NCBI RefSeq assembly: GCF_000210075.1 | Contig: NC_021017.1 | Span: forward strand, 2,128,917 to 2,192,916 | Source of the DNA: Bacteroides xylanisolvens XB1A | GTDB lineage: Bacteria; Bacteroidota; Bacteroidia; Bacteroidales; Bacteroidaceae | Direction of reading: 5' to 3' | Length of the DNA: 64,000 nucleotides | In this document: in pieces, positions 1-64,000 of the stretch | Position numbering within the stretch: the first letter of the stretch is position 1 | How the letters are laid out: the number at the start of each line of letters is the position of its first letter | The notes under the pieces: model-generated | Database searches by the model: none | What the model saw: the letters and a program-made list of their open reading frames with translations, nothing else | What the model was told of the DNA's origin: nothing | Made by a program: the position numbers and the translations under genes

Positions 1-542
1 GCCGTACCGGGCAGAAAGACCGTAATGCCAAACTGTGGGAGGCTCCTTTGGCTGCTCCCATCCACCAACTGGCCGGAATAAACAGCCTGTACTATGACCA
101 TCTGCCTCACAATCTGTATGGAAAGGTCGATTTCGGGGGCATGGAATACGCCTGGAACAATTGGGCGGACGTACTAACCCCGTCTGCCGGAACAGATGTT
201 TGGGCTGTGTATGCGGACCAGTTTTATAAGGGAGCTGCTTCCGTGATACACCGTAGGCTGGGTAAAGGAACGGCCACCTATATCGGAACGGATACCGATG
301 ACGGGAAATTGGAGAAAGAAGTAGTACGTCGTGTATATAAGGAAGCCGGCGTACCGACTGAAGATTTACCATACGGAGTAGTGAAGGAATGGCGGGATGG
401 TTTTTACATCGCTTTGAATTATACATCGGACATTCAGGAAATAGCCATTCCCGATGAGGCGGAGATATTGATCGGCAGTGCACGCCTCGAACCTGCAGGA
501 GTAGTGGTGTGGAAGGAACAGTCAGACGACAGGCATAAATAA
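1..542 (+). CDS. GH42 beta-galactosidase, C-terminal part (5' end outside window)
   Basis: The reading frame is open from base 3, so only about the last 180 residues are present. The first visible residues (RTGQKDRNAKLWE) resemble the start of the GH42 trimerisation domain, usually written RTGxKDxxN. The segment AASVIHRRLGKGTATYIGT and the small beta-domain at the end (ALNYTS, LEPAGVVVW) fit the rest of that domain and the C-terminal domain of GH42. The family hydrolyses terminal beta-galactosides. The catalytic barrel lies upstream of the window, so activity cannot be checked. It is followed after 59 bases by another glycosidase on the same strand, which suggests a shared polysaccharide-utilisation transcript. 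Confidence 0.8.
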   Translation, partial: RTGQKDRNAKLWEAPLAAPIHQLAGINSLYYDHLPHNLYGKVDFGGMEYAWNNWADVLTPSAGTDVWAVYADQFYKGAASVIHRRLGKGTATYIGTDTDDGKLEKEVVRRVYKEAGVPTEDLPYGVVKEWRDGFYIALNYTSDIQEIAIPDEAEILIGSARLEPAGVVVWKEQSDDRHK

Positions 543-601
543 TCAAATAAACGGGAATTAAAAGAACAAGGAATCTTTTATATTAATCAATTGAAAATAG
601 C

Positions 602-1699
602 ATGAAAAATAAATGGTGTGTTAATGTTGTGTTTTTATTCTTTTTAGTGGGGATATGTGTATGCGCTTGTACACAGGATTCTAATTCTTCAAACAACAGT
701 CGTTGGACGGAAGAGAAGATACAAGAATGGTATGACAATCAGCCTTGGCTGGTCGGTTGCAATTATATTCCGGCAACGGCAATCAATCAGATAGAAATGT
801 GGAGTGCGGATACTTTCGATCCTGAACAGATTGAGAAAGAACTATCATGGGCGCATGAACTGGGCTTTAATACTTTACGCGTTTTCTTGAGCAGTGTCGT
901 ATGGCAAAATGATGCGGCAGGAATGAAGAAACGTATGGATGATTTTTTGAATATTTGCGGGCAATATTCAATCCGCCCTATGTTTGTGTTCTTTGATGAT
1001 TGTTGGAATCCGGAGTCGGCTTATGGCAAGCAACCGGAACCGAAGACGGGTGTACATAATTCCGGCTGGGTGCAGGACCCTTCGTGTAGTTTGCGTAAAG
1101 ACACACTGACGTTGTATCCTTTTCTGCAAGAGTATGTAAAAGATATTGTTCGGACCTATGCTAACGATGACCGGATATTGATGTGGGATTTGTATAATGA
1201 GCCGGGGAATAGTAAACACGAGGAAACTTCTTTGCCCTTATTGACGAATGTCTTTCGTTGGGTGCGCGATTGTAAACCGTCACAACCGATTACTGCCGGT
1301 GTATGGGACTATAATTCGCCCCGGAAGAATGTCCTGAATGCGTTTGTGTTGAATCATTCGGACATCATCTCTTATCATAATTACGATAATGAGGAACGGC
1401 ATGGCGAATGTATCAAATTTCTGAAGATGCTTAACCGTCCGTTGATCTGTACCGAATATATGGCCCGTCGCAATGACAGCCGCTTTTGTAATGTTCTTCC
1501 TTTGATGAAAAAAGAAAAGGTAGGCGCCATCAATTGGGGATTTGTTGCAGGAAAGACAAATACTATTTTTGCCTGGGATGACGTTATTCCGTCGGGTGAA
1601 GAACCGGAATTATGGTTTCATGATATCTATCGTCCTACTGGAGTACCTTATCAGCAGGAAGAAGTCGATTGTATTCAATCCCTGACAGGAAAAAGATAG
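602..1699 (+). CDS. Clan GH-A (GH5-like) glycoside hydrolase, lipoprotein
   Basis: This 365-residue protein begins with a hydrophobic signal ending in a lipobox (VCAC, Cys23), so it is probably a lipoprotein. The rest is one (beta/alpha)8-barrel of clan GH-A type. DLYNEP places a likely acid/base at Glu200, and LICTEYM at the end of a later strand places a likely nucleophile at Glu285. The conserved WNPES and SYHNYD strands fit as well. Relatives are usually annotated as cellulase-like or 1,4-beta-xylanase, but the substrate cannot be read from the sequence. The GH42 upstream and GH97 downstream suggest it shortens a galactose-bearing plant glycan. The ATG at 602 is the only start that keeps the signal peptide. 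Confidence 0.75.
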   Translation: MKNKWCVNVVFLFFLVGICVCACTQDSNSSNNSRWTEEKIQEWYDNQPWLVGCNYIPATAINQIEMWSADTFDPEQIEKELSWAHELGFNTLRVFLSSVVWQNDAAGMKKRMDDFLNICGQYSIRPMFVFFDDCWNPESAYGKQPEPKTGVHNSGWVQDPSCSLRKDTLTLYPFLQEYVKDIVRTYANDDRILMWDLYNEPGNSKHEETSLPLLTNVFRWVRDCKPSQPITAGVWDYNSPRKNVLNAFVLNHSDIISYHNYDNEERHGECIKFLKMLNRPLICTEYMARRNDSRFCNVLPLMKKEKVGAINWGFVAGKTNTIFAWDDVIPSGEEPELWFHDIYRPTGVPYQQEEVDCIQSLTGKR

Positions 1700-1812
1700 G
1701 ATTACGTATTCTTTTTTATCTCTGTTTTTTAGTTTTCATATAGGTTGCTATACTATATTATTTTATTTTTGTATCGTTCTTCTATAATTTGATAACTACT
1801 ATAATTAAAACC

Positions 1813-3807
1813 ATGAAAAAACTGAAGATTTTATTATTCTTATGTATTGTCGCATGTACGCTTACGGTACAGGCGCAAAAACAATTTACTTTGAACTCTC
1901 CGGATGGAAAGCTTCAAACGACGATTACCGTAGGTGATAAGCTGACTTATGACATCCACTGTAACGGACGGCAGATCCTTGCTCCTTCTCCGATTTCGAT
2001 GACATTGGATAACGGAGAAGTCTGGGGAGAGAAAGCAAAGTTGTCCGGCACTTCCGGGAAAAAAGTAGATCAGATGATTCCTTCTCCTTTCTATCGTGCC
2101 AGTGAATTGAGAGACCACTATAATGAACTGACTCTTCGGTTTAAAAAAGACTGGAATGTCGAGTTTCGTGCATACAATGATGGTATTGTTTACCGCTTTG
2201 TCAGCCGTGCGAAGAAACCTTTCAACGTGGTAGATGAAACAGTAGATTATCATTTCCCATCCGATATGGTAGCTTCTGTACCTTATGTAAAAACAGGAAA
2301 GGACGGTGATTATAACTCTCAATATTTCAATTCATTCGAAAATACTTATACTACCGATCCATTATCGAAGCTGAATAAAAAACGTTTGATGTTTTTGCCA
2401 TTAGTCGTGGATGCCGGTGAAGGCGTTAAGGTTTGTATCACAGAATCCGATTTGGAGAATTATCCCGGCCTCTATTTGTCTGCTATTGAAGGAGAAAATC
2501 GGTTGACGGGACGTTTCGCTCCATACCCCAAGAAGATGATGCAGGGCGGACACAATCAACTTCAAATGTTGGTGAAAGAGCATGAAGCTTACATTGCCAA
2601 AGTAGATAAACCCCGGAATTTCCCGTGGCGCATGAGCATTGTTACCACTTCCGATAAGGATTTGGCAGCAAGCAACTTGAGCTATTTGTTGGCTGCCCCT
2701 TCCCGTCTGACGGATCTTTCATGGATCAAACCCGGCAAAGTAGCATGGGACTGGTGGAATGCCTGGAATTTGGATGGCGTTGATTTTGTGACCGGAGTAA
2801 ATAATCCGACTTATAAAGCCTACATTGATTTTGCTTCTGCGAACGGTATTGAATATGTGATACTTGACGAAGGCTGGGCGGTAAATCTGCAAGCGGATTT
2901 GATGCAAGTGGTGAAAGAGATTAATCTGAAAGAATTGGTAGATTATGCAGCCTCCAAAAATGTGGGTATTATTCTTTGGGCCGGTTATTATGCTTTCGAA
3001 CGTGATATGGAGAACGTTTGCCGTCATTATGCCGACATGGGAGTAAAAGGTTTTAAGGTCGATTTTATGGATCGTGACGATCAGCTTATGACTGCATTCA
3101 ATTATCGGGCTGCCGAAATGTGTGCTAAATACAAACTGATCCTCGACTTGCACGGAACGCACAAACCGGCCGGTTTGAATCGTACTTACCCGAATGTATT
3201 GAACTTTGAAGGTGTCAATGGTCTGGAACAGATGAAATGGAGCCCGGCTTCGGTGGACCAGGTGAAGTATGACGTGATGATTCCTTTCACTCGTCAAGTA
3301 TCCGGTCCGATGGACTACACTCAAGGGGCGATGCGCAATGCTTCGAAAGGTAACTATTATCCTTGCAATTCAGAACCGATGAGTCAGGGAACTCGTTGCC
3401 GCCAACTTGCTCTGTATGTTGTATTTGAATCTCCTTTCAATATGTTGTGTGATACGCCGAGCAACTATATGCGCGAACCGGAATCAACAGGATTTATTGC
3501 TGATGTTCCGACAGTGTGGGATGAAAGTATCGTGCTTGATGGTAAGATGGGAGAGTATATCGTAACAGCACGCCGGAGTGGAAATGTCTGGTATGTAGGT
3601 GGAATCACCGATTGGACGGCACGTGACATCGAAGTGGATTGCTCTTTCCTGGGTGGTAAGACGTATGACGCTACATTGTTTAAAGACGGAGCAAATGCTC
3701 ACCGGATCGGGCGTGATTATAAATGTGAATCCATCCGGATAAAAAATGACAGTAAGTTGAAGATTCATTTGGCACCCGGAGGTGGGTTTGCTTTGAAGAT
3801 TAAGTAA
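1813..3807 (+). CDS. GH97 retaining glycoside hydrolase, probably alpha-galactosidase
   Basis: This is a 664-residue exported enzyme with a clear signal peptide (MKKLKILLFL to VQAQ). The frame extends upstream to a TTG at 1789, but the ATG at 1813 gives a normal signal sequence and is preferred. The N-terminal beta-sandwich, the barrel and the C-terminal beta-domain match GH97. The barrel contains GFKVDFMDRDD with Asp417, and NFEGVNGLEQ with Glu472. From recalled literature, Asp415 is the nucleophile and Glu470 the acid/base of the retaining alpha-galactosidase BT1871, and the near-identical numbering supports the same mechanism here. Inverting SusB-type members lack that aspartate. It probably removes alpha-galactosyl units in the periplasm together with the preceding two hydrolases. 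Confidence 0.85.
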   Translation: MKKLKILLFLCIVACTLTVQAQKQFTLNSPDGKLQTTITVGDKLTYDIHCNGRQILAPSPISMTLDNGEVWGEKAKLSGTSGKKVDQMIPSPFYRASELRDHYNELTLRFKKDWNVEFRAYNDGIVYRFVSRAKKPFNVVDETVDYHFPSDMVASVPYVKTGKDGDYNSQYFNSFENTYTTDPLSKLNKKRLMFLPLVVDAGEGVKVCITESDLENYPGLYLSAIEGENRLTGRFAPYPKKMMQGGHNQLQMLVKEHEAYIAKVDKPRNFPWRMSIVTTSDKDLAASNLSYLLAAPSRLTDLSWIKPGKVAWDWWNAWNLDGVDFVTGVNNPTYKAYIDFASANGIEYVILDEGWAVNLQADLMQVVKEINLKELVDYAASKNVGIILWAGYYAFERDMENVCRHYADMGVKGFKVDFMDRDDQLMTAFNYRAAEMCAKYKLILDLHGTHKPAGLNRTYPNVLNFEGVNGLEQMKWSPASVDQVKYDVMIPFTRQVSGPMDYTQGAMRNASKGNYYPCNSEPMSQGTRCRQLALYVVFESPFNMLCDTPSNYMREPESTGFIADVPTVWDESIVLDGKMGEYIVTARRSGNVWYVGGITDWTARDIEVDCSFLGGKTYDATLFKDGANAHRIGRDYKCESIRIKNDSKLKIHLAPGGGFALKIK

Positions 3808-3876
3808 ACAACCACTTTACACACTACATTGTCTATTAAATCTTGAAATAGATTTGATATATCTGCAATAGGTTGG

Positions 3877-3900
3877 ATAAGGGTGCGTCCCCACCCTTAT
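3877..3900. terminator. Hairpin in the convergent GH97/hexokinase gap
   Basis: Nine-base arms (ATAAGGGTG / CACCCTTAT) enclose a six-base loop 70 bases after the GH97 stop. There is no T-run on either side, so termination is inferred from position only. Confidence 0.4.
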
Positions 3901-3913
3901 AAACGAAGAATAA

Positions 3914-3941
3914 CCCTCGTTACAACTATCTGTAGCGAGGG
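3914..3941. terminator. Second hairpin in the convergent gap
   Basis: The arms CCCTCGTTACA and TGTAGCGAGGG pair with one wobble around a six-base loop. The hairpin sits between the converging GH97 and hexokinase genes, where a bidirectional terminator would be expected. The flanking T content is weak. Nothing else was recognised in the 236-base gap. Confidence 0.45.
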
Positions 3942-4043
3942 CTATTACATTAAAAAGAGAGTTCTGGCACATTCCTGTCAGATTCTTATAAGCAAGTCGA
4001 TTGGGAGGATCACCCTGTAATGACGATGATAGGCAGGGAGGTG

Positions 4044-5252
4044 TCAGGATAAAGCCGCAATACCTGTCCCTATCAAATTGGCATTATTCATGCTTTTGAT
4101 ATCAACCTCTACATCTTCCAAACCAAACAAACTGAAAAGCTCCCGTAATTTTTCCATGACAATGATGTTATAGTTCTTGTCTTTTCTGTTCTTGCTCCAA
4201 AAAAGACTGCCTTCGGCAACCAGGCAAATTTTTCGTATATTCTTGTTGTATGACTTCAACAACATGATAAGCCCTGTCAGTGAAGCTGCAACTAACTGTG
4301 CTGATCTACTATATATCCACTGTGCTACTTCTACATACACCTCCTTATAAATATCGGGATAATTCATAATAGAGGTGAGCTTTTGTGCATCAAACTTTTC
4401 TTCGAACTCCTCCAATGGGAAAGTTGTTTTTAGAATATCTCCTAGGTACATACCGGATACAGCTTTTTCGAAACGTTGTTTTCCCGGATTCCCGGAGATT
4501 CCATCCACTGTATTATCTACTGCAGTGAGAAACGGCGGATGAAAATTGCCGGATTCCAGATTGACGGGAATCAATCCATCTACTTTATGTGACGGATTTA
4601 ATTTTTTAATTTTGTCAGCCGGAATAAAAGTTGCCATATTGGTGCCTGTTCCTACAATCAGACCTATATACGCATCGTAACTACTGTCGGTAAGTCCGGC
4701 AAATAAACTGGCAACAGTGTCATTGAGCACTTTTATGTTCGTAAACTTGATTTTATTTCTTTCATTCAGATAGTCGAGTAAAGGTTTTCCAACAACTTCT
4801 CCGATCATCTCTTTTATATCAACTCCTTTGGTCCAACGTAGCAGTTTGGCATCTCCACCTGGGATGGACTCTGTCGGATAAGAAAAACAATATCCAATAG
4901 GCATCTCTTTTTCCCGTTTTATTCCGGTTATCATATCTGCCATTTCTTTGAACAACTCCTCTCGGGTATAACCAGGAGTTTTCATAATCGACATGTCCTT
5001 TTTCCAACCATTGTTAGGATGAATGGTGGGAGGCATTTTGCTGAAGTCAACGATTGCTACCCGGTAATTCGTTCCTCCCAAGTCGAGTACTAATGATTTG
5101 CCATTGATACCACTTGCTTTCGGAGTGATGAAAGTGGGAATGCATTGTATCTCTGCATTTTCAGTGTTCAAACCTTCTTCTACTTTCGCTTTAAATGAGC
5201 GAGCAATCTCTTTGAGCTGCTCATTATCTAACTGAAAAATATTTTTCTCCAT
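4044..5252 (-). CDS. Hexokinase (actin-fold, eukaryote-like family)
   Basis: A 402-residue cytoplasmic sugar kinase of the hexokinase family rather than the ROK family. The phosphate-1 motif LVLDLGGTNYRVAIVD, the segment KVLNDTVASL with the probable catalytic Asp, and GLIVGTGTNM of the second nucleotide loop are all present. It phosphorylates glucose and probably related hexoses with ATP, feeding glycolysis. An open frame continues upstream to 5342, but that extension (IPLQLLFIHKH) is not family-like, and MEKNIFQLDN is the usual beginning, so 5252 was chosen. It converges on the glycosidase genes and has its own upstream region, now shortened by an insertion sequence 219 bases away. Confidence 0.9.
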   Translation of the reverse strand: MEKNIFQLDNEQLKEIARSFKAKVEEGLNTENAEIQCIPTFITPKASGINGKSLVLDLGGTNYRVAIVDFSKMPPTIHPNNGWKKDMSIMKTPGYTREELFKEMADMITGIKREKEMPIGYCFSYPTESIPGGDAKLLRWTKGVDIKEMIGEVVGKPLLDYLNERNKIKFTNIKVLNDTVASLFAGLTDSSYDAYIGLIVGTGTNMATFIPADKIKKLNPSHKVDGLIPVNLESGNFHPPFLTAVDNTVDGISGNPGKQRFEKAVSGMYLGDILKTTFPLEEFEEKFDAQKLTSIMNYPDIYKEVYVEVAQWIYSRSAQLVAASLTGLIMLLKSYNKNIRKICLVAEGSLFWSKNRKDKNYNIIVMEKLRELFSLFGLEDVEVDIKSMNNANLIGTGIAALS

Positions 5253-5470
5253 GATATTATTTTTATTGTATAGAATATGTTTATGTATGAATAACAACTG
5301 AAGAGGAATTTTGCTCGTTAGGTATACGGTATATGGATCCAATCGGATTCCTGGATTTATCTCTTTCTTTTTGCTCTTTTCCTTTTTGCTCTTTCTTAAA
5401 AAAATGCTGAATTCAGTTTACTTACGCACACTTTTTCCTGTCGCCTATTTTTCACTTGCATTTCTCATAT

Positions 5471-6792
5471 TCAGGGCGAACGCTCAATAACTTGTACATC
5501 CTATTATTCTCTATATTTTTCCAATCCCAATGACTTTATCTCTTATTTTCTCGTCCCATCCACACGCTTTCCTCTTTCCTGCCATTCCCAGTTTGATATC
5601 GCTCTGTTTTAATAACATAAGTGCCAACTTTGATATGGCGGAGAAGTTGATTGCAGCATTTCCTGTTTTTCTGTCATCATCTTCTCTGAATCCTATATCA
5701 AGTACCCAATGTAGGTTGTTTTCAACCTCCCAGTGTGATCTGACCGATTTAAGTATGAGTACCGGGTCAGGTTCCAATGATGATATATAGTACCTTGTTT
5801 CCATAGTAGCTTCTTTATCACCTGTTTTTCTGATAGAATTTATCATAGCCAATGTCTTGATCCCTGTCCACCCTTTGAGAAAATATTGAAGATTTTTAGC
5901 GCTTATGCATACACATTCCCTGTATTCACTTCTTCCATGCCCTTCGTTTTCCTCAAAGTACCTTTTTGCGTGACATAAATAGTATCTTGTTTCCTCACTA
6001 AGATTAAATTCTATCATATCCCTGAGTGTTTCATGGTTATCTTTGGCACATAAAATATAATCAGCTTTGTTCTCGATTATTAGTTTAGTGATTGATTTCT
6101 GGCAGCCCATAGCGTCAATGGTTATGATGCAGTTCTCAAGATCAAGCGCCTTTATTAGCTCGGGGATAGCCTTTATTTCATTCGATTTTTCTTCTACTTT
6201 CTTTTGACCAAGGCAAATGCCGTTGGATACAGACCAGGCGCTGACTATATAGAGCTTGCTTCTCACTCCATTTTTTGAGCGGCTGTTTTTATGGGGATTA
6301 TCACAAACGGCTTTTCCGTCAATAGCTACCACCCCGGGAATTTTACGGCAGATGTCATCGACCCACAACCTGAAACATTCTTCAAACCAGTCGATATCCA
6401 ATATGGAGAAGAAACGACTCAAGGTATCATGGGAAGGGATAGAAGTCAAAACCGGAAGACGCGTCTTGAAATAGGATTCATGCGTCTTGCCGAATGTTTC
6501 TATTTCGTTCCACGTATCAGCTCCGCAGATAACAGAGACTAGGGCGATGAACACTATTTCGTTAGACTGATATATTTTATTCTTATCATCTCTTACATCA
6601 GGAATTATAGCTGAAAAGGCTTGAATGGCCATATTGCGGTAGAGATTAATATAGTAGATATGCAAATGTAATGAATTATATTCACACAGAGAATAGGAAC
6701 AGAAGATATTAAAAAATACAGGAAAAAACTATCTATTTAGGGAATAATAAAAGCTAAATTAACATGTACAAGTTATTGAGCGTTCGCCCTGA
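5471..6792 (-). mobile_element. ISAs1-family insertion sequence, complete
   Basis: Terminal inverted repeats lie at 5471-5499 and 6764-6792. They match over 29 bases and start with TCAGGGCGAACGCTC, so the element proper probably begins at CAGGG. The element is about 1.32 kb, normal for the family, and holds one intact transposase gene. The flanks (ctcatatt on the left, atcattca on the right) are not identical, so no 8-10-base target duplication is seen. The left end falls in the upstream region of the hexokinase gene; the right end abuts an older transposase relic. Confidence 0.9.
5511..6632 (-). CDS. ISAs1-family transposase
   Basis: A DDE-type transposase of about 373 residues. The three acidic residues are visible in VVAIDGKAV, ITIDAMGCQ and SHWEVENNLHW. 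The N-terminal DUF4338-like/H-repeat segment with SIPSHDTLSRFF is also typical. The ATG at 6632 (MAIQAFSAIIPD) resembles the usual start; an ATG 11 codons upstream is possible. No stop or frameshift is seen, so the element may still be active. Confidence 0.9.
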   Translation of the reverse strand: MAIQAFSAIIPDVRDDKNKIYQSNEIVFIALVSVICGADTWNEIETFGKTHESYFKTRLPVLTSIPSHDTLSRFFSILDIDWFEECFRLWVDDICRKIPGVVAIDGKAVCDNPHKNSRSKNGVRSKLYIVSAWSVSNGICLGQKKVEEKSNEIKAIPELIKALDLENCIITIDAMGCQKSITKLIIENKADYILCAKDNHETLRDMIEFNLSEETRYYLCHAKRYFEENEGHGRSEYRECVCISAKNLQYFLKGWTGIKTLAMINSIRKTGDKEATMETRYYISSLEPDPVLILKSVRSHWEVENNLHWVLDIGFREDDDRKTGNAAINFSAISKLALMLLKQSDIKLGMAGKRKACGWDEKIRDKVIGIGKI

Positions 6793-6889
6793 TCATTCAC
6801 CAGGCAGGGAGATGTGTAAATTAAACTATGTATGCTTTATTCTCATTCAATCTCATCGGTCGGTGAACGGCCAGCGCCAAGGGGCAGGA

Positions 6890-7239
6890 CTACCCGTCCC
6901 AACGGACGTAAAATTGCAACATTTTAAACCTATCTACAAATTTTATCGCCAGTTGTCGTGCACTAGCTCCCCAGTTAGCCAGTATGACATGGTCCATTTC
7001 TTACATATATTGCGATAAGCGAGGTAAAACAGTTTTTTAAGGGCGGTGTTGTTAGGGAACACGCCCTTGTTTTTTTGTCACTTTCCGTATCTGATGATGA
7101 CAGTCCTCAACTGTATTTATGGTATAAATCATACGATGCATATCCGATGTGAACTGAAAGTATTCAGTAAGTTTTCCCTACGTTCATAATCCTCACATAT
7201 GACATTCAGTTCTTTCAAAAGCAGAGAAATATTATTCAT
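6890..7239 (-). pseudogene. Decayed IS256-family transposase, C-terminal fragment
   Basis: Reading the minus strand across several frames reconstructs a recognisable C-terminus of a mutator/IS256-type transposase: GKLTEYFQFTSDMHRMIYT, then INTVEDCHHQIRKVTKKQG, then NNTALKKLFYLAYRNICKKW, then WGASARQLAIKFVDRFKM. At least three frame changes separate these blocks, near 7178, near 7058 (one extra base) and near 6985 (one missing base). The most upstream part (7179-7239, VICEDYERR) is less certain. The N-terminal two thirds are missing. It is not translatable and is best read as an old element next to which the ISAs1 copy landed. Confidence 0.7.
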
Positions 7240-7390
7240 ATTTTCTTTACCTCAAAAATCCATTTTTCGATTAAGACTACAAATAAGTTTTTCACAGTAA
7301 AATCAAACGAGAAACACTCCAGCAAAAGATCCTAAAAACAGACTTATCTCTATTATTATTGATATCCCATTTCTTGAATATTTATATTCA

Positions 7391-7417
7391 AATATCGGCC
7401 CAATTTGAGCCGATATT
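7391..7417. terminator. Hairpin downstream of the NC...H lipoprotein gene
   Basis: Perfect nine-base arms (AATATCGGC / GCCGATATT) around a nine-base loop, 54 bases after the lipoprotein stop. There is no T-run on the minus strand. Apart from this hairpin nothing was recognised between 7240 and 7470. Confidence 0.4.
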
Positions 7418-7470
7418 CTTAATTTAAAGGTATACGCAATATCCAACAACCTATCATCCCCAAGATAACT

Positions 7471-8616
7471 TTAATTGGAATTATATTCTAACCACTTCTT
7501 TATAGTTTTTTTGGTTGTTTGTTGTAATCCTTCAAGTTGGTGTGGATCATCGTTCGCATATCGTATTATCAGATTAGGATTATCTTGTAGATCTTCATAC
7601 AATCTTATTGCAAAGAAATTATCCTCTTCTGTTACCATCTTCTCAATCAATAATGGAATGATTTCTTTTCCCATAGCCTTTAAATCGGCATATTGAGGTA
7701 AATTTCTTGTAGTAGCAGTGTTATTACTAAGCGAGTAATGCCATGCTTCCTTCCATTCATTAAACAAAGATTCAAACCTTGAACTATCTCTACATGTTTT
7801 TACTTTTCTAGCAATCATCATCAACTCATCCGGTGAGAAGATTATATTTTCGTGAATATCCTCACTTATTTCTTTCATTGCATTAGCATCTATTTCACTT
7901 AGACTACGGGTAGGAGAAACTGCCCCATAGGTTTCCACAGGAACTCCATACATTCCATTAGAAAACACACTTACAAGGTGCCACAATAGCCACATACGCC
8001 CCATCTTAGAATAAGGTGCCTCGCAATGGGGACTACCTCCAAGAGATGCATGCAGAGGGGTATTTCCCCAACCCCAAACTACAGGATAGTATCTTGATAT
8101 TGAGGTTGCCCCTTTCATGTAATCATAAGCGGCATGATACACGGAACTCGCATTTTCATATCCATATCTTACTTGATCCCAAGTACTAAACTCTATCCAC
8201 TTATTATTAAACCCCAACGAATAGGCAAAACAATTATATCCAGATGACGGATAATTCATAACAACTGTATTGGAATATTCAACTAAAGGAAACGATTTCC
8301 TTAAAGCATTCCTTTCAGCAGAAAAGAGAGGTCGTGGGAAAGAGTTCCTGATCAATTCGCGCTGTTCATCTGTTAATTGAGAATCCCAATTATCAGGAAG
8401 AATATACCCTCCCCCTGGTAGATTTGATCGTGTCTTAGCCATCGGTCCAATAATGCTATAAATATAATCCATAATTTCAAGGCTATCAAGCAAATTAACA
8501 GTTTGTATAGCCACTTCATTAGCCGGCTTTACAGATTCCTCAACGGTACTTACAATATCTTCGCTACTACAAGCAAAAATACACAACAGAGCGAATACTA
8601 CAGTTAATTGCTTCAT
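7471..8616 (-). CDS. Lipoprotein with NC...H domain (DUF7689-like), function unknown
   Basis: A 381-residue protein whose signal ends in IFAC, giving a lipidated Cys16; the ATG at 8616 keeps this signal, so it was preferred over an upstream one at 8679. Residues 125-230 carry YNCFAYSLGFNNKWIEF (Asn128-Cys129), PLHASL (His189), then CEAPYSKMGRMW and MYGVPVETY. The order NC-AxxxG, HA, CESKxG, H, YG recalls the small family I know as DUF7689, and the Cys/His pair could form a papain-like catalytic dyad; both points are inference. Residues 240-381 are helical with no recognised domain. It is a lone gene with hairpins on both sides and no clear promoter. Surrounding transposon debris hints at acquisition. 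Confidence 0.6.
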   Translation of the reverse strand: MKQLTVVFALLCIFACSSEDIVSTVEESVKPANEVAIQTVNLLDSLEIMDYIYSIIGPMAKTRSNLPGGGYILPDNWDSQLTDEQRELIRNSFPRPLFSAERNALRKSFPLVEYSNTVVMNYPSSGYNCFAYSLGFNNKWIEFSTWDQVRYGYENASSVYHAAYDYMKGATSISRYYPVVWGWGNTPLHASLGGSPHCEAPYSKMGRMWLLWHLVSVFSNGMYGVPVETYGAVSPTRSLSEIDANAMKEISEDIHENIIFSPDELMMIARKVKTCRDSSRFESLFNEWKEAWHYSLSNNTATTRNLPQYADLKAMGKEIIPLLIEKMVTEEDNFFAIRLYEDLQDNPNLIIRYANDDPHQLEGLQQTTKKTIKKWLEYNSN

Positions 8617-8749
8617 ATCACAAGTATTTAAGGTGAATATTATACGAATGTATATATTTTTTTCGAGCATTCCTAACACTTTTCTGTTTTTTTACTCAAT
8701 AATATTCCATTCTTTTGTTATTAAATGATATAGATGCTAGTGACTTTAA

Positions 8750-8848
8750 AAACCTTTTGAATATTTTAAAATAGCAGCAGCCAGAGGAGATGCAATCGCA
8801 TGGTTAAATCTTGGAAATATGTATATGACTGGACAGGAGCATCCTTAA
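8750..8848 (+). pseudogene. Possible remnant of a Sel1-like repeat
   Basis: A 32-codon stretch with no start codon reads AAARGDAIAWLNLGNMYMTG and ends in TAA. This fits the Sel1-like repeat pattern (AA..G...A...LG.MY..G). It is one repeat only, bounded by stops, and lies in the gap between two minus-strand genes. It could be a chance match, but codons 8-27 align without gaps. Confidence 0.35.
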
Positions 8849-8858
8849 AATAGATGAC

Positions 8859-8889
8859 TTCACCTTATCATTTTCAATAATAAGGTGAA
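8859..8889 (-). terminator. Terminator hairpin after the aldo/keto reductase
   Basis: Ten-base perfect arms (TTCACCTTAT / ATAAGGTGAA) with an eleven-base loop, 24 bases beyond the stop of the reductase gene. No long T-run follows on the minus strand. Confidence 0.5.
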
Positions 8890-8913
8890 ATCAGCATACG
8901 ATTCAGGCTGAAA

Positions 8914-9918
8914 TTATTCAGGTAAAATCTGTTCGATCTCTTTCAACTCATCTGCCATGAATTCCAAATGTTCCAGTGCTTTCAAATTGTCGGCCAACTG
9001 GTTGACAGAGCTTGCGCCCACAATCACCGAAGTCATCCGTTCGTCTTTCAATACCCATGCCAGTGCCATTTCAGCAAGTGTTTGTCCACGCCGGAGGGCT
9101 ATTTCATTCAACTGGCGGGCGGCTTCTACCTTTTCAGGCGTCACTTGCGAAAGCTGAAGAAAACCCGAAGAACGTGCGGCACGTGAACCTTCCGGAATAC
9201 CATTCAGGTATTTATCTGTCAACAGTCCTTGCGCCAAAGGAGAAAAGGCGATGAAACCGGAACCATATTCTGCTGCCAGCGGAAGTGTTTCCGCCTCCAC
9301 CTCACGGTCGAACATACTATACCGATACTGGCTGATGAGACAGGGAACACCGGCTTTTGCCATCATCTCGTAGGCCATACGTGCTTGTTCGGGGGGATAT
9401 TTGGAGATTCCGATATACAGAGCTTTCCCTTGTTTCACGATATCAATCAATGTCTGAATGGTTTCTTCGACCGGAGTAACTCCATCATAACGATGGCTAT
9501 AAAAGATATCAAAATACTCCAATCCTGTCCGGCGGAGACTTTGGTCAATGCTCGCCATCAGATTTTTACGGGAGCTATTTCCGCCATAAGGGCCAGCCCA
9601 CATTTCATGACCGGCTTTGGAAGAGATGATCATTTCATCCCGATAACCCTGGAAGTTCTCTCGCAAGATTCGTCCGAAATTGGTTTCAGCACTTCCGGGA
9701 ACAGGACCATAATTGTTTGCCAGGTCGAAATGGGTGACACCATGATCGAATGCATACTTAATCATGTCGGTTGCTACATCGAAATTGTCCACACTACCGA
9801 AGTTGTGCCACAACCCCAAAGAGATTAAAGGTAACTGCAAGCCGCTCTTGCCACAATATTTATAGGGCATCCGTTCGTAGCGTCCGGCTGCCGGCTGATA
9901 ACTAAAAGAGTTTTCCAT
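8914..9918 (-). CDS. Aldo/keto reductase, YghZ-like
   Basis: A 334-residue cytoplasmic (beta/alpha)8-barrel oxidoreductase using NADPH. The catalytic tetrad is visible as Asp65 and Tyr70 (FDLANNYG), Lys101 (ISSKAGHEMW) and His142 (FYSHRYDG). MPYKYCGKSGLQLPLISLG at the front and the long GHEMWAGPYGGNSSRKNL insertion are typical of the YghZ / glyceraldehyde-3-phosphate reductase branch (AKR14), which reduces L-glyceraldehyde 3-phosphate and methylglyoxal in E. coli. The substrate here is inferred. It stands alone, with a hairpin downstream and only a weak -7-like TTACTTTG upstream. Confidence 0.85.
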   Translation of the reverse strand: MENSFSYQPAAGRYERMPYKYCGKSGLQLPLISLGLWHNFGSVDNFDVATDMIKYAFDHGVTHFDLANNYGPVPGSAETNFGRILRENFQGYRDEMIISSKAGHEMWAGPYGGNSSRKNLMASIDQSLRRTGLEYFDIFYSHRYDGVTPVEETIQTLIDIVKQGKALYIGISKYPPEQARMAYEMMAKAGVPCLISQYRYSMFDREVEAETLPLAAEYGSGFIAFSPLAQGLLTDKYLNGIPEGSRAARSSGFLQLSQVTPEKVEAARQLNEIALRRGQTLAEMALAWVLKDERMTSVIVGASSVNQLADNLKALEHLEFMADELKEIEQILPE

Positions 9919-10041
9919 AAAACAGAATGTTTATATTTTCCTTTCACAAAGTAAGGAAAAATATTCCAATTACAGCTTTAGTCGAATATTAAAAAGAATA
10001 CTCTAATTAAAAGCAGGATGCCACATTAACCATACAACCAA

Positions 10042-11529
10042 TCAGAACTGGAAATAAATAAACGGTTGAATTTCCGAACTCTTCATCTGAATAACCAGAT
10101 AAATCAAAGCGACCATCAATACTGCTTTTCCTAGGAACGGCAAACGGATCACTCCTCGACAAGCTACATTTTCCCAACTATCAGGAGCAAAATGAAGCAG
10201 GAAGCCAAGCAACATCAACGCAAATACTTTCCAATATCCTTCTAGTAATTGCGGGAACAGTTGCGGACGGAAAGTAGTGAATATCTGTCCCAGCATATCC
10301 ATTGAATTCTGAAAATCGGCATTACGGAAGAAAATCCAGCAGAAGCAGACGAAATGGAAAGTGATAATCACTCCAAACACACGCCGCCAACCGTGACTTT
10401 CCTCTCCTTTCTTACGCCCGGTGATAGACATCCACATTTTATGTAATGCCAGAGCTACTCCATGAAAAGTTCCCCAAAGAACGAAGTTCCAGGAGGCACC
10501 ATGCCACAGACCGCCCAAGAACATGGTAATTATCAAGTTGAGATATTGCCGGAATTTACCTTTTCGGTTTCCTCCCAAAGAAATGTATAAATAATCTTTT
10601 AACCAACTGGATAAAGATATGTGCCAACGACGCCAAAATTCCGTAATAGAGGCAGACTTATAAGGTGAATTAAAGTTGAGATTGAAATGGAAACCTAACA
10701 ATAAGGCGATACCGATAGCCATGTCGCTATATCCGGAAAAGTCACAGTAAATCTGCAAAGCATAACCATATACGCCCATCAGATTCTCAACACCGGAATA
10801 AAGAGTAGGGTTATCAAAAATACGTTCCACAAAATTGATACTGATATAATCGGATATGATGGCTTTCTTGAAAAGACCGGAAACGATCAGAAAAATTCCG
10901 CGTCCGAACATTTCCTGCGAGACGAATAAGGGTTTCCGGATTTGCGGGATAAAGTCGCGGGCACGCACGATAGGTCCTGCCACCAACTGGGGGAAGAAAG
11001 ATACGTAGAAGGCATAGTCCAAAAGATTGGTCAATGGTTTTATGTCTCTTCGGTAAACGTCGATGGTGTAGCTCAATGACTGGAAAGTGAAAAAGGAGAT
11101 GCCGACCGGCAGGAATATATCGAGAGCGGTAAATTCTCCTCCCATCAATGACGCAATCACTCCACCCAGAAAATTGGTATATTTGAAATAAGCAAGAAGT
11201 CCTAAATTAACTCCCAAACTCAAAGCGACCAATCCTTTACGTTTCCAATAACCCTCTACACGATCCATAAGTTGCGCAAGGAAAAAGTCGGCAACGGTGA
11301 CTATGGCAAGCAGGAAAAAATAGGTGCCGCTACTCTTATAGTAAAAATAATAGGAGAAGAGAGTAACAAACATGATACGGGCGGTGTATTTGCGTTGTAG
11401 CAACACATACACCACCATGAAAGCAGCGAACAACCAAAGGAAGATACCGCTGCTGAATATCATTGGCGCTTGCGGATCGTAGGTAAGTACCTCTTTCAGT
11501 CTACTGAAATCTATATCAATGGGAAACAT
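10042..11529 (-). CDS. MBOAT-family O-acyltransferase (AlgI-like)
   Basis: An integral-membrane protein of about 495 residues with roughly ten hydrophobic segments. FLGGLWHGASWNFVLWG holds the conserved MBOAT histidine, and YCDFSGYSDMAIGIALLLG and FWRRWHISLSSWLKDYLY are the other AlgI/DltB blocks. The family moves acyl groups, usually acetyl, across the membrane to an extracellular glycan. The start is uncertain: ATGs at 11535 and 11529 both overlap the end of the preceding SGNH gene, which implies translational coupling. The two SGNH proteins encoded just upstream would be its extracytoplasmic partners, as AlgJ/AlgX are for AlgI. The target polysaccharide is unknown. Confidence 0.85.
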   Translation of the reverse strand: MFPIDIDFSRLKEVLTYDPQAPMIFSSGIFLWLFAAFMVVYVLLQRKYTARIMFVTLFSYYFYYKSSGTYFFLLAIVTVADFFLAQLMDRVEGYWKRKGLVALSLGVNLGLLAYFKYTNFLGGVIASLMGGEFTALDIFLPVGISFFTFQSLSYTIDVYRRDIKPLTNLLDYAFYVSFFPQLVAGPIVRARDFIPQIRKPLFVSQEMFGRGIFLIVSGLFKKAIISDYISINFVERIFDNPTLYSGVENLMGVYGYALQIYCDFSGYSDMAIGIALLLGFHFNLNFNSPYKSASITEFWRRWHISLSSWLKDYLYISLGGNRKGKFRQYLNLIITMFLGGLWHGASWNFVLWGTFHGVALALHKMWMSITGRKKGEESHGWRRVFGVIITFHFVCFCWIFFRNADFQNSMDMLGQIFTTFRPQLFPQLLEGYWKVFALMLLGFLLHFAPDSWENVACRGVIRLPFLGKAVLMVALIYLVIQMKSSEIQPFIYFQF

Positions 11530-12433
11530 AGTCATTATATGCTTTGATAAGTGCTTGGTATAATAAATTTCCTTGCAGGATGTATCCTTCGGGTAAATAA
11601 TGTACATGATCGGGCCGCATCAGTTTTGCGTCCGTCCAGTTCGTGCAGGCACGGCGCTTCCCTCCGACTACATCGTACATATCCCACACGAGCAGACGAT
11701 GGTCTTTTGCATAACGACGAATGGTTTCCGCTGCTGTCGCTGTACGTGGATTGATGGCATACGTGCGTCTACGCCTTCGCTGCCGGAAACTTTCATAAGA
11801 ACCGGGAGGGGTAGTCAGAAGAATGGGTACGTTAGGAAGACTGTCGCGCAACAGTTTCACCAGTTCATCCATCTGATTGTAGTGCACATTTATATTATAA
11901 CGCCGGTTATGGCTTTCATTGGTTCCGAAAGAGAGAATCAACAATTCGGGCTTCAGGGCGGCAATTTCGGCAATACGATCCGGATGGGTAAAGGTAAGGC
12001 AAGTAGCTCCGTTGACGCCTTTATCTATATAAGAAACAGCACCGAAAGTTTCTGTCAAACGGGCACCGATGGTTTGAGGGTAGATATGTCCACGTACATG
12101 GCTGTCGCCAATATGAACGATACGGACTGTATCTTCGGAGAGTCCGGCACGCACCTGGCGAAGATGTTCGAAGACGGGAGCTAGCAGAGCGATACTGTCA
12201 ATAATCTCATTCCGACCGGTTTCGCGGAAAGCTGAAGGGAAGGATATTTGTACAGTGATCGTATCATTCGCCCAGTTCATTTCCCGTAAAGGCTTTATAA
12301 GTTTTGCGGTCTTTCCCAGTGGAGGACATACAGGGATACGGTCTTGCGCGATTGCTTCTGCAAGGAAACAAGGAACACTCAACATACCGGCGAGAATAAG
12401 AATAAAGACAGACTGCAGATTATTCTTGCTCAT
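11516..12433 (-). CDS. SGNH/GDSL hydrolase-fold protein, exported
   Basis: A 305-residue protein with a signal peptide (hydrophobic FILILAGMLSV, cleavage near IAQD). SGNH blocks are intact: VHIGDSHVRG (Ser111), LSFGTNESH, and DHVHYLPEG with the Asp275/His278 pair. Such proteins act as acetylesterases or acetyltransferases on glycans. The ATG at 12433 overlaps the stop of the gene before it, and its own end overlaps the MBOAT gene, so the three are almost certainly one transcript. It probably passes acetyl groups delivered by the MBOAT protein to a periplasmic or surface glycan. Confidence 0.8.
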   Translation of the reverse strand: MSKNNLQSVFILILAGMLSVPCFLAEAIAQDRIPVCPPLGKTAKLIKPLREMNWANDTITVQISFPSAFRETGRNEIIDSIALLAPVFEHLRQVRAGLSEDTVRIVHIGDSHVRGHIYPQTIGARLTETFGAVSYIDKGVNGATCLTFTHPDRIAEIAALKPELLILSFGTNESHNRRYNINVHYNQMDELVKLLRDSLPNVPILLTTPPGSYESFRQRRRRRTYAINPRTATAAETIRRYAKDHRLLVWDMYDVVGGKRRACTNWTDAKLMRPDHVHYLPEGYILQGNLLYQALIKAYNDYVSH

Positions 12434-13811
12434 AAGCACGCCTCCTGTCGTATTGTTCCTTACCATAGATCATCGTTTCATAAAGTAGTCCCGCCAAATG
12501 CTTGCCGCCACGGAAGTTTATATGCGTATAATCGTAATTTGCCATAGAAGGTTTGGCATGCACCAGTTTTGCCATGCTGCCTTCTCCGCCCATTGCTTCA
12601 AACATATTCCAAAAGGCGATGCCGCTTTCGGCTGCAATGTTCTGCTGATAACGAATCAGATTCTTCACACCGGGCATGGTACGAAGTTCACCGTTCTCGT
12701 TTTTAGAATCACGGTCGCCGACGCTCAACAACAGGATTCCTGCTTGTGGGAAACATTCTTTCAAATGCTCGATAGCTGTGAGCAGTCCTTTTTGATAGTT
12801 ATCATAATTGCGTCCCCGTTCGGTAGCTACATTCAAACCATATTCGAGGATAATGAGGTCGTAAGGACGTTGGCGGTTAAACTGTTTCAACATCTGTGAA
12901 GGAATGCCCCGCAGAGAAAGACCGGAACTGCCACGCAACGAGAAGTTGTCGAGAATGATTCCTTTCTTTCCATCCATTGCCAAACCATAGAACAATGTAG
13001 AGTCTGCACGGTCTACTGTCCAACGGATAGAGCCGATGCGTCCGTCTACCTGAATTTGCTGCAATCCGTCGGAAGGGCCTAATGAATAATTCTTGTTTTC
13101 TCCTTTGTTCACACGGGCAGAAAGGAGGACGGAGTCTCTGCTATGGAAGAAGATGGAGGCACGCTGGCAAGTATCGAGCAGGGAGGCATATTTATTTTGC
13201 CCGCGCAGTTCTACATAAGCTCCGTTGCGGGGAACGAAATAATGACCGGATATGCCTTGTTTCTTCTTATCGAAATAGACACTGTCTGTTACCGCATGAC
13301 TGGACCATCCGCCAAACGTATGTCGCACCGTAGGACGGTAACCGCTTGTCATGGAAGTGATGGTAACAAAACCTACACCACAACCGCCGAATTGTTTCTG
13401 AAGCATTTCGCGTAAGTCAGCCGTAAAGATATCCGCTTCGATAAAGGAATCTCCGAATACGGCAATACGCACCTGTTTGTCATCGGAGTCATCGGAAGAG
13501 ACACGGTCGAGTGCTTTATAAAAAGGAGTCATCCCCCGGAGAGTGGAATCACTGTAATCTTCAATGCAAGTCATACCTGTACGACAGGTATCTACAAAGG
13601 CAGGTTTTACAACAGGAGGCAAAGGGATGCTGTCCGAATCAGCTGCGGCAGTCTCTGATTCCGGATAACGAAGGTCGCTCAAAAGGTCTACACGCCTCAT
13701 CGTGTGCCCGTCAATAGTCAGCGCCGGAAGCCAATGAAGCCCGAGTAAGACTGCAAACACAATCAGTACGAACCACAACGAATATTTCAAATAATTCTTT
13801 ATTATCTCCAT
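12420..13811 (-). CDS. Membrane-anchored SGNH-fold protein of the O-acetylation operon
   Basis: A 463-residue protein with one N-terminal membrane helix (about residues 11-30) and a large extracytoplasmic part. IAVFGDSFIEADIF gives the SGNH block I serine at Ser122, LIILEYGLNVA is block III-like, and NYDYTHINFRGG supplies the C-terminal His block. Between them lies a beta-rich insertion (about residues 170-290) that may bind carbohydrate. It is the first gene of the three-gene operon and carries the repeat-containing leader. A role as the second acetyl-transfer component is inferred from context. Confidence 0.75.
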   Translation of the reverse strand: MEIIKNYLKYSLWFVLIVFAVLLGLHWLPALTIDGHTMRRVDLLSDLRYPESETAAADSDSIPLPPVVKPAFVDTCRTGMTCIEDYSDSTLRGMTPFYKALDRVSSDDSDDKQVRIAVFGDSFIEADIFTADLREMLQKQFGGCGVGFVTITSMTSGYRPTVRHTFGGWSSHAVTDSVYFDKKKQGISGHYFVPRNGAYVELRGQNKYASLLDTCQRASIFFHSRDSVLLSARVNKGENKNYSLGPSDGLQQIQVDGRIGSIRWTVDRADSTLFYGLAMDGKKGIILDNFSLRGSSGLSLRGIPSQMLKQFNRQRPYDLIILEYGLNVATERGRNYDNYQKGLLTAIEHLKECFPQAGILLLSVGDRDSKNENGELRTMPGVKNLIRYQQNIAAESGIAFWNMFEAMGGEGSMAKLVHAKPSMANYDYTHINFRGGKHLAGLLYETMIYGKEQYDRRRAYEQE

Positions 13812-13837
13812 CTTTACAAGTAGATATAGGCACTATT

Positions 13838-13921
13838 TTAGTTCTTGTTTTTACCCGGTGCCGAGCTACCTCTTCCTCGGTGCCGAACCATCTCCTCATC
13901 GGTGCCGGAGGAGGCCTTCAT
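13838..13921 (-). other. Possible 27-residue upstream ORF across the leader repeats
   Basis: ATG at 13921 to TAA at 13838, ending 26 bases before the first SGNH gene. The peptide is rich in Gly, Ser, Arg and Lys (starts MKASSGTDEE) and is not recognised. The open frame may be an accident of the GC-rich repeats. Confidence 0.2.
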
Positions 13922-13931
13922 CGGTGCCGGA
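13856..13931 (-). repeat. Four-copy 22-bp tandem repeat in the operon leader
   Basis: The core CGGTGCCG recurs at 13856, 13878, 13900 and 13922, exactly 22 bases apart, with spacers of related sequence (cyaycTCYTCmT). Three units are complete and the fourth is partial. They lie between a -7-like box and the start of the O-acetylation operon, so they are probably transcribed into the 5' leader. The period is not a multiple of three, which argues against a coding repeat. They could bind a regulator, mediate RNA folding, or be a slippage product. Confidence 0.8.
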
Positions 13932-13944
13932 CATTTTCAGGCTG

Positions 13945-13952
13945 CAAAGATA
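13945..13952 (-). promoter_or_regulatory. -7 promoter box for the O-acetylation operon
   Basis: The minus strand reads TATCTTTG, a perfect TAnnTTTG. No TTTG is found at the -33 position, so the promoter is partial or activator-dependent. Transcription would start near 13938, just before the tandem repeats. Confidence 0.5.
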
Positions 13953-14034
13953 GAGAAAAGCAATAAAAAAGAAGGGAGAATCTACATTATTTATGAGATT
14001 CTCCCTTTTTACTTATTTACATGCCGGACATCGG

Positions 14035-14328
14035 TCAGATCGTCCGTTCAATGTTCCACACAAATGCACGCAAACCTAATTGTTCGGTTTCCAAGTCCAT
14101 TATATGCAAGGTGTCGAGCAACGGATCGACTTTGCTATCGTCTACTATCGTCAAGATAGCCGAGCACATACTTGGCCAGGCATGGCTTCCGAAATGCGGA
14201 TCGCCTGTTTTCGAACCACGTCCCTGTACTTTCTCAAGGTACGTAAAACCACGACAACCCAAACGGTCGAGTAATGCCATGATTCGTTCGTAATAAGCCT
14301 GATCGAATGTTATCAATACTGATTTCAT
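14035..14328 (-). CDS. PII-like small protein of the RND operon
   Basis: A 97-residue cytoplasmic protein beginning MKSVLITFDQAYYERIMALL. The pattern of an alternating beta-alpha-beta repeat, with a glycine-rich loop (GRGSKTGDPHFGSHAW) between the halves and a second VDPLLDTLHIMDL helix, fits the ferredoxin-like PII superfamily. Histidines in the loop (DPHFGSHAWP) could bind a metal. It starts 14 bases after the efflux pump gene and is probably its last co-transcribed cistron. PII-like proteins next to RND exporters have been noted in other bacteria. I infer a role in sensing substrate or controlling the pump, without direct evidence. Confidence 0.6.
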   Translation of the reverse strand: MKSVLITFDQAYYERIMALLDRLGCRGFTYLEKVQGRGSKTGDPHFGSHAWPSMCSAILTIVDDSKVDPLLDTLHIMDLETEQLGLRAFVWNIERTI

Positions 14329-14342
14329 ATTTCTTTTCTTTA

Positions 14343-17300
14343 TTATTTCTTAATAATACTGTCTTTATTCGCCTGGAAGTAAACATCCAATTCACGTTGA
14401 CGACGGAGCTTACGACGACGGTTCTTAATACCTGTTCCTGCAAATACACAATATAGAGTAGGAATCAAAATCAATGTCAAAACAGTAGAGATCGTCAAAC
14501 CACCGATTACGGCAATCGCCATCGGACTCCACATTTCAGAACCCTGACCGCCACCGATAGCCATCGGAATCATACCAAGAACGGTAGTGGCAGTGGTCAT
14601 CAATACCGGGCGGAGACGGCTCTTACCAGCGGTTACTACAGAGTTCAACACTGCCAGTCCACGTTCGCGACAAAGGGTGATGTAGTCGATAAGCACGATA
14701 CCGTTCTTCACCACAATACCAATCAGCATGATACCTCCCAACAAACTCATGACACTCAATGTACTGTTCGTAAAGAATAGTGCCATCAAGACACCGCTAA
14801 AAGCAAACGGCAGGGAGAACATAATAATGAACGGATAGGTCAGTGACTCGAACTGTGCTGCCATCACGATAAATACGAGCACAACAATCAGGATGGCAAG
14901 TGTTCCCAAATCGCGGAACGAATCCTGCTGGTCTTCGTATGAACCGGAAATCTGAATGGTGACATCTCCCGGAAGATCCATTTTATCTATCACCTTATTA
15001 CCGGCAGCTACTACGTCGCCCAACGGAGCACCGGAGATTACTGCGGAAACGGTTACAATACGTTCGCGGTCTTTACGTTCAATAGTAGGAGGCGCGAAAC
15101 GTTCGACTACCTTTCCGACATCTTTCACACGAACGGATTGTCCTTGCGCATTGTAAATGAGAATATTTTCGAGACTTTCCAGACTTGTACGGAATTCAGG
15201 CGCATAACGCACTTTGATATCATACTCATCTCCGTCTTCACGATATTTAGACGCTACCGCACCATTGACACGGTTACGCAGGTAGTTACCGGCAGTTGAA
15301 AGATTCAAACCATGCATTGCCAGTTTTTCACGGTCAAAGTCTACCTGATATTCCGGCTGATAATCACTACGGCTGATATTTACCTCGGTCACACCTTTCA
15401 CTTTCAGCAATTCACGTTTCAGACGAGCTGCCACGCTGTCGGTTACCGTCATATCATATCCGTAAACCTCAAAGTCGGCACTAGCCTGTGCGGACATACC
15501 TGTGTTGCTACCTCCGAGGATTACCTGTGCTTTACTGAATTCCGGATAGGCTTTCAAATCTTCACGCATCTCATCACAGACTGCTTCCAAAGTGATATCA
15601 CGATCGCCCGGATCCACCAAACTGATGTTGAACGAAATAATATGCGACCCGTTGTCCTGCATAGATGCCCAGGTATTATCAGAGTCAGCTTGGCCGACTG
15701 TATAGTTACAGACTTTCATGATGTCTTTATACTTCGTCAGCCATTGGTTAGTCAACTTCTCTGAAAGTTCCTGCGCTATCTCTTTTCGTGTACCGATCGG
15801 CAGCTCCAACTTCACGGCAATACGGGCGTTATCCTGTGCCGGGAAGAACTCCGTACCGATACCCTTTGCACACATTAAACTGATAACGAAGAAAGCAATA
15901 CATCCCACAATGACAATCGGACGATGACGTACAGCCCAGTTCAGCATCTTCGCATACCAGGTATCGAGCCCGTCGAGTGCTTTCTCTATCGGAGTAAAGA
16001 AGAGCTTGAACATCTTCGATGGTTTCTTCTGCAAACGAAGCAACTGGGAACAGAGCATCGGAGTCAAAGATAGTGCGGCGACCGTAGAAATAAACATGAT
16101 GGCACACATCATCCAACCCAACTGTTTGAAAAGTACACCGGACATACCGCTTACCATTGTCAACGGGAAGAACACGGCAATCATGGTCAGCGTAGAAGCG
16201 ACTACAGAAATTGCCACCTCATTTGTTCCGTGCACGGCTGCCTGTTTCGGATCGGAGCCACGCTCGATATGGGTCGTTACGTTTTCAAGTACCACAATCG
16301 CATCATCCACTACCATACCGATAGCGATAGAAAGTGATGAAAGCGAGATGATATTAATCGTATTTCCACTAATCGCCAGGTAAATGAACGAGGCAATCAA
16401 CGAAAGCGGAATGGTGATACAGATAATCAATGTAGCACGCCAGCGTCCCAGGAAAAGGAACACGACGATGACAACGAAGAGCAAGGCATAAACAACGGTT
16501 TCCGTCAAACTGTCGATGGTGTTCAAAATGTTGTCGGAGGTATCAACAATGACACCGATCTTCACGTCACTCGGCAGGTTCTTCTGAAGCCTCGGCAATG
16601 CGTCGGCCACTTTCTTGGAGATTTCTACCGAATTGGCTCCCGACTGTTTCTGAACAACAATCATCGCACCTTGCACACCATTGTTATAGGTTTCCTGTGC
16701 ACGTTCTTCCACAGTATCGACGATTCGGGCTACATCACGCAAAAAGACATTTGCCCCATTATGCGTACCTACCACTACGTCTGCCAACTGTCGGGAATCA
16801 TCGAATTCACCTTCTACACGCAACGCGTATGTTTCACTACCGATATCGAAGTTACCACCGGGAATGTTCTTATTCTCGGCGCCGATAATGGAACTGATTG
16901 TTTCGATAGTCAGGTGATAGGCTTCCAGTTTATTGGGGTCGCAATAGACCTGAATCTCACGTTGCGGCGCACCACTGATAGACACGGTTCCGACTCCCGG
17001 AATACGCGCCAGCGGGTTTACCACACGGTCGTCCAATATCTTATAAAGGGCTGACTGACTTTCATTGGCCTGTACGGAAAGCAGCACGATAGGAATCATG
17101 TCCGTACTAAATTTGAAGATGATCGGATTCTCGACATCATCGGGAAGCTGCGAACTTACCATGTCGAGTTTATCACGCACATCATTGGTCAGAACGTCAA
17201 TATCGTTACCAAACTCGAACTCCAATGTAATCAATGACATATTCTCGGAAGAACGGGAGGTAATATGTTTCAGGTTGCTCACCGCGTTCAACGTATTTTC

Positions 17301-17501
17301 GAGCGGGCGAGTCACATTATTTTCTATATCCGAAGCACTTGCTCCGGGATAAGCGGTCATTACCATGATTGTATTCGTGTCAATGTCCGGATACAAGTCG
17401 ATAGGTAACTTGGACAAAGAGAAAAGACCAAAAATCACCACTGCCAGGAAGCAGAGGGAGGTCATAATCGGTTTCTTAACCGCGCCTTCGTATAAACTCA
17501 T
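14343..17501 (-). CDS. RND efflux pump, inner-membrane transporter (AcrB/HAE1 type)
   Basis: A 1052-residue proton-driven exporter with the standard layout: TM1 at residues 9-30, a large periplasmic loop, TM2-6, a second loop and TM8-12. TM4 carries the proton-relay pair in GMVVDDAIVVLENV. The LPIDLYPDIDTNTIMV and YPGASASDIE segments after TM1 are typical of the hydrophobe/amphiphile exporters, not the heavy-metal branch. It works as a trimer with the adaptor and TolC-like proteins encoded just upstream, expelling drugs, bile acids or similar compounds. The 114-base gap before it is free of genes. Confidence 0.95.
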   Translation of the reverse strand: MSLYEGAVKKPIMTSLCFLAVVIFGLFSLSKLPIDLYPDIDTNTIMVMTAYPGASASDIENNVTRPLENTLNAVSNLKHITSRSSENMSLITLEFEFGNDIDVLTNDVRDKLDMVSSQLPDDVENPIIFKFSTDMIPIVLLSVQANESQSALYKILDDRVVNPLARIPGVGTVSISGAPQREIQVYCDPNKLEAYHLTIETISSIIGAENKNIPGGNFDIGSETYALRVEGEFDDSRQLADVVVGTHNGANVFLRDVARIVDTVEERAQETYNNGVQGAMIVVQKQSGANSVEISKKVADALPRLQKNLPSDVKIGVIVDTSDNILNTIDSLTETVVYALLFVVIVVFLFLGRWRATLIICITIPLSLIASFIYLAISGNTINIISLSSLSIAIGMVVDDAIVVLENVTTHIERGSDPKQAAVHGTNEVAISVVASTLTMIAVFFPLTMVSGMSGVLFKQLGWMMCAIMFISTVAALSLTPMLCSQLLRLQKKPSKMFKLFFTPIEKALDGLDTWYAKMLNWAVRHRPIVIVGCIAFFVISLMCAKGIGTEFFPAQDNARIAVKLELPIGTRKEIAQELSEKLTNQWLTKYKDIMKVCNYTVGQADSDNTWASMQDNGSHIISFNISLVDPGDRDITLEAVCDEMREDLKAYPEFSKAQVILGGSNTGMSAQASADFEVYGYDMTVTDSVAARLKRELLKVKGVTEVNISRSDYQPEYQVDFDREKLAMHGLNLSTAGNYLRNRVNGAVASKYREDGDEYDIKVRYAPEFRTSLESLENILIYNAQGQSVRVKDVGKVVERFAPPTIERKDRERIVTVSAVISGAPLGDVVAAGNKVIDKMDLPGDVTIQISGSYEDQQDSFRDLGTLAILIVVLVFIVMAAQFESLTYPFIIMFSLPFAFSGVLMALFFTNSTLSVMSLLGGIMLIGIVVKNGIVLIDYITLCRERGLAVLNSVVTAGKSRLRPVLMTTATTVLGMIPMAIGGGQGSEMWSPMAIAVIGGLTISTVLTLILIPTLYCVFAGTGIKNRRRKLRRQRELDVYFQANKDSIIKK

Positions 17502-17615
17502 GTTATTTTATTTAAAAGCCTCTCCCTGCTCCTCTCCCCAAAAGAGGGAGCCGGAAGATCGTGTTGAAATCAGGTTAATTAATAAAAGCATCGGGCGAAA
17601 GGTACTGAACACCTC

Positions 17616-18653
17616 TTATTTGGAAGAAGACTGGGAAGAGGCTTCCACCTCTACTTCCATACCATTCACCAAACGTGACTGTCCGGCAACTACCACCTGT
17701 GAGTTATCCGGTACACCGGATTTCAACTCATACTCCGTACCCATGCGTCTACCCAGTTCGACCTTATTATAAGATACTTTACCGTCTTTATAAACGAATA
17801 CATAACGGTCACCGGAACCTGCCTGCTTAACGATTGCCAAATCGGGAACAACGACGTTTTCTGCTGTACCGAAGTTCAATGTCGCACGGGCAAACATTCC
17901 CGGACGCACACGCTGGTCTTTATTATCCAGTCTGATCTCTACCTGGAATGTACGGGTAGTGGCATCTATGGTAGGGTAAATCAGATTGATGGTTCCTGTA
18001 AATACTTCATCGCCATATACATCGAGTTTCACGTCGACAGGAGTACCTTTTTTCACTTTCGTGAAGTAGGTTTCGGACACGTTAATCAGGAGTTTCACCG
18101 GAGTGATCTGTTCTACTACAAGTACGGGTTCTCCACCGCTGTACATATCGCCATTATCATAGTTGCGTGCAGTGACCACACCGTTGATAGGGCTTTGCAA
18201 AGAGGTATTCTCCAGCAGATTCTTATAAGCGGTTTTCTTCACATCGAGTTGCATCTTCGAAGCATCCCACTCTGATTTGGACGCACCGCCCACTTTATAT
18301 AATTCGTCAATACGGTTGAATTCTATTTCCTGATTATCTAGTTGCAGCTTCGTCTGTTTCAGGTTGGCTGCATCCATCTGCACAAGTTTCTGGCCTTTGG
18401 ATACGCGGTCGCCTACTTCCACAAAAATCTGGTCGATACGTACGGGAGACGAAGGGGCTATATTATTCTTTACTTCAGCTTCCACCGTCGCTGTGTAATC
18501 TTGTATTTGATCTACGGGACGGGCTTTTACGTCTGCCAGCTTCACAATGGGCTTCGCGTCCACATGTTCCGCAGCCGCTTTGTCTTTTCCACCTGTACAT
18601 GAGCCCATAAACACAGTTAACAGCAGGGCTACCAATTGGATACTTCTTTTCAT
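17616..18653 (-). CDS. RND periplasmic adaptor (membrane fusion protein), lipoprotein
   Basis: 345 residues with lipobox MGSC (Cys19). Residues 60-110 hold the first lipoyl half (SSPVRIDQIFVEVGDRVSKG), followed by a short alpha-hairpin, the second lipoyl half (SLQSPINGVVTARNYDNGD), a beta-barrel and a membrane-proximal domain ending GQSRLVNGMEVE. It bridges the pump and the outer-membrane channel. It lies 33 bases after the TolC-type gene and is followed by the pump gene. Confidence 0.93.
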   Translation of the reverse strand: MKRSIQLVALLLTVFMGSCTGGKDKAAAEHVDAKPIVKLADVKARPVDQIQDYTATVEAEVKNNIAPSSPVRIDQIFVEVGDRVSKGQKLVQMDAANLKQTKLQLDNQEIEFNRIDELYKVGGASKSEWDASKMQLDVKKTAYKNLLENTSLQSPINGVVTARNYDNGDMYSGGEPVLVVEQITPVKLLINVSETYFTKVKKGTPVDVKLDVYGDEVFTGTINLIYPTIDATTRTFQVEIRLDNKDQRVRPGMFARATLNFGTAENVVVPDLAIVKQAGSGDRYVFVYKDGKVSYNKVELGRRMGTEYELKSGVPDNSQVVVAGQSRLVNGMEVEVEASSQSSSK

Positions 18654-18686
18654 ATTCCTTAATTGTAATTTTTTAGTTGTCTATCT

Positions 18687-20033
18687 TTATTCTTTTCCCA
18701 GAACCTGATCGAGGTCTGCCTTAGCAACCAGGTAATCGTATATGGACTGATTATAGGTGAGTTGTGCCTGTGTCAGCGACACTTGGGAGCTGTTCAGTTC
18801 GAGCACCGTCCCCTTACCTACATCATAACGTTTTTCGGCAATCACTACCGCTTTCTTTGCCTGCATCACATTTTCCTTGTTACTGACTACCTGCTCTGTG
18901 CTGGCACTCATGTTATTGCGACAACTGACAATCTGCATATTCAATTGTCTTTCCGTATCGATACGGTTCCAATCGAGCTGGCGCATCTGTATACGGGCGG
19001 ATTTCACTTTCGTAAAGTTACTTGCCTTATATAAAGGTATACTAAGATTGAACATCAGGCTGGAACTGTTACTCCAGTTGTAATTGAAAAAATTGATATT
19101 CGGATTATACAGTGATTGATATTGGTAGGAGAAACTCATTGAAAGAGTCGGCATAAAGTTTGTCTTTAAAGACTTTACGTTCTTTTCAAGCAACTTCATG
19201 TTCAAGTCCAACTGCTTCATGGTGGTATTGTTGTCCAGATTTACATTTTCTTCTCTCAACTGGTTGGCAAACATGGCCGTCTCATAGTTGGTCAGACTAT
19301 CGTTAATCTTTATCTCCACATCGGCTGTGATCCCCATCAGGACTTTCAACTGCAACTTAGCCAAAGTCACCGCATTAGCTGCCGAAATCAAGTTCGGTTT
19401 AATACTGCGCATCTGCACTTCCGCACTGATCTTGTCATATTCGCTCACAGTTCCCTGCTGATATTTGGCATTCACCACATTGTAGTTATCTTCTGCCAGT
19501 TTATAACTGCCTTGAAGCACTTCATAGCTGTCCTGCGCAAGCATCAACTGATAATAAGCCTTGCTCACCTGATTCACGAGATCCAGTTTGGAAGCGCGTG
19601 ACTTCTCTACTGCCAGTTCAATATCCGTCTTTGTCATCGACATGGCACGATAAACGCCCGGCACAAAGAGTGGCAGATTAATACTCAACCCCGCATTAAC
19701 GGTGTTCGAACCGTCTTGCCCCATCTTGAACACGTTATCGTTCAATTTCATTTCAGCCGCTTTAATGGTATGGTCTACTGAACCGGCAATACTAGCCTCC
19801 GGCAACAGACTTTGCCAGGCTTCTTTACTGGCAACTTTCTTTAATGCAACTTCTTCTTCTGCCACTTTTATTGTCGGATTCTCATCCAATGCAATTTCCA
19901 GGGCTTTGTCTAAGGTTAAGGTTAGTATATTCTTCTCCGCCTGTGTGTCCTGCGCCTTTGCAAAACCAAATGCACAGAGTGCCACAGCTACCAGAAGAAT
20001 CTTCTTACCTGCCAATCTTTTCATCTTGTTCAT
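18687..20033 (-). CDS. TolC-family outer-membrane efflux protein
   Basis: A 448-residue protein with signal peptide (ILLVAVALCAFGFAKAQ). The two outer-membrane-factor repeats are visible; each starts with LTLDKALEIALDENPTI-like and AKLQLKVLMGI-like segments, and the end reads LDQVLGKE. It forms the trimeric channel of the efflux system. The order outer-membrane protein, adaptor, pump is common in Bacteroides. Confidence 0.93.
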   Translation of the reverse strand: MNKMKRLAGKKILLVAVALCAFGFAKAQDTQAEKNILTLTLDKALEIALDENPTIKVAEEEVALKKVASKEAWQSLLPEASIAGSVDHTIKAAEMKLNDNVFKMGQDGSNTVNAGLSINLPLFVPGVYRAMSMTKTDIELAVEKSRASKLDLVNQVSKAYYQLMLAQDSYEVLQGSYKLAEDNYNVVNAKYQQGTVSEYDKISAEVQMRSIKPNLISAANAVTLAKLQLKVLMGITADVEIKINDSLTNYETAMFANQLREENVNLDNNTTMKQLDLNMKLLEKNVKSLKTNFMPTLSMSFSYQYQSLYNPNINFFNYNWSNSSSLMFNLSIPLYKASNFTKVKSARIQMRQLDWNRIDTERQLNMQIVSCRNNMSASTEQVVSNKENVMQAKKAVVIAEKRYDVGKGTVLELNSSQVSLTQAQLTYNQSIYDYLVAKADLDQVLGKE

Positions 20034-20088
20034 AAACTGAATTTCTAATTTAATCTTACTTGTTTGTCAATAAAACCTCACTTTTGCT

Positions 20089-20739
20089 CTAATCTGCGAT
20101 GCGGTTCTTACGATATTCTTGTATAAAGTCTTCCAGTACCTTTGCTCCTTTTTCGGTGGAGATGCCGCGTATATAAGTAAACATGATGGATTCGTACACT
20201 TCAATAAAAGGATATTCATTGCAGATATCCGTATTCAGAAGTACGTCAAACTGCTCTCGTACCAGCAAATTAACGATAGCGAAGTTCACATCCGGACGAA
20301 AGATGCCCTGCTCTACTCCCGTCTTGAAGAAGGACATCGTTTTCTGCGAATCGCTGTCCTGCCGGTTCTTCATCATCTCATATACCTTCGGATATTTCTT
20401 GATGTCTTCAAAAAAGCGTTTATTCGTCTGATGGAACACCTCAATACTTTTCTGAAAGACTGCAAGTATTACCTCTAACACATTATGCGACTGTTCAAAG
20501 ATTTTCTGTAAGTACTTATCTCTGTCGGCCTGTGCCTTCAGTATACATTCTTTCAACAACGATTCTTTATCCGAAAAGACTTCATAGAGGGTACGTTTGG
20601 ATATTCCTAATGCTGCTGCAATGTCGTCCATCGTAATACTCTTGATGCCTTTTGAAGTAAAAGCTTCTGTTGCTGCCGTTATGATCCGTTCTCTTAACTC
20701 TACCCGTTGGGAAGCGTCTTTTCCATGCTCTGCCATCAT
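20089..20739 (-). CDS. TetR/AcrR-family regulator of the efflux operon
   Basis: About 216 residues. The N-terminal helix-turn-helix is clear (ITMDDIAAALGISKRTLYEVFSDKESLL); the ligand domain follows and is divergent, as usual. Of several in-frame ATGs, 20739 (MMAEHGKDASQ) was chosen because the promoter-like -7 box at 20804-20811 leaves almost no leader for the ATG at 20784. It is first in the operon, 55 bases ahead of the outer-membrane protein gene, so it probably represses its own operon and is released by a pump substrate. Confidence 0.88.
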   Translation of the reverse strand: MMAEHGKDASQRVELRERIITAATEAFTSKGIKSITMDDIAAALGISKRTLYEVFSDKESLLKECILKAQADRDKYLQKIFEQSHNVLEVILAVFQKSIEVFHQTNKRFFEDIKKYPKVYEMMKNRQDSDSQKTMSFFKTGVEQGIFRPDVNFAIVNLLVREQFDVLLNTDICNEYPFIEVYESIMFTYIRGISTEKGAKVLEDFIQEYRKNRIAD

Positions 20740-20803
20740 CCGTTTTTCTATTTTATTAAAATGCAGTTTTCGTTTTCTTTTCATTTCCAAAGGAAAAACG
20801 GAA

Positions 20804-20833
20804 CAAAGATATATAGAAAACTCAATTAACAAA
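20804..20833 (-). promoter_or_regulatory. Promoter of the efflux operon
   Basis: On the minus strand TTTG (20830-20833) is followed after 18 bases by TATCTTTG (20804-20811). Both match the Bacteroides -33/-7 pattern. A TetR operator is expected nearby, but no convincing palindrome was found. Confidence 0.65.
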
Positions 20834-21086
20834 TCAAGTTTCCTTCTATTTATAATGCATTTGGGAATTATTATCATTCAATAGAGTAAAATGAAAACAA
20901 GTGTTAATAGGAAATACGGAACAAACATAGGGCAAAGGTAGGAATGAGGGGAATACGAAGTAAAGTTTTATCGCCGGCAGAGGGATTATAATCGACCAAT
21001 GCCGGATAAATGTCGATAGAATCAACACTTACCCGGCAACAACAGTCACCATTATTAACGAAAAGCGAAAAAGGGTTGGTTTATGG

Positions 21087-22586
21087 TCAATAGTCAATTT
21101 GTGTCCTCTTCAGGAAGGCGACTGTTTTATGTATCTCCTTGTACATCACGATATCATCTTTCACAAAAGGCACTTCTTTCCGATAGGCATGAAGGAAACG
21201 TTCAAGAACGGGAGAAGTTTTCAGCGGACGACGGAAGTCAATGCCTTGTGCAGCATTCATCAGTTCGATGGCAAGGATATGTTCCAGGTTGTCCATCACT
21301 TTATAAAGTTTGGTAGCGGCGTTGGCGCCCATGCTTACGTGGTCTTCCTGTCCGTTGGAGGAGACGATGGAGTCGCTCGAAGCCGCATAGCAGTACATTT
21401 TATTCTGGCTGACCATCGAAGCGGCGGCATATTGCGGAATCATGAAGCCGGAGTTCAGACCGGGGTTGGCAACCAGGAATTCAGGTAGTCCGCGGAGTCC
21501 CATAATCAGTTGGGAGACACGGCGTTCGGAGATATTTCCCAATTCGGCCAAAGCGATGGCAAGGAAGTCATAAGAGATGGCAAGCGGTTGCCCGTGGAAG
21601 TTTCCGCCGGAGATGATCCGGTCTTCATCGGGGAAGATGGTGGGGTTGTCCGTGACGGAATTGATTTCAGTCAGCAATACGGAGGCAACGTAGCGGATGG
21701 CGTCTTTCGTGGCACCGTGTACCTGCGGGATGCAGCGGAAGGAATAGGGATCTTGAACGTGTTCTTTGTGACGTTCGATAAGTTCGCTACCGGCCAGTAG
21801 TTTGCGGAAGGCTTCGCCTGTCTCGATTTGTCCCTGATGGGGGCGGATTTGCTGGATGCAGTCCATAAACGGGTCGATACGACCATCAAAGGCTTCGAGG
21901 GAAAGGGCGGCTATGAGGTCGGCTTTTTTTGAGAGGCGGAAGGCTTTGAGCATAGCGAATACACCGTTGGCGCTCATAAATTGGGTGCCGTTGAGCAGGG
22001 CCAGTCCTTCTTTACTCATTAGTTTGACGGGTTCCCAGCCGAATTCGTCAAGTACGCTGATGGCTTCGCACTTTTTCCCTTTATAGTAGACATCGCCGAC
22101 ACCAATCAGGGGGAGGAAAAGATTGGCGAGCGGAGCAAGGTCGCCGGAGGCTCCAAGGGAGCCACGGTCATAGACGATAGGCATGACGTCATTGTTGAAG
22201 AAGTCGAGGATGCGCTGCACGGTGATTACTTGTACGCCGCTATGTCCCAATGAGAGGGCGTGGGCTTTGAGAAGCATCATCAGTTTGATGATGACGGGGC
22301 GGATTTCTTCGCCTACGCTGCAAGCATGGCTTTTTATCAGGTTCTCCTGAAGCGTACCGAGTTCGTCGGGAGATATATTTTTGGTACATAAAGAGCCGAA
22401 ACCGGTTGTTATACCGTACAGCGGTTCTTCGGAAGAAGCTATTTTGTGGTCGAGATAGTCACGACATTTCTGGATGCGCAACTTGGCTTCGGGAGCTAGT
22501 TCCAGTTTTAGGTTTTCGTTGATAATTCGTTCGATGATTTCGAAGGTCAATGCTCCGGAACCGATATGATATACATTCTTACTCAT
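21087..22586 (-). CDS. hutH: Histidine ammonia-lyase
   Basis: A 499-residue enzyme that deaminates L-histidine to urocanate, the first step of the pathway. GSLGASGDLAPLANL contains the Ala-Ser-Gly triad that cyclises to the MIO cofactor. YGITTGFGSL near the front and QDPYSFRCIPQVHG are other signature blocks. Its ATG overlaps the stop of the cyclodeaminase gene by four bases, and it is the last gene of the operon. Confidence 0.97.
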   Translation of the reverse strand: MSKNVYHIGSGALTFEIIERIINENLKLELAPEAKLRIQKCRDYLDHKIASSEEPLYGITTGFGSLCTKNISPDELGTLQENLIKSHACSVGEEIRPVIIKLMMLLKAHALSLGHSGVQVITVQRILDFFNNDVMPIVYDRGSLGASGDLAPLANLFLPLIGVGDVYYKGKKCEAISVLDEFGWEPVKLMSKEGLALLNGTQFMSANGVFAMLKAFRLSKKADLIAALSLEAFDGRIDPFMDCIQQIRPHQGQIETGEAFRKLLAGSELIERHKEHVQDPYSFRCIPQVHGATKDAIRYVASVLLTEINSVTDNPTIFPDEDRIISGGNFHGQPLAISYDFLAIALAELGNISERRVSQLIMGLRGLPEFLVANPGLNSGFMIPQYAAASMVSQNKMYCYAASSDSIVSSNGQEDHVSMGANAATKLYKVMDNLEHILAIELMNAAQGIDFRRPLKTSPVLERFLHAYRKEVPFVKDDIVMYKEIHKTVAFLKRTQIDY

Positions 22587-23212
22587 ACGCGCAAGTCTTG
22601 ATTTACGGCATCCAACAATTCTTTTTCTCTCCAGCAGGCGGTTTGCTCGATTGTATCGGCTTCGGTTTGCAGTTGGAAGACAAAATCTCTGTCTTTGAGC
22701 GAACCGAGGTTGATACGGACGTTCAGCAAGGCTCCCAATACGGCAGAACGGGCGGCCATCATGGCTACACAGGCATCTGTGACGGCATTGCGGTTGCCCA
22801 AGCGGGCAACATCTGCTATGACGGACATCATATCCAGGGCTTTGCGGGCTACTTCCAACGGAACGAGGGCGGCTTGTTTGGTTGCTTCCTGAATGGCGGC
22901 ACTTCGCGCGGCTTTCTCTTCGTCGGTTGTTTTAGGAAGTTTGAAGCAGGCAAAGACTTCGTTGTAGGCAGCGGAATCTTTATCGATAAGTGCAATAAAT
23001 TCGTCCAGCAGACGGAGGGTGATAGTTTGTGCGTGCTGCATTACTTCTTCACTGGCTTCGTATCCCTTTTTTCCTACGGTGAGCCGTGCTACCATTGTGG
23101 AAAGGGCGGAAGCCAGTGCTCCATCCAAAGCGGCAATACTACCTCCACCGGGTACAGGATCGCTGCAAGCTACTTTATCTAAGAAATCTTTTACGGTTAA
23201 ATCTGCTAACAT
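22583..23212 (-). CDS. Formimidoyl-tetrahydrofolate cyclodeaminase
   Basis: A 209-residue all-helical protein matching the cyclodeaminase domain, with the conserved loop CSDPVPGGGSIAAL and the GKKGYE segment. It converts 5-formimino-THF to 5,10-methenyl-THF and ammonia, recycling the folate used by the formiminotransferase encoded upstream. In mammals the two activities are fused; here they are separate genes. The ATG at 23212 (MLADLTVKDFL) is the family-like start; an ATG 13 codons earlier is less likely. Confidence 0.9.
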   Translation of the reverse strand: MLADLTVKDFLDKVACSDPVPGGGSIAALDGALASALSTMVARLTVGKKGYEASEEVMQHAQTITLRLLDEFIALIDKDSAAYNEVFACFKLPKTTDEEKAARSAAIQEATKQAALVPLEVARKALDMMSVIADVARLGNRNAVTDACVAMMAARSAVLGALLNVRINLGSLKDRDFVFQLQTEADTIEQTACWREKELLDAVNQDLRV

Positions 23213-23254
23213 GGTATTTTGTTTTAAGTGATTAATGAATGAGTTGGTCAACTA

Positions 23255-24508
23255 TTAAGCGACGGGATATAACATGCCACCTTTAATAGTCATGATTACA
23301 CAGTTCATGCCTATATAATAAGGTAGAATATGATAGTTGTTGGAATTGAGGACGATAAAATCGCCTTGTTTGCCTACTTCGATGCTTCCAATCCGGTTGG
23401 CTCGCTGAAGGGCGGCAGCTCCGTTCAGGGTCAGGGCGGTGATGGTTTCTTCGATGCTCATTTTCATATAGATGCAGGCCAGAGCAATGGTCAGCGGGAT
23501 AGAACCGGAGAAACAACTGCCGGGATTCAGGTCGGTGGCAAGTGCTACCGCACAGCCGGAGTCAATCATTTCACGACCGCGTGCGTAGGGTTCTTTCAGA
23601 GCAAAAGCTGTCAAAGGTAACAGGGTGGCTACTACTCCGGCATCGGCCATTGCACGGATGCCGGCATCGGAAGCGTGCAGGAGGTGATCGGCAGACAGTG
23701 CTCCCAGTTCGGCTGCCAGTTCAGCTCCACCGAGGGAGACGATTTCGTCAGCGTGGAGTTTCAACAGAAAGCCGTGTTCCTTGGCTGCCTGAAGCAGGCG
23801 GCGGGACTGTTCGATAGAGAAAACGCCTTGTTCGCAAAAGACATCACAACATTCTGCCAGTTCGCTGTCACGGACAAGGGGAAGCATTTCACGAATCAGG
23901 AAGTCGATGTATTCGTCGCTTCTTCCTGCATATTCTTCGGGAAGGGCATGGGCACCGAGAAAGGTGGAGACTATATCGACACGTTTATGCTCGGTGTTGT
24001 TCAGGCTGCGCATTACCTTTAGCTGTAATAGTTCGGTTTCCCGATCCAGTCCGTAGCCGCTTTTACCTTCTACGGTGGTTACGCCCATTGTGCTCATTCT
24101 TTTCAGAAAGCCTTCAGCTGCTGAACGAAGTTTCAGGAGGTTCATTTGCCGGGTGGCTTTTACGGTGCTTGCAATTCCGCCTCCCCGCTCCATAATCGAC
24201 ATATAGCTTTCGCCGTTCAGACGCCAGGAGAATTCTTCGGAACGTTCTCCGCCAAACACGAAATGGGTATGGGAATCGACGAAGCCGGGCAAGAGGCAGT
24301 GTCCGCGAGCATTATAATGCCAGTAGTGTTGATAGTAACCGTCGCGGTCTTCGCCACGGTTTTCACCAACGTAGGTGATGACTCCTTTGGTGACTTCCAC
24401 GGTTCCGTTCTCTATGACTTGCAGTTGGGACATTTCTTCGCCTTTACGGGCGGAAAAGCCGATGGGAGTTACAATACGGGCATTGAATATGATTAGGTTT
24501 TCACTCAT
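23255..24508 (-). CDS. hutI: Imidazolonepropionase
   Basis: A 417-residue metal-dependent amidohydrolase. PGFVDSHTHFVFGG gives the HxH metal site, KLHADEI and SADHLLHASD further histidines, and ATDLNPGS the catalytic aspartate. It opens the ring of imidazolone-5-propionate to give N-formimino-glutamate, the third step of histidine breakdown. It sits between the two folate-linked genes of the operon. Confidence 0.95.
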   Translation of the reverse strand: MSENLIIFNARIVTPIGFSARKGEEMSQLQVIENGTVEVTKGVITYVGENRGEDRDGYYQHYWHYNARGHCLLPGFVDSHTHFVFGGERSEEFSWRLNGESYMSIMERGGGIASTVKATRQMNLLKLRSAAEGFLKRMSTMGVTTVEGKSGYGLDRETELLQLKVMRSLNNTEHKRVDIVSTFLGAHALPEEYAGRSDEYIDFLIREMLPLVRDSELAECCDVFCEQGVFSIEQSRRLLQAAKEHGFLLKLHADEIVSLGGAELAAELGALSADHLLHASDAGIRAMADAGVVATLLPLTAFALKEPYARGREMIDSGCAVALATDLNPGSCFSGSIPLTIALACIYMKMSIEETITALTLNGAAALQRANRIGSIEVGKQGDFIVLNSNNYHILPYYIGMNCVIMTIKGGMLYPVA

Positions 24509-24646
24509 AAATTATCCGAATTATCTTGGTTTATTCTTGTTTCATTCATCCTGCTTCTTGATCCGTTGTTTTTTATCAGGGCAGGTTCCCCTGTAAACAT
24601 CCGTTCTGATTTGGATTGAATATTCGCTAACATATTTCTTTACCGG

Positions 24647-25549
24647 CTATTCCATGATACGGGCTTCCAAGACTTGCTGCATGGAAAAGTTTTCGAGTCC
24701 GAGATAGTAGGAAGCTGTATCAATCAGGGCTTCCATCGGTACGAGGCCAATGATTTCACTACCGACAATCGTAACACCATAGCGGCGAGCTTCGATACGT
24801 ACCAGTTCGAAGGCGCGGTAAAGAGCAGTACGGGTATAGTCGGTCATGTTTATGGATACCTGGGTGATGTTTCTCTCCTTTAGCTCCACTCCCATTGCTT
24901 TCACATAACGGAGCCCTCCGTTGATATGGCGGATATTCTTTGCTATCTTGGTAGCTATTTCCAGATTGTCCGTACTAAGATTGATATTATAGGCTACAAG
25001 CGGCATACGAGCTCCGATGGCGACTGTACCTGCGGTTGGATGACGTTCGGCAGGTCCGAAATCTGGTTGCCATTCGGGTAGTTTGATTTTTTCGGCCATG
25101 CCTTCAAATTCTCCTTTACGGACGGAAGCGAGATTCTCCCGATGCGGCGCAGTTGCGGACTTCTCATACAGGAAGACAGGAAGATGATAGATCTCGGCTA
25201 CTTTTGCGGCTACTTTCTTGGATAGTTCGATGGCTTCTTCCATGCTGGTATTCTTAATCGGGATGAAAGGGATGACATCGACTGCTCCCATACGGGGATG
25301 TTGCCCGGTATGCTGATTCAGGTCTATCAAACGGACAGCCACACCGACGGCTTCAACGATTGCTTCGTACAGAGCTTCCGGCTCGCCGACAAGGGTTACA
25401 ACCAAACGGTTATGGTCTTCATCATTACTGTAATCAAGCAGTTTTACTCCGGCCTTAATACGGAAAGGGGCTACTATCTGATCTATTTTCTCTAAATCAC
25501 GTCCCTCGCTAAAATTGGGGACGCATTCAATAATTTTATTCCAACTCAT
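24647..25549 (-). CDS. ftcD: Glutamate formimidoyltransferase
   Basis: A 300-residue enzyme with the family opening IIECVPNFSEGRD and the catalytic-histidine segment HPRMGAVDVIPF. It moves the formimino group from formimino-glutamate to tetrahydrofolate, releasing glutamate. It corresponds to the transferase half of mammalian FTCD. The 138 bases between it and hutI contain no gene. Confidence 0.95.
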   Translation of the reverse strand: MSWNKIIECVPNFSEGRDLEKIDQIVAPFRIKAGVKLLDYSNDEDHNRLVVTLVGEPEALYEAIVEAVGVAVRLIDLNQHTGQHPRMGAVDVIPFIPIKNTSMEEAIELSKKVAAKVAEIYHLPVFLYEKSATAPHRENLASVRKGEFEGMAEKIKLPEWQPDFGPAERHPTAGTVAIGARMPLVAYNINLSTDNLEIATKIAKNIRHINGGLRYVKAMGVELKERNITQVSINMTDYTRTALYRAFELVRIEARRYGVTIVGSEIIGLVPMEALIDTASYYLGLENFSMQQVLEARIME

Positions 25550-25719
25550 ATCAAATATCTACTATTATAGAGGTTATATTCAACTGGATAACTATATGTT
25601 TTACATTAAACAAGTGCTCTTGCCCAATAGTCCTTATATAATCAAGCACGGTTCACACGAGTTTCATACCGAATCACCGCATGGTTTATACTAAACAGCT
25701 ATATGTTTAAACAGTCCAT

Positions 25720-25770
25720 ATATTATGGGAATTTATTCTCTCATATTAAGAGAATAAATTCCCATAATAT
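25720..25770 (-). terminator. Long hairpin between hutU and ftcD
   Basis: Perfect 22-base arms (ATATTATGGGAATTTATTCTCT is the left arm at 25720-25741, its complement at 25749-25770) enclose a seven-base loop and begin seven bases after the hutU stop. There is no T-run beyond it on the minus strand, so it may stabilise the hutU message or act as an RNase III site more than as a full terminator. Confidence 0.6.
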
Positions 25771-25776
25771 GTGATA

Positions 25777-27774
25777 CTATTTTCCCACAATATATGGGAC
25801 TATCTTCTTTATAAGTTCTTCGTCTGCTACATACGGCATTGTTATCTGATAGTCTCTTGCATGGGAGTCATTAAATGCTTCGCTTGTCTCCATCGCATGC
25901 GGATTACGCGCCCATGAGCGACGGGCTACTCCGCCCATCACATCCCAGAGCATTGCCGAACGAAGTATTTCATCTACCCGTTCGCTACCGTCGCATACCA
26001 TACCGAAGCCGCCATTGACTGCTTTGCCAATACCGACTCCCCCACCATTGTGCAAAGCTACCAGGCTCATTCCGCGGGCACAATTTCCGGCAAAACATTG
26101 CACAGCCATATCTGCCATCACATTGCTTCCGTCTTTGATATTCGATGTCTCCCGGAAAGGAGAATCCGTTCCGCTTACATCGTGATGGTCTCGTCCCAGC
26201 ATGATAGGACCTACTTCGCCCCGGCGGACCATCTCATTGAAACGGAGGGCTATGTTCATTCTCCCAACTGCATCCTGATACAGAATACGTGCCTGTGTAC
26301 CCACCACGAGCTGATTCTTTTCGGCATCCCGTATCCAGTTGTAATTGTCAAGATCCTGACCGCGCCGATTGACGTCGATACATTCCATAGCTGCGTGGTC
26401 TGTTTTTATCAGATCTTCGTGTTTGCCACTCAAGCAAACCCATCTGAACGGACCGTAGCCATAATCAAAGAGTTGGGGTCCCATAATATCTTCAACATAG
26501 CTTGGCCAGATAAATCCGTCCTTTTCATCAACACCATTACGGGAAATTTCTTTTACTCCGGCATCGTATATAGCTTTCATGAAGGAGTTTCCATAATCAA
26601 AGAAATAAGTTCCGCGGGCTACGAGTTTCTTAATAACTTCGAAATGACGATGCAAGGATATATCTACCAAGTGACGGAATTGTTCCGGAGATTCGTGAAG
26701 AAGGCGTGTGCGTTCTTCAAAAGTTAGTCCGACAGGGCAGTAACCGCCTTCGTAAACGGCATGACAGGAGGTTTGATCGGATAATAATTCAATAGGAATT
26801 CTTTCGCGTTCGGCATATTCGAGCAGATCTACGACATTGCCGTGATAGGCTATCGAGCAGGGTTCACGACGTTGCATTGCTTGAGATGCCATCCGGTATG
26901 CTTCGGCTATATCCGCAGTCACGTGTCCCACCCATCCCTGGCGGTGGCGGGTTTCAATACGCGAACTATCTACTTCGGCTATGATGGAGACTGCTCCTGC
27001 TATCTCCGCCGCTTTGGGTTGTGCGCCGCTCATTCCTCCCAAGCCGGAAGATACAAATAAATGTCCCCGCAGATCCTGATCTTGGGGAATCCCCAGTTTC
27101 AATCGCCCGGCATTGAGGAGGGTATTGAAAGTGCCATGCACAATTCCTTGAGGACCGATATACATCCAGCCGCCAGCGGTCATTTGCCCGTAATTGGCAA
27201 CTCCCATCTGGGCAGCAATATGCCAATCATGTTGATTGTCGAATTGCCCGATCATCATCGAATTGGTTATTATAACGCGGGGAGCATCGGGACGGGAGCG
27301 GAAAAGCCCTAATGGATGTCCGGACTCAATAACCAGCGTCTGTTCTTGGGTAAGTTCTTCGAGGTATTGTTTTATCAGCCGATATTGCATCCAGTTTTGA
27401 CAGACTTGTCCGGTTTCACCGTAAGTGACTAGTTCGTAGGGATATAATGCTATATCGAAGCAAAGGTTATTGTCAATCATTACCTGAAAAGCTTTGCCTT
27501 CAATGCATTGTCCCCGATATTCATCAATCGGTTTGGCTTTCAAGTCGCCGGCAGGACGGAAACGGTATCCGTAAATCCGCCCGCGAGTGCGTAGCTCTTC
27601 CATCAATTCAGGAGCCAATTGTTCGTGCCACTCGGTAGGAATATAACGCAAAGCGTTTTTTAATGCAGTGATTGTCTGCGCCGGGGTAAGTGTATAACCA
27701 CGGTCGGGAGCTCTCCGGATACCTTCTACAAAATCCGGATAAGGAGGTAGTGTGTTGCCAAGAGTTATTCTCAT
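25777..27774 (-). CDS. hutU: Urocanate hydratase, long form
   Basis: A 665-residue enzyme, about 110 residues longer than the proteobacterial form, a size usual for Bacteroidetes. SSGLGGMSGAQPKAAEIAG is the NAD-binding glycine-rich segment and FAGNCARGMSLVALHNGG is the conserved C-terminal block. It hydrates urocanate to imidazolone-propionate using tightly bound NAD+. It is the first gene of the operon and ends just before a long hairpin. Confidence 0.95.
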   Translation of the reverse strand: MRITLGNTLPPYPDFVEGIRRAPDRGYTLTPAQTITALKNALRYIPTEWHEQLAPELMEELRTRGRIYGYRFRPAGDLKAKPIDEYRGQCIEGKAFQVMIDNNLCFDIALYPYELVTYGETGQVCQNWMQYRLIKQYLEELTQEQTLVIESGHPLGLFRSRPDAPRVIITNSMMIGQFDNQHDWHIAAQMGVANYGQMTAGGWMYIGPQGIVHGTFNTLLNAGRLKLGIPQDQDLRGHLFVSSGLGGMSGAQPKAAEIAGAVSIIAEVDSSRIETRHRQGWVGHVTADIAEAYRMASQAMQRREPCSIAYHGNVVDLLEYAERERIPIELLSDQTSCHAVYEGGYCPVGLTFEERTRLLHESPEQFRHLVDISLHRHFEVIKKLVARGTYFFDYGNSFMKAIYDAGVKEISRNGVDEKDGFIWPSYVEDIMGPQLFDYGYGPFRWVCLSGKHEDLIKTDHAAMECIDVNRRGQDLDNYNWIRDAEKNQLVVGTQARILYQDAVGRMNIALRFNEMVRRGEVGPIMLGRDHHDVSGTDSPFRETSNIKDGSNVMADMAVQCFAGNCARGMSLVALHNGGGVGIGKAVNGGFGMVCDGSERVDEILRSAMLWDVMGGVARRSWARNPHAMETSEAFNDSHARDYQITMPYVADEELIKKIVPYIVGK

Positions 27775-27828
27775 AATAAACAGAATTAAGGATTACAAAC
27801 TGTAAGCAATACAGTCTTATAACTCTTC

Positions 27829-27859
27829 GCAAGATAGAAAAAAAGAAGATAAAAGACAA
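27829..27859 (-). promoter_or_regulatory. Candidate promoter of the histidine-degradation operon
   Basis: The minus strand has TTG (27857-27859), 20 bases, then TATCTTGC (27829-27836), which differs from TAnnTTTG by one or two bases. The predicted leader is about 50 bases. Confidence 0.4.
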
Positions 27860-27997
27860 GAGATTTGACAGATTTATTATCAGAAAGGTATTATTACATT
27901 TACAGTTTGATAGAAGAACAAGACACAAGCGATGTCAAAACTCTCTTATGCTTTTATACAGGCACGAATACAAACCGTTTTGTCAAAACAGATAGAT

Positions 27998-28190
27998 AGA
28001 CCTTTCATTAAAGTAGATAGCAGGGGGCATTACGGTAAATAGCAAAACTATCATTAAAACGAATGGCGGAGCTTCACTAAAGCTAAAAATAGACTTTTCA
28101 TTAAAATGAATGGAAGGATCGTTGGTAAAAAACCTTTCATTAAAATAAAAGAGAATCTTTAGTAAAGCAAATAGCAGCCCTTTCTAAAAT
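27998..28190. repeat. Degenerate 22-24-bp direct repeats upstream of hutU
   Basis: The motif TTCATTAAA(n)AATRGCRG recurs about nine times; its TAAA cores lie at about 28009, 28036, 28055, 28078, 28102, 28126, 28141, 28163 and 28185. Spacing is mostly 22-24 bases, with some of 15-27. No ORF is seen in the 538-base gap 27775-28312, which otherwise holds only the hutU promoter candidate and AT-rich sequence. Confidence 0.6.
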
Positions 28191-28312
28191 CAACGCTATG
28201 AAATCGGTGGAATTTGTATAACTAGCGTAACCCGCATCTCAATAATATCATTATATAGATGATTGTATTATTGATAGGGCTTTTTATACGATACCAACCG
28301 CAATTAATGGAA

Positions 28313-28957
28313 TTATTTCTTTTGTTTATTCTGCAACTCTAACAGATATTTAAAAGTATGCTTTGCCTCCTGACTATCATCTTTCAAATATGCTTGTTTC
28401 AGTTCCGGATAATTCTTCAATAATTGCAGCATTCTATCTTTCCCCAGAAAGTCGACTTTTCCCGTTTCACCATTCAATTCATAGCAAACACGTTTTGTAA
28501 CCAGACTTGAAGCGGCAAGAGCATCGCCTATATTTCCTCCTAGTTTTACATCATCTTCTTCCACAAAGTTGCCTCCGATGACTGATCCTAAAGGCATCGC
28601 ACAAAAATAGATGTTTTTGCCTAACTGAACGGCAGGAGCATACCATGCTCCAAAACGCAATTTCTTATAGCGCAACTTACGACAGTTCAAATATAAATTT
28701 CCTTTTTCGTCACGCACAGCAAAACAACGCTTCTTCAAACGCCGGCACATCGACTCGTCATCACCGGCCGTTATCCGGTAATCAGCCCCTCCTGTTAATA
28801 CAATCTGATTTCTGGAACGTTTTTCTACACGCAACACAGCAGTGGTATCGCCATGTTGAGTCAGCAACTCTTTCAGGTTGGAATAAATAATATTCTGCGC
28901 AATTAACGGAAGGCTAATCACGCTTATCAGCAAACATAAGATACATCCTTTCTTCAT
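28313..28957 (-). CDS. Small exported protein, DUF6563-like, function unknown
   Basis: A 214-residue protein with a signal peptide (CILCLLISVISLPLIAQ). It contains NLYLNCRKLRYKKLRFG, then WYAPAVQLGKNIYFCAMPLGS, a pattern I associate with the Bacteroides family DUF6563 (recall, unchecked). Of two in-frame ATGs, 28957 was chosen because AGGAGG stands six bases before it; this strong Shine-Dalgarno site is unusual for the window. Residues 160-214 are helical and charged. It is a single gene divergent from the MutS-like gene. Confidence 0.6.
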   Translation of the reverse strand: MKKGCILCLLISVISLPLIAQNIIYSNLKELLTQHGDTTAVLRVEKRSRNQIVLTGGADYRITAGDDESMCRRLKKRCFAVRDEKGNLYLNCRKLRYKKLRFGAWYAPAVQLGKNIYFCAMPLGSVIGGNFVEEDDVKLGGNIGDALAASSLVTKRVCYELNGETGKVDFLGKDRMLQLLKNYPELKQAYLKDDSQEAKHTFKYLLELQNKQKK

Positions 28958-28994
28958 AAGCATCCTCCTTTCCTGTCTAACGCCTTTTCGAGTG

Positions 28995-29025
28995 GAAAGT
29001 TATAAATTTTAGCGGATAAATGCAA
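28995..29025 (-). promoter_or_regulatory. Promoter of the DUF6563-like gene
   Basis: Minus strand: TTG (29023-29025), 20 bases, TAACTTTC (28995-29002). It is one mismatch from the -7 consensus, with ideal spacing. Confidence 0.5.
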
Positions 29026-29182
29026 GAATGAGAAAAGAAATATTGAAAATTTCTTCCAGCTAACAATAACATTATCAAGACGAGTTATAATCCAAGCCCA
29101 CACATCTTCCTACTTCCGTTAATAAACAGTAAATCTACTCTTGACAAAAACAAGCTCCTATCCCGACCGTTATGAATTATAT

Positions 29183-29190
29183 TACCTTTG
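29183..29190 (+). promoter_or_regulatory. -7 box of the MutS-like gene
   Basis: TACCTTTG matches TAnnTTTG exactly, 21 bases before the ATG at 29212, implying a short leader. No -33 TTTG is visible. Confidence 0.45.
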
Positions 29191-29211
29191 CGCAAAAGAT
29201 TTAAATTTGTC

Positions 29212-31026
29212 ATGGAAAAACTAGAACAGATCATTACCACATATCAGCAAATCATTCAGAAAACAGAACTGGAGTTACAGAATGCACGAAAACGTATCTA
29301 TTATATAAGTCTTCTTCGACTTATCTTATTCGTAGGAGCCGTAGCAAATGCCATTATTTTTTGGTCTGACGGTTGGCTATGCCTCTCTGCATTCGCTGTC
29401 CTACCCTTTATCTTATTCATTTGGTTAGTAAAACGCCATAATTTCTGGTTCTACCGGAAAGACTTTCTGAAAAAGAAAATAGAAATCAACGAGCAGGAAC
29501 TACGTGCCATGCAATATGATTTTTCCGATTTTGACGATGGAAAAGAATTCATTAACCCGTCTCACCTCTACACTCTTGATCTGGATGTATTTGGCGAGCA
29601 CTCTCTTTTCCAATATATCAACCGCACCGCAACCCCTATCGGCAAGCAACATCTCGCAAATTGGTTCAATGCACATCTGGAAAATAAAGCAGCTATTGAC
29701 CACCGCCAGGAAGCCATCCGGGAACTCTCCACCGATTTGGAATATCGCCAACAAATCCGCTTACTCGGATTACTCTATAAAGGAAAACCTGCCGATACCA
29801 CCGAAATCAAAGAATGGGCAACCAGTCCGAGTTATTATCGAAAACGTACGCTCTTGCGTATCCTCCCAATAGCGGTTACCGTCATTAATTTCTTATGTAT
29901 AAGTCTAGCCATTTCAGGTATTATCTCGGCTAACATCGCAGGAGGAGTATTTGTCTGCTTTGTATTATTCAGTACTATTTTCTCTAAAGGAATCACTAAA
30001 CTGCAAACAACCTACGGAGAAAAGCTGCAGATTCTTTCGACATACGCTGACCAAATTCTGCTCACTGAACAAAAAGAAATGCACAGTCATATACTACAAG
30101 AGTTAAAAGCGGACCTTACAAGTCAAAATCAAACCGCTTCTCAAGCAGTCCGCCAGCTTTCTAAACTGATGAACGCACTCGATCAACGAAGCAATCTGCT
30201 CATGAGTACTATACTCAACGGACTGATATTTTGGGAGCTACGACAGGTGATGCGAATCGAGAAGTGGAAAGAGATTCATGCATCCGACCTACCCCGATGG
30301 ATAGAAACAATCGGAGAAATAGATGCCTATTGTTCCCTGGCAACATTCGCATATAACCATCCGGATTATATTTACCCCACTATCGCTGCTCAATCTTTCC
30401 ACCTACAAGCTGAAGCCTTGGGGCATCCCCTAATGGATCGCAACCAATGTGTGCGTAACGGAATAGACATTGAAAAACGTCCTTTCTTTATTATAATCAC
30501 AGGCGCCAATATGGCAGGCAAGAGTACTTATTTACGTACTGTAGGAGTAAACTATCTACTGGCATGTATAGGAGCTCCCGTTTGGGCAAAGCAAATGAAA
30601 ATATATCCGGCCCGTCTCGTTACCAGCCTTCGAACCAGTGATTCCCTAGCTGACAACGAATCTTATTTCTTTGCAGAACTCAAGCGACTTAAATTAATCA
30701 TAGACAAACTTGAAGCCGGGGAAGAGCTTTTCATCATCCTTGATGAAATACTGAAAGGCACCAACTCCATGGACAAACAGAAAGGCTCTTTCGCCCTTAT
30801 CAAACAATTCATGCACATGAACGCCAACGGTATCATCGCCACCCATGACTTGTTATTAGGGACTTTAATAGAGTCCTTCCCACAAAATATCCGAAATTAC
30901 TGTTTCGAAGCCGACATTACCAACAATGAACTCACCTTCTCATATCAAATGAGAAACGGAGTTGCTCAAAACATGAACGCCTGCTTCTTAATGAAAAAAA
31001 TGGGGATCGCCGTCATTAACGACTAA
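29212..31026 (+). CDS. Membrane-anchored MutS-family ATPase
   Basis: A 604-residue protein. The C-terminal third is a MutS ATPase: Walker A GANMAGKST (431-439), SLRTSDSLADNESYFFAEL, Walker B FIILDE (507-512) and the ATHDLLLG switch. The N-terminal mismatch-recognition domain of MutS is absent. Instead there are two hydrophobic hairpins, about residues 30-75 and 215-260, so the protein is probably in the inner membrane with the ATPase in the cytoplasm. A helical lever and clamp-like region lies between. It is therefore not the housekeeping MutS; its role is unknown. The ATG at 29212 was preferred over a TTG eight codons upstream, which overlaps the -7 box. Confidence 0.85.
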   Translation: MEKLEQIITTYQQIIQKTELELQNARKRIYYISLLRLILFVGAVANAIIFWSDGWLCLSAFAVLPFILFIWLVKRHNFWFYRKDFLKKKIEINEQELRAMQYDFSDFDDGKEFINPSHLYTLDLDVFGEHSLFQYINRTATPIGKQHLANWFNAHLENKAAIDHRQEAIRELSTDLEYRQQIRLLGLLYKGKPADTTEIKEWATSPSYYRKRTLLRILPIAVTVINFLCISLAISGIISANIAGGVFVCFVLFSTIFSKGITKLQTTYGEKLQILSTYADQILLTEQKEMHSHILQELKADLTSQNQTASQAVRQLSKLMNALDQRSNLLMSTILNGLIFWELRQVMRIEKWKEIHASDLPRWIETIGEIDAYCSLATFAYNHPDYIYPTIAAQSFHLQAEALGHPLMDRNQCVRNGIDIEKRPFFIIITGANMAGKSTYLRTVGVNYLLACIGAPVWAKQMKIYPARLVTSLRTSDSLADNESYFFAELKRLKLIIDKLEAGEELFIILDEILKGTNSMDKQKGSFALIKQFMHMNANGIIATHDLLLGTLIESFPQNIRNYCFEADITNNELTFSYQMRNGVAQNMNACFLMKKMGIAVIND

Positions 31027-31178
31027 TCCCCATCTTCGTATGAAAATCAAAGTTATCTTTTACAGTAACATCTAAAACCTGTTTTATTTAGTAGCAGCAA
31101 ACTCAATATAAAGTTTCAAACTGCATAGTTTTAATGTGTCGGAAAAAACAAAGTCAAACAGGTGTTATAGATATATAC

Positions 31179-31721
31179 TTATTGTATTTTACTTTTCGAC
31201 AAAAAAGCGACTATCGCAGAAGCTTTTTCATTAGTGAAATACTGCACCGATGTTATTGGCTGATACGTGTAAGGTACAAATTGGAATAACTGTACAGCTG
31301 CAAACTTTTTATCAGCAGAAAGTATCACATCCATACGTATATTACCACTAGCCTCGCTTTTTATTTTCGAATCAGCGGAGAATGAACCCGAATTTACAAG
31401 ATTTTTCAAAGCATCCATATGCTTCAAATCAAAGAATACACTATGCTCTTTAGCCACACTTTTTGTTGGTAAATAAACAACCTCCTTTGATTTCCAGAAA
31501 AGACGGAAAATTCCGATAAGGAATAAACCTGTCCCCAAAACCATCAAAGCCATACTGGTTGTAGAAGACTTGTCATCCAATTCGAATGTTGAAGCAAAAG
31601 CTAAAATACCAATCAATAACATAACAGAAGAGATTAAAACTCCTGAAACACTTATGCGTTTAGCGATATCGGGGTGTGTAGATGCGAATATAGTAGCATC
31701 AATCGTTTGAGTAGTTGCCAT
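31179..31721 (-). CDS. Small membrane protein, unrecognised
   Basis: A 180-residue protein with two membrane helices (about residues 25-47 and 57-77: GVLISSVMLLIGILAF and MALMVLGTGLFLIGIF), a short acidic turn between them, and a soluble C-terminal domain of about 100 residues, probably cytoplasmic. The tail includes DVILSADKKFAAVQLFQFVPY. No family was recognised. Its ATG at 31721 lacks a clear promoter. It is convergent with the MutS-like gene. Confidence 0.55.
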   Translation of the reverse strand: MATTQTIDATIFASTHPDIAKRISVSGVLISSVMLLIGILAFASTFELDDKSSTTSMALMVLGTGLFLIGIFRLFWKSKEVVYLPTKSVAKEHSVFFDLKHMDALKNLVNSGSFSADSKIKSEASGNIRMDVILSADKKFAAVQLFQFVPYTYQPITSVQYFTNEKASAIVAFLSKSKIQ

Positions 31722-31833
31722 AATATTTAAAGTTTAATTTATTAGTAAAAATATAAAGATAAAAAGAAGTAGTATCACCAGTATACAGAAGATACCAGTA
31801 ACCACAAAATAAACAATACCAATAAATATACTG

Positions 31834-32229
31834 CTAAATAATTATACGCCTCAAGGTGTATACATAGTATTCACTCGATGGCTGGCAATAATAGGAAGTT
31901 GTTGTATCATAAATCCGCCCCCAGTGTTGTGATAGTGAGCTCTCACGATCAGCACAACCTTGTAGCGCATTCTTTAAAGAAAAGAAATATTCTCCAAGCT
32001 GTACACGTTGAATACGTGTCACAGATATTTGATGGCTCTGCAAATTGGTCAATTCAGCCACAGGCTTACCCGGAAGATCGGGTGCACAGATTTCCCCACG
32101 CTGCCCCATAGCATATGTAATATCACACCCCTGCTTATCCACCATTCTTTCGGTAGAGACATTGCCTGCTATGCTATGAAAAGCAACTGTCAGCAACAGA
32201 AACAATATTACCTTTACAAATTTTGCCAT
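31834..32229 (-). CDS. Small exported protein, unrecognised
   Basis: A 131-residue protein with a signal peptide (VKVILFLLLTVAFHSIAG). The mature part has four cysteines (QGCDI, EICAP, GCADR, YYCQP) that could form two disulfides. The ATG at 32229 was chosen because an earlier TTG would lie inside the -7 box. No family was recognised. It lies between the unrecognised membrane protein gene and the terminator of the ribosomal cluster. Confidence 0.5.
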   Translation of the reverse strand: MAKFVKVILFLLLTVAFHSIAGNVSTERMVDKQGCDITYAMGQRGEICAPDLPGKPVAELTNLQSHQISVTRIQRVQLGEYFFSLKNALQGCADRESSLSQHWGRIYDTTTSYYCQPSSEYYVYTLRRIII

Positions 32230-32238
32230 ATTCACCTG

Positions 32239-32246
32239 CAAATATA
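32239..32246 (-). promoter_or_regulatory. -7 box directly before the small exported protein
   Basis: Minus strand TATATTTG, a perfect TAnnTTTG ending nine bases before the ATG. The message would have almost no leader. No -33 TTTG is present. Confidence 0.4.
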
Positions 32247-32326
32247 ACAGATTCTCTCTATGAAAAGTTTAATTAGGATATATTTTAATGTATCTTAGTA
32301 TTAATAAACGGCAGACAAACAAAAAA

Positions 32327-32346
32327 GGCTACCTTCGAAGGTAGCC
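32327..32346. terminator. Terminator of the ribosomal protein cluster
   Basis: A perfect 20-base palindrome (GGCTACCTTC / GAAGGTAGCC) with A6 on its left and T6 on its right, 30 bases after the rplQ stop. It can end transcription from either side. Confidence 0.9.
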
Positions 32347-32376
32347 TTTTTTATATCTATAAGAATAACTGTAAAA

Positions 32377-32880
32377 TTATTCAGCCGATTCAGCTTTTGG
32401 TTCTTCAGCCTTAGGAGCTTCAGTTGCAGGAGCTTCAACAGCAGCAGGAGCAGCTTCAGCAGCTTTTTTCGAACGACGAGTACGAGTAGCTTTCTTAGCA
32501 ACTTTTTCCTTAGCCATGTTTTCATTGTAGTCAACCAACTCAATAAAGCACATTTCTGCGTTGTCACCCAAACGGTTACCAGTCTTGATAATACGAGTAT
32601 AACCACCCGGACGATCAGCAATCTTAACAGAGATTTCTTTGAACAACTCTGTTACTGCAATCTTATCTTGCAAGTTGCTAAATACAACACGACGAGAGTT
32701 CGTAGTATCTTCTTTAGACTTAGTAATCAAAGGCTCAACAAACTTTTTCAAAGCTTTCGCCTTTGCAACAGTCGTAGTGATTCTTTTGTGCTTGATCAAA
32801 GAGCAAGCCATGTTAGATAACATAGCGCTTCTATGAGAAGCAGTACGACCTAAATGATTGAATTTTTTATTATGTCTCAT
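32377..32880 (-). CDS. rplQ: 50S ribosomal protein L17
   Basis: A 167-residue protein beginning [17 protein letters not shown], the L17 signature. The core ends near residue 115; the remaining 50 residues are an Ala/Glu/Pro/Lys-rich tail absent from the E. coli protein and usual in Bacteroides. It is a component of the 50S subunit near the exit tunnel. It is the last gene of the cluster, three bases after rpoA. Confidence 0.97.
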
Positions 32881-32883
32881 TTT

Positions 32884-33876
32884 TTATTCTTTATCTAATT
32901 TATATTTAGAAATGTCGGTTCCAAACGACAGATTCAGACTTTCCAGCAAATCATCAAGCTCGGTAAGCGATTTCTTTCCGAAGTTTCTGAATTTCAGTAG
33001 GTCAGTTTTGTTGAATTGTACCAAGTCGCCGAGAGTTTCTACGTCAGCAGCCTTCAAGCAATTGAGGGCACGAACTGACAAGTCCATATCAACGAGTTTA
33101 GTTTTCAACAGCTGACGCATGTGCAATACTTCTTCATCAAACTCTTCATTGCCGTCAGTATCATTACTTTCAAGCGTGATCTTCTCGTCAGAGAACAACA
33201 TGAAGTGATAAATCAGAATTTTTGCAGCTTCTTTCAGCGCTTCTTTCGGGTGTATAGAACCGTCGGTACTAATTTCAAGCACTAGCTTTTCGTAGTCAGT
33301 CTTCTGTTCTACACGGAAGTTTTCTACAGCATACTTGACATTACGTATCGGTGTATAAATAGAGTCGATTGGAATTACATTAACATCCGTGCAATACTCG
33401 CGATTTTCATCAGCAGGTACATAACCACGACCTTTGTTAATGGTAATATCAATCTGCATAGTTGACTTAGAATCTAAATGACAAATAACTAATTCCGGAT
33501 TTAACACTTCAAATCCAGTCAAATACTTACCTATGTCACCTGCTTTAAATTCACTGGAATTCTCGACAGTGATGCTCACTTTTTCGCTCTCGAACTCTTC
33601 AACTACTTGCTTGAATCTCACTTGTTTCAGATTCAAGATAATGTTGGTAACATCCTCTTTTACTCCAGGTACACTAGAAAATTCATGCTCCACACCATCG
33701 ATTCTGATAGTAGTGATAGCAAAACCCTCTAATGAAGAAAGAAGGATACGGCGTAATGCATTACCTACAGTAATACCAAAACCCGGTTCCAACGGACGGA
33801 ATTCGAATTTACCGAATCTGGAGTCCGCCTCCAACATTAATACTTTATCAGGTTTTTGAAATGCTAATATCGCCAT
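32884..33876 (-). CDS. rpoA: RNA polymerase alpha subunit
   Basis: 330 residues: assembly and dimerisation domains in the first 230 ([21 protein letters not shown]), an acidic linker ([14 protein letters not shown]), then the alpha C-terminal domain with helix-hairpin-helix [16 protein letters not shown], which touches DNA and regulators. Encoded among ribosomal genes as usual, 11 bases after rpsD. Confidence 0.98.
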
Positions 33877-33887
33877 GAAATTAATTA

Positions 33888-34493
33888 TTATTTAGAATAC
33901 AATTCAACGATCAAATGTTCTTTAATGTTCTCAGGAATGTCTGCTCTTTCAGGTATGTGCAACATTTTACCAACCTTTGAAGCCTCGTCCCATTCCAACC
34001 AAGCATACTTGCTGTGATTGAAACCTGCAAGAGAATTAGCAATTACTTCCAAAGACTTAGATCTTTCACGAACACCAATCAATTGTCCTGGTTTTACTGC
34101 AAATGAAGGAATGTTTACTACTTCACCATCTACAGTGATGTGCTTGTGACTAACCAACTGACGAGCAGCAGCACGTGTAGGAGCAATACCCAAACGGAAT
34201 ACTACGTTGTCAAGACGGCCTTCCAGCAATTGAAGAAGTACCTCACCGGTAATACCTTTAGCAGTAGCTGCTTTTTCAAACAAATTGCGGAATTGTTTTT
34301 CCAAAACTCCATAGGTGTATTTAGCTTTCTGTTTTTCACGAAGTTGCACACCGTATTCAGAAGTTTTTCTTTTTCTTGAATTACCATGTTGTCCGGGAGG
34401 ATAGTTCTTCTTTGACAAAACTTTGTCAGCTCCAAAGATTCCTTCACCGAATTTACGGGCGATTCTCGATTTTGGTCCAGTATATCTAGCCAT
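33888..34493 (-). CDS. rpsD: 30S ribosomal protein S4
   Basis: 201 residues. The N-terminal region has no zinc-binding cysteine cluster, so it is the C-minus form. The S4 RNA-binding domain starts near [21 protein letters not shown]4 nucleates assembly of the 30S body. The 117 bases before it, after rpsK, are the longest gap in the alpha segment and could hold a regulatory leader, but no known fold was recognised. Confidence 0.98.
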
Positions 34494-34610
34494 TTCTTTT
34501 AAATATTTAATTGTTTATTCATGAACTCAATTTGTTGCAGCCGCGATTACAGAGAGAAATTAATGTAATCCAAAAACAAAATCAAGATCATTGTGTAAGT
34601 TAAAGGTAAA

Positions 34611-35000
34611 TTAAACTCTACGTCTTTTCGGAGGACGACAACCATTATGTGGAAGCGGAGTCACGTCAATGATTTCAGTAACTTCGATACCAGCACCGTG
34701 GATAGTTCTAATAGCAGACTCACGTCCGTTACCTGGACCCTTCACATATGCTTTTACCTTTCTCAGGCCAAGATCGAATGCAATCTTTGCACAATCCTGG
34801 GCAGCCATCTGAGCTGCATAAGGAGTATTCTTTTTAGAACCTCTAAATCCCATTTTACCAGCAGATGACCAAGAGATAATCTGCCCTTCACTATTTGCAA
34901 GAGAAACAATAATATTGTTGAAAGATGAATGAACATGCAACTGTCCATTAGCGTCTACTTTCACATTTCTCTTTTTAGCTGCAACTGTTTTTTTTGCCAT
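34611..35000 (-). CDS. rpsK: 30S ribosomal protein S11
   Basis: 129 residues with the conserved [11 protein letters not shown] and the basic end [16 protein letters not shown]11 lines the platform of the 30S subunit. Eleven bases separate it from rpsM. Confidence 0.98.
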
Positions 35001-35011
35001 ATCAACAATTA

Positions 35012-35392
35012 TTATTTAGTAGCTTTTTTCTTATTAGCAACGGTTTTCTTTCTACCCTTACGAGTACGTGCATTGTTCTTAGTGCTCTGACCTCTAACAG
35101 GCAGACCAATACGGTGACGTACACCACGATAGCAACCAATATCCATTAATCGCTTAATGTTCAATTGGATTTCAGAACGAAGATCACCTTCTACTTTATA
35201 CTCTGCACCGATAATCTCACGAATCTTAGCAGCTTGATCATCTGTCCAGTCTTTAACCTTCAGATCTTTATCTACACCAGCTTTATCTAAAATTTTTGCT
35301 GAACTACTGCGACCTATTCCATATACATAGGTCAACGCAATTTCACCTCTTTTGTTCTGAGGTAAATCTACACCAACTATTCTTATAGCCAT
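35012..35392 (-). CDS. rpsM: 30S ribosomal protein S13
   Basis: 126 residues with [20 protein letters not shown], a helix-hairpin-helix, and a basic tail ([15 protein letters not shown]) that reaches the P-site tRNA. It sits in the 30S head. Confidence 0.98.
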
Positions 35393-35425
35393 ATACTAAA
35401 TTATTTTTTTTGCAAAAATAACAAA

Positions 35426-35542
35426 TTATCCTTGACGTTGTTTATACTTAGGATTTTTCTTGTTAATAACATACAAACGGCCATTACGTCTAACGATCTT
35501 ACATTCTGGCGTGCGTTTCTTTAATGATGCTCTTACTTTCAT
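35426..35542 (-). CDS. rpmJ: 50S ribosomal protein L36
   Basis: A 38-residue protein, [20 protein letters not shown] to KYKQRQG. Of the usual Cys3-His zinc ligands only one cysteine remains, so this is the zinc-free form. It lies in its standard place between infA and rpsM. Confidence 0.96.
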
Positions 35543-35550
35543 ATCTTATT

Positions 35551-35769
35551 TTATTTATATCTAAACACAATTCTTCCTTTCGATAAGTCGTAAGGAGACA
35601 TTTCGACTCTCACTTTATCTCCCGGCAGGATCTTGATGTAATGCATCCTCATCTTGCCTGAAATATGTGCGGTAATCTCATGTCCGTTTTCTAATTCAAC
35701 ACGAAACATTGCATTTGACAATGCTTCAACTATAACTCCATCTTGTTCTATTGCAGATTGCTTTGCCAT
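35551..35769 (-). CDS. infA: Translation initiation factor IF-1
   Basis: 72 residues forming one S1/OB fold ([37 protein letters not shown]). It occupies the A site during initiation and helps IF-2 and IF-3. One base separates it from map. Confidence 0.98.
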
Positions 35770-35770
35770 A

Positions 35771-36568
35771 TTATATTGCTTTATCTCCTAAAACTTCTTC
35801 TATGAATTTGAATGAAGACAAAATATCAGCTTCACCAGCTCCAACAGCTATCGTATGCTCAAAATGTGCAGCACATTTACGATCTCTGGTCCTCACAGTC
35901 CATCCGTCACTTTCCATTATCACTTGTCGGTCTCCCAATGTTATCATCGGCTCTATCGCTATGCAAAGGCCTCTTTTCATCAATGGTCCATATCCTCTTT
36001 TACCATAGTTAGGAACCTGAGGATCTTCGTGCATCTCTTTACCGATGCCATGGCCAACAAACTCACGCACTACACCATAAGAATGAGACTCACAATATTG
36101 CTGAATAGCATATCCGATATCACCAATTCTTTTACCTTGCACTGCGTTCTGGATGCCAATATATAACGCTTCTTTAGTTACCTTCAACAAGTTACGAATC
36201 TCTTCGTCTACCTCTCCTACACAAAAAGTATAAGCAGAATCACCACAGAAACCATTCATGTAAGTTCCGCAATCCACTGATACGATATCACCATCTTTCA
36301 GTACGATATCCCCTGGGATTCCATGTACCACCTGTTCATTGACAGAAGTACAGAGAGATGCGGGAAACGGTTCTCCATATTGATTCGGAAATCCTTTGAA
36401 AGTTGGAGTTGCCCCATGATCTCTAATGAACTCTTCAGCAACTTTATCCAACTCACGTGTAGTTACACCAGGCTTCACCAGTTTGGCAACCTCTGCAAGA
36501 GTTTTACCAACAAGCAGGTTACTCTGACGGAGCAATTCTATTTCATCTTCTGTTTTAAGAAATATCAT
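35771..36568 (-). CDS. map: Methionine aminopeptidase, type I
   Basis: 265 residues of the pita-bread fold. The five metal ligands are in [10 protein letters not shown] (Asp), FCGDSAYTF (Asp), VGHGIG (His), AIEPM (Glu) and HFEHTI (Glu). It removes initiator methionine from new proteins. It follows secY directly, with no adk gene between them. Confidence 0.97.
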
Positions 36569-36583
36569 TTCTAATCTAAAGAA

Positions 36584-37924
36584 TTAATATGCCGCTACAC
36601 CAGCGCGTCCTTTAATACGACCAGATTTCAACAGACCATCATAGTGTCTCATCAACAAATGACTTTCAACCTGTTGCAGGGTATCAAGAACAACACCTAC
36701 AAGAATTAACAAAGATGTACCGCCGAAGAATTGAGCGAATCCTGCTTGCACTCCGAATACACCGGCAAAAGCAGGCATAATAGCAACTAAAGCCAAGAAG
36801 AAAGAACCCGGCAAAGTGATACGAGACATTATATCATCAATATACTCTGCTGTTTTCTTTCCCGGTTTAATACCAGGGATGAAACCATTATTTCTCTTCA
36901 TATCCTCAGCCATCTGAGTCGGATTAATTGTAATTGCAGTATAGAAATACGTAAATAATATAATCATTACCGCAAAGACAAAATTATACCAGAAACTTGT
37001 ATGATCTGTAAACGCATGCAAGAAACCGCCTGCATCATTTACATTTGAAAAGCCGATAAATGTAATTGGAATAAACATGATTGCCTGAGCAAAAATGATA
37101 GGCATAACACCGGCAGCATTCACCTTTAAAGGGATATACTGTCTAGCACCACCATATTGCTTGTTACCAACAATTCTTTTTGCATACTGTACAGGAATCT
37201 TTCTTGTACCTTGCACCAAAAGAATAGCAGCGCCAATCACTAATAATAAGAATACGATTTCAATTATAAACATAATCAGACCACCGCTCTTATTTGCTAC
37301 TCTGGATACAACTTCTTGCAACAAAGCATCAGGGAAACGAGCGATAATACCAATCAAGATGATAAATGAAATACCGTTACCAATACCTTTATCAGTAATT
37401 CTTTCACCAAGCCACAAAATAAACATACTACCTGCTGCCAAAATAATGGTAGAGGTAACCATAAACAGAGTCCAATCTAATGAAGCATTTAAGGAAGGGC
37501 CAGCCTGCATTTTAAGATTGAGCAAATAAGAAGGGGCCTGAACTAACAATATAGCAATCGTCAAGTAACGAGTATATTGATTCATTTTTCTTCTGCCGCT
37601 CTCACCTTCGCGTTGCAACTTCTGGAAATACGGTACAGCGATTCCCAATAACTGGATTACGATAGATGCAGAGATATAAGGCATGATTCCTAATGCAAAA
37701 ATAGAGGCATTAGAAAATGCTCCTCCAGAGAACATATTTAACAAGGCTAAAAGGCCTTCACTTGTTTGTTCGTGCAATTTTGCCAGCATCGCCGGATTGA
37801 TACCCGGTAATACGACATACGATCCGAAACGGTAAATTGCCACGAACAATATGGTGATGAGGATCCGCTGTCTCAGATCCTCAATCTTCCATATATTCTT
37901 TAATGTTTCAATAGCTTTTCTCAT
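36584..37924 (-). CDS. secY: Protein translocase subunit SecY
   Basis: 446 residues with ten membrane helices. ILITILFVAIYRFGSYVVLPGI is cytoplasmic tail into TM1, the plug region lies around NMFSGGAFSNASIFALGIMP, and the large cytoplasmic loop holds QGTRKIPVQYAKR. It forms the Sec channel with SecE (encoded at 62098) and SecG. Four bases follow rplO. Confidence 0.98.
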   Translation of the reverse strand: MRKAIETLKNIWKIEDLRQRILITILFVAIYRFGSYVVLPGINPAMLAKLHEQTSEGLLALLNMFSGGAFSNASIFALGIMPYISASIVIQLLGIAVPYFQKLQREGESGRRKMNQYTRYLTIAILLVQAPSYLLNLKMQAGPSLNASLDWTLFMVTSTIILAAGSMFILWLGERITDKGIGNGISFIILIGIIARFPDALLQEVVSRVANKSGGLIMFIIEIVFLLLVIGAAILLVQGTRKIPVQYAKRIVGNKQYGGARQYIPLKVNAAGVMPIIFAQAIMFIPITFIGFSNVNDAGGFLHAFTDHTSFWYNFVFAVMIILFTYFYTAITINPTQMAEDMKRNNGFIPGIKPGKKTAEYIDDIMSRITLPGSFFLALVAIMPAFAGVFGVQAGFAQFFGGTSLLILVGVVLDTLQQVESHLLMRHYDGLLKSGRIKGRAGVAAY

Positions 37925-37928
37925 TGAA

Positions 37929-38375
37929 TCAGAGTTTTACTACAGTTCCACCAGCAGCTTCAATAGCAGCAGTTGCAGTCTTAGAGAATGCATGAGCTTC
38001 TACTTCCAGCTTGTTAGTCAGAGTTCCGTTACCCAATACTTTTACCAACTGATTTGAAGAAATAAATCCTGCTTCGATAAAGTCGTTTACACCAACTTTT
38101 GCCAAGCTTTTAGCTTCAGCAAGTTTCTGGATAGTATCCAAGTTGATAGCTTTATATTCAACACGATTAATATTCTTGAAACCAAATTTAGGAACTCGAC
38201 GTTGAAGAGGCATCTGACCACCTTCAAAACCGATTTTCTTAGAGTATCCAGATCTTGATTTAGCTCCTTTATGACCTCTTGTAGAAGTACCACCTAAGCC
38301 AGAACCAGCACCACGTCCAATTCTTTTTCTTGTCTTAGTAGATCCCTCAGCAGGTTTTAAATTACTTAAGTTCAT
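37929..38375 (-). CDS. rplO: 50S ribosomal protein L15
   Basis: 148 residues beginning MNLSNLKPAEGSTKTRKRIG, with the glycine-rich GRGAGSGLGGTSTRGHKGAK extension that threads into 23S rRNA. Component of the 50S core. Confidence 0.98.
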   Translation of the reverse strand: MNLSNLKPAEGSTKTRKRIGRGAGSGLGGTSTRGHKGAKSRSGYSKKIGFEGGQMPLQRRVPKFGFKNINRVEYKAINLDTIQKLAEAKSLAKVGVNDFIEAGFISSNQLVKVLGNGTLTNKLEVEAHAFSKTATAAIEAAGGTVVKL

Positions 38376-38407
38376 ATTGTAATTTCGTTTTATTATTCAA
38401 CAAATAA

Positions 38408-38584
38408 TTACTTAACAATGGCAACCAAGTGTTTTACTTTATCTACCATTCCAAGAATTGAAGGAGTGCTTTCGTGTTCAACCACACGGTTCAGTTTACG
38501 AAGTCCCAGTGCGTCAAGAGTTCTTTTCTGATCAGCTGGAGCACCAATTCTACTTTTAACTTGTTTAATCTTTATAGTTGACAT
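38408..38584 (-). CDS. rpmD: 50S ribosomal protein L30
   Basis: A 58-residue protein (MSTIKIKQVKSRIGAP to VKHLVAIVK), the bacterial short form. Located between rpsE and rplO as usual. Confidence 0.96.
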   Translation of the reverse strand: MSTIKIKQVKSRIGAPADQKRTLDALGLRKLNRVVEHESTPSILGMVDKVKHLVAIVK

Positions 38585-38593
38585 ATCTCCTCC

Positions 38594-39112
38594 TTATCCT
38601 CTAAATACTTTTTCAACACTAATACCTCTGTTCTGAGCAACCATTCTTGCATCACGCATTTCACTCAAAGCTTCAATTGTAGCTTTAACAAGATTATGCG
38701 GATTCGAAGAACCTTTAGATTTAGCCAAAACGTCAGTAACACCAACACTTTCCAATACAGCACGCATAGCACCACCAGCTACAACACCGGTTCCGTGAGA
38801 TGCAGGTTTGATGAATACTTCAGCACCACCAAATCTAGCTGATTGTTCATGAGGAACAGTACCTTTTAAAATAGGTACTTTCACCAGGTTCTTTTTAGCT
38901 GACTCAACACCTTTAGCGATAGCAGCTGTTACTTCACCTGCTTTACCAAGTCCCCAACCAATGATACCTTCTTCGTTACCTACAACAACGATTGCAGAGA
39001 AACTAAAAGTTCTACCACCTTTGGTAACTTTAGTAACACGATTAATAGCAACTAATCTATCTTTCAGTTCTATATCGTTAGTAATCTTAACTCTATTATT
39101 AACTCCTGCCAT
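38594..39112 (-). CDS. rpsE: 30S ribosomal protein S5
   Basis: 172 residues with a double-stranded-RNA-binding-like N-terminal half ([19 protein letters not shown]) and a C-terminal domain. It helps hold the fidelity interface with S4. It follows rplR by five bases. Confidence 0.98.
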
Positions 39113-39117
39113 AATGA

Positions 39118-39462
39118 TTAAAATTTAAGTCCACCGTTACGAGCAGCATCAGCTACTTCTTTTACTCTCCCATGATACAAGTAACCATTACGGTCGAAAA
39201 CAACAGTAGTTATACCTGCTTCCTGAGCCTTTTTAGCAATCATTTCACCAACTTTAGCAGCTTGTTCTTTTTTAGCGACTTTCTCAGTCAAACCTAAAGA
39301 AGAAGCAGCAGCCAGTGTCTTACCAGAAAGATCATCGATAATCTGGACATAAATTTGCTTGTTACTTCTAAATACACTCATACGCGGACATTCAGTAGTA
39401 CCTGAAATTTTGTTGCGTACTCTATATTTGATCTTAACTCGTCTTTCTATTTTTGTTGTCAT
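39118..39462 (-). CDS. rplR: 50S ribosomal protein L18
   Basis: 114 residues with [18 protein letters not shown] and the end [19 protein letters not shown]. It binds 5S rRNA together with L5. Confidence 0.98.
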
Positions 39463-39483
39463 AATAATCTAATTTTATATGAA

Positions 39484-40053
39484 TTACTTAGCGCCGGCTG
39501 ATTTACCAGACTTTCTACGAATTACTTCGCCAACAAACTTAATACCTTTACCCTTGTATGGTTCAGGCTTACGGAAAGAACGTATTTTAGAGCAAACTTG
39601 ACCAAGCAATTGTTTGTCACACGATTCCAATATAATAAGAGGATTCTTATTTCTTTCAGACTTCGTTTCAACTTTTACCTCAGCAGGTAATTGAATGAAA
39701 ATATTGTGTGTATAACCTAAAGCCAGCTCAATGATGTTACCTTGGTTTGAAGCACGATAACCTACACCTACAAGTTCCAGTTCTTTCTTGTAACCTTCAG
39801 ATACGCCCACAACCATGTTGTGAACCAATGAACGATACAAACCGTGGAAAGCATGTTTCTGCTTCGGGTTATCAAGCATTTCTTTATCGTTTTCTGTTAA
39901 AGTTACGTGTCCGTCTTCAATAGTAACATTGATAGCAGGATTCACATATTGGCTCATTTCGCCTTTGGGTCCCTTTACGGTAACCACATTATCCTTCAGA
40001 GTGATTGTCACTCCAGCAGGGATACTAATGGGTAATTTTCCTATTCTTGACAT
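39484..40053 (-). CDS. rplF: 50S ribosomal protein L6
   Basis: 189 residues, two tandem L6 folds; the second ends with PEPYKGKGIKFVGEVIRRK, the family signature. It lies near the factor-binding site of the 50S subunit. Confidence 0.98.
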   Translation of the reverse strand: MSRIGKLPISIPAGVTITLKDNVVTVKGPKGEMSQYVNPAINVTIEDGHVTLTENDKEMLDNPKQKHAFHGLYRSLVHNMVVGVSEGYKKELELVGVGYRASNQGNIIELALGYTHNIFIQLPAEVKVETKSERNKNPLIILESCDKQLLGQVCSKIRSFRKPEPYKGKGIKFVGEVIRRKSGKSAGAK

Positions 40054-40068
40054 TCTAATTCCTCCTAA

Positions 40069-40464
40069 TTAATATACATAACACAAGACTTCACCACCGA
40101 TTTTCAGTTCTGCAGCCTCTTTGTTAGTCATTACACCTTTGGAAGTAGATATTATAGCAATACCCAGCCCATTAATAACACGCGGCATATCTTTGTAACC
40201 AGTATACTTACGCATACCCGGAGAAGATATTCTTTCTAACTTTTTGATTGCGTTAACTTTGTTAACAGAATCATACTTCAAGGCAACCTTAATAGTTCCT
40301 TGAGGACCATCTTCTACAAACTTATAATTAAGGATGTAGCCTTTTTCAAAAAGAATCTTAGTGATTTCTTTTTTCAAATTCGAAGCGGGAACTTCAACAA
40401 CTCTGTGCTTTGCACCAATCGCGTTCCGCAACCTCGTTAAATAATCTGCTATTGGATCAGTCAT
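40069..40464 (-). CDS. rpsH: 30S ribosomal protein S8
   Basis: 131 residues, MTDPIADYLTRLRNA to the signature GIAIISTSKGVMTNKEA. In E. coli S8 also represses the spc operon by binding the rplE leader; a similar site was not identified here. Confidence 0.98.
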   Translation of the reverse strand: MTDPIADYLTRLRNAIGAKHRVVEVPASNLKKEITKILFEKGYILNYKFVEDGPQGTIKVALKYDSVNKVNAIKKLERISSPGMRKYTGYKDMPRVINGLGIAIISTSKGVMTNKEAAELKIGGEVLCYVY

Positions 40465-40516
40465 ATAAAAATAAATTAAATTAATCAGGACTACCCTGAC
40501 AATATTTAAACAATAA

Positions 40517-40816
40517 TTACCAGCTTGCTTTTTTTACGCCTGGGATCAGTCCGTTAGATGCCATCTCACGGAATTGAATTCTCGAAATTCCGAACTGACG
40601 AATATAACCTTTAGGACGACCAGTCAGTTTGCAACGGTTGTGCATACGAATTGGATTAGAATTCTTTGGCAACTCTTGCAACTTCTGTGCAGCTTCGAAA
40701 GCATCAGCAGGATCACCTGTTCTTACGATTTGCTTCAAAGCAGCTCTTTTCTCGGCGTATTTGGCTACTAATTTAGCACGCTTTACTTCACGTGCTTTCA
40801 TTGATTCCTTTGCCAT
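40517..40816 (-). CDS. rpsN: 30S ribosomal protein S14, long zinc-free form
   Basis: 99 residues without the CxxC pairs of the short zinc form, so the C-minus type. [20 protein letters not shown] is the signature. It belongs to the 30S head. Confidence 0.97.
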
Positions 40817-40821
40817 ATCTA

Positions 40822-41379
40822 TTAGTCTTTTTTAGCGTTTTTAAAAGGTAAACCGAATTCCTTCAGCAAAGCATAACCTTCTTCATCTGTTTCCGCAGAG
40901 GTTACAAAGGTAATATTCATTCCGAGAATTCTTGTAATACTATCGATATTTATTTCAGGGAAAATGATTTGTTCCTGAATACCAAGGGTATAGTTACCTT
41001 TACCATCAAACTTACTTTCGATACCTTTGAAGTCACGAATACGAGGAAGAGCTACACGAACCAATTTTTCAAGGAATTCGTACATTCTTTCACGACGTAA
41101 AGTTACCATAACACCAATCGGCATTTTTTTACGCAACTTAAAGTTTGCGATATCTTTACGAGAAATGGTAGCTACAGCTTTTTGACCTGTAATAGCTGTC
41201 ATTTCATTGATTGCTACTTCGATAATCTTCTTATCAGCAACAGCCATACCTAATCCCTGATTGATTACAATCTTCTTAAGTACGGGTATCTGCATTGTAG
41301 AAGAATACTGGAACTGTGATTTCAATGCAGGTGCTATACGCTCTGCATATTCTTTCTTAAGACTAGCAGTATTACTCAT
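40822..41379 (-). CDS. rplE: 50S ribosomal protein L5
   Basis: 185 residues with [17 protein letters not shown], the 5S rRNA-binding beginning of L5. It forms the bridge to the small-subunit head. Its start overlaps the last base of rplX. Confidence 0.98.
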
Positions 41380-41699
41380 TACTTAATCTCCTCTCCTGAT
41401 TTTTTAGAATAACGCACTAAAGTTCCTTCCGAACTCTTTTTTCTCCCAATACGCGTTGCTTTACCAGTTTTTGGATCAACCGGGTTCAAGTTTGAAATGT
41501 GGATAGAAGCTTCTTGCTTCACAATACCACCTTGTGGATTCTTTGCATTCGGCTTTGTGCTTTTAGATACCATATTGATACCTTCAACAAATGCACGTCC
41601 TTCTTTAACAAGAACCTTCAATACACGACCAGTTTTGCCCTTATCTTCACCAGCATTTACGTAAACTGTATCGCCTTTTTTAATATGTAATTTACTCAT
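41379..41699 (-). CDS. rplX: 50S ribosomal protein L24
   Basis: 106 residues with a KOW motif ([19 protein letters not shown]). L24 starts 50S assembly. Its stop shares one base with the rplE start. Confidence 0.98.
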
Positions 41700-41718
41700 T
41701 ACTTAAATCTTTTACAAA

Positions 41719-42084
41719 TTAAAGTACCTCAGGCGCAAGTGACACAACTTTCATGTTTGTAGCACGAAGTTCTCTTGCTACAGGACCGAAAATACGACTA
41801 CCTCTAATTTCACCTGCATTATTCAACAACACGCAAGCATTATCATCAAAACGTATATAAGAACCATCAGGACGACGGATTTCTTTCTTTGTACGTACAA
41901 TCAAAGCCTTTGATACTGCACCTTTTTTAACATCACTAGAAGGGATAACGCTCTTCACTGAAACTACAATGACATCCCCCACTGAAGCATAACGACGACC
42001 TGTCCCCCCCAAAACGCGGATACACAACGCCTCTTTCGCTCCACTGTTATCACATACTGTAAGTCTGGATTCTACTTGTATCAT
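41719..42084 (-). CDS. rplN: 50S ribosomal protein L14
   Basis: 121 residues, [19 protein letters not shown], ending [10 protein letters not shown]. It makes intersubunit bridges to 16S rRNA. Confidence 0.98.
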
Positions 42085-42086
42085 AA

Positions 42087-42344
42087 TTACTTAGCTCTTT
42101 CAATTATTTCTACTAATCTCCATCTTTTAGTCTTGCTCAAAGGACGAGTTTCCATGATGCTTACAGTATCACCGATATTGCATTCATTCTTTTCATCGTG
42201 AGCATGGTACTTCTTCGTTTTGCTAACGAACTTACCATATATAGGGTGTTTTTCCTTAAATTTGGCAGCAACTGTGATGGTCTTGTCCATCTTATTGCTC
42301 AACACAACCCCTGTTCTTTCTTTTCTTAAATTTCTTGCTTCCAT
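42087..42344 (-). CDS. rpsQ: 30S ribosomal protein S17
   Basis: 85 residues from [12 protein letters not shown]; an OB-fold with [13 protein letters not shown] and [18 protein letters not shown]. An ATG four codons earlier (42356) overlaps the rpmC stop as ATGA and could be used, but the chosen start is the one usual in relatives. Confidence 0.95.
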
Positions 42345-42352
42345 CAAGCTGA

Positions 42353-42550
42353 TCATTTATTGTTAAGTTCTCTTTCGCGCAATTCTGTTTTCATACGCGC
42401 AATAGTCCTGCGTAATTGTTTGATTTGAGCAGGATTTTCCAAAGGAGAAATAGAATGATTAATAACCATTTGGTTATAATTAGCTGTTTCCGCCTCTACT
42501 CTTTCTACTAAATCATTAGTAGTCATTTCTTTAATTTCTGCAATTTTCAT
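42353..42550 (-). CDS. rpmC: 50S ribosomal protein L29
   Basis: 65 residues in two antiparallel helices, with [18 protein letters not shown]. It lies at the exit tunnel near L23, where nascent-chain factors dock. Confidence 0.97.
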
Positions 42551-42555
42551 AACAC

Positions 42556-42990
42556 TTACGCATTTTGATTTTGAATATCATAATCACGTCTTACGACAAA
42601 CTTCGTTGTAATAGGAAGCTTTTGAGCAGCTAAGCGCAATGCTTCTTTCGCGATTTCGTAAGATACTCCTTCAGCTTCAATAATGATTCTACCTGGAGTT
42701 ACAGGAGCCACAAATCCCTCTGGAGCACCTTTACCTTTACCCATACGTACATCGGCAGGTTTTCTAGTGATCGGTTTATCCGGGAATATACGGATCCAGA
42801 TCTGTCCTTGACGTTGCATATATCTTGTTACTGCAATACGAGCAGCTTCGATCTGACGGCCTGTAATCCACTTAGTCTCCAAAGCCTTTATGCCAAAAGA
42901 ACCAAAGGCCAGCTGGTTGCCTCTCTGGGCATTACCTTTCTGACGGCCTTTTTGTTGTCTTCTGAATTTTGTCTTTTTCGGTTGTAACAT
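42556..42990 (-). CDS. rplP: 50S ribosomal protein L16
   Basis: 144 residues, [36 protein letters not shown] and the [15 protein letters not shown] loop match L16, which positions tRNA at the A and P sites. Five bases separate it from rpmC. Confidence 0.98.
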
Positions 42991-43013
42991 AGTTTCCTAA
43001 AATTCAAATTCGT

Positions 43014-43745
43014 TTAGCGATTATTTTTCTTTCTTTTGAAGTTCTTTCCGCCGTTGTTTCCACTATTGTTTCCACGACCACTTTCTTTGCTTTGTGTAAA
43101 GTTCGGAGCCAATTCTTTCTTACCAAACACTTCACCTCTACAAATCCAAACTTTGATACCAAGAAGACCTACTTTAGTCAATGCTTCTGCATGGCAGTAG
43201 TCGATATCAGCTCTGAAAGTGTGCAACGGAGTTCTTCCTTCTTTATACATTTCAGAACGAGCCATTTCAGCTCCATTCAAACGTCCTGAAATCTGAATTT
43301 TGATACCTTCAGCACCCATACGCATTGTGTTTGCGATAGCCATCTTGATGGCACGGCGATAGGCAATTTTACCTTCAACCTGGCGAGCGATGTTGTTAGC
43401 AACAATCACAGCATCCAGTTCCGGTCTCTTCACTTCAAAGATATTGATTTGAATATCTTTGTCGGTAACCTTCTTCAACTCCTCTTTTAACTTATCAACT
43501 TCTTGGCCACCTTTACCGATAATAATACCCGGGCGAGCAGTGCAAACAGTAATAGTAACGAGCTTCAGCGTACGTTCAATTACGATTCTTGATACACTTG
43601 CTTTTGCAAGTCTTGCATTAAGATATTTACGGATTTTGCTATCTTCCAGCAAAGAATCACCGTAATCATTTCCACCATACCAGTTAGAATCCCATCCTCT
43701 GATAATTCCTAAACGGTTGCTTATTGGATTAACTTTTTGTCCCAT
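43014..43745 (-). CDS. rpsC: 30S ribosomal protein S3
   Basis: 243 residues: N-terminal type-II KH domain ([20 protein letters not shown]), a C-terminal domain, and a final Asn/Gly/Lys-rich tail ([17 protein letters not shown]). S3 surrounds the mRNA entry channel. Confidence 0.98.
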
Positions 43746-43750
43746 CTACC

Positions 43751-44161
43751 TTAATTTTGATCTTCGTTATTACTTTTAGCACCAACGAACAATGTTACGT
43801 GATTTGAACGTTTGCGAATTCTATAACCTCTACCCTGTGGTGCCGGTCTCATTCTTTTGAGTGTAGCTCCACCATCAACAAAAATCTGTGTTACGAACAA
43901 TTCGCCACTTTCTGCTTTACGTTCGTTTTTCTGTTCCCAGTTAGCAATTGCAGAGCGAAGCAATTTTTCCACTCTTGCAGCAGCTTCTTTTGAAGAAAAT
44001 TTCAAAACACCAAGTGCTCTGTTCACTTCCATACCACGGATCATGTCTGCAACCAGACGCATCTTACGTGGAGAAGTAGGAACATTTTGCAATTTTGCAA
44101 AATACATGGTCTTAAGGGCTTCTTTTCTTTTTTCAGCCGATATTTTTTTTCTTGCTCCCAT
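43751..44161 (-). CDS. rplV: 50S ribosomal protein L22
   Basis: 136 residues. [19 protein letters not shown] is the globular core and [19 protein letters not shown] the long beta-hairpin that lines the exit tunnel; no insertion that would suggest macrolide resistance is apparent. Confidence 0.98.
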
Positions 44162-44197
44162 TATTATTTATTACTTTATTATTTCAAATAAATCCTG

Positions 44198-44467
44198 TTA
44201 TCTTTTCTTGTTACCAGCGTGTCCTCTGAATGTACGAGTTGGAGCAAATTCGCCCAACTTGTGTCCTACCATATTCTCGGTAACATAAACAGGAATAAAT
44301 TTATTTCCATTGTGAACTGCAACTGTATGGCCTACAAAATCAGGCGAAATCATTGAAGCTCTGGCCCAAGTCTTTACTACGACTTTCTTACCTGATTCAT
44401 TCATGGCAAGAATTCTCTTTTCAAGCTTAACGTTAATATATGGACCTTTTTTTAATGAACGACTCAT
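44198..44467 (-). CDS. rpsS: 30S ribosomal protein S19
   Basis: 89 residues, [18 protein letters not shown], then [18 protein letters not shown]. It binds 16S rRNA in the head beside S13. Confidence 0.98.
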
Positions 44468-44487
44468 AGTTTACTCAATTAATCAGA

Positions 44488-45312
44488 TTACTTTTTTCTT
44501 CTCTCAATAATGTACTTAGACGATTGTTTCTTAGGAGCTCTAGTCTTAAGTCCCTTAGCATACAATCCCTTACGTGATCTTGGGTGACCTCCGGAAGCAC
44601 GTCCTTCACCACCACCCATCGGGTGATCAACCGGGTTCATTACAACACCACGGTTACGAGGACGACGTCCTTGCCAACGAGAACGTCCTGCTTTACCTGA
44701 ACTTTCCAATCCATGATCAGAGTTACCTACACTACCGATAGTAGCTTTACAAGTGCTAAGAATCTGTCTAACCTCACCTGAAGGCAACTTAATTACACAA
44801 TACTTACCCTCACGAGAAGTCAACTGAGCAAAGTTACCAGCTGAACGAACCAGAGCAGCACCCTGTCCCGGACGTAATTCGATATTGTGAATCACAGTAC
44901 CCACCGGAATGTTTTGAAGAGGAAGAGCATTACCAATCTCTGGCGCTGCTGTTTCACCTGACATCAGAGTCGCACCAACTTGCAATCCATTGGGAGCAAT
45001 AATATATCTTTTTTCTCCATCAGCATAAAATAACAGAGCGATACGAGCCGAACGATTCGGGTCGTATTCGATTGTTTTAACTACTGCTGGAACACCGTCC
45101 TTATTTCTCTTGAAATCAACAACTCTAATCACCTTTCTATGACCGCCACCAATGTAGCGCATAGTCATCTTACCTTCGCTGTTACGACCACCAGATGATT
45201 TCTTACCATATACAAGAGACTTTTCTGGTACTGATGCAGTAATTTCTTCGAAAGTACCAATAATTTTATGTCTTTGCCCCGGTGTTGTGGGCTTAAATTT
45301 ACGTACTGCCAT
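44488..45312 (-). CDS. rplB: 50S ribosomal protein L2
   Basis: 274 residues. The OB and SH3-like halves are present, and [17 protein letters not shown] contains the histidine loop close to the peptidyl-transferase centre. It precedes rpsS by 20 bases. Confidence 0.98.
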
Positions 45313-45317
45313 TTTTA

Positions 45318-45608
45318 TTAAATATTGCTATAAAAATCAATAGTATCTCCTTCTTTCAATGTCACGATTGCTTTTTTGAAAGCATTCGTACGACCATTGA
45401 TGATACCTGCTTTGGTATAACGGCTCTTATTCTTGCCAGCATACTTCACAGTATTCACATCAACTACAGTAACATTATAAAGAGCTTCAATTTCCTTCTT
45501 AATTTCCAGTTTGTTAGCTTCAGGACGTACAACAAAGCCGAAACGATTCAGCTTATCTGTGATTGCAGTCATTTTCTCTGTTACCAACGGTTTAATAATA
45601 ATTCCCAT
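45318..45608 (-). CDS. rplW: 50S ribosomal protein L23
   Basis: 96 residues, [16 protein letters not shown], with the conserved [15 protein letters not shown] helix. It is the docking site for trigger factor and SRP at the tunnel exit. Confidence 0.98.
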
Positions 45609-45624
45609 TATTTAAGCCTCCTTT

Positions 45625-46251
45625 TTAAATTAAGATATTGTCAATAGCCTTCAGAGAGTTTTCTGTAAGCACAACAACCCCAGCATTCAATACTCTGTAA
45701 GTATTTAATCCTGAGATAGTCTGCACATTAGCACCCTCGATGTTACGAGCTGACAAATATACGTTTTTATTTGCTTCCGGTAAAATTACAAGTAGCTTTT
45801 TATCGGAAACTTTAAGATTTTTTGTCATTGCAACGAAATCTTTTGTCTTAGGAGCTTCAAATGTGAAATCCTCAACGACAATGATTGCATCGTTTTGAGC
45901 TTTATAAGACAAAGCTGACTTACGAGCCAATGTCTTAACTTTTTTATTCAATTTGAAGAAGTAGTCTCTTGGTTTCGGACCGAAAACACGAGCACCACCT
46001 ACAAGAACAGGCGAGTTCATATCACCACGACGTGCTCCACCGCCACCTTTCTGACGACCGATCTTACGAGTTGAACCACTGATTTCACTTCTTTCTTTTG
46101 ACTTATGAGTACCCTGACGCTGATTAGCCATAAATTGTTTTACGTCCAAATAAATAGCGTGGTCGTTGGGCTCAATTCCGAAGATAGATTCGTTTAACGT
46201 AACCTTTCTCCCAGTGTCTTCACCTTTAATGTTATATACGTTAACTTCCAT
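45625..46251 (-). CDS. rplD: 50S ribosomal protein L4
   Basis: 208 residues. The tunnel-constriction loop around [16 protein letters not shown] is present. In E. coli L4 also controls the S10 operon through its leader; the equivalent here, before rpsJ, was not recognised. Its start overlaps rplC by one base. Confidence 0.98.
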
Positions 46252-46868
46252 TATTTCTCAATTAATACGATTGAACCTTTGCAACCCGGGATAGAACCTT
46301 TAACCAAAAGAAGGTTATGATCCGCGATTACTTTTAATACCTGCAAGTTTTGTACAGTGACTCTGTCACCACCAAGTTGTCCACCCATGCGCATTCCTTT
46401 GAATACTTTTGCAGGGTAAGAACAAGCACCGATAGAACCCGGTTTACGAGCGCGATTATGCTGACCGTGAGTAGCTTGACCCACACCACCAAAACCATGT
46501 CTTTTTACTACACCCTGAAAACCCTTACCCTTAGAAGTACCAACAACGTCAACAAAGCTAGCGTCGTTAAACATTTCTACAGTAATGGTATCACCCAAAT
46601 TCAACTCTGTTTCAAATTCTTTGAACTCAGCCAAGTGTCTCTTCGGTGTTACTCCTGCTCTTTTAAAATGTCCCATCAACGGTTTAGTTGTATGTTTTTC
46701 CTTTTTGTCCTGGAAACCCAACTGAACAGCTGCATAGCCATCTTTTTCTACAGTTTTAACTTGAGTAACAACACAAGGACCTGCTTCGATAACAGTGCAT
46801 GGTACATTTTTACCATCGGCACTGAAAACGGATGTCATTCCGATTTTTTTTCCTAATAATCCTGGCAT
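46251..46868 (-). CDS. rplC: 50S ribosomal protein L3
   Basis: 205 residues, [15 protein letters not shown], with [17 protein letters not shown] and [18 protein letters not shown] that reach the peptidyl-transferase centre. It starts 50S assembly with L24. Confidence 0.98.
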
Positions 46869-46886
46869 TTCACTAATTTTTAATTA

Positions 46887-47192
46887 TCAAACTTTAATTT
46901 CTACTTCCACACCACTTGGCAATTCCAACTTCATCAAAGCATCTACTGTCTTAGCTGTTGAGCTATAGATGTCGATTAATCTCTTATAAGAAGAGAGTTC
47001 AAATTGCTCACGAGACTTTTTATTTACGAAAGTCGAACGGTTCACAGTAAAGATACGTTTGTGCGTAGGCAGAGGTATTGGACCGCTAACGATAGCACCT
47101 GTAGCTTTTACAGTTCTTACAATTTTCTCAGCTGACTTGTCAACCAAGTTGTGGTCGTAAGATTTCAATTTAATTCTAATTTTCTGACTCAT
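46887..47192 (-). CDS. rpsJ: 30S ribosomal protein S10
   Basis: 101 residues from [18 protein letters not shown]; an 18-codon extension of the open frame upstream is hydrophobic and was rejected. [19 protein letters not shown] is the signature. S10 also works as NusE in antitermination with NusB. It begins the S10 segment after the fusA hairpin. Confidence 0.97.
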
Positions 47193-47230
47193 TATTTTTT
47201 TAATTAATACATTTATAATAAGATAAAGCG

Positions 47231-47258
47231 GCAGGCTAAGAGTCATTCGCTAGCCTGC
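47231..47258 (-). terminator. Hairpin between fusA and rpsJ
   Basis: Perfect eight-base arms (GCAGGCTA / TAGCCTGC) with a 12-base loop, 13 bases after the fusA stop. The following T content is weak, so partial attenuation or processing is more likely than full termination. Confidence 0.5.
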
Positions 47259-47271
47259 TACTTTAGATATT

Positions 47272-49389
47272 TTAGAGTAAATCAGCGCGTCCTTTTACTT
47301 CTTCCAATACAGCCTTAGCAATAGAAGAAGAAAGCTGAGCGTGATGAGAGTAGGTCATTGACGAGGTTGCACGACCAGAAGTAATAGTACGTAAAGCTGT
47401 TACGTAACCAAACATTTCCGCCAGTGGAACCATCGCTTTCACGATACGAGCGCCAGAGCGGCTAGATTCCATACCTTCAACCTGTCCACGACGTTTGTTC
47501 AAGTCACCGATAACATCACCCATGTTTTCTTCCGGAGTTACAACTTCCAGTTTCATGATAGGTTCCATCAAAACAGGACCTGCCTTAGCACATGCATTTT
47601 TATAAGCCTGCATTGCACAGATTTCAAATGACAACTGGTCAGAGTCAACCGGGTGGAATGAACCATCAACCAAAGTCACTTTCAATGAATCCAATGGGTA
47701 GCCTGCCAAAACACCACTCTTCATAGCATTTGTAAAGCCTTTCTGAACTGCTGGGATAAATTCCTTAGGAATATTACCACCCTTCACTTCATCAACAAAC
47801 TGCAAACCACCTAAAGTGAAATCCGCATCAGCCGGACCAATGTTCACAATGATATCAGCAAACTTACCACGTCCACCAGACTGCTTCTTGTACACTTCAC
47901 GCAAGTTAACTGTCTTCGTGATAGCTTCCTTATAGTTAACCTGAGGCTTACCTTGATTACATTCTACCTTGAATTCACGTTTCAAACGGTCAATGATAAT
48001 ATCCAAGTGAAGCTCACCCATACCAGAAATAACTGTCTGACCTGTCTGTTCGTCTGTTTTCACAGTAAATGTCGGGTCTTCTTCAGCCAATTTAGCCAAA
48101 CCGTTAGACAGTTTATCCATATCTTTCTGAGTCTTAGGTTCTACAGCGATACCAATAACCGGTTCCGGAAAGTCCATAGACTCAAGTACTATCGGAGCTG
48201 TTTCATCACACAAAGTATCCCCAGTACGAATATCTTTAAAGCCTACACCTGCACCAATATCACCAGCACCGATTACTTCAACCGGGTTCTGTTTGTTGGA
48301 GTGCATCTGGAACAGACGAGAAACGCGTTCTTTCTTACCAGAACGAGAGTTGTAGATATAAGAACCTGCTTCAATTTTACCAGAATAAACACGGAAGAAA
48401 GTCAAACGACCTACATATGGGTCAGTTGCGATCTTAAACGCCAAAGCAGATGTTTTTTCATCATCACTTGGTTTACGATCCTCTTCAGCTCCCGTATTAG
48501 GATTTGTACCTATTACGTTCTCTGTATCAAGTGGAGAAGGCAAGAAAGCACAAACATAATCAAGCAATGTCTGAACACCTTTGTTCTTAAAAGAAGATCC
48601 GCAAAGCATAGGAACTACAGCCATCTGAACTGTTGCATTACGAAGAGCTCTCAATACTTCTTCTTCAGTAATAGTAGAAGGATCATCGAAATATTTCTCC
48701 ATCAAAGCATCATCAAATTCTGCTACTTTTTCAAGCATCTTATCTCTCCACTCGTTAGCTTCATCGATAAGTTCTGCAGGGATTTCCTCAATACTGTAGT
48801 CAGCCCCCATTGTTTCATCATGCCAATAGATAGCTTTCATTTTGATAAGGTCAACAAGACCTTTGAAAGATTCTTCAGCACCGATAGGAACAACAATCGG
48901 ACACGGATTAGCTCCAAGAACATCCTTCATCTGACGAACTACTTCAAAGAAGTCAGCACCAGAACGGTCCATCTTATTAACATAAGCAATACGAGGAACG
49001 TTATATTTATCAGCCTGACGCCATACTGTTTCAGATTGAGGCTCAACACCACCAACAGCACAGTAAGCAGCTACAGCCCCATCAAGGATACGCAATGAAC
49101 GTTCTACCTCTGCGGTAAAGTCAACGTGTCCCGGAGTGTCAATCAAGTTAATTTTATAAGTATCACCAGCATATTTCCACCTTGTTGTTGTAGCAGCGGA
49201 TGTAATAGTGATACCACGTTCTTGCTCCTGCTCCATCCAGTCCATAGTAGCAGCACCATCATGAACTTCACCAATTTTGTGAGTCAATCCAGTGTAGAAC
49301 AGGATACGTTCAGAAGTAGTTGTTTTTCCGGCATCAATGTGAGCCATGATACCGATATTACGAGTTAAATGTAAATCATGTTTAGCCAT
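47272..49389 (-). CDS. fusA: Elongation factor G
   Basis: 705 residues, the usual length. G1 [10 protein letters not shown]3 DTPGHVDF and G4 NKMD are intact, and domains II-V follow. It drives tRNA-mRNA translocation with GTP. Bacteroides also carry a second, divergent EF-G elsewhere; the present one, in the str position, is the canonical copy. It follows rpsG by 45 bases. Confidence 0.98.
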
Positions 49390-49434
49390 CTTCTAATTCC
49401 TTTACTTTAAGTTTATATTAGGTTTCTTACAGTA

Positions 49435-49911
49435 TTAGAATCTAAAATGAGCAAATGCACGGTTAGCTTCTGCCATTCTGTGCATATCTTCTTTACGTTT
49501 GTATGCACCGCCTTGTTCATTGAAGGCATCCATAATTTCAGCAGCCAACTTGTCAGCCATTGATTTACCACCTCTTTTGCGAGCAAACAGAATCAAATTC
49601 TTCATAGAGATTGATTCTTTACGATCCGGACGGATTTCAGTAGGAACTTGGAAAGTAGCACCACCTACACGGCGAGACTTTACTTCCACTTGCGGAGTTA
49701 CATTATCCAAAGCCTTTTTCCAGATTTCGAGAGCTGATTTTTCTTCGTTAGGAAGTTTTGCTTTCACTGTTTCCAAAGCGGCATAAAAGATTTCATAAGA
49801 TGTATTTTTCTTTCCATCATACATCAAGTGGTTCACGAACTTGGAAACCTTTTGGTCATTAAACACAGGATCCGGAAGAATCAGGCGTTTTTTTGGTTTT
49901 GCTTTTCTCAT
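49435..49911 (-). CDS. rpsG: 30S ribosomal protein S7
   Basis: 158 residues from [17 protein letters not shown]; an earlier start 18 codons upstream gives a basic, non-conserved extension. [20 protein letters not shown] is the signature. S7 organises the 30S head and the E site. Confidence 0.97.
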
Positions 49912-50054
49912 TTGTTTGAAAAATAATGTTTTTGTTCTTGGTTGTCTACTTCTTGACTTCTTCAACTCTCCCTCCGGAGAATTTACTCAACCTTTAGCAT
50001 TTCCAACAAACTAAAACGTAAGTTATTACTTTAATTTTAATTAGGTCTTAATCC

Positions 50055-50465
50055 TTATTTTTTCTTACCCTTAGCAGGAGCAGCAGCTTGTCCTGGTTTC
50101 GGACGCTTAGCACCATACTTAGAACGTCTTTGAGTACGACCAGCAACACCTGCTGTATCAAGTGTACCACGTACAATGTGATAACGCACACCCGGAAGGT
50201 CTTTTACACGACCACCACGTACCAAAACGATTGAGTGTTCCTGCAAGTTGTGTCCTTCTCCCGGAATGTATGAGTTCACCTCTTTTTGGTTAGTCAAACG
50301 TACACGAGCTACTTTACGCATTGCAGAGTTCGGCTTCTTCGGAGTAGTAGTGTATACTCTCACGCAAACGCCACGTCTTTGAGGACATGAATCCAAGGCT
50401 GGAGATTTACTTTTCTCCACCAGCACTTCGCGTCCTTTTCTTACTAATTGCTGAATTGTAGGCAT
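50055..50465 (-). CDS. rpsL: 30S ribosomal protein S12
   Basis: 136 residues. [18 protein letters not shown] and the second decoding loop [15 protein letters not shown] are unchanged, with lysine at the positions altered in streptomycin resistance. A tail rich in Lys, Pro and Ala ([17 protein letters not shown]) extends the protein. First gene of the str segment; 143 bases separate it from rpsG. Confidence 0.98.
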
Positions 50466-50527
50466 TTTAATTGTTTTTTGATTTATATTATTGTTATATT
50501 AATTTCGTAACTATACATTTTGGGCTG

Positions 50528-50557
50528 CAAAAATACGAATAATATTTGAATATTCAA
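50528..50557 (-). promoter_or_regulatory. Promoter of the str/S10/spc/alpha run
   Basis: Minus strand: TTG (50555-50557), 19 bases, TATTTTTG (50528-50535), an exact TAnnTTTG. It gives a leader of about 55 bases before rpsL, so the ribosomal genes can be transcribed independently of rpoBC. Confidence 0.7.
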
Positions 50558-50601
50558 TGCGCTACAACTTTTTTTTCTTTTTTAATGTTTTTATATCATC
50601 C

Positions 50602-50910
50602 TCACGCTTCGCCTTTTACACCCGTCAAAGGAGAAATAGGGGGTTCATCCGAAGTACGAATCGGACCGAATACGCGCTCATACTTTGCTATATTATCTTC
50701 TAATGCCCGCAGCAGACGTTTTGCGTGCTCCGGAGCCACAATAATACGAGATTGCACACCAGCCTTCGGTATGCCCGGCATTACGCGCACGAAGTCAAGG
50801 ATGAATTCAGAACTCGAATGAGTAATAATAGCAAGATTTGCATAAGTTCCCTGTGCAACCTCTTCTCTCAATTCAATCTGTAATTGTCCGTTGTTATTTT
50901 GTTCTTCCAT
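50602..50910 (-). CDS. DUF3467 small conserved protein
   Basis: A 102-residue cytoplasmic protein starting MEEQNNNGQLQIELREEVAQ. The following AQGTYANLAIITHSSSEFIL and FVRVMPGIPKAGVQSRIIV are the hallmark of DUF3467, a family without an assigned function. It lies between the rpoC terminator and the rpsL promoter, probably as its own short transcript; a weak -7-like TTATTTTG is at 50938-50945. An upstream TTG start at 50940 overlaps that box and was rejected. The constant neighbourhood hints at a link with transcription or translation, which is inference only. Confidence 0.85.
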   Translation of the reverse strand: MEEQNNNGQLQIELREEVAQGTYANLAIITHSSSEFILDFVRVMPGIPKAGVQSRIIVAPEHAKRLLRALEDNIAKYERVFGPIRTSDEPPISPLTGVKGEA

Positions 50911-50999
50911 ATTTAATATGATTAAAAAGTTATCCTGCAAAATAACACATTTTTCCTGAAACTAATGGTAATACACGCGAGTAAAAAAGAAATAAAAAA

Positions 51000-51029
51000 G
51001 GAGCAATTGCCCAATCAGGCAACTGCTCC
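51000..51029 (-). terminator. rpoC terminator
   Basis: Twelve-base arms GGAGCAATTGCC / GGCAACTGCTCC, one mismatch, six-base loop, followed on the minus strand by six T residues. It lies 27 bases beyond the rpoC stop. Confidence 0.88.
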
Positions 51030-51055
51030 TTTTCATATAGTCAATTGAATTGTAT

Positions 51056-54000
51056 TTATTCTACTTCATTGTAGTCAAGTACTGTTTTCTTGTTAGCCAA
51101 GATACGGTCATACTCTTCTTTTGATCCAACGATGAGCTTTTCGAACTCGCGCTGTCCGGTACCGGCAGGAATCAAGTGACCACAGATCACATTTTCCTTC
51201 ATACCTTCAAGCTTATCGATCTTACCGTTAATAGCAGCTTCATTCAAGACTTTCGTTGTTTCCTGGAAGGAAGCAGCCGACATAAAGCTTGATGTTTGCA
51301 AAGCAGCACGCGTGATACCTTGAAGAATCTGAGTAGAGGTAGCAGCAACAGCGTCACGAACCTCAACCGGTTTCAAGTCACGACGTTTCAACATACTATT
51401 CTCATCACGCAACTTGCGGGCAGTTACAATCTGTCCAGCTTGCATATTTTGAGAATCACCAGCATCTACTACGACTTTCTTACCCCAGATACGATCATTT
51501 TCTTCCATGAATTCCAGTTTGTCTACGACTTGCTGTTCGAGGAAGCGAGTATCTCCCGGTTCATCAATTTGTACTTTGCGCATCATCTGACGAACGATAA
51601 TCTCAAAGTGCTTATCATTAATCTTCACACCCTGCAAGCGATATACATCCTGAACTTCATTCACGATATATTCCTGTACAGCTGTAGGACCCTTGATTGC
51701 CAAGATATCTGCCGGAGTAGTAGCACCGTCAGACAACGGAGTACCAGCACGTACATAGTCATTTTCCTGTACCAGAATCTGCTTAGACAGTGCAACCAGA
51801 TATTTCTTAACCTCACCTGTCTTGGAAGTTACGATGATTTCACGGTTACCACGTTTGATCTTACCCATTGTCACCTCACCGTCGATTTCAGAAACGACAG
51901 CCGGATTTGACGGGTTACGAGCTTCAAACAATTCAGTAACACGAGGAAGACCACCCGTGATATCACCCGCCTTACCTACGGCACGCGGAATCTTCACGAT
52001 TACTTCACCGGCTTTTACCTTCTGACCGTTCTCGATGATAACGTGACCACCTACCGGTAAGTTATAAGTACGGATCAAATCACCGTCCTCTGTTAAGATA
52101 TGAGCAGTAGGAACTTTGGTTTTATCCTTGGATTCAATAATAATAATTTCACGAAGACCTGTTGCTTCATCCGATTCAACCTTATAAGTAACGTTTTCAA
52201 TCACGCCCTCAAATTCGATCTTACCGGTTGCTTCTGTGATAATAACAGCATTGAACGGGTCCCACTTAGCAATCAGTTTGCCTTTTTCTACCAAATCGCC
52301 GTCGCTTACATACAGTGTTGAACCATAAGGTACGTTATGAGTAGAAAGAACGATACCGGTATTCACATCCACAAAACGTACTTCGGCCAAACGACCTACT
52401 ACTACTTTTGCAGATTCACCCATCTCGTCAACGATATCTACTGTACGCAACTCTTCAAATTCAAGACGTGCATTATTTTTAGCAACGATACTGGCGTTAG
52501 CTGCAATATTTGCAGCAGTACCACCGGCGTGGAATGTACGCAATGTCAACTGTGTACCCGGCTCACCAATAGACTGAGCAGCGATTACACCGACAGCTTC
52601 ACCCTTCTGAACCATGCGGCTCGTTGCCAGGTTACGTCCGTAGCATTTAGCACAAACACCCTTCTTAGCTTCACAAGTCAATACCGAACGGATTTCAACA
52701 CTCTCGATCGGAGACTCCTGAATCTTCTTGGCTACTTCTTCTGTGATTTCTTCACCACCGGCAACAAGCAATTCACCTGTGGTAGGATGAATAATATCAT
52801 GTACGGAAACACGGCCTAAGATACGTTCGTACAGAGTAGCAATAACCTCATCATTATTCTTAAGGTCCGTACAAACCAATCCGCGGAGTGTACCGCAGTC
52901 TTCTTCTGTAATAATCACATCGTGTGATACGTCCACCAGACGACGAGTCAAATAACCAGCATCGGCAGTCTTCAAAGCGGTATCCGCCAAACCTTTACGA
53001 GCACCATGGGTAGAGATAAAGTACTCCAACACCGAAAGTCCTTCTTTAAAGTTCGACAAAATCGGGTTCTCGATGATCTGACCACCTTCAGCACCTGCTT
53101 TCTGCGGTTTTGCCATCAAACCACGCATACCTGACAACTGACGAATCTGCTCTTTTGAACCACGGGCACCAGAGTCAAGCATCATATATACAGAGTTGAA
53201 ACCCTGATCGTCCGAAGAAATAGTCTTCATCAGGATATTAGACAACTCGGAGTTCACATGTGTCCAAATATCAATTACCTGATTGTAACGTTCGTTATTG
53301 GTAATGAAACCCATGTTATAGTTGTTTACGACTTGTTCAACTTCGTCGTAACCTTTTTGTACCAAAGTTTCTTTTTCCTTCGGAATGATAATATCACCCA
53401 AGTTGAATGACAAACCACCCTTGAACGCCATCTGATAACCTAAATTCTTGATTCCATCCAGGAAGTCGGCAGCCTTAGCCACACCACAGACCTTAATTAC
53501 ATCACTAATAATATCACGAAGAGATTTCTTAGAGATAATTGTATTGATATAACCAGCTTCAGGTGGAACGATTTCATTCACAATCACACGTCCTACTGAA
53601 GTTTCGCGCATTACGTCTACAATGTTACCATTTTCATCAACGTCTTTCACGATAACCTTCACCGGAGCATGAATATCCACCTTACCTTCATTGTAAGCGA
53701 TCAACGCTTCTTCCGGTCCGTAGAATGTCAAGCCTTCACCTTTTGCACCAGCACGCAACTTAGTAATATAGTACAAACCAAGAACCATATCCTGTGCAGG
53801 TACAGTAATAGGCGCACCGTTTGCCGGATTCAAGATATTATGTGATTGAAGCATCAACATTTGTGCTTCAAGAATTGCTTCATTACTCAAAGGCAAGTGA
53901 ACAGCCATCTGGTCACCGTCAAAGTCGGCGTTGAATGCCGTACATGCCAACGGGTGCAACTGGATAGCTTTACCTTCGATCATTTTAGGCTGGAAAGCCT

Positions 54001-55339
54001 GAATACCCAAACGGTGCAAGGTCGGAGCACGGTTCAACAGTACCGGGTGTCCCTTCATTACATGTTCCAAGATATCCCAAATCACCGGCTCTTTGCGGTC
54101 TACGATTTTCTTTGCAGACTTAACAGTCTTAACGATACCACGTTCGATGAGTTTGCGAATAATAAACGGCTTGTATAATTCGGCAGCCATCAATTTAGGA
54201 ATACCGCATTCACCCATCTTCAATTCCGGACCAACGACGATTACGGAACGAGCAGAGTAGTCAACACGTTTACCCAGCAAGTTCTGACGGAAACGTCCCT
54301 GTTTACCTTTCAAACTGTCAGACAATGACTTCAACGGACGGTTGGCATCTGTCTTCACAGCACTTGACTTACGTGAGTTATCAAACAAAGAATCGACAGA
54401 TTCCTGAAGCATACGTTTTTCATTACGCAAGATTACTTCCGGAGCCTTGATTTCAATCAGTCGTTTCAAACGGTTGTTACGGATAATCACACGACGATAA
54501 AGGTCGTTCAAGTCAGATGTAGCAAAACGGCCACCATCCAGCGGAACCAACGGACGAAGTTCGGGCGGAATAACCGGTACGATACGTACGATCATCCATT
54601 CCGGTTTGTTACGTCCACGTGATGCGCGGAACGATTCTACTACCTGAAGACGTTTCAAAGCTTCATTCTTACGTTGCTGAGACGCATCGTTTCCGGCGCG
54701 GTGACGCAGTTCGTAAGACAAAGCATCCAGATCCAAACGAGCCAGCAAATCATAGATAGCTTCGGCTCCCATCTTTGCAACAAATTTATTCGGATCATTA
54801 TCTTCAAGATACTGATTGTCTTTCGGAAGCGTATCCAGAATATCCAGATATTCTTCTTCAGAAAGCAAATCATATTCGGCTACGCCATCTTCAGCTTTCA
54901 CACCCGGCTGAATAACAACATAACGTTCGTAGTATATAATCGAATCCAGTTTCTTTGTCGGCAATCCGAGCAAATAACCGATTTTATTAGGAAGCGAACG
55001 GAAATACCAGATGTGAGCCACCGGCACAACCAGCTGGATATGTCCCATACGTTCACGGCGCACTTTCTTTTCAGTAACTTCCACACCACAACGGTCGCAG
55101 ACGATACCTTTATAACGGATACGCTTGTATTTACCGCAATGACATTCATAATCCTTGATAGGACCAAAAATGCGCTCGCAGAACAAACCGTCACGTTCGG
55201 GTTTGTACGTACGGTAATTAATGGTTTCAGGCTTCAAAACTTCACCACTCGAATTCTCAAGGATTTCTTCCGGAGAAGCCAGACCAATTGAGATCTTCGA
55301 GAAATTACTTTTCGTCTTATTTTCTTTTCTAAAAGCCAT
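51056..55339 (-). CDS. rpoC: RNA polymerase beta' subunit
   Basis: 1427 residues. The N-terminal zinc ribbon (CHCG ... CDRCG), the catalytic loop [12 protein letters not shown] with the three Mg-binding aspartates, the trigger-loop region and the second zinc site ([13 protein letters not shown]) are all present. Together with beta it forms the catalytic cleft. It follows rpoB by 106 bases. Confidence 0.99.
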
Positions 55340-55445
55340 ACTCTATATAATTGAGATTTGATAATTGAATCATTGGAAATTGAAAAAAGTGCGGATGCCA
55401 ACAGACCTTCATCGGTACATTGACATCTCACATTCTTTCATTATT

Positions 55446-58400
55446 TTATTCTAGGTTGATACTCAAACCTAAACCTCTCAACTCGTGCAACAATACGTTC
55501 AAGGATTCCGGAATACCAGGTTGTGGCATCGGTTCACCTTTCACAATTGCTTCATAAGCCTTCGAACGTCCTACCACGTCATCAGATTTGATAGTCAGGA
55601 TTTCCTGCAAGATATGGGCAGCACCGAAACCTTCGAGTGCCCAAACCTCCATTTCTCCGAAACGCTGACCACCGAATTGAGCTTTACCACCAAGAGGTTG
55701 CTGAGTAATCAATGAGTACGGACCGATAGAACGAGCATGCATCTTGTCTTCAACCATGTGGCCCAACTTCAACATGTAAGTTACGCCCACAGTAGCTGCC
55801 TGGTCAAATTGCTCACCTGTACCACCATCACAAAGATAAGTCTTACAGTAGCGAGGCAATCCTGCCTTGTCTGTCCACTGATCCAGATCTTCCATGGTAG
55901 CACCGTCGAAAATAGGAGTCGCAAATTTCACGCCCAACGTTTTTCCGGCACGTCCGAGTACAGCTTCAAAAATCTGACCAATGTTCATACGAGAAGGCAC
56001 ACCCAACGGATTCAACACGATGTCAACCGGAGTACCATCAGCCAAGAACGGCATATCCTCCTGACGAACAACACGGGATACAATACCCTTGTTACCGTGG
56101 CGACCAGCCATCTTATCACCCACACCAATCTTACGTTTCTTAGCAATATATACTTTTGCCATCTGGATAATACCAGCAGGAAGTTCATCACCAATTGTAA
56201 TAGCAAACTTCTTACGTTTCAATTCAGCATCCAGCTCTTTATATTTCTTAATGAAATTCATCACCAGATCACGAATCATACCGTTAATATGATCGTCGCT
56301 TGTCCAGTTGCTCAATTGAATAGAAGTAAAGTCAAGTGAATCAAAATCAGAAGCACTGAACTTAGAACCTTTCGCAATAACTTCCGCACCCAAATAGTCT
56401 TTCACACCTTGAGAAACCTTACCTTCAGTCAAAGTCATCAGTTTCTTAACCAGGATACGTTTCAAGTCAGCTACCTTAGATTCAAATTCATCATCAATCT
56501 TAGGCAACAATGCTTTATCGGCCAGTTTAGAGCTACGATTCTTAATCACACGTGAGAAAAGTTTCTTATCAATCACCACACCTTTCAAAGAAGGAGAAGC
56601 TTTCAAAGAAGCATCTTTCACGTCACCTGCCTTATCACCGAAGATAGCCCGAAGCAGTTTTTCTTCCGGAGAAGGATCAGATTCACCCTTCGGCGTAATC
56701 TTACCAATCATGATATCACCCGGCTCGATACGAGCACCAATTCTTACGATACCATTTTCATCCAAGTCTTTGGTAGCTTCTTCACTTACATTCGGGATAT
56801 CAGAAGTCAACTCTTCCATACCACGTTTTGTTTCACGAACTTCCAGAGAATATTCCTCTACGTGAACTGAAGTCAACAAGTCTTCGCGTACCACACGTTC
56901 GTTCAATACGATAGCATCCTCATAGTTGTAACCCTTCCAAGGCATATAAGCTACCAGCAGGTTCTTACCCAATGCCAATTCACCCTTTTCAGTAGAATAA
57001 CCTTCAGTCAAGATATCACCTTTCTTCACACGCTGGCCTTTGTCACAAATCGGACGTAAGTCAATCGTCATGTTCTGGTTAGTCTTACGGAACTTAGGTA
57101 TTCTATATTCCTTCAAAGCAGGTTCGAAACTTACAAATTCTTCGTCTTCCGTACGGTCATACAAAATACGGATAGTAGTAGCATCCACATAGTCAACCAC
57201 ACCATCGCCTTCTGCGGTAATCTGGGTACGAGAGTCTCTTACCAACTGACGTTCGATACCTGTACCTACGATCGGAGCTTCACTTCTCAACAAAGGAACC
57301 GCCTGGCGCATCATGTTCGATCCCATCAATGCACGGTTAGCATCGTCATGTTCCAAGAATGGAATCAAAGAAGCTGCAATAGATGCAATCTGCTGAGGAG
57401 CAACGTCCATCAAGTCAACTTCAGATGGTTCAACAACCGGGAAATCTGCATCTTGACGAGACTTAACTCTGTTAAGTACGAATGTACCATCGTCATTCAA
57501 CGGAGCATTTCCCTGCGCAATAACCTTTTCTTCCTCTTCTTCAGCAGTCAGATAAATCAGACCGTTATCAGAAAGATCCACTTTTCCATTTTCCACCTTG
57601 CGGTAGGGAGTTTCAATGAATCCTAGCTCATTAATCTTAGCAAATACACACAATGAAGAAATCAAACCGATGTTCGGACCTTCAGGAGTCTCAATCGGAC
57701 AAAGACGACCATAGTGTGTATAGTGAACGTCACGAACCTCAAATCCGGCACGTTCACGGGAAAGACCACCAGGACCAAGGGCAGACATACGACGTTTGTG
57801 CGTAATTTCAGCCAGCGGGTTTGTCTGGTCCATGAACTGCGACAACGCGTTCGTTCCGAAGAATGAGTTGATTACTGAAGAAATAGTCTTCGCATTAATC
57901 AAATCAATCGGAGTAAACACTTCATTGTCACGAACGTTCATACGTTCACGAATCGTACGAGACATACGTGCCAGCCCCACAGCAAACTGATTAGAAAGCT
58001 GTTCACCAACAGTACGTACACGACGGTTACTCAAGTGGTCAATATCATCCACATCTGCTTTTGAGTTAATCAACTCAATCAGATATTTGATGATTTCAAT
58101 AATATCTTCCTTCGTGAGGACACGCACGTCCATATCAGTCGTCAGATTCAACTTTTTGTTGATTCTGTAACGGCCTACATCACCAAGGTCATATCGTTTT
58201 TCTGAGAAGAACAAGTTGTTGATAACCTCCCTTGCACTTGCGTCATCAGCCGGATCGGCATTACGCAACTGACGGTAGATATACAACACAGCTTCTTTTT
58301 CCGAGTTACTCGGGTCCTTCTGCAACGTATTATATATGATAGAGAAATCGGACTGATTCGGTTCATCCTTATGCAAAAGGATGTTCTGAACTCCCGACTC

Positions 58401-59258
58401 CAAAATTTCATCAATATGCTCCTCTTCCAGTACGGTTTCACGGTCGATAATAACTTCGTTACGTTCAATAGAAACCACTTCACCGGTATCTTCATCAACG
58501 AAATCTTCAATCCATGTTTTCAAGACACGTGCAGCCAGTTTACGGCCTAACACCTTCTTCAGATTTGTCTTGTTTACCTTCACATCTTCTGCAAGATCGA
58601 AAATCTCAAGAATATCTTTGTCATTCTCGAAGCCAATTGCACGCAACAATGTAGTCACCGGCAATTTCTTCTTACGGTCGATGTATGCGTACATCACATT
58701 ATTGATGTCAGTAGCAAACTCAATCCACGAACCCTTAAACGGAATAATACGAGCCGAATAAAGTTTCGTACCATTGGCATGTACACTCTGACCGAAGAAC
58801 ACACCCGGAGAACGGTGAAGCTGTGACACAACTACGCGTTCAGCACCGTTAATGACGAAAGTAGCCTTATCAGTCATATAAGGAATCGGGCCGAGGAATA
58901 CGTCCTGAATCACTGTATCAAAATCCTCATGATCGGGGTCCGTACAGTAAAGCTTAAGTTTCGCTTTTAAGGGAACACTATAAGTAAGCCCACGCTCTAT
59001 ACAATCATCAATGGTATAACGCGGCGGATCAATATAATAGTCCAGAAACTCAAGAACAAAATTGTTTCTTGTATCGGCAATAGGGAAGTTTTCAGCAAAT
59101 ACTTTATACAATCCCTCATTCTTACGCTTTTCAGGTGGGGTATCTAATTGTAGAAAGTCTTGGAATGACTTCAATTGTACTTCCAGGAAATCCGGGTATT
59201 CTAGCGGATTCTTAGTCGAAGCAAAATTAACTCTTTGATTTACAGTATTTGAAGACAT
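55446..59258 (-). CDS. rpoB: RNA polymerase beta subunit
   Basis: 1270 residues. The rifampicin pocket reads [20 protein letters not shown] and [20 protein letters not shown], with Asp, His and Ser at the positions that mutate in resistant strains, so the pocket is wild type. [15 protein letters not shown] near the C-terminus contacts the catalytic centre. Expression is probably set by the hairpin upstream, after rplL. Confidence 0.99.
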
Positions 59259-59304
59259 CTGTCAATGAATTTGGAGAACTTAATTTGAAATATATACACA
59301 AAAA

Positions 59305-59337
59305 GGTTAAGAATCCTCTTGTGAAGGATTCCTAACC
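59305..59337 (-). terminator. Attenuator hairpin between rplL and rpoB
   Basis: The arms GGTTAAGAATCCT and AGGATTCCTAACC pair with one mismatch, and five T residues follow on the minus strand. It lies 25 bases after rplL, where in E. coli a partial terminator lowers rpoBC relative to the L7/L12 gene. Confidence 0.8.
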
Positions 59338-59362
59338 GAATTACCTGATTACCAGGCCAATG

Positions 59363-59737
59363 TTATTTAAGTTCAACTTCAGCTCCAGCTTCTTCCAATG
59401 TTTTCTTCAATGATTCTGCTTCGTCTTTAGCCAAACCTTCTTTTACCGTGCTAGGAGCACCGTCTACCAAGTCTTTAGCTTCTTTCAAACCAAGACCACA
59501 AGCTTCCTTAACGGCCTTAACTACTTGAAGTTTAGCTGCACCAGCGCTCTTCAATACTACGTCGAAAGAAGTTTTTTCTTCTGCGGCAGCAGCACCAGCT
59601 GCAGGACCAGCAGCAACAGCTACAGCTGCAGCAGCAGGTTCAATACCGTATTCTTCTTTAAGGATAGTTGCAAGTTCATTAACTTCTTTTACTGTCAAGT
59701 TAACTAATTGTTCTGCAAAAGCTTTCAAATCTGCCAT
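59363..59737 (-). CDS. rplL: 50S ribosomal protein L7/L12
   Basis: 124 residues: dimerising N-terminal helices, an Ala/Gly-rich hinge ([17 protein letters not shown]), then the factor-binding C-terminal domain from [12 protein letters not shown]. It recruits EF-Tu and EF-G to the stalk. Confidence 0.98.
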
Positions 59738-59784
59738 TTTTTGTATGATTTTAATTGTTTAAATACTTTGTTGATTTTTGAAAA

Positions 59785-60303
59785 TTATTCGGGACGTTCA
59801 CCAAGAGTCTTGAGAACTCCGTGAAGGGTGTTACCACCTGATTGAAGAGCAGAAATAACATTCTTGGCCGGAGATTGCAACAGGGCAACGATATCGGCGA
59901 TAACTTCATTCTTACTCTTGATTGAAACGAGAGCATCCAATTGATCAGCACCAATGTAGAAGCTTTCTTCTGCATATGCAGCTTTCAGTCCGGGAATACC
60001 GTCTTTCGCTTTGTCTTTGATTAACTTAGCAGGAACGTTTGCAGTATTGCTAAACATAACAGCAGTAGTACCTTTCAAAGAACCGTAAAGAGGTGAGAAG
60101 TCTTCTTCCAAGCTTTCAAGTGCTTTGTGAAGCAGTGTGTTTTTAACCAACATCAATTTGATGTCTGATTTAAAACAATCTCTTCTCAATGCACTGGTAG
60201 CAGCAGCGTTCATAGCTGTAACGTCTACCAAGTAGAAGTGACCATATTCCTTTACTGTAGCAGCAATTTGCTCTATAATCGTACTTTTATCTTCCTTTCT
60301 CAT
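59785..60303 (-). CDS. rplJ: 50S ribosomal protein L10
   Basis: 172 residues. MRKEDKSTIIEQIAATV begins the rRNA-binding part, and the C-terminal helix carries the L7/L12 dimers. In E. coli it represses its own operon, but the 15-base gap after rplA leaves no room for a comparable leader. Confidence 0.98.
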   Translation of the reverse strand: MRKEDKSTIIEQIAATVKEYGHFYLVDVTAMNAAATSALRRDCFKSDIKLMLVKNTLLHKALESLEEDFSPLYGSLKGTTAVMFSNTANVPAKLIKDKAKDGIPGLKAAYAEESFYIGADQLDALVSIKSKNEVIADIVALLQSPAKNVISALQSGGNTLHGVLKTLGERPE

Positions 60304-60318
60304 TATTTCTCTGTTTTA

Positions 60319-61017
60319 TTAGATTTCATCCACTGATTTCGGGTCGATTTTAATACCCGCACTCATTGTACTAGAAAGATAAATACTCTTAATATATGTA
60401 CCCTTTGCTGCGGTCGGTTTCAGTTTGTTCAGAGTAGAGATGAACTCTTTCGCGTTGTCGCGAATCTGATCAGGACTGAATGATACCTTACCGATAGAAG
60501 TGTGAACGATACCGCTCTTATCAACTTTAAAGTCAATCTTACCTTGTTTTACTTCTTTTACAGCCTTAGCAACATCCATAGTTACAGTACCACTCTTAGG
60601 GTTCGGCATCAATCCACGAGGACCGAGAACACGACCGAGCGCACCAATTTTACCCATGATAGATGGCATAGTGATGATTACATCAATATCAGTCCATCCA
60701 CCTTTGATCTTTTCAATATATTCGTCAAGACCAACGTAGTCAGCACCAGCTTCTTTTGCAGCAGCTTCAGCATCCGGTGTACAAAGTACCAATACACGTA
60801 CTTCTTTACCAGTACCATGAGGAAGTGAAACAACACCTCTCACCATCTGGTTAGCTTTACGTGGATCAACACCTAAACGTACATCAATATCCAGTGAAGC
60901 ATCAAACTTAGTAAAAGTGATTTCTTTTACCAAAGATGCAGCTTCTTTCAGTGAGTATGCTTTCCCTGCTTCAATCTTTTCTGCAGCTAACTTTTGATTT
61001 TTTGTCAGTTTACCCAT
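60319..61017 (-). CDS. rplA: 50S ribosomal protein L1
   Basis: 232 residues, [18 protein letters not shown], with the signature [20 protein letters not shown]. It forms the mobile stalk at the E site. Confidence 0.98.
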
Positions 61018-61032
61018 TACAATTGAAGTTTA

Positions 61033-61476
61033 TTAATTATTAACCGGGAACTCCCCTTTTACAGCGATACCCATACTTCTAGCTGTACCTGCAACCATTC
61101 TCATGGCAGCTTCCACAGTAAAACAGTTTAAGTCAACCATTTTGTCCTGAGCAATCGTACGAACCTGTTCCCAAGTAAGCTCGGCAACTTTCTTACGGTT
61201 AGGCTCAGCAGAACCACTCTTTACCTTAGCTACTTCAAGTAATTGAATAGCAACGGGAGGAGTCTTGATTACAAAATCGAAAGACTTATCTGCGTAGTAA
61301 GTAATGATAACAGGTAAAATCTTACCTGCTTTGTCTTGGGTTCTGGCATTGAATTGCTTGCAAAATTCCATGATATTGATACCCTTAGAACCCAAAGCAG
61401 GTCCAACGGGAGGTGATGGATTTGCAGCGCCTCCTTTAATCTGTAACTTGATTAGTCCAGCAACTTCTTTAGCCAT
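61033..61476 (-). CDS. rplK: 50S ribosomal protein L11
   Basis: 147 residues with the proline-rich [20 protein letters not shown] loop targeted by thiostrepton, and a C-terminal rRNA-binding domain. It takes part in the GTPase centre and stringent response. Confidence 0.98.
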
Positions 61477-61537
61477 TTTTTTATTGATTTATATATAAAC
61501 ATTAAACGAAGAACAACAACAGCGTAACAATTCCGCG

Positions 61538-62080
61538 TTATTCCTTTTCCACTTGCATAAAGCCCAATTCAAGCGGCGTTTTGCGCCCGAATATCTTCAC
61601 CATGACCTTTAGTTTCTTTTTTTCACTATTCACTTCTTCAATGATACCACTGAATCCGCTGAAAGGTCCAAAAGTAACTTTTACAGTTTCTCCCACTACG
61701 TACGGAATATTGAGTTCTTCACCCGTTTCCTGCAGTTCGTCCACTGTACCAAGTATACGATTCACTTCTGATTGTCTGAGAGGCACCGGTTTTTCGGAGC
61801 CGCCTAAAAAGCCTATCACATTCGGAGTATTGCGCAGGTGATGAGCGACCTCACCAACCAAAGCAGCCTCCACTAAAACGTAGCCAGGAAGATAACTTCT
61901 TTCCTTCACAATTTTTTTACCATTGCGAACCTGGTAAACTTTTTCAGTAGGAATCAATACCTGAGATACATATTCACCAAGGTCGCTGTTCTTAAGATCA
62001 GCTTCAAGATATTCCTTTACCTTAGCTTCTTTACCGCTAATAGCACGTAGAACGTACCATTTCTTTTCAATCTCAGCCAT
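61538..62080 (-). CDS. nusG: Transcription elongation factor NusG
   Basis: 180 residues: NGN domain (KKWYVLRAISGKEAKVKEYL) and C-terminal KOW domain (VKVTFGPFSGFSGIIEEV). It stabilises RNA polymerase and couples it to Rho or the ribosome. The ATG at 62080 was chosen; a TTG two codons earlier is possible. Confidence 0.97.
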   Translation of the reverse strand: MAEIEKKWYVLRAISGKEAKVKEYLEADLKNSDLGEYVSQVLIPTEKVYQVRNGKKIVKERSYLPGYVLVEAALVGEVAHHLRNTPNVIGFLGGSEKPVPLRQSEVNRILGTVDELQETGEELNIPYVVGETVKVTFGPFSGFSGIIEEVNSEKKKLKVMVKIFGRKTPLELGFMQVEKE

Positions 62081-62097
62081 TTTCAATTCCTAATTTT

Positions 62098-62289
62098 TTA
62101 ATGTGGATAAACGATTTTTTCCATGAAGTTCTGGAAACAGACATCCATACCCCATACTACCAATGCAATAAGCAGGGAAGCATATAAAACAACTACTGCA
62201 CTGTTAGCAAGTTCAGAATACGTAGGCCACGATACTTTATGTACAAGTTCGTCGTAAGATTCTTTAATATAAGCTATTACCTTTTTCAT
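62098..62289 (-). CDS. secE: Protein translocase subunit SecE
   Basis: 63 residues with one membrane helix (AVVVLYASLLIALVVWGMD) and an amphipathic N-terminal helix (SYDELVHKVSWPTYSEL). The open frame runs upstream through the tRNA-Trp gene, but MKKVIAYIKE is the family start. It clamps SecY. Confidence 0.95.
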   Translation of the reverse strand: MKKVIAYIKESYDELVHKVSWPTYSELANSAVVVLYASLLIALVVWGMDVCFQNFMEKIVYPH

Positions 62290-62303
62290 TTCAATAATAT
62301 TAG

Positions 62304-62376
62304 CACGGGAGGAGAGGCTCGAACTCCCGACACCCGGTTTTGGAGACCGGTGCTCTACCAACTGAGCTACTCCCGT
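62304..62376 (-). tRNA. tRNA-Trp (CCA)
   Basis: 73 bases on the minus strand with a seven-pair acceptor stem (ACGGGAG / CTCCCGT), a TAGCTCAG D-arm start, anticodon CCA and the TTCGAGC T-loop. No CCA is encoded. It lies between tuf and secE, as in many bacteria. Confidence 0.95.
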
Positions 62377-62384
62377 GTGTACAT

Positions 62385-62417
62385 AATCAGTTCCCGATGG
62401 AAAACCGGGAACTGATT
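62385..62417 (-). terminator. Hairpin between tuf and tRNA-Trp
   Basis: Perfect 12-base arms (AATCAGTTCCCG / CGGGAACTGATT), nine-base loop, 12 bases after the tuf stop. There is no T-run and the tRNA follows at once, so a processing or attenuation role is more likely than full termination. Confidence 0.55.
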
Positions 62418-62429
62418 AATTATTGTGTA

Positions 62430-63614
62430 TTAGTCGATAATTTCAGTAATCTGACCAGCACCTACCGTACGTCCACCTTCGCGGATAGCGAAACGAAGAC
62501 CCGGGTTCAATGCTACTGGGTAGATCAACTCAACTGTAATAGTTACGTTATCACCCGGCATTACCATTTCTGTTCCTTCCGGCAAAGTGATTTCACCTGT
62601 ACAGTCCATAGTACGCAAGTAGAACTGAGGACGGTATTTGTTGTGGAACGGAGTGTGACGACCACCTTCTTCTTTCTTCAAGATATAAACCTCAGCTTTG
62701 AATTTAGAGTGCGGTTTAATCTGACCTGGTTTACAAAGAACCATACCACGTTTGATTTCGTTCTTGTCAATACCACGAAGCAAAAGACCTACGTTGTCAC
62801 CAGCTTCACCTTGATCCAACAGTTTACGGAACATTTCAACACCAGTTACAACTGATTTCTTATCTTCACCTAAACCAAGGATTTCGATTTCATCACCAAC
62901 GTGGATAACACCAGTTTCGATACGACCTGTTGCTACAGTACCACGACCTGTGATAGAGAACACGTCTTCAACCGGCATCAAGAATGGTTTATCAACATCG
63001 CGCGGAGGCAGTGGAATCCAGTTATCAACTGCATCCATCAGTTCCATAACTTTGTCTTCCCATTTTTCAACACCGTTCAATGCGCCAAGAGCAGAACCAC
63101 GGATGATAGGAGTATTGTCACCATCGAAATCATAGAATGAAAGAAGTTCTCTCATTTCCATTTCAACGAGTTCCAACATTTCTTCGTCGTCTACCATATC
63201 GCACTTGTTCAAGAATACAACCAGACGAGGTACGTTTACCTGACGAGCCAACAGGATGTGTTCGCGAGTTTGAGGCATCGGACCATCAGTTGCAGCACAA
63301 ACGATGATAGCACCGTCCATCTGAGCAGCACCAGTTACCATGTTCTTTACGTAGTCGGCGTGACCCGGACAGTCTACGTGTGCATAGTGACGGTTAGCTG
63401 TTTGATATTCAACGTGAGAAGTATTGATAGTAATACCTCTTTCTTTTTCTTCAGGAGCGTTGTCGATAGAATCGAAAGAACGCAATTCTGAAAGACCTTT
63501 CTTTGCCAACACAGTAGTGATAGCAGCTGTCAACGTTGTCTTACCGTGGTCTACGTGACCGATTGTACCAATGTTTACGTGCGGTTTGGTACGTTCAAAT
63601 TTCTCTTTAGCCAT
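62430..63614 (-). CDS. tuf: Elongation factor Tu
   Basis: 394 residues with G1 [10 protein letters not shown]3 DCPGHADY, G4 NKCD and the three-domain layout. It brings aminoacyl-tRNA to the ribosome. It is located in a tRNA/secE cluster instead of beside fusA; it is the only tuf gene seen in the window. Confidence 0.99.
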
Positions 63615-63665
63615 AGCTTTACTTGTTATTTATTTGATTAATAATCAGCATTTACATCCTTTATG

Positions 63666-63737
<72 letters not shown>

Positions 63738-63747
63738 AAGAAAAGAG

Positions 63748-63820
63748 AGCGGAAGACGGGGCTCAAACCCGCGACCCTCAGCTTGGAAGGCTAATGCTCT
63801 ATCAACTGAGCTACTTCCGC
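63748..63820 (-). tRNA. tRNA-Gly (TCC)
   Basis: 73 bases, minus strand, acceptor GCGGAAG / CTTCCGC, anticodon TCC, T-loop TTTGAGC. Confidence 0.95.
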
Positions 63821-63848
63821 ATTCTTGCCAAAGTTGTCACTCTGATTG

Positions 63849-63931
63849 TGGGCAAAGATGGATTCGAACCACCGAAGGCGTAAGCCAGCAGATTTACAGT
63901 CTGCCCCATTTGGCCACTCTGGTATTTGCCC
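63849..63931 (-). tRNA. tRNA-Tyr (GTA)
   Basis: 83 bases with the long variable arm of tyrosine tRNAs (GGCTTACGCC region), acceptor GGGCAAA / TTTGCCC and anticodon GTA. First gene of the cluster. Confidence 0.95.
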
Positions 63932-63935
63932 TTTT

Positions 63936-63967
63936 CAAAATCAAGAAATAAAAGAACTATTTTCAAA
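63936..63967 (-). promoter_or_regulatory. Candidate promoter of the tRNA-tuf cluster
   Basis: Minus strand: TTTG (63964-63967), 20 bases, TGATTTTG (63936-63943), one mismatch from TAnnTTTG. Transcription would begin almost at the first base of tRNA-Tyr. Confidence 0.4.
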
Positions 63968-64000
63968 CAATATGATAAAGACAGATGTTCTATCTTTGTT

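Follow-up and report, generated by a model that had tools for sequence, protein, structure and literature searches.

A 22-bp repeat array in the presumed leader of a Bacteroides acyltransferase operon is probably one copy of a dispersed, palindromic intergenic family

Variable-number tandem repeats and phase-variable promoter repeats consist of tandem copies in a promoter-leader region. Other bacterial repeats are scattered between genes. REP elements and their BIME clusters are described, in portions of PMC2817692 and PMC3733652, as short dispersed extragenic palindromes in regularly spaced clusters, for which functions in mRNA stability, termination and the organisation of the chromosome have been proposed. 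The STAR elements of Staphylococcus appear, in a portion of PMC3532100, as GC-rich direct repeats between the genes of a low-GC genome, forming loci that expand and contract and whose function is unknown. REP and STAR elements are the closest known kinds to the array reported here, and the family to which it belongs shares with them that it is dispersed, intergenic and variable in its units. We found no published description of this family in the open-licence PMC literature, searched partly among the best-ranked entries only.

The array lies in a 64,000-nt stretch of the Bacteroides xylanisolvens XB1A genome (hereafter, the window), in which ORFs were called mechanically. Read along the minus strand, the order is a P-II-like gene, an inverted repeat resembling a terminator, the -7 box TATCTTTG, the array and an SGNH/SGNH/MBOAT operon (Table 1). 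Four exact CGGTGCCG cores are found on the plus strand at 13856, 13878, 13900 and 13922, spaced by exactly 22 bp. Ignoring spacing, this count compares with 0.66 expected and was reached in 1 of 100 shuffles, while CGGTGCCG-N14-CGGTGCCG pairs with up to two mismatches occur three times against 0.01 expected, a number reached by none of 100 shuffles. GC content is 64% in 13850-13932 and 42% in the whole window. By these counts the four GC-rich cores at 22-base spacing described in the original prediction are real, non-random and correctly placed. Its wording "exact 22-bp tandem repeats" holds for the spacing and the 8-bp core and fails for the intervening 14 bp, which are variable (2.4 copies at 83% in TRF). 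A division of the unit into 17+5 bp is preferable, and with it the array spans 13850-13932 and stops short of the -7 box. The prediction had also placed the cores between a perfect -7 box and the first gene and reported a 27-codon ORF crossing them, and both box and ORF are present. We agree with it, too, in rejecting a coding repeat, since 22 bp is not divisible by three and, between species, the ORF peptides differ.

Promoters of B. thetaiotaomicron have elements at -7 and -33, according to part of PMC7366714; by eye, no clear -33 element was seen at the window promoter. Placement of the array in a transcribed leader, as originally proposed, is likely given that TATCTTTG precedes the first operon gene in 23 loci.

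Table 1. Features at the array locus (positions are those of the window)
Feature	Position	Strand	Basis or remark
Third operon gene, MBOAT membrane O-acyltransferase	10042..11607	-	Pfam
Second operon gene, GDSL-like lipase/acylhydrolase	11516..12466	-	Pfam
First operon gene, SGNH/GDSL-like	12420..13811	-	Pfam match below curated cut-off
133-nt stretch from -7 box to start codon, contains array	13812..13944	-	leader measurement
27-codon upstream ORF over array	13838..13921	-	peptide not conserved in the other two array-bearing leaders
Repeat unit 1, TTTACCCGGTGCCGAGC, 17 nt, degenerate arms	13850..13866	+	register from family units
Repeat unit 2, CTTCCTCGGTGCCGAAC	13872..13888	+	sequence and family unit register
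Repeat unit 3, CCTCATCGGTGCCGGAG	13894..13910	+	falls within R2 match
Repeat unit 4, CTTCATCGGTGCCGGAC	13916..13932	+	falls within R2 match
-7 box TATCTTTG, presumed operon promoter	13945..13952	-	found in 23 leaders (window and 22 relatives)
Likely terminator of upstream gene: inverted repeat GGGAGAATCT/AGATTCTCCC with runs of A and T	13964..14010		similar stretches in many orthologs
Upstream gene, P-II-like protein, adjoins AcrB-type efflux gene	14035..14328	-	Pfam

A search of the window's own genome for two cores at 22 bp with up to two mismatches returned 14 matches, three of them the window's, and is weak by itself because a reversed control returned 15. Two models separate the family from background better: R1 (43 segments from arrays judged real; the arrays at L011, L012, L014, L034, L036, L038 and L041 were excluded, and the one at L005, though in the R1 list, contributed no segment) and the wider R2 (35 of 44 segments, chosen partly for palindromicity, plus five window-type segments). 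E-values from these models, and from R3 (48 of 60 pattern-derived segments plus three others), are rough. In the own genome R2 gave 77 matches at E≤1 and 47 at E≤0.01, the latter merging to 36 loci that include the window's; with R3, for which 150 of 2790 candidates were scored, there were 157 overlapping matches at E≤1, spread over both strands. The exact CGGTGCCG core was seen by eye in an array at six own-genome loci, namely the window and near 3516726, 3726624, 3767301, 3780608 and 5953803.

Throughout the family the unit measures 22 bp and comprises a 17-nt palindrome, most commonly of the type GTTYC-N7-GRAAC, and 5 further nucleotides; GTTTCTCGGTGAGAAAC, GTTCCTCGGTGAGGAAC, GTTTCAAGGCTTGAAAC and GTTCCTTTTAAAGGAAC are other forms of the palindrome. 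The window's sub-family is a GC-rich variant centred on CGGTGCCG in which the inner pairs are broken. Two arrays in relatives (L107 and L112) hold CGGTGCCG units together with perfect-palindrome units in one shared register, which ties the window array to the palindrome family. The arms covary: 58 cells are changed on both sides, compared with 35.3 in shuffles (0 of 500 as high); because the selecting pattern already sets three of the seven pairs and partly a fourth, only the others count as free evidence. Neighbouring cores of the window sub-family could pair with one another, G-U included, in 97% of cells, with no covariation. As a control we stepped outward from the arrays by 22 bp to units in no listed match and scored them for TT..AA ends, which on the two sides were present in 18/24 and 12/28 units after one step, 12/31 and 5/32 after two, and 1/36 and 5/36 after three. 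One own-genome array of four units at 22 bp (L012 1501-1590, genome position 5486880) has variant cores such as CGGTGACG and is a weak R2 match (E 0.11).

Placement of the family was examined at 40 loci, the 36 above and four weaker ones. Thirty-six lie outside any ORF of ≥80 aa and four touch one; this is far from random, as about 90% of the window sits inside such ORFs. The gaps that hold the 36 intergenic loci are tandem in 22 cases, convergent in 11 and divergent in three. In the tandem context the best match runs along the genes at ten loci, against them at 11 and is unclear at one (p = 1), and there is thus no sign that one RNA strand matters. Sixteen of the 22 tandem loci are nearer the end of the upstream gene (hand count; p = 0.05), and convergent loci outnumber divergent ones 11 to 3 (p = 0.06); with these p values and the small sample of gaps in the window, we make no claim of a placement bias toward gene 3' ends. 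Three palindromic arrays (L158 1397-1822, L193 1447-1866 and L159 1475-1791) are embedded in a longer dispersed repeat of ~300-420 bp with 85-93% identity, and some arrays may therefore move or be copied as part of larger DNA segments. Another three (L174, L177 and L178, around 1368-1714) share ~296-329 bp at 85-88% identity.

As far as searched, the family is essentially confined to Bacteroides, judging from sequence matches. A strict pattern scan of named species genomes, in which records near the window genome were possibly left out, yielded 15 stretches, all 15 in Bacteroides (B. faecis 5, B. rodentium 6, GM023 2, B. acidifaciens 1, uncultured Bacteroides 1). Across the genus, R1 matched 22 of 149 genomes at E≤0.01. 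Across the taxonomic family, 23 of 298 had R2 matches at E≤0.001: 22 belong to Bacteroides, and the remaining genome, from a different genus, has a single weak match. Across the class, R3 at E≤1e-4 matched 4 of 296, of which three are Bacteroides and the fourth, weakly matched, belongs to another family within the order. These genome counts are lower bounds, because searches over 40 genomes use stricter filters. An early search of 60 genomes matched 12 and is weak evidence, the reversed control having matched in 7 of 60. At four B. rodentium loci (L057, L058, L065 and L068) CGGTGCCG-form arrays have an inverted copy in front of them, which yields long hairpins of the CTCCGGCACCGGGGAA..TTCCCCGGTGCCGGAG type.

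Set beside REP elements, the family likewise consists of short palindromes with covarying arms, extragenic at 36 of the 40 loci, whereas the window's units differ from one another and have interrupted arms. REPs measure 20-40 bp in the part of PMC3733652 that treats them, compared with a 17-nt palindrome here; they usually exceed 100 copies per genome, and for the family the own genome gives 36 loci at E≤0.01 and 157 overlapping R3 matches at E≤1. Most carry a GTAG or CGTC tag at one end, whereas the window array has no tag per unit: in 13850-13932, the only array searched for tags, CGTC is absent from both strands and GTAG occurs on the minus strand only, in one spacer. BIMEs are built in alternating order and the family mostly in direct 22-bp tandem order. 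Finally, REPs are associated with a RAYT (Y1 transposase) gene flanked by the repeats. The own genome has two Y1_Tnp matches, and no family units were found in the 1.5-kb flanks of either gene, for which reason we reject a RAYT-driven REP in this genome. One of these loci (L225, ~3774279) has an IS200-type Y1 transposase gene beside a repeat of 60-odd bp, ending CCTGATAGTTT, in some six tandem copies; the other (L226, ~5433078) encodes a RAYT-like Y1 protein (243-aa open frame) with its own adjoining short palindromes, of the GGATTTGTAATCC type and unlike the window family. CGTC-tagged repeats have been reported in Bacteroidetes (in part of PMC3733652), so other REP types do exist in the phylum.

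With STAR elements the family has in common GC-rich intergenic direct repeats and changes in unit number. STAR, however, is defined in the relevant part of PMC3532100 by a 14-bp core, T(G/A/T)TGTTG(G/T)GGCCC(C/A), with ≥40 bp between copies, whereas here an 8-bp core or 17-nt palindrome recurs at 22 bp, and on inspection the window array shows neither the STAR consensus nor its spacing. A CRISPR array has near-identical repeats of 24-48 bp and unrelated spacers; the window core is 8 bp long and the 14-bp gaps are partly conserved, which sets it apart from that class. The array is filed as neither REP nor STAR, because it lacks the tag, an association with either transposase gene of this genome and the STAR consensus.

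To compare the same locus in relatives, we used 35 hand-chosen genomes (26 with family matches, eight others and the window genome). The P-II-like protein found matches in 31 of them, and 30 loci, the window's included, were examined. The succession of P-II-like gene, terminator-like stretch, TATCTTTG and first operon gene is kept at 23 of the 30, i.e. in the window and 22 relatives (the near-identical G009 and G059 counted as two). Among these relatives two have the array, with four and three cores, and 20 lack it; the operon therefore exists without the array in most of them. The array-bearing leaders measure 133 nt with four cores in the window, 134 nt with four in G001 (taken as B. faecis) and 110 nt with three degenerate cores in G146. 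Eighteen relatives have short repeat-free leaders, of 8-34 nt in the 16 measured (G031 and G079 were judged by eye). Two more (G139 and G092, loci L208 and L210) have array-less leaders of ~110 nt with a different insert of ~85-90 nt, containing a second TATCTTTG, and look as if a second promoter had been added. At the remaining seven loci the downstream sequence is different (G030, G044, G082, G140 and G032) or the contig ends (G056 and G089). In trees of the upstream and downstream flanks the window genome (G000) groups with array-less relatives, G127 being nearest in the downstream tree, and the presence of the array requires at least two changes. In the promoter segment the window genome is 93-94% identical to G127, which lacks the array, and to G146, which has it. 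An array at one place in three species, with at least two changes, could mean selection or exchange of the leader, and the history of the array here may be one either of repeated loss or of leader exchange.

Copy number does change, as the original prediction suggested, between species and in whole units, and the observation is limited to that level. At the window locus the three array-bearing species have 4, 4 and 3 cores. A sister array at 3516726-3516808 has four ordered units in the window genome, G021, G127, G086 and G012 and two in G044, whose flanks are 97-98% identical to those of G021; entire units can thus be lost within little divergence. Between G021 and G086 the sister array is 96% identical (71/74) compared with 84% in the 400-bp flanks (p = 0.003), which suggests function for some copies; between G021 and G012 the values are 93% and 84-86% (p = 0.08). 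Closer genomes compared with G021 show no clear excess over the flanks (G000, 100% vs 98-99%; G127, 95% vs 94-95%; G044, 30/30 vs 97-98%). Some copies of the family may thus be functional, on this pattern of conservation. At the window array itself, comparison with B. faecis shows no conservation excess (78% vs 79% and 83% in the flanks).

These observations bear on what the array might do for the operon. A structured leader or RNA switch, one of the roles originally considered, would fit an array located in the presumed leader, and the antisense strand would fold strongly (z -4.71). The sense leader RNA, however, folds like its shuffles (z -0.27, 66 of 200 as good), tandem-context loci show no orientation bias, and Rfam at gathering scores, with five matches in the window, has none within 13850-13952. 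We reject this very improbable role because of the sense-strand folding and the lack of orientation bias. (An S4-Bacteroidia ribosomal protein leader recognised by Rfam at 34538-34570 on the minus strand is an ordinary known element.) Equally improbable is an attenuator in which translation of the 27-codon ORF would control the operon. That ORF stops 26 nt ahead of the operon start codon, and in the other two leaders with an array ATG ORFs, of 30 and 20 codons, end at or beside the start codon, but each of the three species has a different peptide, and an array-bearing leader is absent altogether from 20 of 22 relatives. A slippage-prone contingency locus, in which frequent copy change within a strain would phase-vary surface acetylation through leader length or upstream ATGs, we consider improbable. 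Tandem leader copies in species-variable number are indeed shared with phase-variable repeats, whole units differ between species (4, 4 and 3; 4 vs 2 in the sister array), and there are 2-4 upstream ATGs in the three array leaders and none in three short leaders tested. Against it, the units within the array are imperfect and mutually different, unlike fast-slipping repeats, and the sister array keeps four ordered units across five species.

Among the alternatives a binding-array role ranks first, in strength as well as in interest, even if we rate it as rather unlikely. Here a putative Bacteroides DNA-binding protein would occupy each palindrome, and with 22 bp making two helical turns its dimers would line up on one face of the DNA, acting as a roadblock just downstream of the promoter at this locus and as a nucleoid-type site elsewhere. 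The palindromic units with covarying arms, the strict 22-bp period and a sister array whose conservation exceeds that of its flanks in one comparison, perhaps in a second, all speak for it. On the other side stand the spread of loci over tandem, convergent and a few divergent gaps, the 20 of 22 relatives that keep the operon layout without the array, and the broken inner pairs of the window's own units. A regulator array specific to this operon, as first envisaged, finds no support in the data: the family occupies 36 own-genome loci in all gap types, and absence of the repeats from most relatives, named in advance as counting against a regulatory role if the operon were normally expressed, is what we find in 20 of 22. 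On both grounds, dispersal and absence from relatives, an operon-specific leader element is rejected. A bolder version, in which the arrays are a genus-specific chromosomal element whose palindromes, phased at two helical turns, are cooperatively bound by a putative Bacteroides protein in tens of gaps between genes to organise DNA or insulate neighbouring operons, with the one copy behind this promoter tuning the acetylation operon, seems to us unlikely.

We conclude that the window feature is probably one copy of a dispersed intergenic Bacteroides family and mainly a passenger in the leader, not a dedicated switch. The family unit is the 22-bp element of a 17-nt palindrome (arms most commonly GTTYC/GRAAC) and a 5-nt spacer, which recurs head to tail in two or more copies and in four at this locus. 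Whole units are gained and lost over evolutionary time, as the differences between species show, presumably by slippage or unequal exchange. One such array sits directly after the conserved -7 box, in what is presumed to be the 5' leader of the acyltransferase operon. There it lengthens the leader (133 nt vs 8-34 nt in most relatives) and adds upstream ATGs. Any effect on translation would be mild at most; the predicted unpaired state of the start-codon region is 0.45 in the window and 0.57 and 0.42 in the other array leaders, and 0.46-0.48 in three array-less relatives. The family as a whole may have a chromosome-wide, REP-like role, given that some copies elsewhere look constrained.

The question thereby shifts from one leader to the whole family, with tens of loci in a single gut Bacteroides genome, strict 22-bp phasing and covarying palindromes. 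If the arrays are selfish or neutral, they would be a marker for copy-number evolution and a caution against taking leader repeats for switches. If they bind protein or shape mRNA ends, they would be a trait of an entire, important gut genus.
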